Source of the DNA: Pseudaquabacterium terrae
GTDB taxonomy: Bacteria; Pseudomonadota; Gammaproteobacteria; Burkholderiales; Burkholderiaceae_C
Reading direction: 5' to 3'
NCBI RefSeq assembly: GCF_013266755.1
Contig: NZ_JABRWJ010000007.1
Span: 1 to 64,000 of the forward strand
Length of the DNA stretch: 64,000 nt
The position numbers and the translations under genes were made by a program. The notes beneath the pieces are model-generated. The model saw only the letters and a list, made by a program, of their open reading frames with translations. It was not told the origin of the DNA and made no database searches. Of this stretch, positions 1 to 64,000 are shown piece by piece. Position 1 is the first letter of the stretch, and every line of letters starts with the position of its first letter.

Positions 1-73
1 AGTAACGTCCTACCTGCATGGAGGCCGCCGGCGAGCGCCGGGGGCCTGCACCATCACGGCACGGTGGCCAGGG

Positions 74-121
74 TGGGGGAATTTACGTGTCGATCAGTGG
101 GGGAGTTCGGGTGTCGTTCGG
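74..121. repeat. Tandem imperfect 24-bp repeats
   Basis: Two adjacent 24-bp units both begin TGGGGGA and carry GTGTCG at the same place; 18 of 24 positions agree. They could be the terminal repeats of an insertion element whose body lies left of the window, or binding sites. Nothing in the window decides between these. Confidence 0.5.
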
Positions 122-140
122 GGGCGACGTAGAGCATGAG

Positions 141-210
141 GTGTCGTCCGGTCGTTGTTGATCAAGACCGTGATCCTCGCGACCGATCTTCGGCGGTCAC
201 CGGACGACAC
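141..210. repeat. Perfect 12-bp inverted repeat
   Basis: GTGTCGTCCGGT at 141-152 is the exact reverse complement of ACCGGACGACAC at 199-210, with 46 bp between. The GTGTCG core is shared with the tandem repeats at 74-121, which suggests a common origin, perhaps an insertion sequence end. Confidence 0.6.
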
Positions 211-420
211 GCATGGCATGCGGGGCACATGGTGCATGCACCTGGCTGCTCACTCTTGGCGACGAGTTCGATGGCCGCGAGAAGGACGCCGAGATCGCTC
301 GTCGTCGTGTCGAACAAATTGACAGCTGAGCGCCGTCAAGCAAATGCTTCGAGCCAAAATCAACAACTTGCAAGCAAGGCATACAAATTGCGTTCGGGTC
401 CTCACTTCGGGAGGTCTGCC

Positions 421-1044
421 ATGTTCAAGCTGCTCTTGTGCGCTGTACTCTGGGCCTACGCCGGCGTATCCATCGCCGCGCCAGTAACGTTCTCGTTCGC
501 GGGCTTTCTCATTGCAGTTGATGCACCTCTAGCGGGCGATTTCGCCGTCGGCCACTCGTTCAGCGGCACGATCACCATCGACTCGAACACTCCCGACAGT
601 TCCCCGGGCAACCCAAATTTCGGCAGGTACTCCAGTCCGAACCTCGCGTTGACGGTGGGGGGACACTCCTTTGCCGACCCAGTCGGCCCCGGTGGCGTAT
701 TCGGCGTGTTGAATGGGTTTTCGGACACCCTGAACATCCTCGGAGATGCAACGGGGCCGACCGTTGCCGGACTTACGCCGGCCGGCTACTCCCTCTTCTT
801 TGCCGATACCAGCGGTACGGTGTTTGCGGATGACTCGTTCCCGATCTGGCTGGATTTGAACGACTTCGATAGCGGCGCCACGTTTCGCCTGTCATTCCGA
901 GACTTGAGCACCGGGGACATCTTCGGAATCACCGGCGTCATAAACTCTTTCGCCACGACTTCTGTCCCCGAACCCGGTAGCGTCTGGCTTGTCTTCGCCG
1001 CCCTTGTGCCGCTGCTCGCTGCCCGTCGCCGCAGCCGGGCTTAA
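421..1044 (+). CDS. PEP-CTERM sorting domain protein
   Basis: An exported protein of 207 residues with an N-terminal signal peptide (about residues 1-20, ending SIAA) and a C-terminal PEP-CTERM tail: VPEPG, then a hydrophobic segment, then a basic AARRRSRA end. In this family the tail is cleaved by an exosortase system linked to exopolysaccharide production. The body has no catalytic motif that I recognise and looks like the beta-rich, Gly/Asp/Ser-rich surface proteins of the family. The start at 421 is chosen because a GGGAGG ribosome site lies at 409-414 and the signal peptide begins there; an in-frame extension to 136 has no such support. It lies inside the probable integrative element, and no exosortase gene is in the window. 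Confidence 0.85.
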   Translation: MFKLLLCAVLWAYAGVSIAAPVTFSFAGFLIAVDAPLAGDFAVGHSFSGTITIDSNTPDSSPGNPNFGRYSSPNLALTVGGHSFADPVGPGGVFGVLNGFSDTLNILGDATGPTVAGLTPAGYSLFFADTSGTVFADDSFPIWLDLNDFDSGATFRLSFRDLSTGDIFGITGVINSFATTSVPEPGSVWLVFAALVPLLAARRRSRA

Positions 1045-1152
1045 GTCTCCTCCACACCGATCTCGGCCCAAGGCAGACCAGGTAGGGCTCGACTTCTTGC
1101 GCTCATCGCAGCCTCTCGTGAAACCAGACCGTGCACGATCAACTGGGCCTCG

Positions 1153-3177
1153 TCAGGCGCTCCGGGCATTACGTTCTTTGATGCTTGCGGCGATCTCTAC
1201 GGCGCGCAGGCCCGCGCGTACATCGAAAGGCGCGATTGCGGGTAGGCTGAAATTGAGCAGCGAGACTCGGCTCAGCAAGCCCGCGCCCTTAACGTCCTTC
1301 GAGTAGCGCACGTCTGCGTGCTGCTTGCCACGCTTGTGGCCGAGCAGTTCGTACTTGCGGCGCCCGGTCGTGCCCGTTTCTTCAAGCGCGTTGGCGAAGG
1401 CATGACGAAGCGAGTGGAACACCTTCTTCCCGTTTCGCGGGATGCCAAGCTGATCCCCTAGGAAGCGGTCGTTGAACCACTTCCCTGCGTCCTTGCCGTA
1501 GCCCTTGTCTGCGTCGAAACGAAGTTCGGGGAACAGCCGCTCATGTCCCGCGGCACGTAGCGCGGCTGCGTAGCCGAGGAGGCCGAGCTCGACCAGGTGA
1601 GGGTGGATCGGAACGTCTCGCTGGGCGTTCACAGTCTTGAGCCGCTTCTCGGCACCTTCCACATCCGGCTCCTCGTCAGCCGGGTCGAGGTCCAGCTTGT
1701 CGGCACGGTCGAGCGAGAAGTGGATGTAGACGTTGCCCTTCTCGTCGAGCTTGAGGTCGTCCAGGTACAGCTGGCTAAGTTCGTTGAGACGGCCACCGGC
1801 ATATATCCCCAACAGCGGCAACCAGTAGTAGAACGATCGGAAGTGACGCGACAGGACGCCACGGGTGTTCACCACCCGGCCCTTGGCGTACCACTCGCTG
1901 GAGAAGATCAGCGCGAGGTCTTCCTGCGAGAAGAGGTCGCGCTCGTCCTCGTCCTTCTCTGTCTTCTCCGGGCGACCGGACGCGAAGGTTGCCGCCGGAT
2001 TCGCGGTCATGTAGGTCTTGCTCATCGCCCATCGAAAGCACTCGCCCAGCTTCGACACGTACGTGTGAACGGTATCGATCGACATGCACACAGCGCATGG
2101 GTTCGAAGAGATCCACTGCTCGATCTTGGGCCAAGTCAGTTCGTGGCCGAGGTCGCGACACATCTTGGAGAGGTCTGGGCCTGTAGGTAGCTGGCGAAGA
2201 CGTTGCGCGTACTCGTCGACAATGTCCTCTCCTTCAGGCATCAGGCACAGTTCTCCCGACAGCCTGTCGCCGACAAGAGGGACGAACCACTTCAGCCGGT
2301 TCTCGCCCTGGCGAATCACCGTGGCACTCCAGGCGGGCTTGCTTTCAGCGCCCTTCGGGCGGCTCTTCATCCTGACAAACTCACGGATGATCGAGCTCAC
2401 CGGCTTTGCGGCATGGCGGTGCTCTGACCCGTTTTCGCGTCGGACGGGCTCTGGCCGTTGCGCCGCGTCCTTAGCTGTCGCACGGGCCTTCTCGATCAAC
2501 TCCTTGCTCAGGGTGGACAGGGTAGCGAGGCGGAAAGTCTCGACGTGGCTTTTCGCCACCCACAAGTCGTCCGTGCCGATGTCGATGCCACCTGGTCGGA
2601 TGAGGAACAGCGCGTGCACTTCCGTGCTGATCCGACCGGAGCCGATCCTCTTGCCTTGCCTCAGTGTTTCGGCAACGAAGTCTGGCTCAAGGAACTGGAC
2701 GTAGCCCGAGACGGAAGTCAGCTCGCAGAGGTCGGCGACGCTGTCCAGCACGTACCCGCCCGTGTCCTCTCGGTTGATCTGGTGTCCCGGCAGCACCTGA
2801 CTGGGGTCCCAGCCTTCCCAGTGCAGCGCGTATGCGTACAAAGCGTTGCCGTGGTTGATCGCAAGCTCCGTCGCAAGGAGGAGGGGATCAGTACCAAGCG
2901 CTTCGGCGGCGTCTTTAAGGGGAAGAAGTCCCTCGCCCAGCAGGCGAGGACTCCCGTGAACGATGGCGGCGATGTCCAAGCGATCCAACTCGCGGAAAAA
3001 GCTGCGCCAGGTCGCTTGCACGACCGCGGCAACCTTCATCGCGGACGAGCGCTCCCGGCAGCCGGTTGAGCTATGGATCTCGCGCCGCCCAAGACGGCGC
3101 TGTAGGCGGGCCGGAACGCAGACCCGAGCAACGTAGATCCCACTGGTTCGCCTGAGCAGGCAGAGACCGTACCCCAT
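1153..3177 (-). CDS. Tyrosine recombinase/phage-type integrase
   Basis: A 674-residue site-specific recombinase. The catalytic set of the tyrosine recombinase family can be read: Arg463 (AGGRLNEL), His588 and Arg591 (HSLRH), His614 (LLGHKRG) and the nucleophile Tyr625 (VRYSK). The N-terminus (LLRRTSGIYVARVCVPARL) matches the short beta-rich DUF6538-type domain found at the start of large integrases of genomic islands, which supports the start at 3177. The gene begins 87 bp beyond the 3' end of tRNA-Gly and reads away from it, the usual arrangement for an island inserted in a tRNA gene. It most likely moves the element whose body extends left of the window. No excisionase is seen in the part present. 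Confidence 0.93.
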   Translation of the reverse strand: MGYGLCLLRRTSGIYVARVCVPARLQRRLGRREIHSSTGCRERSSAMKVAAVVQATWRSFFRELDRLDIAAIVHGSPRLLGEGLLPLKDAAEALGTDPLLLATELAINHGNALYAYALHWEGWDPSQVLPGHQINREDTGGYVLDSVADLCELTSVSGYVQFLEPDFVAETLRQGKRIGSGRISTEVHALFLIRPGGIDIGTDDLWVAKSHVETFRLATLSTLSKELIEKARATAKDAAQRPEPVRRENGSEHRHAAKPVSSIIREFVRMKSRPKGAESKPAWSATVIRQGENRLKWFVPLVGDRLSGELCLMPEGEDIVDEYAQRLRQLPTGPDLSKMCRDLGHELTWPKIEQWISSNPCAVCMSIDTVHTYVSKLGECFRWAMSKTYMTANPAATFASGRPEKTEKDEDERDLFSQEDLALIFSSEWYAKGRVVNTRGVLSRHFRSFYYWLPLLGIYAGGRLNELSQLYLDDLKLDEKGNVYIHFSLDRADKLDLDPADEEPDVEGAEKRLKTVNAQRDVPIHPHLVELGLLGYAAALRAAGHERLFPELRFDADKGYGKDAGKWFNDRFLGDQLGIPRNGKKVFHSLRHAFANALEETGTTGRRKYELLGHKRGKQHADVRYSKDVKGAGLLSRVSLLNFSLPAIAPFDVRAGLRAVEIAASIKERNARSA

Positions 3178-3182
3178 TGTGA

Positions 3183-3203
3183 CCCCACTTCGTAGTAGTG
3201 GGG
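3183..3203. promoter_or_regulatory. Hairpin just upstream of integrase
   Basis: CCCCACT (3183-3189), a 7-nt loop and AGTGGGG (3197-3203) form a perfect 7-bp stem starting 6 bp upstream of the integrase start. In the minus-strand message it would sit over the ribosome entry site, so it could be an operator, a recombinase arm site or a translation-limiting hairpin. The role is inferred only. Confidence 0.45.
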
Positions 3204-3263
3204 TGCGCGGACGTCGGTCGTAGCCTCACAAAGTCCTTGTGCCAGAAGCACTTAGAGCATTCG

Positions 3264-3337
3264 TGGAGCGGGTGAAGGGAATCGAACCCTCGTATGAAGC
3301 TTGGGAAGCTGCCGTTCTACCATTGAACTACACCCGC
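3264..3337 (-). tRNA. glyT: tRNA-Gly (anticodon TCC)
   Basis: Read on the minus strand this is a 74-nt tRNA beginning GCGGGTG and ending CACCCGCTCCA, with an encoded CCA. The acceptor stem pairs fully, the T arm has GGTTCGATTCC, and the anticodon loop is TTCCCAA with anticodon TCC. The anticodon stem has one C-T mismatch. The sequence is very close to glycine tRNA(UCC) of other proteobacteria. Its 3' end faces the integrase gene, so it is the likely attachment site of the element to its left. Confidence 0.96.
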
Positions 3338-3420
3338 AGCGGCGGCTAGTGTAGCGTGGCAAACCACCGTAATAACCTGCGTGGCGGCATGCGGGCCGCT
3401 CGGGCATCATGCGGCGCGCG

Positions 3421-4338
3421 ATGAACGAGCCGATCCAGCTGCTGTACCTCGGCACCGAGGTGCCCGACCTCGGGACCTCGGCCTATGGCCCCTTCGTGCT
3501 GCACCCGCTCGGGTCGCTCGACGAGCTGAGCGATGCGCTGGGCCAGCAGGCGAGCGACGCGGTCGTGATCGCCTTCGATGCCGCCGACACGCTGTCGACA
3601 CTTTCCGCCTGGCCGGCGCTGTCGCGCGCATTGCTCGATACCGCGATGGTCATCGTCGCGCCCGAACCCGATGCCGCCGAGGCCTTGCGCCTGCTGCGGC
3701 TCGGCGTGCAGGACGTGCTGCCGACGCGCGAGGCGGGCGCCGATGCGCTGGCGCGGTCGGTGCGGCTGGCGGTCGAGCGCAAGCGCGCCGAGCGCATGGC
3801 GCGCAAGGCCTATGCGACCGACCTGGCCACCGGCCTGCCCAACCACGCGCAGCTGATGGAACACATGACGCACCTGCTCGCGTTGCGCGAACGGGAGCCG
3901 GCGGCAATGGCGCTGCTCGCGGTGCGGCTCGACGGCCTGGCGGCCACCGAGGCCAGGCTCGGGGCCGAAGCCGCCAACGTGCTGCGCCGCAAGGCCGCCG
4001 TGCGGCTGCGCTCGGGCCTGCGCGCGAGCGATGTCGTCGCCTCGGTCGGCGGCGACACCTTCGCGGTGCTGCTGGCGTGGATCGACGACGAGGGGGCGGC
4101 CGACGGGGTCGCGGCCAAGCTCGGCGCCGCGCTGCGGCGGCCCTTCAGCGTTGCCGGGCAGGAGCTGAGCTTGAGCATCAGCGTCGGCGTCGGCCAGTAC
4201 CCGTCGCAAGGCAAGGATGCCGACGGGCTGCTGCGGCGTGCGCTGGCCCATGCGACCGGCGTGGCCGCGGTCGGCGCTTCGGTGCACGGCCTGCGCAGCA
4301 CCGAGCGCCGCGATCCGGCCGCGAACGACGAGCTCTGA
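3421..4338 (+). CDS. Pseudo-receiver plus degenerate GGDEF protein
   Basis: A 305-residue protein with a receiver-like N-terminal region (about residues 5-118: AVVIAFDAAD, TAMVIVAPEPD, GVQDVLPTRE) and a GGDEF domain (about 130-295). The diguanylate cyclase signature reads GGDTF (210-214), so the catalytic Glu is Thr and cyclase activity is unlikely. The inhibitory-site motif RxxD is kept five residues upstream (R201-A-S-D204), so the domain may bind cyclic di-GMP as a receptor. The conserved DLATGLPN (134-141) marks the domain start. The start at 3421 is favoured over an in-frame ATG at 3409 because it fits the fold; neither has a clear ribosome site. It converges with gabD, 33 bp apart. Confidence 0.8.
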   Translation: MNEPIQLLYLGTEVPDLGTSAYGPFVLHPLGSLDELSDALGQQASDAVVIAFDAADTLSTLSAWPALSRALLDTAMVIVAPEPDAAEALRLLRLGVQDVLPTREAGADALARSVRLAVERKRAERMARKAYATDLATGLPNHAQLMEHMTHLLALREREPAAMALLAVRLDGLAATEARLGAEAANVLRRKAAVRLRSGLRASDVVASVGGDTFAVLLAWIDDEGAADGVAAKLGAALRRPFSVAGQELSLSISVGVGQYPSQGKDADGLLRRALAHATGVAAVGASVHGLRSTERRDPAANDEL

Positions 4339-4371
4339 GCTGGGCTCGGCAGCTCTGTCTGCGCTTCAGGC

Positions 4372-5895
4372 CTACTTCAGGATGTCGCCGAAGCAGAGGT
4401 ACTTGACCTCGACATAGTCCTCGATGCCCTGGCGTCCGCCCTCGCGGCCGAGGCCCGATTGCTTGACGCCGCCGAAGGGCACCTCGGCGGTCGAGATCAG
4501 GCCGGTGTTGATGCCGACCATGCCGTATTCCAGCGCCTCGCCGACGCGGAAGATGCGGCCGACGTCGCGGCTGTAGAAGTAGCTGGCGAGGCCGAACTCG
4601 GTGGCATTCGCCGCGGCGATCGCGTCGGCCTCGCTGTCGAAGCGGAACACCGGCGCCACGGGGCCGAAGGTCTCCTCCTTCGCGCACAGCATCTCGCTGG
4701 TGACCTCGGCCAGCACCGTCGGCGCGTAGAAGCGCTCGCCGATCTTCTGGCCGCCGACGACGATGCGCGCGCCCTTGGCGACCGCGTCGGCGACGTGGCG
4801 CTCGACCTTGTCGATCGCCGCGAGGTCGATCAGCGGGCCCTGCGTGACGCCGGGCTCGAAGCCGTTGCCGACCTTCAGCGCCTGCGTCTTCTCGGACAGC
4901 CGGGCGACGAAGCGTTCGTAGATGCCGGCCTGCGCATAGATGCGGTTGGCGCAGACGCAGGTCTGGCCGGCGTTGCGGTACTTGCTCTGCATCGCGCCTT
5001 CGACCGCCGCGTCGAGGTCGGCATCGTCGAAGACGATGAAGGGCGCGTTGCCGCCGAGCTCGAGCGAGAGCTTCTTGATCGACGATGCGCACTGGCGCAT
5101 CAGGATGCGCCCGACCTCGGTGCTGCCGGTGAAGGACAGGTGGCGGATGATGTCGCTCGAGCACAGCACCTTGCCGATCTCGATCGAGTTGTCGGCGTCG
5201 GCGCTGATGATGTTCAGCACGCCGGCCGGCATGCCGGCGCGCTGCGCGAGCTCCGCCACCGCCAGCGCCGACAGCGGCGTTGCCTCGGCGGGCTTGATGA
5301 TCACCGGGCAGCCGGCGGCCAGCGCCGGCGCGACCTTGCGCGTGATCATCGCGATCGGGAAGTTCCACGGCGTGATCGCCGCGCAGACGCCGATCGGCTG
5401 CTTGATCACCAGATAACGCTTGTTCTGATCGGTGCTCGGGATCGTCTCGCCGTAGATGCGACGCGCCTCTTCGGCGAACCATTCGATGAAGCTGGCGCCA
5501 TAGACCACCTCGCCGCGTGCTTCGGCCAGCGGCTTGCCTTGCTCGGCGGTCATGATGCGGGCCAGGTCGTCGGCGTGCTGGTTCAGCAGCGCGAACCACT
5601 TCATCATCACCGCGGCGCGCTCCTTCGCGGTCTTCGCGCGCCACGGGCCCCACGCCCTCTCGGCAGCAACGATCGCGTTGTGGCAGTCGACCGGGCCGCA
5701 GTTCGCGACGTCGGCGAGCTTCTCGCCGGTGGCCGGGTCGGTGATGTCGAAACGCGCATTGCCGGTGATCCATTCGCCGCCGATCAGCGCATCGGTCTTC
5801 AGCAGGCTCGGGTCGTTCAGGGTCGCCAGTGGCGTGGTCTTCATGTCCATTGCAGCAGTCTCCAGGGGGCTTGGCTGCAACTCTACTTCGCTCAT
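4372..5895 (-). CDS. gabD: NAD(P)-dependent succinate-semialdehyde dehydrogenase
   Basis: A 507-residue aldehyde dehydrogenase that should oxidise succinate semialdehyde to succinate in the cytoplasm. Visible are TPWNFP (175-180), the cofactor-binding KPAE (201-204), the general base Glu279 (LELGG) and the catalytic Cys313 (NAGQTC). Overall sequence fits the GabD group better than other aldehyde dehydrogenases. The start at 5895 is chosen because its ATG overlaps the stop of the upstream ureohydrolase as ATGA, which suggests translational coupling; a later ATG at about 5844 is possible. It is the last gene of the run that begins with gabT, whose transaminase product is its substrate. Confidence 0.92.
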   Translation of the reverse strand: MSEVELQPSPLETAAMDMKTTPLATLNDPSLLKTDALIGGEWITGNARFDITDPATGEKLADVANCGPVDCHNAIVAAERAWGPWRAKTAKERAAVMMKWFALLNQHADDLARIMTAEQGKPLAEARGEVVYGASFIEWFAEEARRIYGETIPSTDQNKRYLVIKQPIGVCAAITPWNFPIAMITRKVAPALAAGCPVIIKPAEATPLSALAVAELAQRAGMPAGVLNIISADADNSIEIGKVLCSSDIIRHLSFTGSTEVGRILMRQCASSIKKLSLELGGNAPFIVFDDADLDAAVEGAMQSKYRNAGQTCVCANRIYAQAGIYERFVARLSEKTQALKVGNGFEPGVTQGPLIDLAAIDKVERHVADAVAKGARIVVGGQKIGERFYAPTVLAEVTSEMLCAKEETFGPVAPVFRFDSEADAIAAANATEFGLASYFYSRDVGRIFRVGEALEYGMVGINTGLISTAEVPFGGVKQSGLGREGGRQGIEDYVEVKYLCFGDILK

Positions 5896-6854
5896 CGGTA
5901 GCTCACTTTCGGCAGCACGCAAAGCATCTCGTACAGCAGGTTGGCGCCGAGCAGTGCGGTGTTGCCGCTCGGGTCGTAGGGCGGCGAGACTTCGACCAGG
6001 TCGGCGCCGACCAGCGTCAGGCCGCGGCAGCCGCGGATGATCTCCAGCGCCTGCGGCACCGTGAGCCCGCCGATCTCCGGCGTGCCGGTGCCACCGGCGA
6101 ACGACGGGTCGATGCCGTCGATGTCGAAACTGAGGTAACAGGGCGCGTCGCCGATGCGTTCGCGCACCTGCTGCATCAGGGGGCTGAGTGATTGGTACCA
6201 GACCTCGTGCGCCGGCACGATCGTGAAGCCCTGGCGGCGCGGCCAGTCGAAGTCATCGGCGGCATAACCGGTGCCGCGCAGGCCGATCTGGAACACGCGG
6301 TCACACTGCAGCAGCCCCTCGTCGACCGCGCGGCGGAACGGCGTGCCGTGGGCATAGGGCTCGCCGAACATCTCGTCGTTGACGTCGGCATGCGCATCGA
6401 CGTGCACCATCGCCACCGGGCCGTGCCGCGCGGCCAGCGCGCGCAGGATCGGCAGCGCGATCGTGTGGTCGCCGCCCAGCGTCAGCGGGATGCAGTTGGC
6501 GGCGAGCACACGTTCGTAGAAGCTGCGGATGATCGCCAGCGACTTGTCGATCGAGTAGGTGTTGATCGGCACGTCGCCCAGGTCGGCGACCTGCAGCGTG
6601 TCGAAGGGCGCGGCGCCGGTGGCCATGTTGTAGGGCCGCAATAACGCCGATTCGGCGCGGATCTGGCGCGGGCCGAAACGCGCGCCGGGGCGGTGGCTGG
6701 TGCCGATGTCCAGCGGCACGCCGATGAAGGCGGCGTCGAGCCCGTCGGGCCGGTCGGCCTGCGGCAGGCGCATCATCGTCGCGATGCCGCCGAAGCGCGG
6801 CATCGCATTGCCGCTCAGCGGTTGTGCGCGCGGCGTGGCGAGTCCATCACTCAT
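5892..6854 (-). CDS. Ureohydrolase: guanidinobutyrase or agmatinase
   Basis: A 320-residue enzyme of the arginase/agmatinase family, which splits a guanidino group to release urea using two Mn ions. The metal motifs are complete: GGDHT (127-131), VDAHADVND (152-160) and the SFDIDGIDP segment with its GTGTPE end (242-260). Agmatinase would give putrescine, while 4-guanidinobutyrase would give GABA. Because gabT and gabD lie in the same run and no putrescine-oxidising gene does, guanidinobutyrase (gbuA-like) is the more economical reading, but sequence alone does not settle it. The start at 6854 overlaps the end of the previous gene by 8 bp and its stop overlaps gabD. Confidence 0.88.
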   Translation of the reverse strand: MSDGLATPRAQPLSGNAMPRFGGIATMMRLPQADRPDGLDAAFIGVPLDIGTSHRPGARFGPRQIRAESALLRPYNMATGAAPFDTLQVADLGDVPINTYSIDKSLAIIRSFYERVLAANCIPLTLGGDHTIALPILRALAARHGPVAMVHVDAHADVNDEMFGEPYAHGTPFRRAVDEGLLQCDRVFQIGLRGTGYAADDFDWPRRQGFTIVPAHEVWYQSLSPLMQQVRERIGDAPCYLSFDIDGIDPSFAGGTGTPEIGGLTVPQALEIIRGCRGLTLVGADLVEVSPPYDPSGNTALLGANLLYEMLCVLPKVSYR

Positions 6855-7710
6855 CGTCGTACTCCGCAAAGAAGCGGCCCAGCTGCGCATCGGGAATCTG
6901 CTGCTCCGCGAAGCTGAAGGTGCCACGCTCGCGCATCTCGTCGGCGGCCCGGCGCACGAGGCCGAAGGTCGCGCGGGCCAGGCTGCCGCCGATGCTGATG
7001 CGGCGCACGCCCATCGCGCCGAGCTCCTGCACCGAGAGGCTGGCGCCGGTCAGGCCCATCACCACGTTCATCGGCGCCGCGACTTCGCGCACCAGCGCGG
7101 CGAGGACGCCTGAGTCGCGCACGCCTGGCACGAAGAGGCAGTCGGCGCCGGCTTGGGCGTAGAGGCGGCAGCGCTGGACCGCTTCGTCGAAGGCGTCCGG
7201 ATGGCCGCACAGGAAGGCATCGCTGCGCGCCGTCAACGTGAAGTCCAGGCCGCTCGCATCGGCCGCCGCGCGGGCCGCGGCGATGCGCTCGGCGGCCGTG
7301 CCGGCATCGAACAGCGGCGCGGCGGCGTCGCCGGTCGCATCCTCGATGTTGCCGCCGGCCGCTCCGGCGTCGATCGCCAGCCGGATCGTCTCGGCCACGT
7401 CGGCGGCCGTCGGGCCGTAGCCGGCCTCGAGGTCGGCGTTCACCGGCACCGATACCGCATGCGTGATGCGCCGGATGTTGTCCATCATCTCGCTGCGACT
7501 CACGGCGCCGCTGCCGTCGGACCGGCCCAGGGAGTAGGCGATGCCGGCGCTCGTCGTCGCCAGCGCGGCGAAGCCGCCGGCCTCGAGCAATCGCGCGCTG
7601 CCGGCGTTCCAGGCGTTGGGCATCAGGAAGACGGCCTCCGCGCGGTGCAGGGCTCGAAAGGCTCGGGCGCGCGCAGCGAGGTCGGCGGCGGTGACATCGA
7701 GACGGGGCAT
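6847..7710 (-). CDS. Isocitrate lyase/PEP mutase family protein
   Basis: A 287-residue TIM-barrel protein of the isocitrate lyase/phosphoenolpyruvate mutase superfamily. The metal-binding stretch VNADLEAGYG (about residues 92-101) and the following GGNIEDATGD are typical of the short members often annotated as 2-methylisocitrate lyase-like or oxaloacetate decarboxylase-like. The KKCGH loop of true isocitrate lyases is not present, so a lyase on isocitrate is not supported. It overlaps the ureohydrolase by 8 bp and follows a binding-protein gene by 42 bp, so it is part of the operon. Its step in the pathway is not clear. Confidence 0.85.
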   Translation of the reverse strand: MPRLDVTAADLAARARAFRALHRAEAVFLMPNAWNAGSARLLEAGGFAALATTSAGIAYSLGRSDGSGAVSRSEMMDNIRRITHAVSVPVNADLEAGYGPTAADVAETIRLAIDAGAAGGNIEDATGDAAAPLFDAGTAAERIAAARAAADASGLDFTLTARSDAFLCGHPDAFDEAVQRCRLYAQAGADCLFVPGVRDSGVLAALVREVAAPMNVVMGLTGASLSVQELGAMGVRRISIGGSLARATFGLVRRAADEMRERGTFSFAEQQIPDAQLGRFFAEYDDE

Positions 7711-7752
7711 CAGGCTTCCTTTCGTGATCGAGACGTGGCGTGCGGGCCAGTG

Positions 7753-8844
7753 TCAGGGCACCGCCCGCTGACCGAGCCGCTGTTCGAGCGCGGCGCCGCG
7801 TTGCGACCAGAACGCGGCGCTGAAGGGCAGTGCGCGGCGCAGGTTGGCCGGGGCCGAGGGCAGGTCGCTGGCGGTCATCGACAGGTCGATCAGTGCGCCG
7901 TGCGCGTTGCCGGCGACGGGCTTGCGGCCTTCTTCGTACTTCAGGATCGCATGGAAGTGCGTCGGACCGTAGGGGATCGCGCGCGAGAACGCCAGCTGCG
8001 CCTCGGGCGAGGTCGCGTGGTCGATGAAGGCCAGCGCCTCGGCACGGCGCTTCGTGCCCTTGACGATCGCCCAGTAATCGAGCTCGTAGATCGCATCGTT
8101 CCAGACGATCTCCATCTGCGTGGCGCCGGCCTGGCGCGCGGCGCCGATGCGGCCGTTGAAGGCGCTGGCCATCACCACCTCGCCGGCGGCCAGCCACTGC
8201 GGCGGCTGCGCGCCGGATTCCCACCACACGATGTGCGGCCGCAGCGTCTCGAGCTTGGCCAGCGCACGCGCCTGGCCGGCCTCGGTCGCCAGCACCGCGT
8301 AGACGTCGCGCCGGTGCACGCCGTCGGCCATCAGCGCGAATTCGAGGTTGTAGCGCGCGCCCTTGCGCAAGGCGCGCTTGCCGGGGAAACGCGCGACGTC
8401 CCAGAAGTCGGCCCAGGTGGCCGGCGCGCGCTTCAGCTTCGAGCCGTCGTAGGCCAGCACGGTCGACCAGACGAAGGCGCCGACGCCGCAATCGTGCACG
8501 CTGCCCGGCAGCATCAGGCTGCCGTGGGCGAGCTTCGTGCGGTCGATGCGCTCGAACAAGCCCTCGGCGCAGCCGAGCGCGAGCTCGGTCGACTCGACCT
8601 CGATCACGTCCCAGCGGACGGCCTTGGCCTGCACCATCGCGCGGATCGGCGCGAGATCACCGCTGGTCTCGGCGGTGGTCACCGCGAAGCCCTGCTGCCT
8701 CGCGAACGGCTGCACGAAGGCCACCGCCTGCGCCTGGCCGTTGGCGCCGCCGAAGTTGGCGAGCGTCAAGGGCTGTGCGTACGCCGCGCCGGCGACGGCC
8801 AGCACCCAGCCGCCCGCGATGCGGGCCCACGTCGACAAGACCAT
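7753..8844 (-). CDS. ABC transporter substrate-binding protein, second copy
   Basis: A 363-residue periplasmic binding protein of the PotD/PotF-like group with a signal peptide ending at about residue 23 (AGAAYA). It shares long stretches with the binding protein at 10982-12010, including NFGGANG, FVWSTV, KGARYNLEFALMADGV, WWE-GAQPPQ and LDYW-IVKGT, so the two are paralogues in one operon. This copy lies downstream of both permease genes. It may widen the range of ligands handled by the same permease. The ligand is inferred from operon content to be a polyamine, guanidino compound or related amine. Confidence 0.9.
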   Translation of the reverse strand: MVLSTWARIAGGWVLAVAGAAYAQPLTLANFGGANGQAQAVAFVQPFARQQGFAVTTAETSGDLAPIRAMVQAKAVRWDVIEVESTELALGCAEGLFERIDRTKLAHGSLMLPGSVHDCGVGAFVWSTVLAYDGSKLKRAPATWADFWDVARFPGKRALRKGARYNLEFALMADGVHRRDVYAVLATEAGQARALAKLETLRPHIVWWESGAQPPQWLAAGEVVMASAFNGRIGAARQAGATQMEIVWNDAIYELDYWAIVKGTKRRAEALAFIDHATSPEAQLAFSRAIPYGPTHFHAILKYEEGRKPVAGNAHGALIDLSMTASDLPSAPANLRRALPFSAAFWSQRGAALEQRLGQRAVP

Positions 8845-8872
8845 GTTCAGCTCCGGTGGGAGGGCTGTTCGT

Positions 8873-9694
8873 TCACGCGCGCCGGCCGCGTATCCATTCG
8901 AGCGCCAGCATCAGCCCGGTGGTGAAGATCGTCAGCAAGGTGGCGACGGCGGCGATCGTCGGATTGATGTTCTCGCGGATGCCGGTGAACATCTGGCGCG
9001 GCAGCGTCACCTGCTCCGGCCCGGCGATGAAGAGCGTGACGACGACCTCGTCGAACGAGGTCGCGAATGCGAACAGCGCGCCCGAGATCACGCCCGGCGC
9101 GATCACCGGCAGCGTGACGCGGAAGAAGGTCTCCAGCGGCGACGCACCGAGGCTCAGCGACGCACGCACCAGGTTGTGGTTGAAGCTCTGCAGGGTGGCG
9201 AGCACGGTGGTGACGACGAAGGGCGCGCCGAGCGCGGCATGCACCAGGATCAGCCCGAGGTAGGTGTCGGCCAGCCCGATGCGGGCGAAGAACAGGTAGC
9301 AGGCGACGCCGACGACGACGATCGGCACGACCATCGGCGCGATCAGCAGGCTCATCAGCAAGCCTTTGCCCGGGAACTGCACCCGCGCCAGGCCGACCGC
9401 CGTCAGCGTGCCCAGCACGGTGGCGATCAGCGTTGCGGCTGGCGCGACGATGAAGCTGTTCTTCGCCGCGCGCGCCCATTCGCCGGAGGTGAAGAGGTTG
9501 TGATACCACTGCAGCGACCAGCCCGGCATCGGGTAGGCGAGGAAGGAGCTGGCCGAGAACGACAGCGGCACGATCACCAGGATCGGCAGCAGCAGGAAGA
9601 CCAGCAGCAGCACCGCGAACACGCGCAGCGCCCACCAGCCGAGCTTGTCGGCGAGCGTGTAGTACGCGGGGAACGTCGGGATCAGCGCGTGCAT
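8873..9694 (-). CDS. ABC transporter permease, PotC-like
   Basis: A 273-residue inner-membrane permease of the spermidine/putrescine-type (PotC) branch, with about six hydrophobic segments starting at residues 21-45. The cytoplasmic EAA-type loop that contacts the ATPase is visible near ASLSLGASPLETFFRVTLP. The start at 9694 (MHALIPTF) is chosen because it begins 5 bp after the stop of the upstream permease and fits the family length. It should form a heterodimeric channel with the product of 9700-10944. Confidence 0.92.
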   Translation of the reverse strand: MHALIPTFPAYYTLADKLGWWALRVFAVLLLVFLLLPILVIVPLSFSASSFLAYPMPGWSLQWYHNLFTSGEWARAAKNSFIVAPAATLIATVLGTLTAVGLARVQFPGKGLLMSLLIAPMVVPIVVVGVACYLFFARIGLADTYLGLILVHAALGAPFVVTTVLATLQSFNHNLVRASLSLGASPLETFFRVTLPVIAPGVISGALFAFATSFDEVVVTLFIAGPEQVTLPRQMFTGIRENINPTIAAVATLLTIFTTGLMLALEWIRGRRA

Positions 9695-9699
9695 CGTGC

Positions 9700-10944
9700 T
9701 CAGCCCAGGCTCAGCTCGGTTTTGACGACGCGCCGGTACACCGCATAGAGCAGCAGCGTTGCCGTCAGCAGCACGGTACCGAGCGCGCAGGCCATGCCCC
9801 AGTTGATGTCCACATTGGTGTACTGCGCGATGTAATAACTCAGCATCTGGTCGTCCGCGCCGCCCAGCAGCGCCGGCGTCACGTAGTAGCCGATGCTCAA
9901 GATGAAGACCAGCAGCGCGCCGGCGCCGATGCCAGGCCAGGTCTGCGGCACATAGACTCTGAAGAACGCGGCCAGCGGCGGGCTGCCGAGCGAGACCGCG
10001 GCGCGCAGGTAGGTCGGCGGCACCGACTTCATCACGCTGTACAGCGGCAGGATCATGTACGGCAGCAGGATGTGCACCATCGCGATCACGACGCCGGTGC
10101 GGTTGAACAGCAGCGTCGCCGGCTCGCCGAGGATCGACAGCGACACCAGGCTCTTGTTCACCAGCCCCTCGCGCTGCAACAGCACGATCCAGGCCGCCAC
10201 GCGCACCAGGATCGAGGTCCAGAACGGCACCAGCACCAGGATCATCAGCACGTTGGCGCGCCGCGCCGGCAGCGTCGACAGCCAGTAGGCGAGCGGATAG
10301 GCCAGCACCAGGCACCACAACGTGACGACCAGGCTGATCTCGAAGGTGCGCAAGAGGATGCGGGAAAAGACGCGCTGCTCGGGCTCGACGACGCCGATGC
10401 CGCCCTCGGCGCGGCGCTTCAGGTCCACCGCTGTCAGCAGGTAGTCCGGCGTCCAGCGCGAGCTGTTCTTGGCAATCGCTTGCCAGTAGCGCAGCTCGGC
10501 CCAGCGCTCGTCGAGCGCGAGCAGTTTCTCGCGCGTCTGCTCGGGTGTCAGCTTGTCGCCGAGCGGCAGCGCGCGGTAGGTGCCCATCACCAGCGAGCGG
10601 GCGCCGGAGGCTTCGGTGTTGAGGCGTCGTGCGACGGCACCGGCATCGGAGCCCTCGCTGATCGCACCGAGGTCGGCCACCAGCGCGGCAAAGGCCGCCA
10701 CTGGCGGAGGGCTCGTGCGGTCCCAGTCGGCGAGCGCCGCGCCGGTGCGCGTCAAGGACTTTGCTATCTCGGGGTTCTCGATCGCCCGCTGCAGCAGCGC
10801 ACCGATCGGCACGAGCAGGGTTGCCAGCAGGAACAGCAGCAGCGGCAATGTCAGCGCAATCGCCATCCAGCGCTTGCGCTGCTCGACGAGCGCGAGCGAG
10901 CGCTTCAGCGCCGGCGAGCCGATGGCAATGGTGGCGGTGGTCAT
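9700..10944 (-). CDS. ABC transporter permease with long loop, PotB-like
   Basis: A 414-residue permease of the PotB branch. After the first membrane segment (about 27-50) comes a soluble stretch of about 150 residues before the second (about 205-225), so the protein is more than 100 residues longer than usual PotB proteins; the remaining core has the normal segments and the EAA-type loop (AAVSLGSPPLAAFFRVYVP). The inserted stretch is hydrophilic, with many Glu, Arg and Ala, and by topology should face the periplasm. Its role is unknown; it may contact the binding proteins. The start at 10944 (MTTATIAIGS) was chosen because upstream residues look like antisense composition. Confidence 0.9.
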   Translation of the reverse strand: MTTATIAIGSPALKRSLALVEQRKRWMAIALTLPLLLFLLATLLVPIGALLQRAIENPEIAKSLTRTGAALADWDRTSPPPVAAFAALVADLGAISEGSDAGAVARRLNTEASGARSLVMGTYRALPLGDKLTPEQTREKLLALDERWAELRYWQAIAKNSSRWTPDYLLTAVDLKRRAEGGIGVVEPEQRVFSRILLRTFEISLVVTLWCLVLAYPLAYWLSTLPARRANVLMILVLVPFWTSILVRVAAWIVLLQREGLVNKSLVSLSILGEPATLLFNRTGVVIAMVHILLPYMILPLYSVMKSVPPTYLRAAVSLGSPPLAAFFRVYVPQTWPGIGAGALLVFILSIGYYVTPALLGGADDQMLSYYIAQYTNVDINWGMACALGTVLLTATLLLYAVYRRVVKTELSLG

Positions 10945-10981
10945 CGTCTCGACTCCGGACGCTGCTGTGCTGCTAACGCCC

Positions 10982-12010
10982 TTACTGCGCGGCCCAGGAC
11001 GCGAAGCGCTTCTCGAGCTCCTCGCCCTGGTCGGCCCAGAACTTGATGCCGAACTGCATCGCGTCCTTGACGTTCGCCGGTGAGGTCGGCAGGTTGGCCA
11101 GCACCTTGGCATCGAGCTTGGCCAGCGCCTTCTGGTTGGTCGGGCCGTAGGCGATGTTCTTCGCGTACTCGGCCTGCGCCTCGGGCGTGCTGGCGAAGGC
11201 GATGAACTTGTAGGCGGCGTCCTTGTTCGGCGTGCCCTTGACGATGACCCAGTAGTCGAGGTCGTAGATGCCGCCGGTCCAGGTGATCTTCAGGTTCTTG
11301 CCTTCCCGGTTCGCGGCGTCGATGCGGCCGTTGTAGACCGTGCTCATCACGACGTCGCCGGCCACCAGGTACTGCGGCGGCTGCGCGCCGGCTTCCCACC
11401 ACTGGATGTGCGGCTTGAGCTCGGTGAGCTTCTTGAACGCGCGGTCGGCGCCTTCCTTGGTGCGCAACTGCGTGTAGACGTCGGCCACCGGCACGCCGTC
11501 GGCCATCAGCGCGAATTCGAGGTTGTAGCGCGCGCCCTTGCGCATGCCGCGCTTGCCGGGGAATTTCTTCGTGTCCCAGAACTCGGCCCAGCTCTTCGGA
11601 CCGTCCTTGAGCTTGTCGCCGTTGTAGGCCATCACGGTGGACCAGACGAAGACGCCGATGCCGCACTCGGTGACGCCGGCGCGCAGGAAGTCGGCGCGGT
11701 TGCCGATCTTCGTGTAGTCCAGCTTCTCGAACAGGCCCTCGTCGCAGCCGCGCGTGACGTCGGGCGATTCGACCTCGACGACGTCCCAGGTGACCTTCTT
11801 GGCCTCGACCATCGCCTTGATCTTGGCCTGCTCGCCGTTGTATTCGACCGGCACGATCTTCGCGCCGCCGCTCTTCTCGAACGGCTCGACGAAGGCCTTC
11901 TTCTGCGCCGCGCCATTGGCGCCCCCGAAGTTGACGACGGTAAGCTGGGCAGACGCTGAATGAGCGAAAGCAGCCGCGAGAGCGGCGACGCCCAGAATGC
12001 TCTTCTTCAT
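10982..12010 (-). CDS. ABC transporter substrate-binding protein, first copy
   Basis: A 342-residue periplasmic solute-binding protein of the PotD/PotF-like class with a clear signal peptide (residues 1-21, ending SASA). It lies between the ATPase gene and the permeases, the standard position for the main binding protein. It is a paralogue of the protein at 7753-8844. With gabT, gabD and a ureohydrolase in the same run, the likely ligand is guanidinobutyrate, GABA, agmatine or a polyamine; the sequence does not tell which. Confidence 0.92.
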   Translation of the reverse strand: MKKSILGVAALAAAFAHSASAQLTVVNFGGANGAAQKKAFVEPFEKSGGAKIVPVEYNGEQAKIKAMVEAKKVTWDVVEVESPDVTRGCDEGLFEKLDYTKIGNRADFLRAGVTECGIGVFVWSTVMAYNGDKLKDGPKSWAEFWDTKKFPGKRGMRKGARYNLEFALMADGVPVADVYTQLRTKEGADRAFKKLTELKPHIQWWEAGAQPPQYLVAGDVVMSTVYNGRIDAANREGKNLKITWTGGIYDLDYWVIVKGTPNKDAAYKFIAFASTPEAQAEYAKNIAYGPTNQKALAKLDAKVLANLPTSPANVKDAMQFGIKFWADQGEELEKRFASWAAQ

Positions 12011-12050
12011 GACGGTTCTCCTTGAGGAGCGGGTGAGGGAGGGGATGTGC

Positions 12051-13220
12051 TCAGGCGTAGACGCGCAGGAAGGGCGGCGGGATCTGCAGCCACACCGTCT
12101 GCCCCGGCACCGGCTGCTCGCCGGCGGACAAGGGCAGCTTGACGGTGGCCTGGGCCTGGCCGGCCAGTGCGCAGCGCAGGCGCAGGTGGTCGCCGAAATA
12201 GATGACGTCGTTGACAGCAGCCTTCAGCACGTTGATGGCATCGCGCGGCAGCGCGAGGTGGGCTTCGATGCGCTCGGGCCGCACCGAGGCCAGCACGTTC
12301 GCGCCGGGCAGCGCGCCGTTGACGTTGATGCCGGCCAGGCGCTCGCCGGTCGGCAGCACCAGCTCGCAGGTGCCGCCCGCACCGCCCTGCGCGGCGCCGA
12401 GCGTGCCGGCCAGCTGCGTGCTGTCGCCGACGAAGCCGGCGACGAAACGGTTCGCCGGTGTTTCGTACAGCCGCTCGACGCCATCGATCTGCTGGATCTC
12501 GCCGTCGTTGAACACCGCCACCCGGTCGCTCATCGTCAGCGCCTCGCCCTGGTCGTGCGTGACGTAGACGAAGGTGACGCCGAGCTGGCGGTGCAACTCC
12601 TTCAGCTCGATCTGCATGTGCTCGCGCAGCTGCTTGTCGAGCGCGCCGAGCGGCTCGTCCATCAGCACGAGCTGCGGTTCGAAGACCAGCGCGCGGGCGA
12701 GCGCCACGCGCTGCTGCTGGCCGCCGGACAGCTGCGCCGGATGCCGCTGGTCGCGCCCGGTCAGCTGCACCATCGCCAGCGCTTTCGCGACCCGTTGCGC
12801 GATCTCGGCCTTGGGCAGCTTGCGCACCGTCAGCGGGTAGGCCACGTTCTCGGCCACCGTCATGTGCGGGAACAGCGCGTAGTTCTGGAACACCATGCCG
12901 AAGTGGCGCTTGTGCGGCGGCGTGCCGGTGATCGGCTGGCCGTCGAGCAGGATCTCGCCGGCGGTCGGCGATTCGAAGCCGGCCAGCATCATCAGGCAGG
13001 TGGTCTTGCCCGATCCGGAGGGCCCAAGCAGCGACAGGAACTCGCCGCGGCGGATATCCAGGTCGAGCGAGCGCACGACCAGCGTCTGTCCGTCGTACGT
13101 CTTCTGCACGCCGCGGAATTGCACCAGCGTGTCGCGAGCCGGCTCGGCCGTGGGCGGCGCGGCGCTGCCGTCGGTCGACACGACGCGCAAAGGGCTCGCG
13201 GGGCGTTTGTTCATCGGCAT
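12051..13220 (-). CDS. ABC transporter ATPase, PotA-like
   Basis: A 389-residue ATP-binding subunit that drives the importer. The Walker A motif is GPSGSGKT (66-73), the signature is LSGGQQQR, Walker B is LVLMDEP and the switch His lies in YVTHDQ. A C-terminal regulatory TOBE-like region follows (about 290-389). The N-terminal 30 residues are low-complexity and may not all be translated; a start at about residue 4 (ATG 13211) is also possible. It lies 18 bp after gabT and 40 bp before the main binding-protein gene. Confidence 0.93.
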
Positions 13221-13238
13221 GCTTATCAGACCTCGGGC

Positions 13239-14537
13239 TCAGGCCAGCGCGGCGTCGAAGACGCGGGCCAGGATCGCGAGGCCTTCATCGATCAGGGCGT
13301 CGGAGGCCGTCAACGGCACCAGCACGCGGATCACGTTGCCGCTGGGGCCGCACGATAACAAGATCAGGCCGGCTTGGGCAGCCGCGGTGACGATCGCTTT
13401 CGCCAGCGCGCCGTCGGGCTGATGCGGATCGCCATCGCGAAAGAGCTCGATCGCCACCATCGCGCCGATGCCGCGCACGTCGCCGATCACGGCGTGCTTC
13501 GCGGCGATGGCCCGCAGGCCGGCGCCCAGCCGTTCGCCGAGCGCGCGGCTGCGTTCGAGCAGTTGCTCCCGGTCGAAGGCCTCGATCACCGCCAGCGCCG
13601 CCGCGCAGGCCAGCGGGTTGCCGGCGTAGGTGCCGCCGAGGCCGCCGGGTGCCGGCGCGTCCATCACCTCGGCGCGGCCGATGATGGCCGACAGCGGGAA
13701 GCCGCCGGCCAGCGACTTGGCCATCGTGATCAGGTCGGGCGCGATGCCGTCCCAGTGCTCGCAGGCCAGCCAGGTGCCGGTGCGGCCCGCGCCGGTCTGC
13801 ACCTCGTCGGCGATCAGCAGGATGCCGTGGCGCTTGCACAGCGCGTGCAGGCGGCGCACGAAGTCCAGCGGCGCCACGTGGAAGCCGCCTTCACCCTGCA
13901 CCGGCTCGAGGATGATCGCCGCCACGCGCGCCGGCTCGACGTCGTGCTGGAAGATCGCCTCGATCGAGGCCATCGCGTCGTCGATCGACACGCCGAGCAG
14001 CGCATTCGGGAAGCGCGCGTGGAAGACCTCGGCCGGGAACGGACCGAACCCGGCCTTGTAGGGCTGCACCTTGCCGGTCAGCGCCAGTCCCATCATCGTG
14101 CGGCCGTGGAAGCCGCCGCCGAAGGCGATCACCGCCGAACGCTTCGTGTAGGCGCGGGCGACCTTGATGGCGTTCTCGACCGCTTCCGCACCGGTGGTCA
14201 TCAGGAAGCTCTTCTTGGCGAATGCGCCCGGCGCCAGCGCATTCAAGCGCTCGCACAGCTCGACGTACGGCTCGTAGGCCAGCACCTGGAAACAGGTGTG
14301 CGTGTAGCGCTCGAGCTGCGCGCGCACCGCGGCCGAGACGCCGGGGTGGCGGTGGCCGGTGTTGAGCACCGCGATGCCGCCGGCGAAATCGATGTAGCGC
14401 CGGCCCTCGACATCCCACACTTCAGCGTTCTCGGCACGCTCGATGAAGATCTCGTGGGCCTGCCCCAGGCCGGCCGGCAGCGCGGCGCGGCGGCGGGCCA
14501 TCAATGCGGCGTTGTTCAGGTACGGGTCGCGGTGCAT
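13239..14537 (-). CDS. gabT: 4-aminobutyrate aminotransferase
   Basis: A 432-residue class III PLP-dependent aminotransferase that transfers the amino group of GABA to 2-oxoglutarate, giving succinate semialdehyde. DEVQTG (244-249) holds the pyridine-nitrogen Asp, and Lys274 in TMAKSLAGG is the Schiff-base lysine; EPVQGEGG (211-218) is also typical of GabT. It is the first gene of the nine-gene run and reads away from the MocR-type regulator, with 149 bp between the starts. Ornithine or acetylornithine transaminase is the main alternative, but the gabD gene in the same run favours GABA. Confidence 0.92.
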   Translation of the reverse strand: MHRDPYLNNAALMARRRAALPAGLGQAHEIFIERAENAEVWDVEGRRYIDFAGGIAVLNTGHRHPGVSAAVRAQLERYTHTCFQVLAYEPYVELCERLNALAPGAFAKKSFLMTTGAEAVENAIKVARAYTKRSAVIAFGGGFHGRTMMGLALTGKVQPYKAGFGPFPAEVFHARFPNALLGVSIDDAMASIEAIFQHDVEPARVAAIILEPVQGEGGFHVAPLDFVRRLHALCKRHGILLIADEVQTGAGRTGTWLACEHWDGIAPDLITMAKSLAGGFPLSAIIGRAEVMDAPAPGGLGGTYAGNPLACAAALAVIEAFDREQLLERSRALGERLGAGLRAIAAKHAVIGDVRGIGAMVAIELFRDGDPHQPDGALAKAIVTAAAQAGLILLSCGPSGNVIRVLVPLTASDALIDEGLAILARVFDAALA

Positions 14538-14686
14538 CGGTGTCTGTCCTTGCCTTCTGGCTGGCTTGGGGGGCGACTCTAGGCACGAGACCCGACAGCT
14601 ACCATGTACAGCTTGTGGTCTTCGCTCGATGCACTGTGCAGGCGCGGCGACCTGTACAGATTCCGGAAGTCACGGTCTTCGCACGC
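14538..14686. promoter_or_regulatory. Divergent gabT/mocR control region
   Basis: This 149-bp gap between divergent starts contains TGTACAG at 14605-14611 and again at 14653-14659 in the same orientation, with a near-copy TGTGCAG at 14635-14641. The outer pair starts 48 bp apart and the inner pair 18 bp apart. MocR/GabR regulators are known to bind directly repeated short boxes between their own gene and the target operon, so these are good operator candidates. This is a match in pattern; the exact box for this regulator is not known. Confidence 0.5.
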
Positions 14687-16090
14687 ATGTTCACGCTTCA
14701 ACCCGAGTCGCCGGTGCGGCTGGTGACCCAGATCGTCGAAGGCTTCAGCCGGCTGATCGAGGAGGGGGCCTTGCGCGCCGGCACCAAGCTGCCCTCGATC
14801 CGCCAGTTCGCGCAGGCCCACGGCGTCAGCGTGTTCACCGTCGTCGAGGCCTACGACCGGCTGGTCGCCCAGGGCTGGCTGCAGTCGCGGCCGAATTCCG
14901 GCTTTTTCGTGCGCCGCCGGATCGGCGGCACGGCGGCGCCGGCGGCCACCAGCAGCGCGCTCGGCGGCAACGCCTTCGACGCGATGTGGTACCTGCGCAA
15001 GATCTTCGAGAACCGGCACCTGACGATGAAGCCGGGCTGCGGTTGGCTGCCGCGCGACTGGCTGTTCGAGGACGGCCTGAAGCGCAGCCTGCGCAGTCTG
15101 GCCGGCGAGGACGTCGACCTGGCGGGTTATGGCGATCCGAAGGGCTTTCTGCCGCTGCGCAAGCTGATCCGCGACACGCTGGCCGAGCAGGAGATCGCCG
15201 TCACGCCCGACCAGGTGCTGCTGACCCAGGGCAGCAGCCAGGCGCTGGACCTGGCTGCGCGGCGCCTGGTGCGTGCCGGCGATGCGGTGCTGGTCGACGA
15301 TCCGGGCTACGCGAACCTGCTGTTCGGCCTGCGCTTCCTTGGCGCACGGTTGATCGGTGTGCCGCGCACGCCGGCGGGCTACGATCTGGCCGCGCTCGAG
15401 CGCTTGATCCAGCTGCACCAGCCGCGCGTCTTCTTCACGCAGCCGCGGTTGCAGAGCCCCACCGGCTCGGTGGCTCAGCTCGCGCACCTGCACCGCGTGC
15501 TGCAGCTGGCCGAGAAGCACGACCTGCTGATCGTCGAGAACGACATCTACGCCGAGCTCGACCCCGACCCGCGGCCGTCGCTGGCCAGCCTGGACCAGCT
15601 GAACCGCGTACTGCAGATCGGCAGCTACTCGAAGACCGTGTCGCCGAACATCCGCGTCGGCCACCTCGTCGCGCATCCGGATCTGATCGAGGACCTGGCG
15701 CAGCTGAAGATGATTGCCGGACTGACCTCGTCGGAGTTCGGCGAGCGGCTGGCCTATGGCGCATTGACCGAGGGTCGCTGGCGCAAGCATCTGAAGGGCT
15801 TGCGCGAGCGCCTGGCGCAGGCGCACGAGCGTGTCGCCGGCCGGCTCGACGGCCTGGGCTTCGAGCTCTTCGCCGAGCCCAAGGCCGGCATGTTCCTGTG
15901 GGCCCGCCATCCGGCCATCGCCGACGCCGCGCAGGCGTCGATGCAGGGCGCCGAGAGCGACATCCTGCTCGGCCCCGGCCACCTGTTCGCCGCCGACCTG
16001 CAGCCGACGTCGTGGATGCGCTTCAACGTCGCCTACTGCGGTGATCAGCGGGTCTTCGCCTTCCTCGAAGGGCAGATACCCCCCAGATAG
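14687..16090 (+). CDS. MocR/GabR-type PLP-binding regulator
   Basis: A 467-residue fusion of a GntR-type winged helix (about residues 5-78: RLIEEGALRAGTKLPSIRQ and SVFTVVEAYDRL) to a fold-type I aminotransferase-like domain (about 110-460). The PLP lysine is in GSYSKTVSP. Proteins of this kind sense an amine or amino acid through the PLP and control neighbouring genes. It is divergent from the gabT operon, so it is the likely regulator of that operon. The start at 14687 (MFTLQPESP) is chosen because it begins the winged helix; an in-frame extension to 14504 would run through the likely operators. Confidence 0.92.
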   Translation: MFTLQPESPVRLVTQIVEGFSRLIEEGALRAGTKLPSIRQFAQAHGVSVFTVVEAYDRLVAQGWLQSRPNSGFFVRRRIGGTAAPAATSSALGGNAFDAMWYLRKIFENRHLTMKPGCGWLPRDWLFEDGLKRSLRSLAGEDVDLAGYGDPKGFLPLRKLIRDTLAEQEIAVTPDQVLLTQGSSQALDLAARRLVRAGDAVLVDDPGYANLLFGLRFLGARLIGVPRTPAGYDLAALERLIQLHQPRVFFTQPRLQSPTGSVAQLAHLHRVLQLAEKHDLLIVENDIYAELDPDPRPSLASLDQLNRVLQIGSYSKTVSPNIRVGHLVAHPDLIEDLAQLKMIAGLTSSEFGERLAYGALTEGRWRKHLKGLRERLAQAHERVAGRLDGLGFELFAEPKAGMFLWARHPAIADAAQASMQGAESDILLGPGHLFAADLQPTSWMRFNVAYCGDQRVFAFLEGQIPPR

Positions 16091-16093
16091 AAT
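16088..16093 (+). promoter_or_regulatory. -10-like TAGAAT close to alaS start
   Basis: TAGAAT followed by CGCGGCC lies only 9 bp before the alaS ATG and no Shine-Dalgarno sequence is visible. If used, transcription would start at or almost at the start codon, giving a leaderless message. No good -35 was found, so this is a weak call. Confidence 0.35.
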
Positions 16094-16102
16094 CGCGGCC
16101 CT

Positions 16103-18730
<2,628 letters not shown>

Positions 18731-18789
18731 TTCCCGCTCGTCCGGCGCGTTCGGAGTTGTTGGTCGCAGACATTCAGCGGCCTGTGCGC
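18731..18789. other. Spacer between alaS and repeat unit
   Basis: A 59-bp stretch between the alaS stop and the first repeat unit. I see no gene and no separate simple terminator; the repeat unit that follows may serve that purpose. Confidence 0.4.
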
Positions 18790-19010
18790 CAAAGCCGGCG
18801 GCGGGCACGCTGGCCGGGCGGAGGCCGCGATCGGCCCTGGGGGCCGATTGCCCTGCGCTGCTCGCGGACGCGGGATGGGCGGACAACTCGGCCCCGAGTA
18901 CAGGGCCTCAGACACGTCCGCCCAGCTCCCTTCGGTCGCCGACCCGCGCCCGCTGCGCTGCTCGGCGCGACCTCCTGACTGCCCGGCCAGCGTGCCCGCC
19001 GCCGGCTTTG
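18790..19010. repeat. Hairpin repeat unit, left copy
   Basis: A 221-bp unit bounded by a perfect 30-bp inverted repeat (18790-18819 and 18981-19010, starting CAAAGCCGG). Its core (18831-18968) is 138 bp and is the reverse complement, with 8 differences, of the core at 19131-19268. Inside the core are GGGCGGAC (18877-18884) and GTCCGCCC (18916-18923), able to pair, and a small ACTCGG-CC-CCGAGT hairpin. It resembles a non-autonomous mobile repeat (MITE-like) or a structured intergenic repeat. There is no coding frame worth keeping. Confidence 0.8.
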
Positions 19011-19087
19011 CAGAGATGGGGTGGCATGCGACGAGAAACCTCTGCGTGACGGGTGTTGGGTCTTCTTCGCGCACCTCAGTGGTTTTG

Positions 19088-19309
19088 CAAAGCCGGGTGC
19101 GGGCTGCGTGGCCCGGGCATTCAGAGATGAGCGCCGAGCAGCGCAGCGGGCGCGGGTCGGCGACCGAAGGGAGCTGGGTCCACGTGTCTGAGGCCCTGTA
19201 CTCGGGGCCGAGTTGTGGACCCATCCCGCGTCCGCGAGCAGCGCAGGGTAGTCGGCCCCCAGGGCCGACCGCCATCTCGCCCGGGCCGCGCAGCCCGCGT
19301 CCGGCTTTG
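19088..19309. repeat. Hairpin repeat unit, right copy, inverted
   Basis: A 222-bp unit in opposite orientation to the left copy. Its ends are 31-bp inverted repeats (19088-19118 and 19279-19309, 28 of 31 matching, also starting CAAAGCCGG). Core 19131-19268 matches the left core. The internal pair is GGGTCCAC (19176-19183) and GTGGACCC (19215-19222): three base pairs differ from the left copy, and all remain paired. The two units together can form one very large cruciform or RNA hairpin with a loop of about 160 nt, lying between convergent genes. Confidence 0.8.
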
Positions 19310-19368
19310 CCGCACCAATGGTTGCAAGACCTGCAACTCAACAGCGCACCGAAGGCTGCTTGAAGTAC

Positions 19369-20244
19369 CTATTCCTTGACCGCCCCGGTCATCCCCGACA
19401 CGTAGTACTCGACGAAGAACGAGTACAGCACCGCCACCGGTAGCGAGCCGAGCAGGGCGCCGGCCATCAGCGCCCCCCAGTGGTAGACGTCGCCCTCGAC
19501 CAGCTCGGTGATCACGCCGACCGGCACCGTCTTGGTCTCCGACGACGAGACGAAGGTCAGCGCGTAGATGAACTCGTTCCACGACAGCGTGAACGAGAAG
19601 ATGCCGGCCGAGATCAGCCCGGGCACCGCCAGCGGCAAGACGATCTTGGTCAGGATCTGCCAGCGTGTCGCGCCGTCGATCAGCGCGCATTCCTCGAGCT
19701 CGTAGGGGATCGAGCGGAAGTAGCCCATCAGCAGCCAGGTCGAGAACGGCACCAGGAAGGTCGGGTAGCTCAGGATCAGCGCGAAGCGCGAATCGAAGAG
19801 CCCGAGCTGGAAGATGATCGTTGCCAGCGGGATGAACAGGATGCTGGGCGGCACGAGATAGGCGAGGAAGATCGCCAAGCCCACCGAGCGTGAGCCGCGA
19901 AAGCGCAGCCGCTCGATCGCATAAGCCGCAAAGACGCTGGCCACCAGCGACAGCGTGGTCGCCACCACCGACACCAGCAGCGTGTTCAGCAGCCACTGCG
20001 GGTACTCGGTGTCGAACAGCAGCTTGCGAAAGTGCGCCAGCGTCGGCTTGAGGATCCAGAACGGGTTCGCGCTGCGCGACACCAGTTCCTCGTTCGGCTT
20101 GAACGAGGTCATCGCCATCCAGTAGAACGGGAACAGCAGCACGATCAGGAACACGCCGAGCGGCAGGTAGGTGCTGATCCAGCGCCGCGGCAGCGTGTCC
20201 AGGTAGTGCATGCCGCCCGAGTCGGCGGTGGGCTCGGCCTTCAT
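19369..20244 (-). CDS. Carbohydrate ABC transporter permease, MalG/UgpE-like
   Basis: A 291-residue inner-membrane permease with about six membrane segments (first about residues 27-50) and the EAA-type loop in EECALIDGATRWQILTKIVLP. This places it in the CUT1 family of sugar importers. It is the last gene of the four-gene transporter run and overlaps the partner permease by 4 bp, so the two are probably translated together. The sugar is not readable from sequence. Confidence 0.93.
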   Translation of the reverse strand: MKAEPTADSGGMHYLDTLPRRWISTYLPLGVFLIVLLFPFYWMAMTSFKPNEELVSRSANPFWILKPTLAHFRKLLFDTEYPQWLLNTLLVSVVATTLSLVASVFAAYAIERLRFRGSRSVGLAIFLAYLVPPSILFIPLATIIFQLGLFDSRFALILSYPTFLVPFSTWLLMGYFRSIPYELEECALIDGATRWQILTKIVLPLAVPGLISAGIFSFTLSWNEFIYALTFVSSSETKTVPVGVITELVEGDVYHWGALMAGALLGSLPVAVLYSFFVEYYVSGMTGAVKE

Positions 20245-21143
20245 GCGTCGCTGCCGCCTTGCTGCCAGCGCCGGCGCTGCAGCCCGAAGTAGCTGAACAG
20301 GATCGCCGCCAGCAGGAACGGGATCATCGCGGTCGCCAGCGCGGCGCCTTCACCTAAAGCGCCGCCGGGAATCGCGCGCTGGAACGACAGTGTCGCCATC
20401 AGGTGCGTGGCATTCAGCGGGCCGCCGCGCGTCAGCACGTAGATCAGCTGGAAGTCGGTGAAGGTGAAGAGCACCGAGAAGGTCATCACCACCGCGATGA
20501 TCGGCGTCAAGAGCGGCAGCGTGACGTGGCGAAACTGCTGCCAGCGGTTCGCGCCGTCGATCGCCGCCGCCTCGTGCAGCGAGGGTGGCACCGTCTGCAG
20601 CCCGGCCAGCAGGCAGATCGCGACGAAGGGCACGCCGCGCCAGACGTTGGCGGCGATCGTCGACGCACGCGCCATCCACGGGTCGCCGAGGAAGTCGATG
20701 TAGCGGTCGATCAGGCCGAGCCGGGTCAGCGCCCACGACAGCACCGAGAACTGCGCGTCGTAGAGCCACCAGAAGGCGATCGCCGACAGGGCCGTCGGCA
20801 CGATGAAGGGCAGCAGCACGATCGCGCGGATGAAGCTCTTGAACGGCAGGTGCCGGTTCAGCAGCAGCGCGAGCCAAAGGCCGAGAACGAACTTGAGCAC
20901 GCTGGCGACCAGCGTGTAGACGATGGTGTTGAACAGCGACAGCAAGGCGATCGAATCGCCGGCCAGGAAGGCGAAGTTGTCGAGCCCGACCCACACACCG
21001 GCACGCCCGATCTTCGTGTCGGTGAAGCCGAGCCAGGTGCCCAGCCCGAGCGGGTAGGCCAGGAAGACCAGCAGCAGTGCGCCGGCCGGCAGCATGAACA
21101 GCGCGCCGAGCAGGTGGCGGTTGTCGAGCCAGCGCGCTGCCAT
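20241..21143 (-). CDS. Carbohydrate ABC transporter permease, MalF/UgpA-like
   Basis: A 300-residue CUT1-family permease with six predicted membrane segments starting at about residue 12. The ATPase-contact loop is visible in HEAAAIDGANRWQQFRHVTLP. It pairs with the following permease (4-bp overlap) to form the channel. It lies 18 bp after the binding-protein gene. Confidence 0.93.
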   Translation of the reverse strand: MAARWLDNRHLLGALFMLPAGALLLVFLAYPLGLGTWLGFTDTKIGRAGVWVGLDNFAFLAGDSIALLSLFNTIVYTLVASVLKFVLGLWLALLLNRHLPFKSFIRAIVLLPFIVPTALSAIAFWWLYDAQFSVLSWALTRLGLIDRYIDFLGDPWMARASTIAANVWRGVPFVAICLLAGLQTVPPSLHEAAAIDGANRWQQFRHVTLPLLTPIIAVVMTFSVLFTFTDFQLIYVLTRGGPLNATHLMATLSFQRAIPGGALGEGAALATAMIPFLLAAILFSYFGLQRRRWQQGGSDA

Positions 21144-21161
21144 GGTCGCGTCTTTCGGATG

Positions 21162-22460
21162 TCAGACCTTGTAGTAGCGGGCGGCGCGGGCGGCGGCGCG
21201 CTCGGCCGCTTCCTTCGGCGTCTTCGACCCGCTGGCGGCCTCGGCGACCATGTCGACGACGATGAAGTCGGCGATGGCGCCGGCCGAGGCATATCCCAGC
21301 TGCCCGGCGTAGCCATGGTGGCGCATGCGCGACAAGCCATGGCGGAAGGCTGCTGCCTTCGGCTCCTGCGTCCAGATGGGGCTGTTCTCGTAGGCCTTCA
21401 GCGGTTGCATCACGTAGCCGAGCGATGCGGTCTGCCACGGCACGTACTGCTCCTGCTCCATCATGAAGCGCAGGTACTCCTTGGCCGCCTTGGGGTACTT
21501 GCTGTACTTGAAGACCATGCCCTGCGTGATCTGGTGCAGCTCGCTGCCCTTGCCGGTGGGGCCCAGCGGCCAGTTGGCGTGGTCGATGTCATCGGCCATC
21601 AACTTGAGCTTCTCGTCGGGCGAGTTCTTCGCCACGTAGTAGACCGAGATCGCGTTGTTGGTGCAGCTGATCTGGCCGTCGAGGAAGGCCTTGTTGTTGC
21701 TCGGGTCCAGCCACGACAGCGTGCCGGGCGGGAAGGTCGCGTAGAGCTGCTTGACGTACTCCAGCGCGGCGATCGTTTCGGGGCTGTTGATGACGACGTT
21801 GCCCTTGCCATCGACCATCTGGCCGCCGAAGCCCCAGACGATCCAGTAGCACCAGGTCGTCGCATCGCCGCTGGCATGTCCGAGCGCGTGGCCCACCGGC
21901 GTGCCCTTGGCATGCATCGCCTGCGCGAACTTCAGGTAGTCGGCGGTGGTGGCCGGGAAGCTGTCGAAGCCGGCCGCCTTCATGTGGCTCTTGCGGTAGA
22001 CCATCGCGCCGCCGTTGGCGCCGATCGGCAGGCCGATCCAGTCCTTGCCGCGCATGCCGTAGTCGCGGCACACGGGGTACCAGCCGCCGTACTTGCGGCC
22101 CAGGTACTCGGCCACGTCGGTCAGCGACACCAGCTTGTCGGGGTACAGGTGCGCGTCGTCGTACCAGCCGAGGATGATGTCCGGTCCGCTGCCGACGTTG
22201 GCTGCCACCGCGGCCTTCGGCCGGATGTCCTCGAAGCTCTCGCTGTCGACGCGCACCTCGACCTTGAACTGTTCAGCGAACTTCTTCGTGTTCGCCAGCC
22301 ACAGCTCCTCGTCGCCGGCGACGAAGCGCTTCCAGCGCATCACGCGCAGCTTGGCGCCTTTTTCGACCTGCGGCGTCCAGGTGGCTTGCGACAGCGCGTC
22401 GGTCGACAGCACGGCGGCGCCGCCGGCGAGCAGGATGTCGCGTCGATTGAACTGCGCCAT
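21162..22460 (-). CDS. Carbohydrate ABC transporter binding protein
   Basis: A 432-residue solute-binding protein of the family 1 extracellular type (maltose/glycerol-3-phosphate-like). The N-terminus has twin arginines followed by a hydrophobic stretch (NRRDILLAGGAAVL), a Tat-type export signal and not a plain Sec one. The start at 22460 is taken because the signal begins there. It lies between the ATPase gene and the permeases in one run. Aromatic-rich segments such as WYDDAHLYP and WCYWIVWGFGG suit sugar binding. Confidence 0.9.
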   Translation of the reverse strand: MAQFNRRDILLAGGAAVLSTDALSQATWTPQVEKGAKLRVMRWKRFVAGDEELWLANTKKFAEQFKVEVRVDSESFEDIRPKAAVAANVGSGPDIILGWYDDAHLYPDKLVSLTDVAEYLGRKYGGWYPVCRDYGMRGKDWIGLPIGANGGAMVYRKSHMKAAGFDSFPATTADYLKFAQAMHAKGTPVGHALGHASGDATTWCYWIVWGFGGQMVDGKGNVVINSPETIAALEYVKQLYATFPPGTLSWLDPSNNKAFLDGQISCTNNAISVYYVAKNSPDEKLKLMADDIDHANWPLGPTGKGSELHQITQGMVFKYSKYPKAAKEYLRFMMEQEQYVPWQTASLGYVMQPLKAYENSPIWTQEPKAAAFRHGLSRMRHHGYAGQLGYASAGAIADFIVVDMVAEAASGSKTPKEAAERAAARAARYYKV

Positions 22461-22489
22461 GGTGGTCTCCTTCGCTCCTGGGGTGGGTC

Positions 22490-23554
<1,065 letters not shown>

Positions 23555-23573
23555 GACTCCTGGACAACACTAA

Positions 23574-23592
23574 ATCGTTCTACTAAAACGAT
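23574..23592. promoter_or_regulatory. Candidate LacI-type operator 1
   Basis: ATCGTT (23574-23579) and AACGAT (23587-23592) form an inverted pair centred over 7 bp, the size of a LacI-family operator. It sits 20 bp upstream of the sugar ATPase start on the minus strand. The block TAAAACGATACAC (23584-23596) occurs again inverted at operator 2. Confidence 0.6.
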
Positions 23593-23650
23593 ACACAACG
23601 CCGACGCGAGCGCGCCGAGTGCTTACCCGTAGCGGCTGCGAATCCGGCCG

Positions 23651-23673
23651 GTGTATCGTTTTACTGTATCGTT
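23651..23673. promoter_or_regulatory. Candidate LacI-type operator 2
   Basis: GTGTATCGTTTTA (23651-23663) is the exact reverse complement of the block at 23584-23596, with a further ATCGTT at 23668-23673. It ends 9 bp before the repressor start, which suggests autoregulation. Two operators 54 bp apart could allow looping. The repressor effector is not known. Confidence 0.6.
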
Positions 23674-23682
23674 CGATCCCAC

Positions 23683-24747
23683 ATGAGCACGATCCAGGAT
23701 GTCGCGCGGCACGCCCGCGTCTCGGTCAGCACGGTGTCCAACGTGCTGAACGGCCGCGCCGATCGCATGGGGCGCGAGACGCTGGCGCGCGTCGAGGCGG
23801 CGATCGCGCTGCTCGGCTTCCGCCCGAACCGCGCCGCACGGCAGCTGAAGACCGGCCAGGCCGGCATGCTCGGGCTGCTGGTGCCGTCGATCGCCAACCC
23901 GATGTACGGTGCGGTCGCGCGCGAGATCGAGTCGGTGGCGCAGGAGCGCCACGGCTTGCGCGTCGTGCTCGGCAACACCTACCGCGATCCCGACAAGGAA
24001 GCCGGTTTCTTCCAGGACCTGCTCGAACACGGCGTGCGCGGCGTCGTCGTGATCTCGTCGCTGCAGGACGAGCGGCATCTGGAGCGCGCCGTCGATCGTG
24101 GGCTGGTCGTCGTCAGCGTCGACCGGCGGGCGTCGCCGGGCTCCGATTCGCGCGTCGACCACGTGTCGGTCGACAACGCCGAGGCCGCCCGCCTGGCCAC
24201 CGAGTGCCTGATCGGGCACGGCCACCAGCGGCTTGCCTTCGTCACCGCGGCGGGGCAGACGATGAGCCGCAGCGAGAAGATCCGCGGCTTTCGCGCCGCC
24301 TGCGCGGCGGCCGGGCTCGAGGCCGATGCGATGGTGGTCGACGGGCATACGCGGTCGGAATACGGTGATGCCGAGATGGCCGAGCTCGGCCGCGCCGAGG
24401 CGCTGCGCCTGGCCGCCCTGCGCCAGCGGCCGACGGGTGTGATTGCTGTCAACGACATGCTCGCCTACGGCCTGATGGCGGGCTTGCGCGATGCCGGCCT
24501 CGCGGTGCCGCGCGATGTCTCGGTGATCGGCATCGATGGCCTGTTTCTCTCCGCGCTGGTGACGCCGGCACTGACGACCGTGCAGCTGCCGCTGCCGGCC
24601 ATGGCCGTGACCATCGTCGAGCGCCTGGTCGGCCGGCTCGCCGACGCGGGCGTTCCGACGGGCGAGTTCCTGTTCCAGCCGACGCTGATCGAGCGCGAGT
24701 CGGTGGCCGCGCCGCGCCGCGTGGGCGCTGCACGCGCGCGGGCCTGA
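23683..24747 (+). CDS. LacI-family transcriptional repressor
   Basis: A 354-residue regulator with the usual N-terminal helix-turn-helix and hinge (TIQDVARHARVSVSTVSNVL, residues 3-22, then RPNRAARQL) and a periplasmic-binding-protein-like effector domain (about 62-340). It is divergent from the sugar ABC transporter and the gap holds paired palindromes, so it very likely represses that transporter and itself. A 2-hydroxyacid dehydrogenase gene follows 4 bp later. Effector is probably the transported sugar or a derivative (inferred). Confidence 0.93.
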   Translation: MSTIQDVARHARVSVSTVSNVLNGRADRMGRETLARVEAAIALLGFRPNRAARQLKTGQAGMLGLLVPSIANPMYGAVAREIESVAQERHGLRVVLGNTYRDPDKEAGFFQDLLEHGVRGVVVISSLQDERHLERAVDRGLVVVSVDRRASPGSDSRVDHVSVDNAEAARLATECLIGHGHQRLAFVTAAGQTMSRSEKIRGFRAACAAAGLEADAMVVDGHTRSEYGDAEMAELGRAEALRLAALRQRPTGVIAVNDMLAYGLMAGLRDAGLAVPRDVSVIGIDGLFLSALVTPALTTVQLPLPAMAVTIVERLVGRLADAGVPTGEFLFQPTLIERESVAAPRRVGAARARA

Positions 24748-24751
24748 TGCG

Positions 24752-25753
24752 ATGACGCGCGTGCTGCTGACCCATGCCGCGACGGCCCGCGCGCACTACT
24801 TCGGCCCGCGCGCGCTGGCGGCCCTCGAGCGCCTGGCGCAGGTGCGTCTGAATCCGCACGACCGGCCGTTGTCGACCGCCGAGCTGATCGACGCCGCGCG
24901 CGGCTGCCGCTACGTCATCGCCGACCGCGCCACCGAAGGGCGCGCCGAGCTGTTCGACGGCTGCCCGGACCTGCAGGCCTTCGTGCGCTGCGCGGTCGAC
25001 ATCCGCACCGTCGACGTCGCCGCCGCCAGCCGCGCCGGCGTGCTGGTGACGCAGGCCAGCGCCGGCTACGTCGCCGCGGTGGCCGAATGGGTGATGGGCG
25101 TGAGCATCGACCTCGCGCGTGGCATCGGCGACGCGAATGCCCGTTACCACGCCGGAGCGCCGCCGGCGCCGCGGATGGGGCGCGAGATGCGCGGGGCGAT
25201 CCTCGGGTTGGTCGGATATGGCCAGATAGCGCGTTATCTGAGCGGCCTGGCACAGGCCTTCGGCATGCAGGTGCTGGTGCACGACCCGCATGCCCCGCGC
25301 GACGCCGATGCGCCGCCGGCGCGGTCGCTGCCGCAGCTGCTGGCCGAGTCGGACATCGTCGTCTGCCTGGCCGCCGCAACGGCCGAGACGGAAGGGCTCT
25401 TCGACGCCGCGGCCTTCGCCGCGATGAAGCCGGACGCCTGCTTCGTCAATGCCGCGCGCGGCGAGCTGGTCGACGAGGCGGCGCTGCTGGCCGCACTGAA
25501 TGCCGGCCGGCTCGCCGGCTGCGCGCTCGATGTCGGGCGCGCCGCCGACCAGCGGCCGAGCGACGCGCTGGCGCGCCATCCGCGCGTCATCGCCACGCCG
25601 CACATCGGCGGCCTGACGCTGCCGGCCGTCGAGCACCAGGCCTTCGAGACGGTCGAGCAGGTCGGCGCGCTGCTGCGCGGCGAGCTGCCGCGCGGGGCGG
25701 TCAATGCAGCGCACGCCGCGCGCCTCGGCAGCGACTCCGGGAGTCCCGGTTGA
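24752..25753 (+). CDS. D-isomer-specific 2-hydroxyacid dehydrogenase
   Basis: A 333-residue NAD(P)-dependent oxidoreductase of the phosphoglycerate/glyoxylate reductase family. The nucleotide-binding loop is GLVGYGQIA (152-160), the substrate Arg is R236 (NAARGELVD) and the catalytic His is H284 (TPHIGG). The Glu that normally partners this His in an EP motif is not present: the place reads ADQRP (about 265-269). Activity may therefore be altered, or Asp266 may stand in. It is co-oriented with the lacI-type gene 4 bp upstream and probably belongs to the same sugar or sugar-acid pathway. Confidence 0.88.
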   Translation: MTRVLLTHAATARAHYFGPRALAALERLAQVRLNPHDRPLSTAELIDAARGCRYVIADRATEGRAELFDGCPDLQAFVRCAVDIRTVDVAAASRAGVLVTQASAGYVAAVAEWVMGVSIDLARGIGDANARYHAGAPPAPRMGREMRGAILGLVGYGQIARYLSGLAQAFGMQVLVHDPHAPRDADAPPARSLPQLLAESDIVVCLAAATAETEGLFDAAAFAAMKPDACFVNAARGELVDEAALLAALNAGRLAGCALDVGRAADQRPSDALARHPRVIATPHIGGLTLPAVEHQAFETVEQVGALLRGELPRGAVNAAHAARLGSDSGSPG

Positions 25754-25788
25754 CGAACGCGTCGGGCCACCCGCATACTGGCCGCGTC

Positions 25789-25917
25789 ATGAAGCGCTCG
25801 CTGCAGCTATCCCCCCAAGTCCACGGCATGGCCGGCGGCGCGTGCATGCGCCTGCGGATCGCGATGATCACCATCGTCCATGCCACCACCCCCGGGCGGG
25901 CCCTGCACCTGAGCTGA
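25789..25917 (+). CDS. Candidate leader peptide (42 residues)
   Basis: A short frame from ATG 25789 to TGA 25915-25917, with internal ATGs at 25828, 25846 and 25864 that could be the real start. Its last third contains a run rich in Ile and Thr (IAMITIVHATTPGRA). The codons for PGRA overlap a GC-rich segment (25894-25902) that can pair with the 5' arm of the terminator at 25938-25965. This is the layout of transcription attenuation by ribosome position. No clear ribosome site was found, so translation is unproven. Confidence 0.4.
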   Translation: MKRSLQLSPQVHGMAGGACMRLRIAMITIVHATTPGRALHLS

Positions 25918-25937
25918 ACGAATCCAGTTTTCACCGC

Positions 25938-25965
25938 AAAGGCCCGCTCCACCCAGCGGGCCTTT
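25938..25965 (+). terminator. Intrinsic terminator/attenuator before GNAT gene
   Basis: AAAGGCCCGCT (25938-25948), a 6-nt loop and AGCGGGCCTTT (25955-25965) form a perfect 11-bp stem. The T-run is short (TTT then GTCATTT). The stem lies 8 bp before the AGGAG ribosome site of the acetyltransferase gene, so it would stop transcription before that gene unless disrupted. An upstream segment GCGGGCC (25896-25902) can compete for the 5' arm. Confidence 0.7.
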
Positions 25966-25985
25966 GTCATTTCAGGAGACCGACG

Positions 25986-26555
25986 ATGAGCCCTTCCGCA
26001 CCGCCGATCACCGTGCGCCGCGCCACCCAGGCCGACGCCGCCGCCTACGCCCGGATCATGGGCGACCCGGACGTGCTGCCCGGCCTGCTGCAGGTGCCGT
26101 ACACCAGCGAGGAGCTGTGGCGCACGCGCCTGGCCGAGATCCTGGCGCCCGGCAAGCCCGACCTGATCCTGGTCGCCGAGCGCGCCGGCGCCGACGGCCT
26201 GCCGCAGGTCGTCGGCAATGCCGGCCTTCACCCGGCAGGCCTGCAGGTGCGCCGCCGCCATGTGATGGGCTTGGGGCTGGCCGTCGCCAGCGAAGCGCAG
26301 GGCCAGGGCGTCGGCACTGCGCTGATGCAGGCGCTGTGCGACTGGTCCGACCGCTGGGGCCAGGTGCTGCGCATGGAGCTGAACGTCTTCGCCGACAACG
26401 CGCGCGCGATCGCGCTGTACACCCGCTTCGGCTTCCGCCAGGAAGGCGTGCACCGGGCCTACGCGCTGCGCGACGGGCAGTACGTCGACACCGTGTCGAT
26501 GGCCCGGCTGCATCCGGCGCCGCCGCGCATCGACGCAGTGGCGGGGGGCGCTTGA
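25986..26555 (+). CDS. GNAT-family N-acetyltransferase
   Basis: A 189-residue acyltransferase of the GNAT fold, using acetyl-CoA. The CoA-binding loop is visible in ASEAQGQGVGTALMQAL (about residues 99-115), followed by the usual RMELNVFADNARAIALYTRFGF strand and helix region. The start at 25986 has an AGGAG ribosome site at 25974-25978. The closest known type is the putative L-amino acid N-acetyltransferase (YhhY-like) group; the substrate is uncertain. It is preceded by a terminator-like hairpin and a possible leader peptide, and the next gene overlaps it by 4 bp. Confidence 0.9.
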   Translation: MSPSAPPITVRRATQADAAAYARIMGDPDVLPGLLQVPYTSEELWRTRLAEILAPGKPDLILVAERAGADGLPQVVGNAGLHPAGLQVRRRHVMGLGLAVASEAQGQGVGTALMQALCDWSDRWGQVLRMELNVFADNARAIALYTRFGFRQEGVHRAYALRDGQYVDTVSMARLHPAPPRIDAVAGGA

Positions 26556-27412
26556 TTCGCTGCTGCGCCGCCGTCCTGTTCGCCGCGCTGGCGCTGCCCT
26601 GCGTCGCCGCCGGCGTGCCGCCGCAAACGGTCGAAGTGCCCAGCCTCGACCGTCGCGACGGCGCGGCCTTGATGCTGCGCGGCTACTGGTTCCCGCGGCC
26701 GGGTGAGCGGCCGGCGCCGGCGATCGTGCTGCTGCACGGCTGCGGCGGGCCGTACGAGCGCGGCGGCCGGCTGTCGCGCCGCATGCACGACTACGCCGAG
26801 CTGCTGAACCGCGAGGGCTGGCACGCGCTGGTGGTCGATTCATTGACGCCGCGCGGCGAAATCGAGCTGTGCACGCAGCGCATCGGCGAGCGTGCCGTCA
26901 CGATGACGCAGCGGCGCCGCGACGCCCAGGGCGCCTTGCGCTGGCTGGCCGCGCAGCCCGGCGTCGATGCCACGCGGCTCGGGCTGCTCGGCTGGTCGAA
27001 CGGCGGCTCGACGGTGCTCGCGACGCTGCAGCGCGGCCATCCCGAGCTCGCGGCGGCCGAGGTCAAGCCGGCCTTCGGCATCGCCTTCTATCCCGGCTGC
27101 GAAGACCCGCTGCGCCGGCGCTGGCAGCCGGCCGCGCCGCTGCTGATGCTGCTGGGCAGCGCCGACGACTGGACGCCCGCCGCGCCCTGCGAGGCGCTCG
27201 CCGCGCAGGCCGGCGCGGCGGTGCAGGTCGAGAGTTATGCCGGCGCGTACCACGGCTTCGACGGCGAAGCACCGCTGCGGCTGCGCCGCGACGTGCCCAA
27301 CGGCGTGAAGCCGGGGCAGGGCGTGCACGTCGGCGGCGACCCGGCGGCGCGCGCCGCATCGCGTGAACGCCTGCAGCGCTTCCTGCGCGAACAAGCCGGC
27401 GCCGGGCGGTGA
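26552..27412 (+). CDS. Exported dienelactone-hydrolase-family protein
   Basis: A 286-residue alpha/beta hydrolase with a signal peptide (about residues 1-20, ending CVAA), so it is secreted or periplasmic. Visible are the oxyanion region LLHGCGG, the nucleophile elbow GWSNGG with Ser, an Asp in GSADDW and the His in AYHGFDG. Classical dienelactone hydrolases have Cys as nucleophile; here it is Ser. The start is TTG at 26552, overlapping the stop of the acetyltransferase gene as TTGA; no ATG fits the signal peptide. The substrate is unknown. Confidence 0.87.
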
Positions 27413-27416
27413 CAAT
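27411..27416 (+). promoter_or_regulatory. -10-like GACAATCGC motif
   Basis: GACAAT followed by CGCC lies at the stop of the hydrolase gene and 30 bp before the SEC-C gene start. It belongs to a recurring T/GANAATCGC pattern near starts in this window. Weak call. Confidence 0.25.
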
Positions 27417-27446
27417 CGCCGCTTCAAACGACAGCGAGGGATGGTG

Positions 27447-28217
27447 ATGAGCAGCGTGGTGCCGCACAGCAGCGAGAACGACATCGAGCGCCTGGAGGCG
27501 CTGTGCGAGCGGCTGGCCGGTTTCGGCGCCGATGTCTCGCTCGAATGGGTCGACGGCTTCCTGACCGCGCTGGCGGCCAGCCGGCGCGCGATCGCGCTGG
27601 ACGAGGCGCTGCCGGCGATGTTCGACGATGCCTTCGCGCGCGCCTTCGCCGATCCCGCCGATGCCGCGCAGGCCACCGCCACTGCCCAGGCGCGATTCGA
27701 CGTGCTCAAGGGCCAGCTCGACCCCGAGGCCTTGCTCGACGGGCCGGACACGCTGCGCATCGCGCCGCTGATGCTCAGCTACGACGACGACGCGCGCCGC
27801 GAGGTCGTCGAGGCCGGCCACATGAGCGCCGAGGAGGCCGAGGAGCTGCTGCAGACCGGCGCGCTGTGGGCCGAGGGCTTTCGCGCCGCGATCGAGGCGT
27901 TCGCGGCCGACTGGCCCGAAGCCTCGACCGACGACGAGGAAGACGCCTGGTTCGACGACTGCCTGATGCGCGTGATGGCGCTGATGCTGTCGCCGGCCGA
28001 CCTGACCACCTACGCCGCCGAGCACTACCCTGGCGAGACGCTGAGCCGCGACGAGCTGATCGACGACGCCTGCTTCGGCGTGCAGGACCTGCGCGTCTAC
28101 TGGCTCGACCATGCGCCGAAGCCGGAGACCCGCCGCGTCGAGCCGACGCCGGGGCGCAACGACCTCTGCCCCTGCGGCAGCGGCAAGAAGTTCAAGAAGT
28201 GCCACGGCGCGGGCTGA
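27447..28217 (+). CDS. UPF0149/YecA-type protein with SEC-C motif
   Basis: A 256-residue protein with an N-terminal helical UPF0149-like region (about residues 10-190; [13 protein letters not shown] is typical) and a C-terminal SEC-C zinc motif in [18 protein letters not shown] domains bind zinc and are shared with SecA, where they help contact the ribosome and SecB. YecA-type proteins are thought to associate with ribosomes or SecYEG, but the function is not settled. The start at 27447 has GAGGG at 27436-27440; ATG 27441 is an alternative. Confidence 0.85.
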
Positions 28218-28320
28218 ACGAACTGCCGGCTGCGCGCCACGAGCGGCAGGATCGGGCGCCTGAGCCGCGCGGCGCGCGGCCGACAATGAGCGCATCGCAT
28301 CCTCCCGCACGGCGCCTGCC

Positions 28321-29103
28321 ATGAAGATCGGTTTCGCCCTCAACGAAGTGCTGGCGCTGCTGGCACTGGCCACCGGACTGCTGAGCCTCGCCTGGTGGCG
28401 CCTGCGCCGTGGCGGCCGCCGCGACAAGCCCTGGTGGGCGCACTGGGGGGCGGACTTCTTCGCCGTCGTCATGCTGATCTTCACCTGCCGTGTCGCGCTG
28501 GCCGACTGGCAACGCGTGCCCACCAGCTCGATGGAGCCGACGCTGCGCATCGGCGACCTGCTGCTGATCAACCACCTGGCCTACGGCCCGCGGCTGCCGT
28601 TCACCAACACCGCGCTGCCGACCGGGCGCCCGCAGCGCGGCGACATCTTCGTCTTCCGCTACCCGCCGGACGTCTCGCAGTTCTACGTCAAGCGCGTGAT
28701 GGGTATCGCCGGCGACCGGGTGCAGTTCCGGGACGGCGGCGTCGCGATCAACGGCGAGCCGCTGCGCCTGCGCGACATCGGCTGGGGCGAGCACGAAGCC
28801 GACCTCGGCACGCGCCTGGTGCGCGAAACCAGCGCCGGCCACGAGCACACGGTGAAGATCAACCCCTTCGTGCTCGGCCGCCTGCCGCTGACGATCGGCG
28901 AGCCGCACTGCCGCAGCGAGCGGCCCGGCGCCTGGGAGTGCACCGTGCCGCCGGACCACCTGCTGGCACTCGGCGACAACCGCGACAACTCGGCCGATTC
29001 GCGGGCCTGGGGCTTCGTGCCCGAGCGCGAGGTCTATGGCCGCGTCGATCGGGTGATATTGAACTACCGCGAGGGCGGACGCTGGTGGCACAAGCCGTCG
29101 TGA
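28321..29103 (+). CDS. lepB: Signal peptidase I
   Basis: A 260-residue type I signal peptidase that removes signal peptides from exported proteins at the inner membrane. There are two N-terminal membrane segments (about 8-25 and 45-61). The catalytic Ser70 is in PTSSMEPTL and the general base Lys124 in FYVKRVMG; GDNRDNSADSR marks the last conserved box. It is not next to lepA or rnc, the usual location of the housekeeping gene, so it may be a second copy in this genome. Confidence 0.92.
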   Translation: MKIGFALNEVLALLALATGLLSLAWWRLRRGGRRDKPWWAHWGADFFAVVMLIFTCRVALADWQRVPTSSMEPTLRIGDLLLINHLAYGPRLPFTNTALPTGRPQRGDIFVFRYPPDVSQFYVKRVMGIAGDRVQFRDGGVAINGEPLRLRDIGWGEHEADLGTRLVRETSAGHEHTVKINPFVLGRLPLTIGEPHCRSERPGAWECTVPPDHLLALGDNRDNSADSRAWGFVPEREVYGRVDRVILNYREGGRWWHKPS

Positions 29104-29113
29104 ACGGCTCGCG

Positions 29114-29611
29114 CTAGCGGGTCGTCGAAGCAGCCGCCTTCGCCGCCTGCCAGCGGTCGAGCTTCTCGCGCGCGCCGTTGCGCGCCGGGTCCATCGCGTC
29201 GTCGTGGCCCGCGCGCGGGCAGGTCAGCTCGATCACGTAGCCGTTCGGGTCGCGGAAGTAGATCGAGTCGATGAACCCATGGTCCGAGATGCCGCGCGTC
29301 TCGACGCCGCAGGCCGGCCCCTTCTCGAACATCGCATCGAGCGTCGCGCGGTCGACCGCGAGCGCGATGTGCAGGTCGAAGTCGTGCTGCGGCTTGAACT
29401 CGAACGGCATGTCCGGCGCCTCGAAGAACGCGAGGAACGAGCCGTCGCCCAGGCGGTAGAAGGTGTGCAGCGTCTCGGTCTTGCGGCCGCTCTTGGTCTC
29501 GCCGATCTCCAGCGTGCCGGCCAGCGGCAGGCCGAGGAAGCCTTCGTAGAAGCGCCGCGTCTGCTCGGAATCGCGGCAGCGGTACGCGTTGTGGTGCAGG
29601 CCCTTGATCAT
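29114..29611 (-). CDS. Glyoxalase/VOC-superfamily protein
   Basis: A 165-residue vicinal-oxygen-chelate protein. HHNAYRCRDSEQTRRFYEGFLG at the N-terminus and FRDPNGYVIEL near residue 129 are typical of the two metal-ligand-bearing strands. Members are glyoxalases, dioxygenases or resistance proteins; the exact reaction cannot be read. It lies 19 bp after the glutathione transferase gene in the same direction, which would fit a detoxification pair. Confidence 0.88.
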   Translation of the reverse strand: MIKGLHHNAYRCRDSEQTRRFYEGFLGLPLAGTLEIGETKSGRKTETLHTFYRLGDGSFLAFFEAPDMPFEFKPQHDFDLHIALAVDRATLDAMFEKGPACGVETRGISDHGFIDSIYFRDPNGYVIELTCPRAGHDDAMDPARNGAREKLDRWQAAKAAASTTR

Positions 29612-29630
29612 CGCCGGCTCCGCCTCGAGT

Positions 29631-30305
29631 TCACACCGATGCCAGCTGCCCGCGCGGCAACTGTTGCGCGAAGCCGTTGATCGCCGCGTAGACCGTCTCC
29701 CAGGTCGGGCGCGTCTTCATCCGGTCGAGCCAGCGCCTGACGTTCGGATAGTCCGCCAGGTCGGAGCCGACGACCTCGGCCAGGTGCACGAAGGACGCGC
29801 CGTAGTAGTCGGCGATCGTCAGGCTGTCGCCGCACAGGTAGGGCTTGTCGGGGCCGAGCAGGTGCCGGTCGAGGATCGTCATCCAGCGCTTCGCGCGTTC
29901 CTGGCCCCACGCGACGGTGGCGCGCTGCGCCTCGTCGGTCGGCCGCTTGTGGTGCGGGAAGACCTGCACGTAGACGGTGCCGTACCCGAGGTCGCGGTTC
30001 AGCTGCGTATTGATCCAGTCCATCATCTCGTTGACCTTGGCGCGCTGCTTCAGGCCCTTCGGATAGGCCGGCGAGTCGATGCTGTCGGCCAGGTACTTCA
30101 GGATCGCCGAGCTCTCGGTGAGCCGGAAATCGCCGTCCTCGAGCACCGGCACCAGGCAGTTCGGATTCACTGCGCTGAAGGCTTCGCCCATGTGCTCGCC
30201 GCTGAACAGATCGACGACCTGCAGCTCGGCGGGGATCGCGTTGTCCTCGATGAACATCACCAGCGGACGGCTGGTGGTGGACGCTGGGTGGTAGTACAGC
30301 TTCAT
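29631..30305 (-). CDS. Glutathione S-transferase
   Basis: A 224-residue cytosolic glutathione transferase with a thioredoxin-like N-terminal domain (1-80) and a helical C-terminal domain (about 88-215). The glutathione-binding Glu-Ser in RLTESSAIL, the cis-Pro in LVPVLEDG and the conserved Asp of LTIADYYGASF are present. It resembles theta-like bacterial GSTs. The start at 30305 (MKLYYHPAS) is chosen because the family begins there. It is 70 bp downstream of the bd oxidase subunit II gene and may be in the same message. Confidence 0.9.
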   Translation of the reverse strand: MKLYYHPASTTSRPLVMFIEDNAIPAELQVVDLFSGEHMGEAFSAVNPNCLVPVLEDGDFRLTESSAILKYLADSIDSPAYPKGLKQRAKVNEMMDWINTQLNRDLGYGTVYVQVFPHHKRPTDEAQRATVAWGQERAKRWMTILDRHLLGPDKPYLCGDSLTIADYYGASFVHLAEVVGSDLADYPNVRRWLDRMKTRPTWETVYAAINGFAQQLPRGQLASV

Positions 30306-30375
30306 GGGCTTGGTCTCCCGGTGCTGGACCCAAAGGTGGGGCAACGAGGATGCACCCATCAGGCCGACAAGTCCA

Positions 30376-31374
30376 TCAGGCGTAGCTCGGCACCGTGGCC
30401 TTGCCGCCGAACACGCGGTACGAATAGATCGTGTAGCCGCCGATCGCCGGCACGGCGACCGCGCAGCCGACGAGGATCACTGCCAGCGAGGCCGGCGCGC
30501 TGGCCGCCTGCCACACCGTCATGCGGTCCATCACGACGAAGGGGTAGAGGCTGTAGGCCAGGCCCAGCGCGCCCATCACGAAGACCCCGATCACCAGCGT
30601 GAACGGCAGCCAGCACAGCTTGCCGAGGATGCGGTGCGAATTCAGCAGCGCGCGCACGCCGAGCAGCGCGGCGGCGGTGGACAGCGGGATCGGCAGCAGG
30701 CCGATGAAGCCGGGCAGCGTGAACCAACGCTCGGCGACCGTCGGGCTGACGATCGGCGTCGCCACCGAGACCAGGCCGACGCCCAGCACCATCGCCGGCC
30801 AGGCACGCTTGGCCCAGGTCACGGCGCGCTTCTGCAGCTCACCTTCGGTCTTGAGAATGAGCCAGCACGCGCCGAGCAGCACGTAGGCCGCCGGCAGCGT
30901 CACGGCGATCGCCGCGGCGAACAGGTCGAAGGCCCAGCCGTCGGCGAAGCCGGTGATGTAGCGCCCCAGCATCCAGCCCTGCGAGACGGCGGCGATCAGC
31001 GAACCGGCGAAGAACGCGCGCGTCCACAGCCGCTTGTGTCCGGTCGGCGCCTTGACGCGAAAGTCGAACGCCACGCCGCGCAGGATCAGGCCGATCAGCA
31101 TGAAGGCCACCGGCAGGTACAGCGCGCCCATCACGACGCCGTGGGCCTTCGGAAAAGCGATCAGCAGGATGCCGATGCCCAGCACCAGCCAGGTCTCGTT
31201 GGCATCCCAGAACGGGCCCAGGCTGCCGATCATCAGGTCCTTCTCGTCGTCGTCGGCATGGCGCAGCAGCATGCCGACGCCGAGGTCGTAGCCGTCGAGC
31301 ACGACGTAGAGCAGCATCGCGAGCCCCATCAGGCCGAGGAAGGCGATGGGCATCCAGTGGGCGGCATTCATCAT
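30376..31374 (-). CDS. cydB: bd-type ubiquinol oxidase subunit II
   Basis: A 332-residue membrane protein of the CydB family, second subunit of a bd-type quinol oxidase. The N-terminus LYVVLDGYDLGVGML and GPFWDANETWLV are diagnostic. About eight membrane segments are visible. Length and the short partner Q-loop fit the cyanide-insensitive (CioB-like) branch better than the E. coli CydB branch. The start is the first of two adjacent ATGs at 31374, 8 bp after the subunit I stop. No cydX-like small gene is seen in the 70 bp that follow. Confidence 0.94.
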   Translation of the reverse strand: MMNAAHWMPIAFLGLMGLAMLLYVVLDGYDLGVGMLLRHADDDEKDLMIGSLGPFWDANETWLVLGIGILLIAFPKAHGVVMGALYLPVAFMLIGLILRGVAFDFRVKAPTGHKRLWTRAFFAGSLIAAVSQGWMLGRYITGFADGWAFDLFAAAIAVTLPAAYVLLGACWLILKTEGELQKRAVTWAKRAWPAMVLGVGLVSVATPIVSPTVAERWFTLPGFIGLLPIPLSTAAALLGVRALLNSHRILGKLCWLPFTLVIGVFVMGALGLAYSLYPFVVMDRMTVWQAASAPASLAVILVGCAVAVPAIGGYTIYSYRVFGGKATVPSYA

Positions 31375-31382
31375 TCGTGTCC

Positions 31383-32735
31383 TCAGGCGAAGGCGCGGCT
31401 TTGCACCGGGGCGTGCGGCGCGAGCAGCGCGGCCTCGGGCTTCTCGGCCATGTAGCGCAGCACGGCGACGTAGGCGACCAGCAGGCAGGCGTAGACGGTC
31501 AGGTACAGCGCCAGCGTCAGCGCGATGTGCGGCGCGGGCTGCGTCGAGGCGACCTCGGCGGTGCGCAGCAGGCCGTGCACGATCCACGGCTGGCGGCCGA
31601 TCTCGGTGACGTACCAGCCGGCCAGCGTCGCGACCCAGCCCGAAAAGCTCATCGCTGCCAGGGCCCAGAGCAGGCTGCGCGGCAACCGCTCGGCCACCCA
31701 GCCGCGGCGCCACAGCAGCGTGAGGCCGGTCCAGCCGAGCAGCAGCATCAGCACGCCGGTGCCGACCATGATGCGGAAGCCGAAGAACAGCGGCTTGACC
31801 GGCGGGTGGGCGTTCGGGAATTCATCGAGGCCGCGGATCACGGCATTGGCATCGTGCTTCAGCACCAGGCTCGCGCCGCCGGGGATGCCCAACGCGTAAT
31901 CGTTGCGGCGCTCGGCCTCGTTGGGCCAGGCGAACAGCAGCAGCGGGGCGCCGGCCTCGGTTTGCCACACGCCTTCCATCGCGGCGATCTTCTGCGGCTG
32001 GTGTTCGAGCGTATTGAGGCCATGCACGTCGCCGACGACGATCTGCAACGGCACCAGCAGCGCGGCCATCGTCAGGCCCGTTCGCAGCGCCTTCGGTGTC
32101 GAGCGGTTGGTCGTGCTGCGCAGCAGCTGCCAGGCCGACAAGCCGGCGATCAGGAAGGCGACGGTCAGCGCCGACGCGAGCAGCATGTGCGCCAGCCGGT
32201 ACGGGAACGACGGGTTGAACACCACCTCGAGCCACGAGCGCACGTGGAACTCGCCGTCGATGATCTCGTGGCCGGCCGGCGTCTGCATCCACGAGTTCAG
32301 GCTCAGGATCCAGAACGCGCTCAAGGTCGTGCCGAAGGCGACCAGGAAGGTTGCGACCAGGTGCATGCGCTCGCCGACGCGGCCGTGGCCGAACAGCATC
32401 ACGCCCAGGAAGGTGGCTTCGAGGAAGAAGGCCGTCAGCACCTCGTAGCCGAGCAGCGGCCCGGCGATGTTGCCGGCCTTCTCCATGAAGCCCGGCCAGT
32501 TGGTGCCGAACTGGAAGCTCATCACCAGGCCGCTGACGACGCCGAGCGCGAAGGTCAGCGCGAAGACCTTGGTCCAGAAGCGGTAGGCCAGCAGCCAGCC
32601 GGTCTGGTGCGTCGACAGCCAGCGCCAGCGGAAGAACAGCAGCACCCAGCCGAGCGCGATGCTGATCGTCGGGAACAGGATGTGGAAGCTGATGTTGGCA
32701 GCGAACTGGATGCGGGCGAGCAGCAGGGCGTCCAT
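31383..32735 (-). CDS. cydA: bd-type ubiquinol oxidase subunit I
   Basis: A 450-residue membrane subunit that carries the three haems and the quinol site and reduces oxygen to water in the inner membrane. His18 (NISFHILFP) is the expected haem ligand, and RLAHMLLAS holds the second. The quinol loop (GLNTLEHQPQKIAAMEG region) is short, which places it in the CIO/bd-I-short group often called cyanide-insensitive. It follows the GbsR-type regulator by 12 bp and precedes subunit II by 8 bp. Confidence 0.94.
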   Translation of the reverse strand: MDALLLARIQFAANISFHILFPTISIALGWVLLFFRWRWLSTHQTGWLLAYRFWTKVFALTFALGVVSGLVMSFQFGTNWPGFMEKAGNIAGPLLGYEVLTAFFLEATFLGVMLFGHGRVGERMHLVATFLVAFGTTLSAFWILSLNSWMQTPAGHEIIDGEFHVRSWLEVVFNPSFPYRLAHMLLASALTVAFLIAGLSAWQLLRSTTNRSTPKALRTGLTMAALLVPLQIVVGDVHGLNTLEHQPQKIAAMEGVWQTEAGAPLLLFAWPNEAERRNDYALGIPGGASLVLKHDANAVIRGLDEFPNAHPPVKPLFFGFRIMVGTGVLMLLLGWTGLTLLWRRGWVAERLPRSLLWALAAMSFSGWVATLAGWYVTEIGRQPWIVHGLLRTAEVASTQPAPHIALTLALYLTVYACLLVAYVAVLRYMAEKPEAALLAPHAPVQSRAFA

Positions 32736-32747
32736 GGTCTTTGTCAG

Positions 32748-33299
32748 TTAGGTCGTGCGGGGTTTGGCGCGGCCGGTGAATTCGAGCAGGCGTTGCACCT
32801 TCGCGCCCATGCGCATCAGCTGCGACAGTGTCTGCGCGTCGAGCCGCTGCACGTCGTCGAACCAGGTCGTCAGCATCTCGATCAGGTCATGCATGCCGCG
32901 CATGCGCTCCTGCGCGATGCGGTCTTCCTCGCTGGTCGGCGCTTCGAGCAGCGCGTTGCGCAGCATCGACAATGTCGGCTCGATCTCCCGCCGCCGCCGC
33001 TCCTCGGCCAGCGTGCGGAAGATCTCCCAGGCGTCGTGGGGTGCCTCGAAGTATTCGCGCCGGTCGCCCTGGAGGTGGCGCAGCTGCACCAGGCGCCAGG
33101 CCTGCAGCTCCTTCAGCCCCATGCTGACGTTCGAGCGGCTGAATTCGAGGTGCTGCGCGATCTCGTCGGCGTTGACCGGCCGCGGCCAGACGAAGATCAG
33201 CGCATAGATCTGGCCGACGGTGCGGTTGATGCCCCAGCGGCTGCCCATTTCACCGAAGTGACCGATGAAAGCGCGCATCAGCGGGGTGGGTGCATCCAT
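32748..33299 (-). CDS. GbsR/MarR-family transcriptional regulator
   Basis: A 183-residue winged-helix regulator. IGHFGEMGSRWGINRTVGQIYALIF (residues 12-36) and ISEIAQ-like EIAQHLEFSRSNVSMGLKEL (residues 46-65) match the GbsR/MarR family. It is the first gene of the run leading to the bd oxidase, so it probably controls that operon and itself. The upstream gap carries two overlapping palindromes suitable as its operator. The signal it senses is unknown; other GbsR proteins sense choline or drugs. Confidence 0.9.
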   Translation of the reverse strand: MDAPTPLMRAFIGHFGEMGSRWGINRTVGQIYALIFVWPRPVNADEIAQHLEFSRSNVSMGLKELQAWRLVQLRHLQGDRREYFEAPHDAWEIFRTLAEERRRREIEPTLSMLRNALLEAPTSEEDRIAQERMRGMHDLIEMLTTWFDDVQRLDAQTLSQLMRMGAKVQRLLEFTGRAKPRTT

Positions 33300-33344
33300 G
33301 GCGGCGAGGCTCTTTCGGCAAAGCTTGATCTGGGTCAGAGTTTG

Positions 33345-33368
33345 CCTGAATTTCAGGAATTACTGAAA
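33345..33368. promoter_or_regulatory. Overlapping palindromes upstream of gbsR-cydAB
   Basis: CCTGAA-T-TTCAGG (33345-33357) and TTTCAG-N6-CTGAAA (33351-33368) are perfect inverted repeats that share TTTCAGG. They lie 46-69 bp upstream of the GbsR-type start and are good operator candidates. A degenerate FNR-like box TTGATCTGGGTCAG lies at 33325-33338; only half of it matches the consensus. Confidence 0.55.
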
Positions 33369-33432
33369 GTTCAAGATGCTTTGCCCGTGTGCCGCGGTAG
33401 GGGATCGGAGGCCTGCGCTACATTGCGCAGCC

Positions 33433-34638
33433 ATGTCGATTCCGTTGCCTCTCGCAGGTCGCCATGTCGTGCTCGGCCTGTCCGGCGGCATCGCCTGCTA
33501 CAAGTCCGCCGAGCTGGTGCGCGAGCTCACCAAGGGCGGCGCCACGGTGCAGGTGGTGATGACCGAGGCCGCGCAGGCCTTCATCACGCCGGTGACGATG
33601 CAGGCGCTGTCGAACCGCCCGGTCGCGCTGAGCCAGTGGGATGCGCGCGAGCCGAACAACATGGCGCACATCAACCTGTCACGCGAGGCCGATGCGATCC
33701 TCGTCGCGCCGGCGTCGGCCGACTTCATTGCCCAGATCGCGCAGGGGCGGGCGGACGAGCTGCTGTCGCTGCTGTGCATCGCGCGGCCGATCGAGCGCTG
33801 CCCGCTGCTGCTGGCGCCGGCGATGAACCGCGAGATGTGGGCGCATCCGGCGACGCAGCGCAACGTCGCGCAAGCGGTGGCCGATGGCGCGACGATCCTC
33901 GGCCCGGGCGCCGGTGACCAGGCTTGCGGCGAGATCGGCGACGGCCGCATGCTCGAAGCGGTGGAGTTGTGCGAAGAAATGATCGCCTTCTTCCAGCCGA
34001 AGCTGCTGGCCGGCCGCAGGGTGCTGATCACCGCCGGCCCGACCTTCGAGGCAATCGACCCGGTGCGCGGGATCACCAACCTCTCCAGCGGCAAGATGGG
34101 CTTCGCGATCGCCCGCGCGGCGCAGGAGGCGGGCGCCCAGGTCACGCTGGTCGCCGGACCGGTGCACCTGCCGACGCCGCGGCATGTGCAGCGCATCGAC
34201 GTGCGCAGCGCCCAGCAGATGCATGACGCGGTGCTGCCGCAGGCCGCGGCGCACGACGTCTTCGTCGCCACCGCGGCGGTCGCCGACTGGCGGCCGGCGA
34301 CGCTGGCCGAACACAAGATCAAGAAGGACGGCACGCAGCGCGTGCCGAGCTTCGAGATGACCGAGAACCCGGACATCCTGGCGGCAGTGGCCCGCCTGCC
34401 CGACCGGCCCTATTGCGTCGGCTTCGCGGCCGAGAGCCAGGACTTGGCGCGCCATGCGCGCGAGAAGCTCGTACGAAAGAACGTGCCGCTGGTGGTCGGC
34501 AATCTCGGCCCCGCCACCTTCGGCCGCGATGACAACACGCTGCTGCTGGTCGATGCCCACGGCGAACGCGAGATCGCCACCGCCGACAAGCTCGGCCTCG
34601 CGCGCGAACTGGTGCGCGAGATCGCCACTCGCCTATGA
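33433..34638 (+). CDS. coaBC: Phosphopantothenoylcysteine decarboxylase/synthetase
   Basis: A 401-residue bifunctional enzyme of coenzyme A synthesis. The N-terminal CoaC half (about 1-190) is a flavoprotein decarboxylase with [10 protein letters not shown], the catalytic His in [14 protein letters not shown] and PAMNREMW. The C-terminal CoaB half (about 195-400) joins cysteine to phosphopantothenate: [26 protein letters not shown] and the Lys cluster EHKIKKDG are present. The start at 33433 was chosen because the preceding residues are not conserved. The dUTPase gene follows, a common pairing. Confidence 0.95.
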
Positions 34639-34717
34639 AATTGATGGACCCCAAGCTCACTTCGTTCGCTGCCCCCGAGGGGCGCTGTGCCCTTCGGGCG
34701 GCCGGGCGGGCACACGC
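34639..34717. repeat. Dispersed-type intergenic repeat with two hairpins
   Basis: The gap between coaBC and dut carries GCCCC-CGA-GGGGC (34671-34683) and GCCC-TTC-GGGC (34689-34699), preceded by AAGCTCACTTCGTTCGCTG. I recall very similar strings as common intergenic repeats in Burkholderiales genomes, but no second copy is in this window. It lies where the dut ribosome site would be, which is otherwise weak. Confidence 0.5.
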
Positions 34718-35167
34718 ATGACGACCATCGACGTGAAAGTGCTCGACCCCCGCATGGCCGAGCAATTGCCGCACTACGCGACGCCCGGCAGCGCCGGCCT
34801 GGACCTGCGTGCCTGCCTCGACGCGCCGCTGACGCTGGAGCCCGGCCAGTCGGCGTTGATCCCGACGGGGCTCGCGATCCACATCGGCGATCCCGGCCTG
34901 GCGGCGATGCTGCTGCCGCGCTCGGGCCTCGGCCACAAGCACGGCATCGTGCTCGGCAACCTGGTCGGCCTGATCGACAGCGACTACCAGGGCCCGCTGA
35001 TGGTCAGCTGCTGGAACCGCGGTCAGCAGGCCTTCGTCGTGCAGCCGCTCGAGCGCATCGCGCAGATGGTCATCGTGCCGGTGGTACACGCCGCCTTCCG
35101 CCGCGTCGACGAGTTTGAAAGCTCGTCGCGCGGCGAAGGGGGCTTCGGCTCAACCGGCAAACACTGA
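34718..35167 (+). CDS. dut: dUTP diphosphatase
   Basis: A 149-residue trimeric dUTPase that hydrolyses dUTP to dUMP, keeping uracil out of DNA and supplying dTMP synthesis. The five family motifs can be read: [33 protein letters not shown], the RIAQMVI strand and the C-terminal GGFGSTGKH. Length is normal. The start at 34718 (MTTIDVKVL) follows the hairpin repeat. It is downstream of coaBC in the same direction, as in many proteobacteria. Confidence 0.96.
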
Positions 35168-37387
35168 TCAGCTGCCGACCCGGCCGCCGTCGTTCTTCGT
35201 GATGACGATGGTCGCCGAGCGCGGCCGCTTGCCGGCACCGTAGCCGGCGTTGCTCGGCCACTGGCTGGTGTACTTGGCCGGATCGGCCAGGTTGGCCAGC
35301 GCGGTGTTCTCGCCCGGGTGCTGGATGTTGACGAACAGCGTCTTGCCATCCGGCGTCTCGGCCAGGCCGGTGATCTCCGAGCCGACCGGGCCGACCAGGA
35401 AACGCTTCAGCGTGTCCGCCGTCGGCTGCTTGCCGATGAAGGTGTCGACCGACAGCGCAGCGCCGGTCGCGCGCGCATGCGTGATCGTCTTCTTGCCGCC
35501 ATCGCCCACCTGGCCCGGCAGCGCGGCCAGCATCATGCAGTTGGTGACGTCGGTGTAGGCGCCGTCGTCGGTCTGGATCCAGAAGATGCCGGTCGCGGCG
35601 CTGAACGCCACGCCGTCGGGGCTCGAGAAGTCGCGGTCGGCGGTCAGGCCGGACAGGTTGACGTCGGCTGCCGAGCCGGCTTCCGCGCCGAACAGGTAGA
35701 CGTCCCAGGTGAAGCTCGTCGCGCCGGGCGTCGCATCCTTCAGGCGCACGATGTGGCCGTGCACGTTGCCCAGCTGCTGAGTCGAGGCGCCCTTGGTGTC
35801 GGTGTAGGTGCGCGGGTTCGCGCTGTCGGGCGCCGATTGCGACGAGCCGCTCGGCTCCGCGCGCCGGTTGCTGTTGTTGGTCAGCGTGTAGTAGACCTCG
35901 CCGGTGACCGGATGCACGGCGCACCACTCGGGGCGGTCCATCTTCGTCGCGCCGACGGCGTCGGCTGCCAGGCGCGCGTTGACCAGCACGTCGGCCTGGT
36001 TCGCGAAGGCGTACTTCGCATAGCCGGCGATCGCCGGGGTCGTGATCGACAGCTCGAGCCACTGGCCGGTGCCGTCGGCCGCGAACTTCGCGACATAGAG
36101 CTTGCCGGCGTCGAGGTACTTGTCGCCCGCCGCCATGCGGTTGGCCGCGTTGGCATCGGCGGCATCCCACAGCGCCGTCGAGACGAACTTGTACATGTAC
36201 TCGTTGCGCGAATCGTCGCCCATGTAGGCCGCCAGCGGCTGGCCCGCGACCGGCTTCGAGAACGCCGCGCTCTCGTGCGCGAAACGGCCCAGCCCGCTGC
36301 GCTTCTTGGCCTTCTTCGACTTGTCGTACGGGTCGATCTCGACCATGTAGCCCATGCCGTTCATCTCGTTGCGGTAGTCATCGCTACCGTTGGTCGAGCT
36401 GCCCGTCTTCGCGTTGTTCCAGCGCGCGAAGCGGTCTTCGCTGCCGCCCGACTCCCAGCCATGGCGCGTCGCGACGCCCTCGGCGTTGCCGTAGCGGTTG
36501 TTGGCGGTGACGCTCCTGTCGTTGCCGCGTGCGGCGTTGTCCCCTGTGGCCCGCGTGAAGTAGCCGGCCCAGTTTTCCTCGCCGGTCAACAGCGTGCCCC
36601 ACGGCGTCTTGCCGGTGCCGCAATTGTTCAGCGTGCCGCGCGTGACGGTGCCGGTCGTCGAGTACTTCGTCACCAGCAGCGCGTCGCCGCGCGCGGGGCC
36701 GGCGATCTCCATCTCGGTCAGCGCGGTGAAGCGGTTGTTGAAGGCCGAGCCGGCGAGGTATTCCCACGCGCCGGCGGCGTTCTTGCGCACCTCGACCACC
36801 GAGACGCCGTGCACCGCGACCTCCTTGTCGACCTCGGCGGCCGGGCGCGGCAGCGTGGAGGTGCCGCCGTTGGCATGCAGGAAGTGCGAATTGAGCTTCT
36901 CGTTGGTCGTCGCCTCGTGGTTCATCGCCAGCAGGCCACGGTCCGCCGCGGTGGTCGACGGCGTGCCGGTGGCGCTCAAGCCGAACCAGTCCATGCCGTC
37001 GTGGTGGTCGCCCGCGCGCTGCTCGAAGCTGCCGTCGCTGCCGTCGTTCTTGAACGCCGGCGTGGCCGAGCTCAGCGGGTCGCCGAGTGCATACAGCACG
37101 CTCGCCGTGTAGCCGGCGGGCACGACCACCGCATCGGCCAGGCTTTTCGACACGGCGTTGAAGGCGAGCAGCTTCTCGGTCGGCGCCGGCGCCGGCGCGG
37201 GGCCGTCGTCATCGGTCGAGCAGGCGGCCAGGCTCAAGCTTCCGAGAACGGCGGTGGCCGCACTGCCGACGCCGCCGCGCAGCAGGCTGCGGCGGCTCAG
37301 GCGTGCATCGAGCACGCTCTGGAAACTGGTATTGCCGGAATTGTTGTTGTCTTCGTCGTCGTGCAGGCGGGGACCGTGCGTGCTCAT
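35168..37387 (-). CDS. phoX: PhoX-family alkaline phosphatase
   Basis: A 739-residue exported protein of the PhoX/DUF839 family; characterised members are calcium- and iron-dependent phosphatases. The N-terminus has a twin-arginine signal (LSRRSLLRGG at about residue 30) followed by hydrophobic residues and LAAC, so it could be a Tat-exported lipoprotein. TGEENWAGYF and MGDDSRNEYMYKFVS are typical PhoX boxes. It starts at 37387 (MSTHGPRLH). It converges with dut with no gap. No Pho box was identified upstream. Confidence 0.87.
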   Translation of the reverse strand: MSTHGPRLHDDEDNNNSGNTSFQSVLDARLSRRSLLRGGVGSAATAVLGSLSLAACSTDDDGPAPAPAPTEKLLAFNAVSKSLADAVVVPAGYTASVLYALGDPLSSATPAFKNDGSDGSFEQRAGDHHDGMDWFGLSATGTPSTTAADRGLLAMNHEATTNEKLNSHFLHANGGTSTLPRPAAEVDKEVAVHGVSVVEVRKNAAGAWEYLAGSAFNNRFTALTEMEIAGPARGDALLVTKYSTTGTVTRGTLNNCGTGKTPWGTLLTGEENWAGYFTRATGDNAARGNDRSVTANNRYGNAEGVATRHGWESGGSEDRFARWNNAKTGSSTNGSDDYRNEMNGMGYMVEIDPYDKSKKAKKRSGLGRFAHESAAFSKPVAGQPLAAYMGDDSRNEYMYKFVSTALWDAADANAANRMAAGDKYLDAGKLYVAKFAADGTGQWLELSITTPAIAGYAKYAFANQADVLVNARLAADAVGATKMDRPEWCAVHPVTGEVYYTLTNNSNRRAEPSGSSQSAPDSANPRTYTDTKGASTQQLGNVHGHIVRLKDATPGATSFTWDVYLFGAEAGSAADVNLSGLTADRDFSSPDGVAFSAATGIFWIQTDDGAYTDVTNCMMLAALPGQVGDGGKKTITHARATGAALSVDTFIGKQPTADTLKRFLVGPVGSEITGLAETPDGKTLFVNIQHPGENTALANLADPAKYTSQWPSNAGYGAGKRPRSATIVITKNDGGRVGS

Positions 37388-37498
37388 GGCGGGCGCTTGT
37401 GAGTGGATCAAGCGCGCGAGCCTAGGCAAGCGGGGTGAATCGGCCGTGACGCCTTCGTGTCAGCGGGATGACGCGGTGGCCGCGCCGCGAGCGAGCGA

Positions 37499-38020
37499 TC
37501 AGTGCAGCGTGTCGGCGCCCGGACCGCCCGCCACCACGCTCAGCGGGCCTTCGGCGACCGAGCCGGCCTCACGCTCCTCGTCGGTCGCCGCGCGCACGGC
37601 GATCACCTGCACCCGCAACTGCAGCGCCATGCCGGCCAGCGGGTGGTTGCCGTCGAGCACGATGTGCGTCGGGTAGACCTCGGTGACGGTGTAGATCGTG
37701 TCGGTGGGCATGCCCACCGTCTGCGCGCCTTCGGGCAGTCCGTCGAACTGCATGCCTTCTTCGATCCCCTCGGGGAACAGCGCGCGGTCCTCGAAGCAGA
37801 CCAGCTCGGCGTCGTAGTCGCCGAAGGCCTGCTCGGGCTCGAGGCGCACGTGGGTCTCGAAGCCGGCGGCCTGGCCGTCGAGCACTTCCTCGAGTTTCGG
37901 CAGCAGGTCGTCGCCGCCGTAGTAGAACTCCATCGGCTCGGTCAACTCATCGATCGCCTCGCCTTGACCGTCGGCGAGGGTCCACGTCAGGCTCACGACG
38001 CAGGGCTTTGAAATCAGCAT
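37499..38020 (-). CDS. slyD: FKBP-type peptidyl-prolyl isomerase, SlyD-like
   Basis: A 173-residue SlyD-type proline isomerase and chaperone. The FKBP part is split by the insert-in-flap domain: PMEFYYGGDDLLPKLEEVLDG, then EPEQAFGDYD and GNHPLAGMALQLRVQVI. The His/Cys-rich tail that binds nickel in E. coli SlyD is absent; the protein ends in a short Gly/Ala-rich tail. The start at 38020 (MLISKP) is preferred; an in-frame ATG at 38038 is possible. Confidence 0.9.
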   Translation of the reverse strand: MLISKPCVVSLTWTLADGQGEAIDELTEPMEFYYGGDDLLPKLEEVLDGQAAGFETHVRLEPEQAFGDYDAELVCFEDRALFPEGIEEGMQFDGLPEGAQTVGMPTDTIYTVTEVYPTHIVLDGNHPLAGMALQLRVQVIAVRAATDEEREAGSVAEGPLSVVAGGPGADTLH

Positions 38021-38084
38021 CGAAGAATGATCGCACATCGTCTGCTGCGGGCAGCGCCGACAGTGCGCTGGCCTGAGCCGTGGT

Positions 38085-38090
38085 GACAAT
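38085..38090 (+). promoter_or_regulatory. -10-like GACAAT close to roxA start
   Basis: GACAAT followed by CGCGCCC lies 7 bp before the ATG at 38098, with no Shine-Dalgarno sequence. It could direct a leaderless message. No -35 was recognised. Confidence 0.3.
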
Positions 38091-38097
38091 CGCGCCC

Positions 38098-39234
38098 ATG
38101 GATGTCCATGCAATGACCGCCTTGCTCGGCGGCCTGACCCCGGCTCAGTTCATGCGCCGCCACTGGCAGAAGAAGCCGCTGCTGGTGCGCCAGGCCTGGG
38201 CCGGGGCGCGACCACCGCTCGAGCGCAGCGCGCTGTTCGCACTGGCCGGCCGCGACGACGTCGAATCGCGCCTCGTCGTGCGTGATGGCGATCACTGGCG
38301 CATGCGCCGCGGTCCGTTCACGCGGCGTGCGTTGCCGCCGCTCGCGCGGGCCGACTGGACCTTGCTGGTGCAAGGCCTCGACCTGCACGACGACGGCGCG
38401 CGCGCGATGCTCGATCGTTTCCGTTTCGTGCCCGAGGCGCGGCTCGACGACCTGATGGTCTCGTATGCCACGCCGGGCGGCGGCGTCGGTGCGCACCTCG
38501 ATTCCTACGACGTCTTCCTCCTGCAGGTTCAGGGTCGGCGGCGCTGGCGCGTCGGGCCGGTGGCCGACCGCTCGCTGGTCGACGGCCTGCCGGTGAAGAT
38601 CCTGCGCCACTTCGTGCCGACCGACGAGTGGGTGCTCGAGCCTGGCGACATGCTCTACGTGCCGCCGCTGTGGGGCCACGACGGCATCGCCGAGGACGAG
38701 TGCATGACCTGCTCGATCGGCTTTCGCGCGCCGGGCCGCGCCGCGCTGGCGTCCGAGCTGCTGCAACGGGCCGCTGATGAGATCGAGCCGCCGGAGGTCG
38801 ATGCGCTGTACCGCGATCGATCGCAGGCCGCGACCGCCACGCCGGCGTTGATCCCGCCCGCGCTGAGCGACTTCGCGGCCGCGGCGCTGCGCCGCGCGCT
38901 CGCTGATCCGGCCGTGCTGGCGCGGGCGCTCGGTGTGCAGCTGACGGAACCGAAGGCGCAGGTCTGGTTCGACGGCGGGGCGCCGCTGCCGGATGGCGGC
39001 GCAGCGCTGGTGCTGGACCGCCGCACGCGGATGATGTACGACGCGCAGCACGTCTTCATCAACGGCGAGGCCTTCCGGGCCGGCGGCGCCGATGCACGCC
39101 TGATGCGGCAGCTCGCCGATCGGCGCCGCCTCGATGCGCGGGCGCTGGCGCGGGCGAGCGACACGGCGCGCGCCTTGCTCGAGGACTGGGCCGAGGCCGG
39201 CTGGCTGCATGCCGAACCGGCGTCACAATCCTGA
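38098..39234 (+). CDS. roxA: Ribosomal protein arginine hydroxylase (cupin/JmjC)
   Basis: A 378-residue Fe(II)/2-oxoglutarate oxygenase of the YcfD/RoxA type, which hydroxylates an arginine of ribosomal protein L16. The iron-binding HxD is in GAHLDSYDVFLL and the distal His in PPLWGHDGIA; the opening GLTPAQFMRRHWQKKPLLVRQAW is typical. The C-terminal region (about 240-378) matches the winged-helix dimer part of the family. The start at 38098 was chosen over 38080; ATG 38113 is also possible. Confidence 0.92.
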   Translation: MDVHAMTALLGGLTPAQFMRRHWQKKPLLVRQAWAGARPPLERSALFALAGRDDVESRLVVRDGDHWRMRRGPFTRRALPPLARADWTLLVQGLDLHDDGARAMLDRFRFVPEARLDDLMVSYATPGGGVGAHLDSYDVFLLQVQGRRRWRVGPVADRSLVDGLPVKILRHFVPTDEWVLEPGDMLYVPPLWGHDGIAEDECMTCSIGFRAPGRAALASELLQRAADEIEPPEVDALYRDRSQAATATPALIPPALSDFAAAALRRALADPAVLARALGVQLTEPKAQVWFDGGAPLPDGGAALVLDRRTRMMYDAQHVFINGEAFRAGGADARLMRQLADRRRLDARALARASDTARALLEDWAEAGWLHAEPASQS

Positions 39235-39246
39235 GTGGAGGCCCCG

Positions 39247-39732
39247 ATGGCAGACCGCAATGACCGGATCGATGGCCGCGACGCGTGTCTCGCCGCGCTG
39301 CGCGAACGCCTGCTCGCGCTGCCCGGCGAGGCGCCGCGTGTCGTCTGGTGCATCGACTCGGACTTCGCCGACTGGCCGTTCGATGACACGGCGGTGCTGC
39401 AGGCGCTGCAACGTTGGGCCCAGGCGCCCGGCCGGCTGCTGAAGGTGGTGGGCGTCGACTACGACGCTGTCACGCGCCGCTTTCCGCGCCTCGCGGCATG
39501 GCGGCGCGACTGGTCGCATTGCGTGCAGGCGTGGCAGCCGGCGCCGGATGAACGCGTTGATCTGCCGAGCGTGCTGCTGGCCGGCACATCGGCGGTCGAG
39601 TTGCTGGACCGCGAACGCTGGCGCGGCCGCACGCTGCGCGACGCGGCGGAACTGCGCCAGCTCGGTGAGGCGTGTGACGCGATCACGCAACGTTGCGAGC
39701 CCGCCTGGCCAGCAACGACGCTCGGTCTCTAG
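39247..39732 (+). CDS. Conserved hypothetical protein
   Basis: A 161-residue cytoplasmic protein that I cannot assign to a named family. It has no signal peptide or membrane segment; it is rich in Arg, Asp, Trp and Leu (WCIDSDFADWPF, WRRDWSHCVQAWQP). It starts 13 bp after roxA, with GGAGG at 39237-39241 as ribosome site, so it is probably cotranscribed with roxA. The segment LLKVVGVDYDAVTRRFPRL suggests a Rossmann-like alpha/beta fold, but this is inference. Confidence 0.75.
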   Translation: MADRNDRIDGRDACLAALRERLLALPGEAPRVVWCIDSDFADWPFDDTAVLQALQRWAQAPGRLLKVVGVDYDAVTRRFPRLAAWRRDWSHCVQAWQPAPDERVDLPSVLLAGTSAVELLDRERWRGRTLRDAAELRQLGEACDAITQRCEPAWPATTLGL

Positions 39733-39757
39733 GGTTCATCCCTAGGATGGTTATAAT
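39729..39757 (+). promoter_or_regulatory. Palindrome and TATAAT promoter element
   Basis: CTAGGG-TTCAT-CCCTAG (39729-39745) is a perfect 6-bp palindrome overlapping the stop of the preceding gene, and TATAAT follows at 39752-39757, trailed by CGCGGG. The TATAAT is a perfect -10. The expected -35 position falls in the palindrome and has no TTGACA, so an activator could bind there. It would serve the small lipoprotein gene at 39876. Confidence 0.5.
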
Positions 39758-39875
39758 CGCGGGCTGGGCTCAAGAGAGGCTCGAGCTTTCCTGATCCCGG
39801 ACTGAACAAACTGCTCTGCAGGATCAGTCAAACCGTTACCGGTAATTGGTCGACACTTTTCACTGAAGGACACAA

Positions 39876-40070
39876 ATGAACAAGTCGCTCCTGTTGGCTT
39901 CCATGGTTGCTGCCGTCGCACTGTCTGCTTGCGGCAAGAAGGAAGAAGCTCCGGCGCCCGCGCCCGTGGTCGTCGCTCCGGCCCCGGCCCCGGCTCCGGC
40001 CGCTTCGGTTGCCGACGCCGCTTCGGCCCCCGCCGCTGCCGACGCCGCTTCGGCCGCTGCCAGCAAGTAA
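39876..40070 (+). CDS. Small Ala/Pro-rich lipoprotein
   Basis: A 64-residue protein with a lipoprotein signal peptide (MNKSLLLASMVAAVALSAC, lipobox LSAC) followed by GKKEEAP and a low-complexity tail of Pro, Ala and Val. It has its own promoter-like TATAAT at 39752 and a strong terminator directly after it, so it is a single-gene unit. GAAGGA at 39864-39869 precedes the ATG. The composition suggests an envelope-anchored spacer; function is not known. Confidence 0.8.
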   Translation: MNKSLLLASMVAAVALSACGKKEEAPAPAPVVVAPAPAPAPAASVADAASAPAAADAASAAASK

Positions 40071-40094
40071 TTCGGCTTCAGCCGATTGCCAAGA

Positions 40095-40119
40095 AAGCCG
40101 CCCACCGGGCGGCTTTTTT
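40095..40119 (+). terminator. Rho-independent terminator
   Basis: AAGCCGCCC (40095-40103), loop ACC, GGGCGGCTT (40107-40115), then more T residues to 40119. It ends the small lipoprotein transcript. Confidence 0.9.
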
Positions 40120-40188
40120 CATCCCGTGAGCGAATGTGTGCGGGGCATCCCGCTCACGCTGCCGATGGCCGCTCGCTAGCATGCCGCC

Positions 40189-40875
40189 ATGCGAATCCTG
40201 CTGGTGGAAGACGACAGCGCGCTGTGCCTGGGCATCGGCCGGGCCTTCGAGCGCGAAGGCTGGCGCGTCGATGTGCTGGGCGACGGCCAACAGGCCATGG
40301 CGGAGGGCCTGGCCGTGCCCTACGACGTGGCGGTGCTCGATCTCGGCCTGCCGCGGCGCGACGGCATGGAAGTGCTGCGCCACTGGCGCGGCCGCGGCGC
40401 CCGCTTGCCGGTGCTGCTGCTGACGGCACGCGACGACCTCAGCGACCGCGTGCAAGGCCTGGACGCCGGGGCCGACGACTACCTGGTCAAGCCCTTCGAC
40501 GTGCCCGAGCTGGTGGCTCGCGTGCGCGCGTTGAAGCGCCGCGCCGACGGCCGCATCGACGAGGTGCTGGCGGTGGGCGAGTTGACGCTCGACGTCGCGC
40601 ACCGCGAGCTGACGTTTCGCGGCGAGCGCGTGCGCATGAGCCCGCGCGAGATCGCGCTGACGCAACTGCTGATGCAGCGTGTCGGCCGCGTCGTGCCCAA
40701 GGAAAGCATCGTAGGCACGCTGTCGAGCTGGGAGTCCGACTTCAGCGAGAACTCGGTCGAGGTCTATGTGCACCGCCTGCGCAAGCGCTTCGCCGAGCTC
40801 GGCGTCGTCATCAAAACCGTGCGCGGCTTCGGCTACGTGATGGAGCCGGCCGCGCCTGGCGAGCCCGCGGCCTGA
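40189..40875 (+). CDS. OmpR-family response regulator, TctD/QseB-like
   Basis: A 228-residue two-component regulator. The receiver domain (1-115) has the acidic pair in VEDD, the phospho-acceptor Asp51 (VLDLGLP) and Lys101 (YLVKPF). A winged-helix DNA-binding domain follows (about 128-222, ending IKTVRGFGYVM). Its stop overlaps the start of the sensor kinase gene by one base (TGATG). TctD members control tricarboxylate uptake and QseB members control motility; the sequence does not decide. Confidence 0.93.
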   Translation: MRILLVEDDSALCLGIGRAFEREGWRVDVLGDGQQAMAEGLAVPYDVAVLDLGLPRRDGMEVLRHWRGRGARLPVLLLTARDDLSDRVQGLDAGADDYLVKPFDVPELVARVRALKRRADGRIDEVLAVGELTLDVAHRELTFRGERVRMSPREIALTQLLMQRVGRVVPKESIVGTLSSWESDFSENSVEVYVHRLRKRFAELGVVIKTVRGFGYVMEPAAPGEPAA

Positions 40876-42311
40876 TGCCCGAGCTGCGAACGCTGCCGGC
40901 CGGACGCCGGCACGGCCCCAGCCTGCGGCGGCAACTGCTGCAGCCGCTGTTCTGGGTCTGGGCGCTGGGCATGGCGGTCGCGGTCGCCGGTGCCTTGCTG
41001 CTGGCGCGCGCCGCGGCCAATGCCGCCTTCGATCGGGGGCTGCAGGACGAGGCGAGCGCGCTGGCCGCCAAGGTCATCTGGACCGACCGCGGACCGCTGC
41101 TCGACCTGAGCCGCCAGGCGATGGAGCTGATCACCTGGGACCGTGCCGACCGCAACGCCTTCGCGATGGTCGATGCCGACCGCAACGTGCTGGCCGGTGA
41201 CGGGCAGGTGCCGGTGCCCGATTGGCATCGCCGCAGCACGCAGCAGCCGACGGTGTTCGAGGACCTGTATGGCGGCGAGCCGGTGCGGGGCGTGGTGTTC
41301 TCGGTGATGTCGCCGATGCTCGACCGCGCCGTCTCGATCATCGTCGTCGAGAGCACGCGCAAGCGTGCGCAGGCGACCCGCGACATCCAGATCGGCATCG
41401 TGCTGCCCTCGCTGGCGCTCGGTGCGATCACCTTCACCTTGCTGGCGTGGGGCATCCGGCGCGGCTTGCAGCCGCTGCGCGACGTCGCCGCCGAAGTCGC
41501 CGCGCGTGACACGCACGACTGGCGGCCTCTGCCGCTGCAGGACGTGCCCGCCGAGGCAGTGCCGCTGATCGAGCGCATCAACACCTTGCTCGACAACGTG
41601 CAGCACGCGATGTCGGTGCAGCGGCGCTTCATCGCCGATGCGGCGCATCAGCTGCGCACGCCGGTCGCCGGCATCCGCGTGCTGGTGCAGGACCTGCAGC
41701 AGGAGCTGTCCGCGGTTGCGCCGGCCAGCGGCGATCGGCCCTGGGAGCCGGTGCTCGCGCAACTGCTGGGCTCGAGTGACCGCATGGCGCGGCTGATCGG
41801 CCAGCTGCTGAGCCTGGCGCGTTCGGAGACGGCGTTGACAGTCGATGCCGATCACCGCGTGCACGAGCTGGTGCCGCTGCTGCGCGAGGCGACCGAGCCG
41901 CTGGTGCTGCGTGGTCTGCGCGAGGGCCGCAGCGTCGTGCTGGATGCGCCGCCGCTACCGGTCGAAGCGCGGGTGCACCCGATGTGGTTCGGGGAGGTCG
42001 TCGTGAACCTGCTCGACAACGCCTTGCGCTACGGCGGCGAGCACATCGTGCTGCGCGTGCAGGCCGCGCATACCGGTACGGGCGCGACCATCGAGATCGA
42101 GGACGATGGCGCCGGCGTCGCGCCCGAGCTGCTGCCGCGGCTGTTCGAGCCGTTCTGGCGCGGCGAGCGCGCCGATCTGCGCAACGACGGCGGCACCGGC
42201 CTCGGGCTCGCGATCGCCCGCGAGATCATCGAACGCATGGGCGGTCGCCTCGACGCGGCAACGCGCCCGGCGGTGCCGGGCATGCGCTTCACGATCCGGC
42301 TGGCCGCCTGA
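40875..42311 (+). CDS. Sensor histidine kinase, TctE/QseC-like
   Basis: A 478-residue membrane sensor kinase. Segments at about 23-45 and 172-194 flank a periplasmic sensor region of the 2CSK_N type; then come a HAMP-like linker, the phospho-acceptor His258 (ADAAHQLRTP), the N box NLLDNALRYGG and the ATP boxes DDGAG and GGTGLGLAI. It phosphorylates the regulator encoded just upstream. The start at 40875 overlaps that gene. The signal is not known, but 2CSK_N sensors often respond to tricarboxylates or to metals. Confidence 0.92.
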   Translation: MPELRTLPAGRRHGPSLRRQLLQPLFWVWALGMAVAVAGALLLARAAANAAFDRGLQDEASALAAKVIWTDRGPLLDLSRQAMELITWDRADRNAFAMVDADRNVLAGDGQVPVPDWHRRSTQQPTVFEDLYGGEPVRGVVFSVMSPMLDRAVSIIVVESTRKRAQATRDIQIGIVLPSLALGAITFTLLAWGIRRGLQPLRDVAAEVAARDTHDWRPLPLQDVPAEAVPLIERINTLLDNVQHAMSVQRRFIADAAHQLRTPVAGIRVLVQDLQQELSAVAPASGDRPWEPVLAQLLGSSDRMARLIGQLLSLARSETALTVDADHRVHELVPLLREATEPLVLRGLREGRSVVLDAPPLPVEARVHPMWFGEVVVNLLDNALRYGGEHIVLRVQAAHTGTGATIEIEDDGAGVAPELLPRLFEPFWRGERADLRNDGGTGLGLAIAREIIERMGGRLDAATRPAVPGMRFTIRLAA

Positions 42312-42327
42312 CGGCGATCGGTGTCAT

Positions 42328-42795
42328 TCAGGACGGCTGCTTGGCGAACGGTGCGCCGCCGAGCTTGAAGCCCGCACCGATGCCACGTTTGGCGAACCAG
42401 CCCAGGTTCATCTCGAGCGCGTAGCGCACCGGCTTGGTCGAGCAGTGCGACTGCTCGGACAGCGGCTTCATGTCGGCCAGATTGACGATGGTGCCGTCGT
42501 CGGCGACGAAGGCGATCGTCAGCGGCAACAGCGTGTTGCGCATCCAGAAGCACTGTTGGGTCGGCTCCTCGAAGATGAACAGCATGCCCTCGTTCGCCGG
42601 CATGTCGCGCCGGTACATCAGGCCGACCTGCCGCTCATCCGGCGCCTTGGCGACCTGGGCCTGGATGTTGTGCATGCCGGCGTTGAGCTTCAGCGTCGGC
42701 AGTTGCTGCGGCTGTTGCGCCGCGGCCGGCGCGAGCCAGACGAAGAGCGCGACGGCGGGCAGGGCGGCGGACCAGGAAAGGAGCGGCTTCATCAT
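42328..42795 (-). CDS. Exported DUF192 protein
   Basis: A 155-residue periplasmic protein with a signal peptide ending near residue 26 (APAAAQ). The DUF192 features are clear: ERQVGLMYRRDMPANEGMLFIF, FWMRNTLLPLTIAFV and ALEMNLGWFAKRGI. The function of the family is not known. It converges with the sensor kinase gene, 16 bp apart. Confidence 0.88.
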   Translation of the reverse strand: MMKPLLSWSAALPAVALFVWLAPAAAQQPQQLPTLKLNAGMHNIQAQVAKAPDERQVGLMYRRDMPANEGMLFIFEEPTQQCFWMRNTLLPLTIAFVADDGTIVNLADMKPLSEQSHCSTKPVRYALEMNLGWFAKRGIGAGFKLGGAPFAKQPS

Positions 42796-42864
42796 CGGCG
42801 CGTAAGTGGGCTGGCGGGGATTATCTCGGCTGGCGCCCGAGCCCGGCGGGTGCAGCAGAAGTGA

Positions 42865-42891
42865 AAACGCCCGGCTTCAGGCCGGGCGTTT
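42865..42891 (-). terminator. Rho-independent terminator
   Basis: An 11-bp perfect stem, AAACGCCCGGC (42865-42875) and GCCGGGCGTTT (42881-42891), with a 5-nt loop. On the minus strand it ends in TTTT, so it terminates the small protein gene at 42936-43133. Confidence 0.85.
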
Positions 42892-42935
42892 CACGAAGCG
42901 GGCCGCCGTGACCGGCGACCGCAACGAACCAGGAA

Positions 42936-43133
42936 TTACTTCTTGGCTTCTTCCTTCTTGGCTTCCTTCTTGGCTTCGGCGGGCTTCGCTTCGGCCTTCT
43001 TTTCTTCCTTCTTGGCGGCGGAAGCGGCGGCGGCCGGAGCGGCCTCGGCCTTCTTCTCTTCCTTCTTGGCGGCTTGGGCGAAAGCGCCAGTGGCGAAAGC
43101 GGCGGCGATCAGGGCGGCCAGGAGCTTGTTCAT
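42936..43133 (-). CDS. Small Lys/Ala/Glu-rich exported protein
   Basis: A 65-residue protein with a Sec signal peptide (residues 1-19, ending GAFA) and a mature part made almost only of Lys, Glu, Ala and Pro, with KKEEKKAEA repeated at about 23-31 and 41-49. It has its own terminator. AAAGG at 43143-43147 (minus strand, about 9 bp upstream) is a ribosome site candidate. The mature part would be a highly charged helix or disordered chain in the periplasm. I do not recognise a family with a known function. Confidence 0.78.
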   Translation of the reverse strand: MNKLLAALIAAAFATGAFAQAAKKEEKKAEAAPAAAASAAKKEEKKAEAKPAEAKKEAKKEEAKK

Positions 43134-43284
43134 TTGTGAATGCCTTTCGAAAGTTTGAATTCACCTTCCTTCATTGGGAAGGCACCCACGAAACGTGCTG
43201 CCGCAAGGGTCGGTTGACAGCAGCGCTGACATAAAATTTGCCGGTTTACCCCAAACGGATGCGCAGAGCGCGGAGCCAAACCAC
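43134..43284. other. Divergent intergenic region before icd
   Basis: A 151-bp gap between the divergent small-protein and icd genes. TTGACA (43214-43219) and TAAAAT (43232-43237) are both good single boxes for icd, but the spacing is only 12 bp, so they may not act as a pair. An A+T-rich patch surrounds them. Promoters for both genes must lie here. Confidence 0.4.
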
Positions 43285-44538
<1,254 letters not shown>

Positions 44539-44556
44539 GGCGCTCGAACGCCCGAA

Positions 44557-44584
44557 GCAAAGGCCCGCTGTCGCGGGCTTTTGC
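44557..44584. terminator. Bidirectional terminator between icd and cspA
   Basis: GCAAAGGCCCGC (44557-44568), loop TGTC, GCGGGCTTTTGC (44573-44584): a 12-bp stem with one G-T pair and A/T runs on both sides, placed between two convergent genes, so it can serve both strands. Confidence 0.85.
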
Positions 44585-44609
44585 ACTTCAGCGGACCCCT
44601 ACCGCGATC

Positions 44610-44843
44610 CTAGGCCTCGGTCATCGCCGGGCTGGCAAGCACCGGCTGGATGCCCTGGGCCAGCTGGCCCTTCGGCCCCTGGACCATCTCGAACTGGACC
44701 TTTCCGCCTTGCTTCAGCGTCCGGAATCCATCCATCTCGATCGCCGAAAAATGGGCGAACACATCGGGTCCTCCGGCGTCGGGTTCGATGAACCCGAATC
44801 CTTTGGCGTCGTTGAACCACTTCACCGTACCGGTCTGCTTCAC
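44610..44843 (-). CDS. cspA: Cold-shock domain protein
   Basis: A 77-residue single-domain nucleic-acid-binding protein. The RNA-binding motifs are KGFGFIEP and DVFAHFS; the domain opens [12 protein letters not shown]. Compared with CspA it has a short C-terminal extension (ASPAMTEA). The start is GTG at 44843, preceded by GGGGAG about 10 bp upstream; no ATG fits the domain start. It sits beside clpS-clpA, a frequent arrangement in betaproteobacteria. Confidence 0.93.
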
Positions 44844-45096
44844 TTCAGAACTCCCCGAGCAATTTCTTGTGTTGCTGTGCGGAAAATTCTGGTCGGCATG
44901 AAAGATGCACGTCAAGGCGGCGATCTGGATGATCAGCGTCGTACTCTCCCTACAGGTACGCGGCGCGCGATGGCGCAAACGGCGTGCCGAGCATCTGGCG
45001 ACCTGCTGCGCCGCTTTTCACGGCTTGCATCTGGCGCGGTTGCCGCAACATCCGGCGGTGGCACCTCGTGCGACACCCAACTCGATAGAATGAAGC
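44844..45096. other. Divergent gap between cspA and clpS
   Basis: A 253-bp region that must hold the promoter and probably a long 5' leader of cspA, typical of cold-shock genes, on the minus strand and the clpS promoter on the plus strand. A 62-codon frame (44905-45093) was not accepted as a gene. TAGAAT at 45086-45091 is a clpS -10 candidate. Confidence 0.4.
45086..45091 (+). promoter_or_regulatory. -10-like TAGAAT close to clpS start
   Basis: TAGAAT lies 5 bp before the clpS ATG with no strong Shine-Dalgarno sequence between. If active it would give a leaderless or nearly leaderless clpS-clpA message. Confidence 0.35.
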
Positions 45097-45453
45097 ATGC
45101 CCGATTCGACCCCGCCATCACCACCGACGCCGCCGCCTGTCGTGCCGCGTCGGGACGATGCGGGTGCGGTGGTCGCCGAGCGCAAAACCGCCCGGACCAA
45201 GCCGCCGCAGATGTACAAAGTGGTGTTGCTCAACGATGACTACACCCCAATGGAGTTCGTGGTCATGGTTTTGCAGCAATACTTCAAGCGCGATCTGGAG
45301 ACGGCCACGCAGATCATGTTGAAGATTCATCACGAAGGACGCGGCGTCTGCGGCGTCTATACGAAAGACGTTGCAGCGACGAAAGTCGAGCTGGTGCTAG
45401 CCGCGGCCCGCCGTGCCGGGCATCCGTTGCAGTGCATTATGGAGGCCGCATGA
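45097..45453 (+). CDS. clpS: ClpAP adaptor ClpS
   Basis: A 118-residue adaptor that delivers N-degron substrates to ClpAP. A Pro-rich, probably disordered N-terminal arm (residues 1-35) is followed by the core, with [15 protein letters not shown] holding the N-degron pocket residues and [17 protein letters not shown] typical of the family. Its stop overlaps the clpA start (ATGA), so the two are translationally coupled. Confidence 0.96.
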
Positions 45454-47750
45454 TTGCGCAAGAGCTTGAAGTCAGCCTGCACATGGCGTTTGTCGAAGCA
45501 CGCCAGCAGCGCCACGAGTTCATCACCGTCGAGCACCTGTTGCTGGCGCTGCTGGACAACCCTTCGGCCGCTGAAGTGCTGAAGGCCTGCGCCGCCAACA
45601 TCGACGACCTGCGCAAGAGCCTGACGACCTTCATCAAGGAAAACACGCCGACCGTCGGCGGTACGGAAGAGGTCGACACCCAGCCGACGCTGGGCTTCCA
45701 GCGCGTGATCCAGCGCGCGATCATGCACGTGCAGTCGACCGGCTCGGGCAAGAAGGAAGTCACCGGCGCCAACGTGCTGGTGGCGATCTTCGGCGAGAAG
45801 GACTCGCACGCCGTCTACTACCTGCACCAGCAGGGCGTGACGCGGCTGGACGTCGTCAACTACATCGCCCACGGCATCAAGAAGTCCGAGCCGCCGGAGC
45901 CGACGAAGTCCAACGAAGGCAACAACGAAGGCGAGAAGGAAGAGGCCACCGACACCAAGGGCTCGCCGCTGGACCAGTTCACGCAGAACCTGAACCAGCA
46001 GGCGCGCGACGGCAAGATCGATCCGCTGATCGGCCGCGAAGCCGAGGTCGAGCGCGTGATCCAGGTGCTGTGCCGCCGGCGCAAGAACAACCCGCTGCTG
46101 GTCGGCGAGGCCGGCGTCGGCAAGACGGCGATCGCCGAGGGCCTGGCCTGGCGCATCACGCAGAACGACGTGCCCGAGGTGCTGGCCGAGTCGACGGTCT
46201 ACGCGCTCGATATGGGCGCGCTGCTGGCCGGCACCAAGTACCGGGGCGACTTCGAGCAACGCCTGAAGGGCGTGCTGAAGCAGCTGAAGGATCAGCCGAA
46301 CGCGATCCTCTTCGTCGATGAGATCCATACGCTGATCGGCGCCGGCGCGGCATCGGGTGGCACGCTGGACGCCAGCAACCTGCTCAAGCCGGCGCTGTCC
46401 AACGGCGCGATGAAGTGCATCGGCGCCACCACCTTCACCGAGTACCGCGGCATCTTCGAGAAGGATGCGGCGCTGTCGCGGCGCTTCCAGAAGATCGATG
46501 TCGTCGAGCCGACGGTCGAACAGACGATCGAGATCCTGAAGGGCCTGAAGTCGCGCTTCGAGGACCACCACAACGTCAAGTACGCGCTGGGCGCGCTGCA
46601 GGCGGCGGCCGAGCTGTCGGCCAAGTTCATCAACGACCGCCACCTGCCCGACAAGGCGATCGACGTGATCGACGAGGCCGGTGCCGCGCAGCGCATCCTG
46701 CCCAAGAGCAAGCAGAAGAAGACGATCACGCGCAGCGAGGTCGAGGACATCGTCGCGAAAATCGCGCGCATTCCGCCGGCCTCGGTGTCGAACGACGACC
46801 GCGGCAAGCTGCGCAGCCTGGATCGCGACCTGAAGAGCGTGGTGTTCGGCCAGGATCCGGCGATCGACGCGCTCGCCGCGGCGATCAAGATGGCCCGCTC
46901 GGGCCTGGGCAAGCCGGACAAGCCGATCGGCTCCTTCCTGTTCTCCGGCCCGACCGGCGTCGGCAAGACCGAGGTCGCGCGGCAGCTGGCGTTCATCCTC
47001 GGCATCGAGCTGCTGCGTTTCGACATGTCCGAGTACATGGAGCGTCACGCGGTCAGCCGCCTGATCGGCGCGCCGCCCGGTTATGTCGGTTTCGATCAGG
47101 GCGGCCTGCTGACCGAGGCGGTGACGAAGAAGCCGCATTGCGTGCTGCTGCTCGACGAGATCGAGAAGGCGCATCCGGACGTCTACAACGTACTGCTGCA
47201 GGTGATGGACCACGGCTCGCTGACCGACAACAACGGGCGCAAGGCCGACTTCCGCAACGTCATCATCATCATGACGACGAACGCCGGCGCCGAGACGATG
47301 AACAAGTCGACGATCGGCTTCACGACCCGGCGCGAGCAGGGCGACGAGATGGCCGACATCAAGCGCATGTTCACGCCCGAGTTCCGCAACCGGCTCGACG
47401 CCATGGTCAGCTTCCGTGCGCTCAACGAGGACATCATCCTGCGCGTGGTCGACAAGTTCCTGCTGCAGCTCGAGAGCCAGCTGGCCGAGAAGAAGGTCGA
47501 GGTCACCTTCACCGACAAGCTGCGCGCTCACCTGGCAAAGAAGGGCTTCGATCCGCTGATGGGCGCCCGGCCGATGCAGCGCCTGATCCAGGACACGATT
47601 CGCCGTGCGCTGGCCGATGAGCTGCTGTTCGGCCGACTCGTGGACGGTGGCCGGCTGACGGTCGACGTGGACGATGCCGGCGAAGTGCAGCTGGACATCC
47701 AGCCGCCGCGCCGCAGTGACAAGCCGAAGACCGAGCCGACGCCTGCCTGA
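45450..47750 (+). CDS. clpA: ATP-dependent Clp protease ATPase subunit ClpA
   Basis: A 766-residue AAA+ unfoldase that partners ClpP and ClpS. It has the N domain (1-about 145), a first ATPase module with Walker A GEAGVGKT and Walker [10 protein letters not shown], and a second with GPTGVGKT and VLLLDEIEK. The ClpP-docking loop reads IGFTTRR, of the IGF/L type. A charged linker (about 150-175, [13 protein letters not shown]) joins the N domain. The start at 45450 overlaps clpS. Length is close to E. coli ClpA. Confidence 0.96.
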
Positions 47751-47756
47751 GGCCAA

Positions 47757-48539
47757 TCACCCGGTGTAGCTGGCCGGATCCTGATCGAAATAGCGCGCCA
47801 GCATCCCGTACAACTCGGGATGCTCGGCGCGCATTGCTTTCGGGTTGACGAAGAAGGCCTCGCTGGCGACCGCGAAGTACTCGTCGACGCCCTCGGCACC
47901 GTACGGATCGAGCACCGTCTCTTCGCCGGCGTCGACCCGCTCGCAGAAGCGCTCGTAGTCGGCATCGATCAACGCGGCCCAGGCCTCTCGCTCGGCCACG
48001 GTCGGCAGTGGCGGTACGCCGTCCGCCTCGCCGTCGCCCATGTCGAGCACGTGGGCGAACTCGTGGATCACGACGTTGTAGCTCCACTCGGCCGTGTTGC
48101 CGGCCTCGTGCACGTCGTGCCAGGACAGCATCACCGGGCCGCCTTCCATCGCCTCGCCGGACAGCACTTCGTCGTAGGCGTGCACGACGCCATCGTCGTC
48201 GGTCACTTCGCGGCGCGCGACCACCTCGTCCGGGTGCACGACGATGCCGACGAAACCGCGATACGGCTCGAGCCCGAAGCGCAGCACCGGCAGGCAGGCC
48301 TGGGCCGCGATGCACACGGCCATCGCGTCGTCGACGACGAGGTCGCCGCCGCCGATGAACTCTTTCTGATCCAGGAACAGGCTCGCCAGCTGACGCAGCC
48401 GCTGCAGGTCTTCCGCCGGGCGGGCGGCGAGGAAGGGCAGGCGGACAACCGTCAGCTCCCACAAGGCGTCGGGGATCGCGCGGCGCTCGAGCGCCCGCGC
48501 TTCACGGTGGGAGCGCCAACGCGCGAGCCAGCGCTTCAT
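47757..48539 (-). CDS. mtfA: MtfA-type zinc peptidase
   Basis: A 260-residue soluble zinc metallopeptidase; the HEXXH motif is His159-Glu-Phe-Ala-His163 (VVIHEFAHVLD). MtfA of E. coli binds the glucose repressor Mlc and has aminopeptidase activity. The later YGAEGVDEYFAVASEAFF supplies the third zinc ligand region. The start at 48539 overlaps the lpxH stop by 4 bp (ATGA). Confidence 0.9.
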   Translation of the reverse strand: MKRWLARWRSHREARALERRAIPDALWELTVVRLPFLAARPAEDLQRLRQLASLFLDQKEFIGGGDLVVDDAMAVCIAAQACLPVLRFGLEPYRGFVGIVVHPDEVVARREVTDDDGVVHAYDEVLSGEAMEGGPVMLSWHDVHEAGNTAEWSYNVVIHEFAHVLDMGDGEADGVPPLPTVAEREAWAALIDADYERFCERVDAGEETVLDPYGAEGVDEYFAVASEAFFVNPKAMRAEHPELYGMLARYFDQDPASYTG

Positions 48540-49303
48540 GCGTGGGCGAGGTCGAGCGTCGCGAGGCCGGCGCGCGTCAGGCGCAGGGCGAGCGCGCGCG
48601 GATGCGGCCCGTCGAGATCCCAGTCGCCTAACACGTGACGTCGGCGGCCACCGGGCAGCGCATGCACCGCCGGGCGGTGCGTGTGGCCGTGCACCATGCA
48701 GTCGGTGCCGGCTTGCGCCAACCAGTCTGCCGCCGCGGCGGCATCGACATCGGCCCATTGATCCGGCGGCATGCCAGCCTGGTGCGCCGCACTGGCATCA
48801 CGCATCGCCCGCGCGGCCGCCTGGCGCTCGGCCAACGGCAGGGCGAGAAACTGCCCCTGCCATTCTTCGCCGCGCACCTGGCTTCGGAACTGCTGGTAGG
48901 CGGTATCGGCCAGGCACAGCGCGTCACCGTGCGTCAACAGCAGGCGCTGGCCCCAGGCCTGCAGCAACGTCGGATCCTGCAGCCGCATCACGCCGCACTC
49001 GCGCAGCAGCGTATCGCCGACGAGGAAGTCGCGGTTGCCCGGCAGGAAGCCGAGCACACGCTTCGCGGCCGCCTCGCGCAGCACGTCGGCACAGGCCTTC
49101 TCGAAGCCATCGAAGCGCGCGTCGTCGCCGACCCACACCTCGAACAGGTCGCCGAGCATCAGCACCGCATCGGCCGGTGTCGTCAGCAGGTGCCGTCGCC
49201 AAACCTCGAAAGTACGCGGCATCGCCGCATGCAGGTGGACATCGGACAGCAGGTCGATCGCGTCCCAGGCGGGGTCGGCGTGCAGCTCGCCGGGGGCCGG
49301 CAT
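48536..49303 (-). CDS. lpxH: UDP-2,3-diacylglucosamine diphosphatase
   Basis: A 255-residue calcineurin-like phosphoesterase of lipid A synthesis, cleaving UDP-diacylglucosamine to lipid X. The metal motifs are SDVHLH, MLGDLFEVWVGDD, LPGNRDFL, LLTHGD and VHGHTHRP. It overlaps mtfA and follows ppiB closely, a cluster order common in Burkholderiales. Confidence 0.95.
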   Translation of the reverse strand: MPAPGELHADPAWDAIDLLSDVHLHAAMPRTFEVWRRHLLTTPADAVLMLGDLFEVWVGDDARFDGFEKACADVLREAAAKRVLGFLPGNRDFLVGDTLLRECGVMRLQDPTLLQAWGQRLLLTHGDALCLADTAYQQFRSQVRGEEWQGQFLALPLAERQAAARAMRDASAAHQAGMPPDQWADVDAAAAADWLAQAGTDCMVHGHTHRPAVHALPGGRRRHVLGDWDLDGPHPRALALRLTRAGLATLDLAHA

Positions 49304-49304
49304 C

Positions 49305-49808
49305 TCACTCGACTTCGACGACCTTCTGGATCAGCACGTCTTCATTGGGCACGTCGTCGTGGAAGCCCTTGCGGCCGGTCGCGACGCGCTCGATCTTGTC
49401 GACGATGTCGGTGCCCGAGACCACCTTGCCGAACACCGCGTAGCCCCAGCCCTGCGGCGACTCCGACTTGAAGTTCAGGAACTCGTTGTCGGCGGTGTTG
49501 ATGAAGAACTGCGCGGTCGCCGAATGCGGGGCGCTGGTGCGCGCCATCGCCAGCGTGTACTTCTGGTTCTTCAGGCCGTTGCCGGCCTCGTTGGCGATCG
49601 CTTCGCGCGTGGGCTTCTGCTGCATGTCGGGCCCGAAGCCGCCGCCCTGGACCATGAAGCCCTTGATGACGCGGTGGAACACCGTGCCGTCGTAGTGGCC
49701 GGCGCGTACATAGGCGAGGAAGTTTTCGACGCTGGCCGGGGCCTTCGCATCATCGAGCTCGATGCGCAGCACCCCGGCGCTGGTGGTCATCTCGACGGTC
49801 TTGGTCAT
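49305..49808 (-). CDS. ppiB: Cytoplasmic peptidyl-prolyl isomerase B
   Basis: A 167-residue cyclophilin without a signal peptide, catalysing cis-trans isomerisation of proline bonds. [28 protein letters not shown] and [10 protein letters not shown] are the cyclophilin core. It follows the exported paralogue by 1 bp and precedes lpxH by 1 bp. Confidence 0.95.
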
Positions 49809-49809
49809 G

Positions 49810-50370
49810 TCATTTCTCCACGGTGGCTTTGTTGATCACGATCGGCTGCACGGGCACGTTCTGGTGGCCGCTCTTGTTGCCGGTGGGTGCGGTCTTGATC
49901 TTTTCCACGACCTGCTCGCCTTCGACGACGCGGCCGAACACGGCATAACCGTCCTTCGTGTCGGCAGCATTGAGGAAGGCGTTGTCGTTCACGTTGATGA
50001 AGAACTGCGAGGTCGCCGAATGCGGGTCGGAGGTGCGCGCCATCGCAACCGTGCCGCGCTGGTTGGTCAGCCCGTTGCGCGCTTCGTTCTGGATCGGCGC
50101 GCGTGTCGGCTTCTCCTTCATGTCGGCCGTCATGCCGCCGCCCTGGATCATGAAGTTGTCGATCACGCGGTGGAAGATCGTGCCGTTGTAGTGGCCGGCC
50201 TTCACGTACTGCAGGAAGTTCTCGACCGACTTCGGAGCCTTCTCGGCATCGAGCTGCAGCACGATGTCGCCAGCCGTCGTCGACAAGCGCACCTTCTGGG
50301 CCGCTGCAACGCCACAGAGACTGGCGCCGATCGCCAGCGCCAAAGCACAACGCATCAAAGAGGATCGCAT
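49810..50370 (-). CDS. ppiA: Periplasmic peptidyl-prolyl isomerase A
   Basis: A 186-residue cyclophilin with a signal peptide (about residues 1-24, ending VAAA), so it acts in the periplasm. [15 protein letters not shown] and [12 protein letters not shown] are the active-site strands. It is a close paralogue of ppiB directly downstream; only the signal peptide and the C-terminal tail differ much. Confidence 0.95.
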
Positions 50371-50407
50371 CCGGTACAGGCTCCAGAGAGGGGTGAGTGA
50401 AATCCGT

Positions 50408-50932
50408 TCAGCGCGCGCCGAAGTCGCGCACCAGCTTCAGCTTGCGCTGCAGGCTCGGTTCGGCCCGCGGGTTGGAGCCGGCTTGCTCGTACGCACGCTG
50501 CGCCAGCCGCACGAACACGTCGCCGAGGTTCTCCAGCGCGGCGAAGTAGGTCGGGTCGTAGCGAAGCGCCTGTTCGAGCAACTCGCGTGCGCGGTCGAGC
50601 TGGCCGCGCGCCGCGTGCAGCACCGCGAGGTTGTTGTACGGCTCGGGCAGATCGGGATGGTCCTGCGTCAGGCGCTCGAAGACCGTGATGGCCTCGGCTT
50701 CGCGCCGCGTCTCGGAGAGCATCACGCCGCGCAGGAAGCGCAGCTTCACGTTGCTGGCCTGCGCCACCAGGGCCTGGTCGAGCCGCTGGAAGGCCAGCGC
50801 CGTGTCGCCGCTGCGGTACAGGCGCTCGATGTCGCGCGCCACGTCCGGCCCCTCGGCGGCGTGCACGACGACAGCGGCGGACAGCGCCGCGAGCGCGGCG
50901 GCGAGGCGAGAAAGGAAGGGAAATCGGGGCAT
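50408..50932 (-). CDS. Exported TPR-repeat protein
   Basis: A 174-residue protein with a signal peptide (residues 1-25, ending VVHA) and three tetratricopeptide-like repeats (about 35-68, 69-102, 103-136; [28 protein letters not shown] is a clear one). TPR proteins mediate protein contacts. It starts the run that continues with ppiA, ppiB, lpxH and mtfA and is divergent from cysS. Confidence 0.88.
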
Positions 50933-51135
50933 CGGATCAGGAAGCGGAACCGGCCCATCGCCGAAGGGTGCCGCGAGGCGCCGCGACGGTGCGCCGCTAT
51001 ACTGAATCGATTGTAAGACCCGCCGCCGCCCGGTCCACCACAGCCCCACGGCGCGACGGCTCCTCCCGCACCCACCTCTTCGAGCCGACCCGGCGCCCAA
51101 GCGCTCCAGTCGGCCGCTTGCGTCGCCAGATTCCG
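50933..51135. other. Divergent gap between TPR gene and cysS
   Basis: 203 bp without a gene. TATACT at 50998-51003 is a -10 candidate for cysS on the plus strand, with no good -35; this would leave a leader of about 125 nt. No riboswitch or T-box structure was recognised. Confidence 0.35.
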
Positions 51136-52515
51136 ATGAGCCTCCGCCTGTACAACACGCTCACCCGCCGCATCGAGCCCTTCGTGCCGATCGAACCCGG
51201 CCACGTGCGGATGTACGTCTGCGGCATGACGATCTACGACCTGTGCCACATGGGGCATGCGCGGATGATGATGGCCTTCGACGTCGTCTACCGCTGGCTG
51301 CTGGCGAGCGGCTACCGCGTCACCTACGTGCGCAACATCACCGACATCGAGGACAAGATCATCAGGCGTGCGGTCGAGCGCGGCATCACGATCCGCCAGC
51401 TGACCGACGAGATGATCGCCGCGATGCGCGAGGACATCGGCGCGATCGGCATCGCCACGCCGACGCACGAACCGCGGGCGACCGAGTACGTGCCGCAGAT
51501 GCTCTCACTGATCGGCACGCTCGAAGACAAGGGCCTGGCCTACCGCGCCGACAACGGCGACGTGAACTACGCGGTGCGCAAGTTTCCGGGTTACGGCAAG
51601 CTCTCGGGCAAGTCGATCGACGAGCTGCGTGCCGGCGAGCGCGTGGCGGTGGCCGACGGCAAGGACGACCCGCTCGACTTCGTGCTGTGGAAGGCCGCGA
51701 AGGCCGACGAGCCGGCCGATGCGAAATACCCCGGCCCCTACGGCGAAGGGCGTCCCGGCTGGCACATCGAGTGCTCGGCCATGTCCTGCGCCGTGCTCGG
51801 CGAGCGTTTCGACATCCACGGCGGCGGCATGGACCTGCAGTTCCCGCACCACGAGAACGAGATCGCGCAGAGTGAAGGCGCGCTCGGCAAGCCCTTCGTC
51901 AACTACTGGTTGCACAACGGCTTCCTCAATGTCGACAACGAAAAGATGTCGAAGTCGCTCGGCAACTTCTTCACCATCCGCGACGTGCTGCAGAAGTTCG
52001 ACGGCGAGACGCTGCGCTTCTTCATGCTGCGCACGCACTACCGCAGCCCGTTCAACTTCAGCGACGTGAATCTCGAGGATGCACGTTCGGCGCTGCGGCG
52101 GCTCTACACGGCGCTCGACGGTGTCGACGTGCCGGCGCAGGGCCCTGCGATCGACTGGGCGCAGCCGCAGGCCGCGGCCTTCCGCACCGCGATGGACGAC
52201 GACTTCAACACGCCGGCCGCCCTGGCCGTGCTGTTCGAGCTGGCCAACGAGCTGAACCGCACGCGCTCGCCGCAGACGGCCGCCTTGCTGCGCCAGCTCG
52301 CCGGCACGCTCGGCGTGCTGCAGCAGGTGCCGCGGGCCTACCTGCAGGCGGGCAGCACGCTCGACGAAGCGACGATTCAGCAGTCGATCGACGCGCGTGC
52401 CGCGGCCAAGCAGGCGAAGAACTTCGCTGAAGCCGACCGCATCCGCCGCGAGCTGGCCGAGCAGGGCATCGAGCTGAAGGATTCGCCGCAAGGCACGACC
52501 TGGTTCCGGGCCTGA
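51136..52515 (+). CDS. cysS: Cysteine-tRNA ligase
   Basis: A 459-residue class I synthetase. The HIGH motif is HMGHAR in [16 protein letters not shown], and KMSKS is exact in [11 protein letters not shown]. Zinc ligands include the Cys of MYVCGMT and the Cys/His set around HIECSAMSC and FPHHENE. Length is normal. The start at 51136 (MSLRLYNTL) is the family start; upstream sequence is not conserved. Confidence 0.97.
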
Positions 52516-52517
52516 CC

Positions 52518-53174
52518 GTGCCGACGAAGAGCAGTGCAGCGGGCGTCACGCCCGACTACTGGGACGACGCCTGCCGCCACCTCGGCCGGCGCGACCGGGT
52601 GATGAAGAAGCTGATCCCGCAGTTCGGCGAAGCGCGGCTGCAAAGCCGCGGCGATGCCTTCACGACGCTGGCGCGGTCGATCGTCGGCCAGCAGATCTCG
52701 GTGAAGGCGGCGCAATCGGTGTGGGACCGCTTCGCCGCCGCCGCGGGTGGGCTGTCGACCCGGCTCTCGCCGGGCGCGGTGCTGAAGCTCGATGCGCCGG
52801 TCTTGCGCGGCGCGGGCCTGTCGGCGCGCAAGACCGAATACCTCGCGGACCTGGCGCGCCACTTCGAGGCCGGCACCGTGCACGTCAAGCTGTGGCAGCA
52901 GATGGACGACGAGGCGATCATCGAGGAGCTGGTCGCCATCCGCGGCATCGGCCGCTGGACCGCCGAGATGTTCCTGATCTTCCACCTGATGCGGCCGAAC
53001 GTGCTGCCGGTCGACGACCTCGGCCTGATCAAGGGCATCAGCCAGAACTACTTCAGCGGCGAGCCGGTGTCGCGGGCCGAAGCACGCGAGGTCGGCGAGG
53101 CGTGGGCGCCGTTTCGCTCTGTAGCCACATGGTACATTTGGCGCAGCCTCGACCCCCTCCCGGTCGACTATTGA
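52518..53174 (+). CDS. AlkA-type DNA-3-methyladenine glycosylase
   Basis: A 218-residue base-excision repair enzyme of the HhH-GPD superfamily that removes alkylated purines. The helix-hairpin-helix is [16 protein letters not shown] and the catalytic Asp is in [10 protein letters not shown], at about residue 172. The start is GTG at 52518, 2 bp after cysS. It lacks the N-terminal domain of E. coli AlkA, as do many bacterial AlkA-like proteins. Cotranscribed with cysS and accA. Confidence 0.9.
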
Positions 53175-53238
53175 CGCCCTCGAAGCCCACGCGCGCTTCG
53201 CGTCACGCCGGACCCCTCCACTCAACCTGCTGAGGCGG

Positions 53239-54210
53239 ATGAGCAAAAGACACTTCCTCGAGTTCGAGCAGCCGATCGCCGAGCTCGAAACCAAGATCGA
53301 AGAGCTGCGCTACGTGCAGAACGAGTCGGCCGTCGACATCTCCGAAGAGATCGACCGCCTCGACAAGAAAAGCCAGCAGCTCGCGAAAGAGATCTACGCC
53401 AACCTGTCGCCCTGGCAGGTGACGCAGATCGCGCGGCACCCGCAGCGTCCCTACACGCTCGACTACGTCAACGAGATCTTCACCGACTTCCAGGAGCTGC
53501 ACGGCGACCGCTCGTTCGCCGACGACGCCTCGATCGTCGGCGGCATGGCGCGCTTCAACGGGCAGCCCTGCATGGTGATCGGCCATCAGAAGGGCCGCGA
53601 CACGAAGGAGCGCGGGTTGCGCAACTTCGGCATGTCGCGCCCGGAGGGCTATCGCAAGGCGCTGCGCCTGATGAAGCTGGCCGAGAAGTTCGGCCTGCCG
53701 GTGTTCACCTTCGTCGACACGCCGGGCGCCTATCCCGGCATCGGCGCCGAGGAGCGCGGCCAGTCGGAAGCCATCGGCCGCAACATCTTCGAGATGTGCC
53801 AGCTCGAGGTGCCGATCATCTCGACGATCATCGGCGAGGGCGGCTCCGGCGGCGCGCTGGCGATCTGTGTCGCCGACCAGGTGCTGATGCTGCAGTTCTC
53901 GGTCTATTCGGTGATCTCGCCGGAAGGCTGCGCCTCGATCCTGTGGAAGACCTCGGAGCGCGCGAGCGATGCCGCCGAGGCGCTGGGCATCACCGCGCAT
54001 CGGCTGAAGGCGCTGGGCCTGATCGACAAGGTCGTCAGCGAGCCGGTCGGCGGCGCGCACCGTGATTCGCGCCACATGGCCTCGCAGCTCAAGCGCGCGC
54101 TGGTGGATGGCCTGCGCCAGGTCTCGGACCTGAAGGTCAAGGACCTGCTGCAGCGCCGCTACGACCGCCTGCAGGCCTACGGCCGCTACGCGGACACCAA
54201 GGAACGTTGA
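53239..54210 (+). CDS. accA: Acetyl-CoA carboxylase carboxyltransferase alpha
   Basis: A 323-residue subunit of acetyl-CoA carboxylase, making malonyl-CoA for fatty acid synthesis with Acc[39 protein letters not shown] and [17 protein letters not shown] are typical. Length is that of E. coli AccA. Its stop overlaps the tilS start (TTGA). Confidence 0.97.
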
Positions 54211-55505
54211 GCGTCTCGCCCGCCACGCTGAATGCCGCCACCGTGGCGGTGGCCTTCAGCGGCGGACGTGATTCGCTGGCCTTGCTGCACGCCACCGTGC
54301 GGGCGGCGAAGCCGCTCGGGCTGTCGGTGGTCGCCTTGCATGTGCACCACGGGCTGCAGCCGCAGGCAGGCGACTGGGTGCGCTCTGCGATTCGCTTGTG
54401 CGGGCGCTGGCAACGCCAAGGCTGGCCGGTGCGCTTGCGCTGGCATCGCCTCGTGGGTGCGCCTGCCGCGGGCGACAGCATCGAGGCCTGGGCCCGCCGC
54501 GAGCGGTATGCGGCGCTCGAGCGCATGGCGATCGAGGAGGGCGCTTCGCTGGTGCTGCTGGCGCAGCACCGTCGCGACCAGGCCGAGACGGTGCTGCTGC
54601 AGGCGCTGCGTGGCGCGGGTCCGCGTGGCCTGGCCGCTATGCCACGTCGCTTCGAGCGCGGCGGCATCGACTGGGCCAGGCCCTGGCTGAATCAGCCGCG
54701 CACGGCGATCGAGCACTACGTGCAGCGCCATCGCCTGCGCCCGATCGACGATCCTTCGAATGCCGATCCGCGGTTTGCGCGCAGCCGCCTGCGGCTCGCG
54801 CTGTGGCCGGCGCTCGAAGGCCACTTTCCGCAGGCCGAGACGGCGCTGGTAGCCGTCGCCGAGCGGGCGTGGGAAGCGGCCGCGGCGCTCGTCGAACTGG
54901 CCGAATCCGATCTGCGCGCACTCGTCGATGAACGCGGTCTCGACGTCGCCGCATGGCAGGCCTTGTCCCCAGCGCGGCGCGCGAATGCGCTGCGGCACTG
55001 GCTGGCGGGCGCGCCGGAGAGCCTCGTGCAGCGCCTGCTCGTCGAGTTGCCCGATCGCCGGCAAGGCGCGTGGCCGCTCGATGTGCAGCGTCGCCTGAGC
55101 TGCTATCGCGGTCGACTGCGTTTCGTCGAGGGCGCCCCATCGCCGCGCGAGACGCCGACGCTCGACCTGTCGACCCCCGGGATTCACGAACTGCCTCAGT
55201 GGCAGGGCGCGATTGAAGTCACCGCCGTCGCGAGCGGTGGCATCGGCGTCGACGCGCTGCGGCAGGTGAGCATCGCAGCCCGCAGCGGCGGCGAATCGTT
55301 CCAGCGCGCGCCGCGCACACCCCCGCGCAGCTTGAAGAAGCAGTACCAGCAGGCCGGCATCGCGCCCGACGAGCGCAGCGGCCCCTTGTTGTGGTCCGGC
55401 GACCGCCTGCTCTTCGTCCCCGGCCTCGGCATCGACGCTCGCGCACTCGCCGCGCCCGGCGCGCCGCAATGCGGCCTGCGCTGGCTGTTGCACCGCAGCA
55501 GCTAA
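54207..55505 (+). CDS. tilS: tRNA(Ile)-lysidine synthetase
   Basis: A 432-residue enzyme that modifies the anticodon C34 of tRNA-Ile(CAU) to lysidine using ATP and lysine. The PP-loop is SGGRDS (18-23) and the conserved HHGLQPQAG follows; the C-terminal substrate-binding domains (about 230-432) end in [14 protein letters not shown]. The start is TTG at 54207, overlapping the accA stop as TTGA; no later ATG keeps the PP-loop. Confidence 0.94.
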
Positions 55506-55508
55506 AAT
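55503..55508 (+). promoter_or_regulatory. -10-like TAAAAT upstream of lysC
   Basis: TAAAAT followed by CGCCG overlaps the tilS stop and lies 56 bp before the lysC ATG. It is a usable -10 with the recurring ANAATCGC tail, so lysC may have its own promoter. No -35 was recognised. Confidence 0.4.
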
Positions 55509-55564
55509 CGCCGATTCCGCGCTCCGGGGCCGCGCGTCATCGTGCCTCGAATTTCTGTTCTCAC

Positions 55565-56842
55565 ATGGCACTGATCGTTCACAAGTACGGCGGTACTTCG
55601 ATGGGCTCGCCCGAGCGCATCAAGAGCGTCGCCAAGCGCGTCGCCAAATGGGCCCGCGCAGGCCACCAGATGGTGGTCGTCCCGTCCGCGATGAGCGGCG
55701 AAACCAATCGCCTGCTCGGGCTGGCCAAGGAAGTGCAGCCGGCGACGATCGATGCCGCCGCGATGCGCGAGCTCGACATGATCGCCTCCACCGGCGAGCA
55801 GGTGTCGGTGGGCCTGCTGGCGCTGGCGCTGCAGTCCGAGGGCATGCCGGCGGTCAGCTACACCGGCTGGCAGGTGCCGGTGAAGACCGATTCGTCGTAC
55901 ACCAAGGCGCGCATCGAGAGCATCGACGACGCCCGCGTGCGCGCCGAACTGGCCGAGGGCAAGGTGGTCATCATCACCGGCTTCCAGGGCATCGACGACG
56001 AAGGCTCGATCACCACGCTCGGCCGCGGCGGCTCGGACACCTCGGCGGTGGCGGTGGCCGCGGCGCTGAAGGCGGCGGAGTGCCTGATCTACACCGACGT
56101 CGACGGCGTCTACACCACCGACCCGCGCGTGGTGCCGGAAGCCCAGCGGCTGCACACCATCAGCTTCGAAGAGATGCTGGAGATGGCCAGCCTGGGCTCG
56201 AAGGTGCTGCAGATCCGCTCGGTCGAATTCGCCGGCAAGTACCGCGTGCCGCTGCGCGTGCTGTCGAGCTTCACGCCGTGGGACATCAACATCGACGAAG
56301 AGGCCAAGTCCGGCACCCTGATCACCTTTGAGGAAGACGAAAAGATGGAACAAGCCGTCGTCTCGGGCATCGCGTTCAACCGCGACGAAGCCAAGTTCAC
56401 CGTGGTCGGCGTGCCCGACAAGCCGGGCATCGCCTACCAGATCCTCGGCGCCGTCGCCGAGGCCAACATCGATGTCGACGTGATCGTGCAGAACATGTCG
56501 CACGACGGCCGCACCGACTTCTCGTTCACCGTGCACCGCAACGACTACCAGCGCACGCTGGACCTGCTGAAGGGCACGGTTGCGCCATCGACCGGCGCGA
56601 CGCAGGTGCTCGGCGACCCGAAGATCTGCAAGGTCTCGATCGTCGGCATCGGCATGAAGAGCCACGTCGGCGTGGCGGCGAAGATGTTCCGCACGCTGAG
56701 CGAAGAGGGGATCAATATCCAGATGATCACCACCAGCGAGATCAAGACCTCGGTGGTGATCGACGAGAAGTACATGGAGCTCGCGGTGCGCGCGCTGCAC
56801 AAGTCGTTCGGTCTGGATGCGGTCGACACGTCGAGCAACTGA
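55565..56842 (+). CDS. lysC: Aspartate kinase
   Basis: A 425-residue kinase that phosphorylates aspartate, the first step to Lys, Thr, Met and diaminopimelate. KYGGTSMG opens the catalytic domain and GRGGSDTSAVA is the ATP-binding stretch. Two ACT domains (about 265-335 and 345-415) bind allosteric amino acids; an internal start in front of them is common in the family (a candidate ATG lies at 56344-56346, MEQAVVSG). The gene is followed by tRNA-Ser, an arrangement I recall from other Burkholderiales. Confidence 0.96.
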   Translation: MALIVHKYGGTSMGSPERIKSVAKRVAKWARAGHQMVVVPSAMSGETNRLLGLAKEVQPATIDAAAMRELDMIASTGEQVSVGLLALALQSEGMPAVSYTGWQVPVKTDSSYTKARIESIDDARVRAELAEGKVVIITGFQGIDDEGSITTLGRGGSDTSAVAVAAALKAAECLIYTDVDGVYTTDPRVVPEAQRLHTISFEEMLEMASLGSKVLQIRSVEFAGKYRVPLRVLSSFTPWDINIDEEAKSGTLITFEEDEKMEQAVVSGIAFNRDEAKFTVVGVPDKPGIAYQILGAVAEANIDVDVIVQNMSHDGRTDFSFTVHRNDYQRTLDLLKGTVAPSTGATQVLGDPKICKVSIVGIGMKSHVGVAAKMFRTLSEEGINIQMITTSEIKTSVVIDEKYMELAVRALHKSFGLDAVDTSSN

Positions 56843-56882
56843 AGTCGCGTCGGCGCGCTGCAAAACAGCGAAAACCCGCTGC

Positions 56883-56888
56883 TAGAAT
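56883..56888 (+). promoter_or_regulatory. -10 TAGAAT before tRNA-Ser
   Basis: TAGAAT ends 12 bp before the first base of tRNA-Ser, the right distance for a tRNA promoter. No clear -35 was found. Confidence 0.5.
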
Positions 56889-56900
56889 GCGCGCTGGCTT

Positions 56901-56993
56901 GGAGTCGTGACCGAGTGGCCGAAGGTGCTCCCCTGCTAAGGGAGTATGTGGGCAAAACCTGCATCGAGGGTTCGAATCCCTCCGACTCCGCCA
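56901..56993 (+). tRNA. serV: tRNA-Ser (anticodon GCT)
   Basis: A 93-nt tRNA from GGAGTCG to CGACTCCGCCA, with encoded CCA. The long variable arm (GTATGTGGGCAAAACCTGCATC) is typical of serine tRNAs, and the anticodon stem-loop CCCCTGCTAAGGG gives GCT. The T arm GAGGGTTCGAATCCCTC is perfect. A terminator follows at once. Confidence 0.97.
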
Positions 56994-56998
56994 GGACG

Positions 56999-57044
56999 AT
57001 CCCTCACTGTGGTGCATCAAGGTGCAAGACAGTGAGGGATTTTT
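56999..57044 (+). terminator. Rho-independent terminator after tRNA-Ser
   Basis: ATCCCTCACTG (56999-57009) pairs with CAGTGAGGGAT (57030-57040) and is followed by TTTT. The loop is 20 nt. It ends the tRNA transcript. Confidence 0.85.
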
Positions 57045-57151
57045 CATTTCTGGGTCGTTGATTTGAGGTTGGCCAGCGGCGGCGGCGTGGCGGTCGTGGG
57101 GGATGCCGGCGGCGGCCACGGCCTCTGCCGGCGCGCGGGTATGCTGGCCCG

Positions 57152-57715
57152 ATGACCGACGAGAACCCTGCTGCGCCGGCCACGCCCGGCCGACACCGTA
57201 TCGAAGCGACCGACGCCGCGCAAGCGCCGCCCGCTGACGCTCGTTTTCCGCGTTACTGGTGGGAAGACTTCCCCGCCGGCCATGTGCGCGACTTCGGCCA
57301 CATGCCGGTGACCCGCGAGGCCGTGCTGGCTTTCGCCCGCGAGTTCGATCCGCAGCCCTTCCACCTGGACGACGCGGCCGCCGAGGCCTCGTTGTTCGGG
57401 CGCCTGGCCGCCAGCGGCTGGCACACCTGCGCGATGACGATGCGCATGATGTGCGACGACTACCTGCTGGACGCCGCCAGCCTCGGCAGCCCCGGCATCG
57501 ACAGCCTGCGCTGGCTCAAGCCCGTATTCCCCGGCGACACGTTGCGCGCGCGCCTGACGGTGCTGCAGGCGCGGCCGATGAACAGCCGGCCCGGCGTCGG
57601 CCTGGTGCAGTCGCGTTGGGAGGTGTTCAACCAGCACGGCGACGCGGTGCTGTCGATGGAAGGCTGGGGCATGTTCCGCCGCCGGCCGGTCGATGCGGCC
57701 GGATCGCCTGACTAG
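57152..57715 (+). CDS. MaoC-family dehydratase
   Basis: A 187-residue hot-dog-fold protein. FAREFDPQPFHLDDAAAEASLFGRLAASGWH (about residues 61-91) is the (R)-specific enoyl-CoA hydratase motif, with the catalytic Asp and His in DPQPFH. MaoC-like proteins hydrate enoyl-CoA in fatty acid or polyester metabolism. A 25-residue low-complexity N-terminus precedes the domain. It lies alone between the tRNA terminator and the next gene; the substrate is not known. Confidence 0.9.
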   Translation: MTDENPAAPATPGRHRIEATDAAQAPPADARFPRYWWEDFPAGHVRDFGHMPVTREAVLAFAREFDPQPFHLDDAAAEASLFGRLAASGWHTCAMTMRMMCDDYLLDAASLGSPGIDSLRWLKPVFPGDTLRARLTVLQARPMNSRPGVGLVQSRWEVFNQHGDAVLSMEGWGMFRRRPVDAAGSPD

Positions 57716-57795
57716 GCGCGGAATCGGGCCGCTGTTCTCGGGTTCGGCCGGCGCCGCGGCTGGGGACACTGATCGCCTCCTGATGAGGTGCGAAC

Positions 57796-58752
57796 ATGAC
57801 CCTGGCTGCTGTGACCCACGACGATGACAACCGTGTGCGCGCGCTGCGCAGCCTGCAGCTGCTGGACTCGCCGCCCGACGAGCGCTTCGACCGCATCACC
57901 CGGCTGGCGCAGGCGCTGTTCGGCACGCCGATGGCCGCCGTCACGCTGGTCGATGCCGAGCGCGTGTGGCACAAGTCCCGCATCGGCCTGAAGGATGCGG
58001 AGTCGCCGCGCGCCACCTCGTTCTGCGGCCACGTCGTGCACGATGCCCGGCCGCTGGTCGTCGAGGACGCGCTGCAGGACCCGCGCTTCCACGACAACCC
58101 GAACGTCACCGGCGATCCGCACGTGCGCTTCTACGCCGGCCACCCCGTTCACGCGATGGGGCACCTGCTGGGCTCGTTCGGTGTCGCCGACACGCAGCCG
58201 AGAGGCTTCACCGATGCCGACCGCAGCCACCTGGCCGACCTGGCGGCGCTGGTCGAGCGCGAGCTGGCGTGCGCCGAATCGGCGACCACCGATCCCTTGA
58301 CCGGCCTGCTCAACCGCCGCGGCTTCGAGCTCGTCGCCAAGCAGTGCCTGAACCACATCGAGCGCGACCGCGAGGCCGCCTGCCTGCTGTCCATCGATCT
58401 CGACGGCTTCAGGCAGATCAACGATGCGCTTGGGCGCGAGCAGGGCGACGACGCGCTGCGCCAATTCGCCGGCTGCCTGACGCAGACCTTCCGCGTCTGC
58501 GATGTCGTCGCGCGGCTCGGCGGGGACGAGTTCGTGGTGCTGCTGAGCGCTGCGGGGCTGGCGGATGTGCCGCCGGCGCTGGCGCGCTTGCAGCGGCATG
58601 TGGATGGGGTGAACCGGCGGGCTGGGGTCGCGTATGGGCTGCGGTTCAGCGCTGGTTCCAGCGTGGTCATCAGCTCGGGCGCCGTGGGGTTGCGGGAGGC
58701 GCTGCAGCAGGCGGATGAGCAGCTGGTTGCAAGGAAGCGGGAGCGGGCGTAG
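57796..58752 (+). CDS. GAF-GGDEF diguanylate cyclase
   Basis: A 318-residue cytoplasmic signalling enzyme that should make cyclic di-GMP. An N-terminal GAF sensor domain (about 20-160; TRLAQALFGTPMAAVTLVDAERVWHKS and SFCGHVV) is joined to a GGDEF domain opening TDPLTGLLNRRGF. The active site GGDEF is intact and the inhibitory-site RxxD (RVCD) lies five residues upstream. The C-terminus is a little short for a full domain. No membrane segment, so it senses something in the cytoplasm. Confidence 0.92.
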   Translation: MTLAAVTHDDDNRVRALRSLQLLDSPPDERFDRITRLAQALFGTPMAAVTLVDAERVWHKSRIGLKDAESPRATSFCGHVVHDARPLVVEDALQDPRFHDNPNVTGDPHVRFYAGHPVHAMGHLLGSFGVADTQPRGFTDADRSHLADLAALVERELACAESATTDPLTGLLNRRGFELVAKQCLNHIERDREAACLLSIDLDGFRQINDALGREQGDDALRQFAGCLTQTFRVCDVVARLGGDEFVVLLSAAGLADVPPALARLQRHVDGVNRRAGVAYGLRFSAGSSVVISSGAVGLREALQQADEQLVARKRERA

Positions 58753-58840
58753 CGCCGCCGCTGACCGTCGACAAGTCGTCGAATCGCGACAGCAAGCGCA
58801 TCGAAGTACAGTGGCGCACTGCTTTCCGGCAGGAAGTCTA

Positions 58841-59686
58841 GTGAGCATTCGACGCGTCAAGCCGTGGCGTCACCCGGCCGAGCAGCGCTACCGGCTGCGC
58901 GGCTGGCGGCGCTGGCTGATGTGGTGGATGTTCGCGCCGCTGCTGTTCGGCGGGCTGTGGCTGGCGGGCAGCGCCGAGGCGGGCGCGGGTGCAGCCGGGG
59001 CGGTGCTGCTGCTCGTCGCCGGCACGGCGCTGGCCGGCTGGGAATGGGTCTGGCGCCGCACGACGCTCGAGCTGTCCGCCGCCGGGCTGCGCCTGCGCCA
59101 GGTCGGCTACACCCTCGAAACACCGTGGAGCAACGTGGCCGGCTTCCATGCCGAGCGCATGCACGAAGGCTTCGTGCTCGCGCAGCCGCTCGACACGCCC
59201 AGCGCGCGGCGGCTGGGCTTCTTCAGCGGCCTGTCCGGCCTGCACGATGGCGAGCAGGCCGGCTGGATCGCCGAGTGCCGCTTCATCCCGATCGAGGCTT
59301 TCGCCTGGCACCTGCGCAAAGGCACCTTGGTGGCCGATGTGTCGGCACGGGCGCCGCATCTCGCGGCGGCGATGAGCGCGGTGAATGCGCCGGCGCCGCC
59401 CGCGCCCCCGCCGGCGCCGGCACAGCGTCGTCGGGCCCTGGCGCTGGGGCTGTTCGTCGCTGCGGTCATCGTGCTGAGCGCAGTGCTCGGCTGGACGCAG
59501 CCCGCCGGGCTGAACCGCGTGCTCCAGATCGCCTATGCGGTGGTGGCCCCGCTGGTGGCGCTGCAGGCGGGCATCGGCACGTGGCAATTCGCCCGCGGGC
59601 GGCATTGGGGCATGGCGCTGTTGATGGCGGCGGTCACGCTGATGGCGCTGGGCTGGTGCGCGGTGGCCTGGCAGGCGGTGGGATAG
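58841..59686 (+). CDS. Membrane protein with PH-like domain
   Basis: A 281-residue inner-membrane protein. Two segments near the N-terminus (about 20-40 and 45-63) are followed by a soluble part beginning [29 protein letters not shown], which looks like a bacterial PH-type domain; a Pro/Ala linker (about 185-200) leads to three more segments (about 203-278). The start is GTG at 58841, with AGGAAG at 58831-58836. I do not recognise a named family. It is not clearly cotranscribed with its neighbours. Confidence 0.75.
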
Positions 59687-59799
59687 GGTCGGCGTCGGAC
59701 CGAGCTTGTCCAGACAAGCCGGCGCGGGCGTCGCGTCGGCGACGACGGCCCAGCCTGGGAACTGCTTCAATCGGCGCATTCCACGACGAAAGGGCCGCG

Positions 59800-61029
59800 A
59801 TGTTCGCCAACCACTCGACGAAGACGCAGGAACTGCTGCAGCGCCTGGGCGCGTTCTTCGACCAGCACATCTATCCGAACGAAGGCCGCCACCACGCCGA
59901 GCTCGACGCATACCGGCGCGCCGGCAATCCCTGGCAGGTGCTGCCGCTGATCGACGAGCTGAAGGTCGTCGCACGCGCGGCCGGCCTGTGGAACATGTTC
60001 CTGCCGCACGCCTACAAGGGGCAGGGCGGGATCTCGAACCTGGACTACGCACCGCTGTGCGAGTTGATGGGACGGGTGTCGTGGTCCTCCGAGGTCTTCA
60101 ACTGCTCGGCGCCCGACACCGGCAACATGGAAACGCTGGAGCGCTACGCCACCGATGCGCAGAAGCAGCGCTGGCTCGAACCGCTGCTCGACGGGCAGAT
60201 CCGCTCCGGCTTCCTGATGACCGAGCCGGCGGTCGCGTCCTCGGACGCCACCAACATCCAGTGCAGCATCCGGCGCGAGGGTGACGAATACGTCATCAAC
60301 GGCCGCAAGTGGTTCAGCTCCGGCGCGGGCAACCCGCGCTGCGCGATCTTCATCGTCATGGGCAAGACCGACGCCGACGCGCCGCGCCATGCGCAGCAGT
60401 CGATGGTGCTGGTGCCGCGCGATGCCAAGGGCGTCACCGTGCTGCGCCCGCTGACCGTCTTCGGCTACGACGACGCGCCGCACGGCCACATGGAGGTGGT
60501 GCTGGACAACGTGCGCGTGCCGGTCGACAACATCCTGCTGGGCGAAGGCCGCGGCTTCGAGATCGCCCAGGGCCGGCTCGGGCCGGGCCGCATCCACCAC
60601 TGCATGCGATCGATCGGTGCCGCCGAACGCGCGCTGGAGATGATGGTCGACCGGCTGCAGGCGCGCGTGGCCTTCGGCAAGCCGCTGGCGGAGCAGTCGA
60701 TCTGGCATGAGCGCATCGCCGAGTCGCGCTGCATGATCGACCAGGCGCGCCTGCTGACCTTGAATGCGGCGCACATGATGGACACCGTCGGCAACAAGGC
60801 CGCGAAGGCCGAGATCGCGATGATCAAGGTCGTCGCGCCCAACATGTCGTGCAAGGTGGTCGACTGGGCCATCCAGGCGCATGGCGCCGCCGGCGTCAGC
60901 CAGGACTTCTGGCTCGCCGAAGCCTACGCGCACCAGCGCACGGTGCGCATCGTCGACGGTCCGGACGAAGTGCACCGCAACGCGATCGCGAAGATCGAGC
61001 TGGCCAAGCGCGCGGCGACCCGACGCTAG
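59800..61029 (+). CDS. Acyl-CoA dehydrogenase
   Basis: A 409-residue FAD-dependent acyl-CoA dehydrogenase family enzyme. [19 protein letters not shown] and the [18 protein letters not shown] strand bind the flavin; [28 protein letters not shown] and [17 protein letters not shown] are the C-terminal helical domain boxes. It resembles the ACAD10/11-like long group better than short-chain enzymes. The expected catalytic Glu position was not assigned. The start at 59800 (MFANHSTKT) fits the family. Confidence 0.92.
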
Positions 61030-61085
61030 CGGGGCAGGGGCGGGTCGCGCGGCCGCCGCGGACCCGTGTGGCACCATCCCCTTCG

Positions 61086-62687
61086 ATGCCCACGCCTGCT
61101 GCGCTCGCGCCCCTGCACAACCCGGTGTTCCGTGGGCTGTGGTTCGCCTGGCTCGCGGCGAACCTGACGATGTGGATGAACGACGTCGCGGCCGCGTGGC
61201 TGATGACGTCGCTGACGACCAACCCGGTGATGGTCGCGCTGGTGCAGACGGCGTCGACGCTGCCGGTGTTCCTGCTCGGCATTCCGAGCGGCGCGATGTC
61301 CGACATCGTCGACCGGCGGCGCTACTTCGCGTCGACGCAGCTGTGGGTGCTGTTCGTCGCGCTGCTGCTGGCGCTGCTGTCGATCCTCGGCGCATTGAAC
61401 GCGCCCTTGCTGCTCGCATTGACGGCGCTCAACGGCATCGGCCTCGCGATGCGCTGGCCGGTGTTCGCGGCGATCGTGCCGCAGGTCGTCGAACGCGAGC
61501 ATCTGTCGGCGGCGCTGGCGCTCAACGGCATCTCGATGAACCTGTCGCGCGTGATCGGTCCGGTGGTCGCCGGTGCGCTGATCTCGCTGGTCAACCCGGC
61601 AGCGGTCTTCGTGCTCAATGCGCTGCTCGCCGCCGTCGCGATGCTGATGATCCTGCGCTGGCGCTCGGTGCAGGAGACCAGCCCGCTGCCCGGCGAGCGC
61701 TTCGTCGGCGCGATGCGCGCGGGCCTGGCGTTCACGATGCAGTCGCCGCGGCTGAAGGTCGTGCTGCTGCGCATCTTCGTGTTCTTCGTGCAGGCCTATG
61801 GGCTGGTCGCGCTGCTGCCCTTGGTGGCGCGGCAGCTGCACGGCGGCGGGCCGGCGACGTTCACGGTGATGCTGTCCTGCGTCGGCGGTGGCGCGATCGC
61901 CGCGGCGCTGTTCTTCCCGAACCTGCGCGCGCGTTTCAGCCGCGATCAGTTCATCCTCTACGGCACCCTCGTGCATGCCGCCTTCAGCGTGCTGATCGTC
62001 GTTGTGCCCGAGATCTGGGTGGCGCTGCCGGCGATGGTCATCGTCGGCATGGCGTGGATCTCGGTGGCCAACTCGCTGACGCTGTCGGCGCAGATGGCGC
62101 TGCCGGACTGGATTCGCGCGCGCGGCATGTCGATCTACCAGACCGCGCTGATGGGCGGCTCGGCCGCCGGCGCCTTGTTGTGGGGCCAGGTGGCCGACTG
62201 GACCAGCGTGCGCACCAGCGTGATCGCGGCGGCCGTCTTCGGCGTGGTGGCCTTGCTGCTGACGCTGCGGCTGCGCATCGAGAACGGGCCGGAGCTCGAC
62301 TTCACGCCGGTGCCCACGCGCACGCTGCCCGAGCCGGCGGTGCCGATCGCGCCGCACGAAGGGCCGGTGATGGTGACGCTGGAGTACGTCATCGATCCGG
62401 CGCGCGCGGCCGAATTCGCCCAGGTGATGCAGGCCACGCGGCGCGCGCGGCTGCGCCAGGGCGCGCTGTCGTGGGGCCTGTTCCGCGACTCGGCGGAGGC
62501 CGGCCGCTACATCGAGTACTTCGTCGACGAGAACTGGGTCGAGCACCAGCGGCGGCTGGTGCGCTTCAGCGCCTCGGACGCGGCGCTGCGCGCGCAACGG
62601 CTCGAATTCCACCTCGGGCCGGAGCCGCCGCTGCTGCGCCGCTACATCGCCGAGACGCTGGACACGCGCACCGAGAGTGCCGATTGA
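61086..62687 (+). CDS. MFS exporter with C-terminal ABM-like domain
   Basis: A 533-residue transporter of the MFS_3 (enterobactin-exporter-like) branch with about 12 membrane segments up to residue 400; DIVDRRRYF and similar loops are typical of the superfamily. After about residue 420 comes a soluble tail (VMVTLEYVIDPARAAEFAQVMQATRRAR, then GALSWGLFRDSAEAGRYIEYFVDENWVEH) that looks like an antibiotic-biosynthesis-monooxygenase-type (dimeric ferredoxin-like) domain. This fusion is known in bacteria. The substrate is unknown. It starts 56 bp after the acyl-CoA dehydrogenase gene. Confidence 0.9.
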   Translation: MPTPAALAPLHNPVFRGLWFAWLAANLTMWMNDVAAAWLMTSLTTNPVMVALVQTASTLPVFLLGIPSGAMSDIVDRRRYFASTQLWVLFVALLLALLSILGALNAPLLLALTALNGIGLAMRWPVFAAIVPQVVEREHLSAALALNGISMNLSRVIGPVVAGALISLVNPAAVFVLNALLAAVAMLMILRWRSVQETSPLPGERFVGAMRAGLAFTMQSPRLKVVLLRIFVFFVQAYGLVALLPLVARQLHGGGPATFTVMLSCVGGGAIAAALFFPNLRARFSRDQFILYGTLVHAAFSVLIVVVPEIWVALPAMVIVGMAWISVANSLTLSAQMALPDWIRARGMSIYQTALMGGSAAGALLWGQVADWTSVRTSVIAAAVFGVVALLLTLRLRIENGPELDFTPVPTRTLPEPAVPIAPHEGPVMVTLEYVIDPARAAEFAQVMQATRRARLRQGALSWGLFRDSAEAGRYIEYFVDENWVEHQRRLVRFSASDAALRAQRLEFHLGPEPPLLRRYIAETLDTRTESAD

Positions 62688-62697
62688 GAATCCACGC

Positions 62698-63621
62698 GTG
62701 AACCTCAAGCAGCTCGAATACTTCGTGCACGTGGCCGAGCTCGGCAGCTTCAGCAAGGCCGCGCTGGTGCTGAACATCGCGCAGCCGGCGCTGAGCCGGC
62801 AGGTGCGTGCGCTGGAGACCGACCTGCGCGAGACGCTGCTGCTGCGCAACGGCCGCGGCGTCGTGCTGACCGAAGCGGGCCGGCGCCTCTTCGAGCATGG
62901 CATCTCGATCCTGCAGGCGGTGGCGCAGGCGCGCGAGGACATGGGCGCGTCGCGCGACGCGCCGGTCGGGCACATCAGCGTCGGCGTGCCGCCCACGATC
63001 GGCCGCCAGCTGACGCTGCCGCTGATCGACGCCTTCAAGCGCAAGCTGCCCGGCGCACGGCTGGCGATCGTCGAAGGGCTGTCGGCGCACATCGTCGAAT
63101 GGATCATCACCGGCCGCGTCGACGTCGGCCTGCTCTACAACCCCGAGGCGCAGCCGTCGCTGGAGATCACGCCGGTGCTCGACGAGCCCCTGTGCCTGGT
63201 GGCGCGCGCCAGCACGGCCGATGCGGTGCGCGGCCCGCTGCCGATGCGCGAGCTGGCCCGGCTGCCGCTGATCATGCCGGAGCGCTCGCACGTGATCCGG
63301 CGGCTGCTCGAGACGCAGGCGGCACTGATCGGGCTGAAGCTGGAGATCGCCTGGGAGGTCTCGAGCATCGCCGCGATCATCGACCTGGTCTGCGCCGGTT
63401 ATGGCCACGCGGTGCTCACCGCCAGTGCCGTCGCTGCCAGCGGGCGCGCTGACGAGCTGGTCGCCCGGCCGCTGAGCGATCCGCCGCTGACCAGCGTGCT
63501 GTGCCTGGCCGTTTCCGCGCACAAGCGGCCGAGCCCGTTGATGCGGCAGACGATCAAGCTGCTGGCCGAGCTCGCGCGCAGCCTGCCGCAGGGTACCGCC
63601 GCGCATTCCCAGCCCGGCTGA
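62698..63621 (+). CDS. LysR-family transcriptional regulator
   Basis: A 307-residue regulator with an N-terminal winged helix (NLKQLEYFVHVAELGSFSKAA, residues 2-22, then IAQPALSRQVRALE) and a two-lobed effector domain (about 90-300). The start is GTG at 62698 by comparison with family starts; GTG at 62677 also reads in frame. It resembles the Cbl/Nac group in its effector domain. It starts 10 bp after the MFS gene in the same direction, so their regulation could be linked. Confidence 0.92.
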   Translation: MNLKQLEYFVHVAELGSFSKAALVLNIAQPALSRQVRALETDLRETLLLRNGRGVVLTEAGRRLFEHGISILQAVAQAREDMGASRDAPVGHISVGVPPTIGRQLTLPLIDAFKRKLPGARLAIVEGLSAHIVEWIITGRVDVGLLYNPEAQPSLEITPVLDEPLCLVARASTADAVRGPLPMRELARLPLIMPERSHVIRRLLETQAALIGLKLEIAWEVSSIAAIIDLVCAGYGHAVLTASAVAASGRADELVARPLSDPPLTSVLCLAVSAHKRPSPLMRQTIKLLAELARSLPQGTAAHSQPG

Positions 63622-63731
63622 CTCATTGCATCCTGCGATGGCCTGGCGGCAGCGGCCATGCCGCGCTGCGATAACTGCTATGGGAGCCAACGCCTAGTGC
63701 GGCGGGGGTCCGGCGCCCAGAATCGCGGCCC
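63622..63731. other. Gap before the ModA-like gene
   Basis: 110 bp with ATGGCC-N10-GGCCAT (63638-63643 and 63654-63659), a 6-bp stem, and CAGAAT (63718-63723) 8 bp before the next start, with no Shine-Dalgarno sequence. CAGAAT may be the -10 of a leaderless message. Confidence 0.35.
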
Positions 63732-64000
63732 ATGCAAGACCCCCTCCGCGGCATTTCTTCGATGGCCACCCGTCAGGTGCTGGCCGAGCTGACTGCCGCG
63801 TTCGCGCAGCGTGGCGGCGAGCCGGTGGCGATCGAATCGGTCGGTGGCGTGGACGCGGCCAAGCGCGTGCAGGGTGGCGAGCCGTTCGATCTGGTCGTGC
63901 TGGCATCGAACGCCATCGATGCGCTGATCGCTGCCGGCTGCCTCGTCGACGGCAGCAAGGTCGACCTGGTGCATTCGGGCGTCGCGATCGCGGTTCGAGC
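63732..64000 (+). CDS. ModA-like substrate-binding protein (partial)
   Basis: The first 89 codons of a gene cut by the right window edge. The part seen (residues about 12-89: TRQVLAELTAAFAQRGGEPVAIESVGGVDAAKRVQGG, then FDLVVLASNAIDALIAAG) is typical of the cytoplasm-like molybdate-binding-protein fold without a signal peptide. The ligand is not known and could be an aromatic acid and not molybdate. It follows a LysR gene in the same direction. Confidence 0.7.
   Translation, partial: MQDPLRGISSMATRQVLAELTAAFAQRGGEPVAIESVGGVDAAKRVQGGEPFDLVVLASNAIDALIAAGCLVDGSKVDLVHSGVAIAVR

Follow-up and report, generated by a model that had tools for sequence, protein, structure and literature searches.

Layout of the twin element

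Two hairpin units that face each other between alaS and a sugar ABC permease gene raise the question of whether their folding is under selection and what kind of repeat they form. We addressed this question computationally in a window of 64,000 nucleotides, that is, the whole stretch of DNA analysed here (contig C54 of the 8.04-Mb host genome). The original prediction, made from the window's sequence, read the locus as a structured, mobile-type repeat and described units of 221 and 222 bp, each with its own terminal inverted repeat of 30-31 bp, which we confirm to the base. The parts of the locus are as follows, with the strand given where a feature has one.

18786-19316: whole twin element (arm A, spacer, and arm B), 531 bp, its limits set by similarity to the twin on contig C1 (query 7-537 of 18780-19320)
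18790-19010, minus: arm A (unit A), 221 bp; the folded strand is the minus strand, running from the inner to the outer end
18790-18819: arm A terminal inverted repeat, outer side; 30 of 30 positions pair with 18981-19010
18981-19010: arm A terminal inverted repeat, inner side; partner 18790-18819
18830-18848, minus: arm A side hairpin ATCGGCCC..GGGCCGAT (helix 6); the changed pair is G-C or C-G in other copies
18853-18864: 12-bp direct repeat CTGCGCTGCTCG, first copy, beside the core stem, read from the sequence
18953-18964: 12-bp direct repeat CTGCGCTGCTCG, second copy, read from the sequence
18877-18884, minus: arm A variable stem GGGCGGAC (helix 3), the covarying stem of the original prediction; partner 18916-18923
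18916-18923, minus: arm A variable stem GTCCGCCC; partner 18877-18884
18890-18894, minus: arm A inner hairpin stem GGCCC (helix 4), with three other versions in other copies; partner 18903-18907
18903-18907, minus: arm A inner hairpin stem GGGCC; partner 18890-18894
19011-19087: spacer between the arms, 77 bp, by eye similar in the C1 and C2 twins
19088-19309, plus: arm B (unit B), 222 bp; the folded strand is the plus strand
19088-19118: inner side of the 31-bp terminal inverted repeat of arm B, 3 mismatches; partner 19279-19309
19279-19309: arm B terminal inverted repeat, outer side; partner 19088-19118
19176-19183, plus: arm B variable stem GGGTCCAC; partner 19215-19222
19215-19222, plus: arm B variable stem GTGGACCC; partner 19176-19183
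19185-19191, plus: arm B internal loop, 5' side, TGTCTGA; TGTYYGA in 25 of 26 type 3 cores from other genera
19210-19214, plus: arm B internal loop, 3' side, GAGTT; the same in 26 of 26 type 3 cores
ends at 18730, plus: alaS, flanking gene, name assigned from its translation
ends at 19369, minus: sugar ABC permease, flanking gene, name assigned from its translation

The best 138-bp cores (A, 18831-18968; B, 19131-19268) are reverse complements with exactly 8 differences, six of which make up three pairs of one internal stem (GGGCGGAC/GTCCGCCC in A versus GGGTCCAC/GTGGACCC in B), so that the claim of changes on both sides with pairing kept proved exact on recount. The three mismatches in the terminal repeat of arm B are, read on the plus strand, G.T without exception. 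On the plus strand, the folding energy of unit A is 9 SD lower than in dinucleotide shuffles, and that of the whole element 27 SD lower. From the differences between the cores the original prediction inferred that folding is selected, and this part fared differently: the window's two units alone could not show it, whereas the copies in related genomes described below support it. Since A and B are subfamilies, the six stem differences could represent one inherited change, and because template-switch repair of palindromes yields paired changes, these can arise without selection. Besides the stems, the direct repeat that flanks the core stem changes in sequence between core types, with both of its sides staying alike (CTGCGCTGCTCG here; TGCGGTCCTC in type 2 first arms).

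Copies in the host genome and its genus

The search for further copies proposed with the original prediction was successful at three levels, namely, the same genome, the genus, and other genera. Within the host genome (G000), the closest twin lies at C1:579571-580102 and is 91% identical over 531 bp; contig C2 begins inside another twin, C34 holds a B arm carrying an A-type stem, and C8, C6, and C17 each break off within a single arm. Two more copies (C1:594479 and C55:1) have a type 2 core in the same twin layout and with the same side hairpin. As seven contigs of this assembly (C2, C6, C8, C17, C10, C45, and C55) start or stop inside copies, its gaps may hide copies. Internal deletions have produced mini copies: at C34:182813-182926 and C55:64818-64926 the outer halves of B and A are fused. 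At C2:114570-114601, the terminal repeat stands alone.

Type 2 matches, many of them weak, occur in 12 of 21 genomes of the genus and are numerous in G003, G018, and G016. Where a genus locus has two substantial type 2 arms, the best-match table gives one arm of each kind (one T2arm and one other); the exception is L240, outside the genus, where both arms are alike by eye. The copies share the traits of miniature inverted-repeat transposable elements (MITEs)—terminal inverted repeats, no gene inside, and several copies—with one exception, L188, described at the end.

Relatives across the Burkholderiales

Exact sequence patterns had suggested a restriction to the genus, with matches only in JACRAZ01 in one search and in G003 alone of 200 genomes in another, but the same patterns also missed the host genome's own copies, and a covariance model found other genera. 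This model, R1, was built from 34 type 2 cores and run on a sample of 250 family genomes from a larger family. At E ≤ 1e-3 it matched 81 of the 250 genomes and 53 of 141 genera, and at E ≤ 1e-6 it matched 48 of the listed genomes, in a search with rough E-values, no shuffled control, and at most 16 candidates scored per genome. Among 18 R1 loci examined, 17 of them from other genera, 13 have a further match on the other strand, the minus-strand match coming first in every case, and 16 carry a type 3 core.

A second model, R2, was built from 26 type 3 cores from 16 genomes; the corresponding alignment (A6) holds 26 of 32 model matches, leaving out those of L229 (2) and L230 (2, both type 2) and two weak ones of L246. 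Each of 10 chosen genomes has between 4 and 78 R2 matches. Among the 150 matches listed, which represent 7 of the 10 genomes searched, 91 fall into 46 neighbour pairs within 700 bp, whose orientation is minus/plus in 43 cases, minus/minus in 3, and reversed in none; 22 of these listed pairs come from G178 and none from G193, and the remaining 59 matches have no close partner in the list. In the window, R2 matched arm A only (18870-18948, minus), weakly, with 20.5 bits, which equals a chance match there, and arm B is absent among the matches listed. In that ranking, four type 2 matches are followed by four type 1 cores on the right strand with 20-25 bits, one of them tied with the 20.5-bit chance match; the remaining type 1 cores of those sources are absent among the matches listed. 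In G178, tandem core copies lie exactly 99 bp apart at two places (C47:264041-264237 and C48:162055-162251). A distant blastn search of plasmids and phages gave no match to the element, and one exact pattern gave 0 matches in viral contigs. Altogether, the repeat is widespread between genes of Burkholderiales and apparently mobile.

Covariation of the stems and conservation of the loop

The stems of the element change as pairs, and its internal loop is nearly fixed in the window's core type and in the type 3 relatives. Pairs changed on both sides number 16 of 56 in type 1 (12 sequences including 6 truncated ones; this alignment, A1, excludes mini copies), 34 of 80 in type 2 second arms (20 sequences), 28 of 71 in type 2 first arms (14 sequences; in this alignment, A2, three of 17 were dropped, L184 as short, L190 for an insertion, and L208 as divergent), and 16 of 29 in type 3 cores (26 sequences), the last two counts being without a shuffle control. 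For type 2 second arms and type 1, 0 of 500 shuffles gave a count as high, and sliding the two structures tested by 1-3 columns left no more than 9 and 4 such pairs; the counts are not independent events, since the sequences are related by descent and each structure was predicted from the alignment on which it was counted. Rather than breaking pairing as often as keeping it, the copies pair in 98.4% of cells in type 2 second arms and in 98.1% in type 1. Rfam gave five matches altogether for the type 1, 2, and 3 loci, each far under its gathering score.

The two sides of the internal loop read TGTCTGA and GAGTT in the window and in the type 1 copies long enough to include them (11 and 12 of 12, respectively). 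In the 26 type 3 cores, mean column identity is 0.88 and 1.00 for the two loop sides versus 0.76 and 0.75 for the stem. Loops are not fixed everywhere, because in type 2, whose loop sequence differs from that of types 1 and 3, unpaired columns by one prediction are more variable than paired ones (0.22 versus 0.18; the values for type 1 are 0.06 versus 0.11). The evidence for structural selection, which the original prediction had sought in a single stem, thus lies in covariation over most helices, in a near-invariant type 3 loop beside a varying stem, and in a tolerance of G.T on one strand.

Strand bias of the fold

This last point comes from a comparison in which G.U was forbidden in the fold and single mismatches within helices were read on the outward strand, which runs from the spacer to the outside; if both strands fold, or if neither is selected, G.T and A.C should be equally frequent. 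On the outward strand we counted 64 distinct contexts with G.T and 12 with A.C (99 and 24 cells, respectively), with p 1e-9 if these are independent, which is an upper claim because related copies partly share contexts. A further 131 mismatch cells are neither G.T nor A.C. Folding the complementary strand instead gave 66 versus 10 contexts, and the excess of G.T appears in each of five sets, least markedly in type 3 (7 versus 3 and 11 versus 4); type 1 entered with 7 of its 12 units, those over 200 nt. Folding energy favours the outward strand in 35 of the 37 units of type 2; among the 12 of type 1 it does so in 8, and the other four are truncated copies. That the folded strand runs from the outer to the inner end, a candidate that we had considered, is reversed by both the energy and the G.T comparisons. 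Small hairpin loops on the outward strand are GNA in 148 of 359 cases and TNC in none of the 359; GNA loops are exceptionally stable in DNA.

The bias of G.T over A.C therefore indicates that selection acts on the outward strand of each arm in its single-stranded state, and it argues for folding as RNA or as single-stranded DNA. Because the outward strand is kept foldable in each arm, each DNA strand bears its well-folding arm on its 3' side. The fixed internal loop looks RNA-like.

Genomic setting and apparent mobility

The original prediction placed the units between convergent genes, which is true of the window copy (alaS on plus, permease on minus) and does not extend to a general rule. 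Among genus loci, 23 rows with both flanks (L188 counted as one row) comprise 15 codirectional, 7 convergent, and 1 divergent site; 24 rows of later loci, some of them duplicates, comprise 18, 5, and 1, respectively. One flank is missing at 18 genus loci and 14 later loci, and gene calls outside the genus were made with the codon table of the window's genus. Divergent sites are rare, at 2 of 47 rows (p 0.0002) or 2 of 42 (p 0.0006), values that are rough because the rows hold duplicates (e.g., L250/L257, L238/L262, and L230/L191). With divergent sites rare and 12 of 47 rows convergent, the window's convergent setting is thus ordinary.

Two sites that are filled in G150 are nearly empty in its close relative G310. 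At one site of G150, a twin parts two genes by 610 bp where G310 has a gap of 6 bp, with 94-95% identity there; at a second, 699 bp stand against 14 bp in G310, with flanks 91 and 95% identical. Both near-empty sites are imprecise, with extra non-element bases beside the element, and it is possible that they reflect deletion in G310. Neither shows a clear target-site duplication; a possible 7-bp repeat, CGCTCAG, seen by eye at one of them may be chance. The flanks of 6 G150 copies, compared with those of 14 G310 copies out of more in that genome, gave no match except one of 155 bp at 71%. We also sought an empty site at alaS in relatives, and the sequence downstream of the gene differs in those compared.

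No transposase or recombinase was seen inside the copies, and no parent transposon with the same ends was noticed among the loci examined, where contigs break inside copies. The Y1/RAYT transposase family PF01797 is present in 13 of 21 genus genomes, with one match each in G013 and G016 and 0 matches in G000, G003, and G018.

Comparison with known systems

Several known systems resemble the element in part. REP/BIME and REPIN sequences, which are served by RAYT transposases, are paired inverted intergenic palindromes with units of 20-40 bp that are moved as single-stranded hairpins; the present element likewise consists of paired inverted palindromes between genes, but its units measure 220-240 bp. 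The distribution of PF01797 just described led us to reject membership in the REP/RAYT group. Integron attC sites fold as hairpins of one strand, their stems covarying and certain unpaired bases staying fixed; by comparison, both arms of the present element fold, on opposite strands, and a cassette array was not noticed. The closest published kinds are bcr1 and the betaproteobacterial BRE, the latter compared by its description alone. The bcr1 element is a mobile single unit of 147-167 bp from another phylum and is not known to form an inverted twin. In the Bacillus cereus group, bcr1 is described as lying between genes, keeping a conserved fold, and showing traits of mobile elements (PMC2267715, PMC3110155), all of which the present element shares.

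According to the part of its description used here, BRE is found in Betaproteobacteria including Comamonadaceae (Polaromonas, Delftia, and Acidovorax) and is chromosomal, mostly intergenic, and GC-rich, with a unit of 75-91 bp that also occurs in tandem copies; its copy number varies, mobility has been suggested for it, and the Bordetella bprJ region containing it gives rise to two transcripts, one of 80 nt and one longer (PMC3110155). Host range, intergenic position, a size near that of our core, and the tandem habit (compare the G178 cores 99 bp apart) bring BRE close to the present family, whereas that portion of the description contains no twin arms, inverted ends, covariation, or strand-specific fold (PMC3110155). 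Judged from this description, BRE may be the core of the present family, so that part of the latter would already be in print. Burkholderiales-1, again going by a partial description, is a candidate relative (PMC2864571). Searches of the open-licence literature by sequence words and for similar repeats turned up no closer kind.

Candidate explanations

We favor, with a little more belief than doubt, the view that the family is a non-autonomous mobile element both of whose ends are recognised as folded single strands. The members of the family, about 530-640 bp long, have two arms that are inverted to each other and as a rule differ in kind, each arm being a long branched imperfect palindrome. 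A putative enzyme acting in trans would recognise the folded single strands at both ends, reading the fixed loops and accepting any stem sequence, and would then move the element; the folded strand at each end would be the one with the outermost 3' end, as would fit a transferred strand. Copies would come to lie between genes, mainly past the ends of genes, since those landing in promoter regions would be lost. We speculate further, although we think it rather improbable, that this could be a new kind of transposable element in which recognition of each end depends on the fold of the single strand that bears the outer 3' end, a putative recombinase reading TGTYYGA/GAGTT while the stems drift, so that both 3' sides would carry DNA-aptamer-like ends.

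The same fold could instead belong to a structured RNA element: read-through transcripts would fold the well-oriented arm, the fold would protect, process, or end mRNAs behind genes, and the inverted twin would let the element act on transcripts from either side. A strand-specific fold and a near-invariant loop beside covarying stems are typical of RNA, 45 of the 47 flank rows lie behind at least one gene, alaS of G003 (L149) has an ordinary-looking terminator instead (a GC hairpin and a T-rich tail), and transcription is described for the bprJ region with BRE, possibly a relative (PMC3110155). However, from either flank the well-folding arm is the far arm for a transcript, and single surviving arms point either way relative to the gene (L175 and L189 against its direction, L182 with it). 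Moreover, scanning positions 18700-19400 gave no sigma-70-like promoter and a single terminator-like site (18741-18755; 0.3 expected by chance), which lies outside the element, the spacers of other copies being read by eye. We therefore regard an RNA element as possible but doubtful. Less probable still, and in our opinion unlikely, is an ordinary MITE, whose terminal inverted repeats a DDE transposase would bind as double-stranded DNA with the interior as a passenger; inverted ends, small size, intergenic position, multiple copies, and varying position all suit it, but the covariation extends to interior helices and comes with a strand bias, and the sites and loci read gave neither a convincing target-site duplication nor a parent transposon.

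The strand bias also bears on two further explanations. A cruciform, or another double-stranded protein site that depends on the palindrome being present in the two strands simultaneously, would agree with palindromes that have inverted twins, but, because both strands would fold, it predicts no asymmetry between G.T and A.C; the asymmetry observed led us to reject it, and we consider it very improbable. Mutation alone has even less to recommend it. Long GC-rich hairpins are known template-switching substrates, and copying one hairpin arm onto the other could yield paired changes free of selection; the mini copies made by internal deletion and the greater variability of unpaired columns in type 2 are in keeping with this. 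Yet such repair predicts equal numbers of G.T and A.C, against the 64 and 12 observed, and loops kept no better than stems, against the better-kept loops of the 26 type 3 cores. On these two grounds we dismissed unselected palindrome repair, which is hardly credible as the source of the pattern.

Under the reading that we favor, that of a mobile element with folded single-stranded ends, the family would offer a test bed for recognition of mobile elements by shape on one strand; if it is RNA instead, it would be an abundant class of structured RNA behind genes. In either case, a repeat under clear structural selection and without an Rfam match is matched in about a fifth to a third of the 250 sampled family genomes. 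The comparison of G.T with A.C mismatches, with G.U forbidden in the fold, distinguishes palindrome repair from selection that acts on one strand, and it could be applied to other repeats as well.

Additional features of other copies

The exception among the copies, L188 (1713-3023, on G018:C9), is a type 2 twin with a spacer of 1.3 kb, compared with the usual 50-130 bp or so. This spacer contains an orphan gene of 220 aa (2041-2703, minus), which had no significant Pfam, PADLOC, or plasmid match and is either cargo or a later insertion. Many copies of two genera have a further inverted repeat of about 20 bp (CGGCCC.TTGC.G...), located 25-60 bp outside the arms (flanks of L301-L319; L051:30-47 and 722-739). 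Absent by eye at the window copy, this outer repeat changes in matched pairs, again by eye, where it is present.
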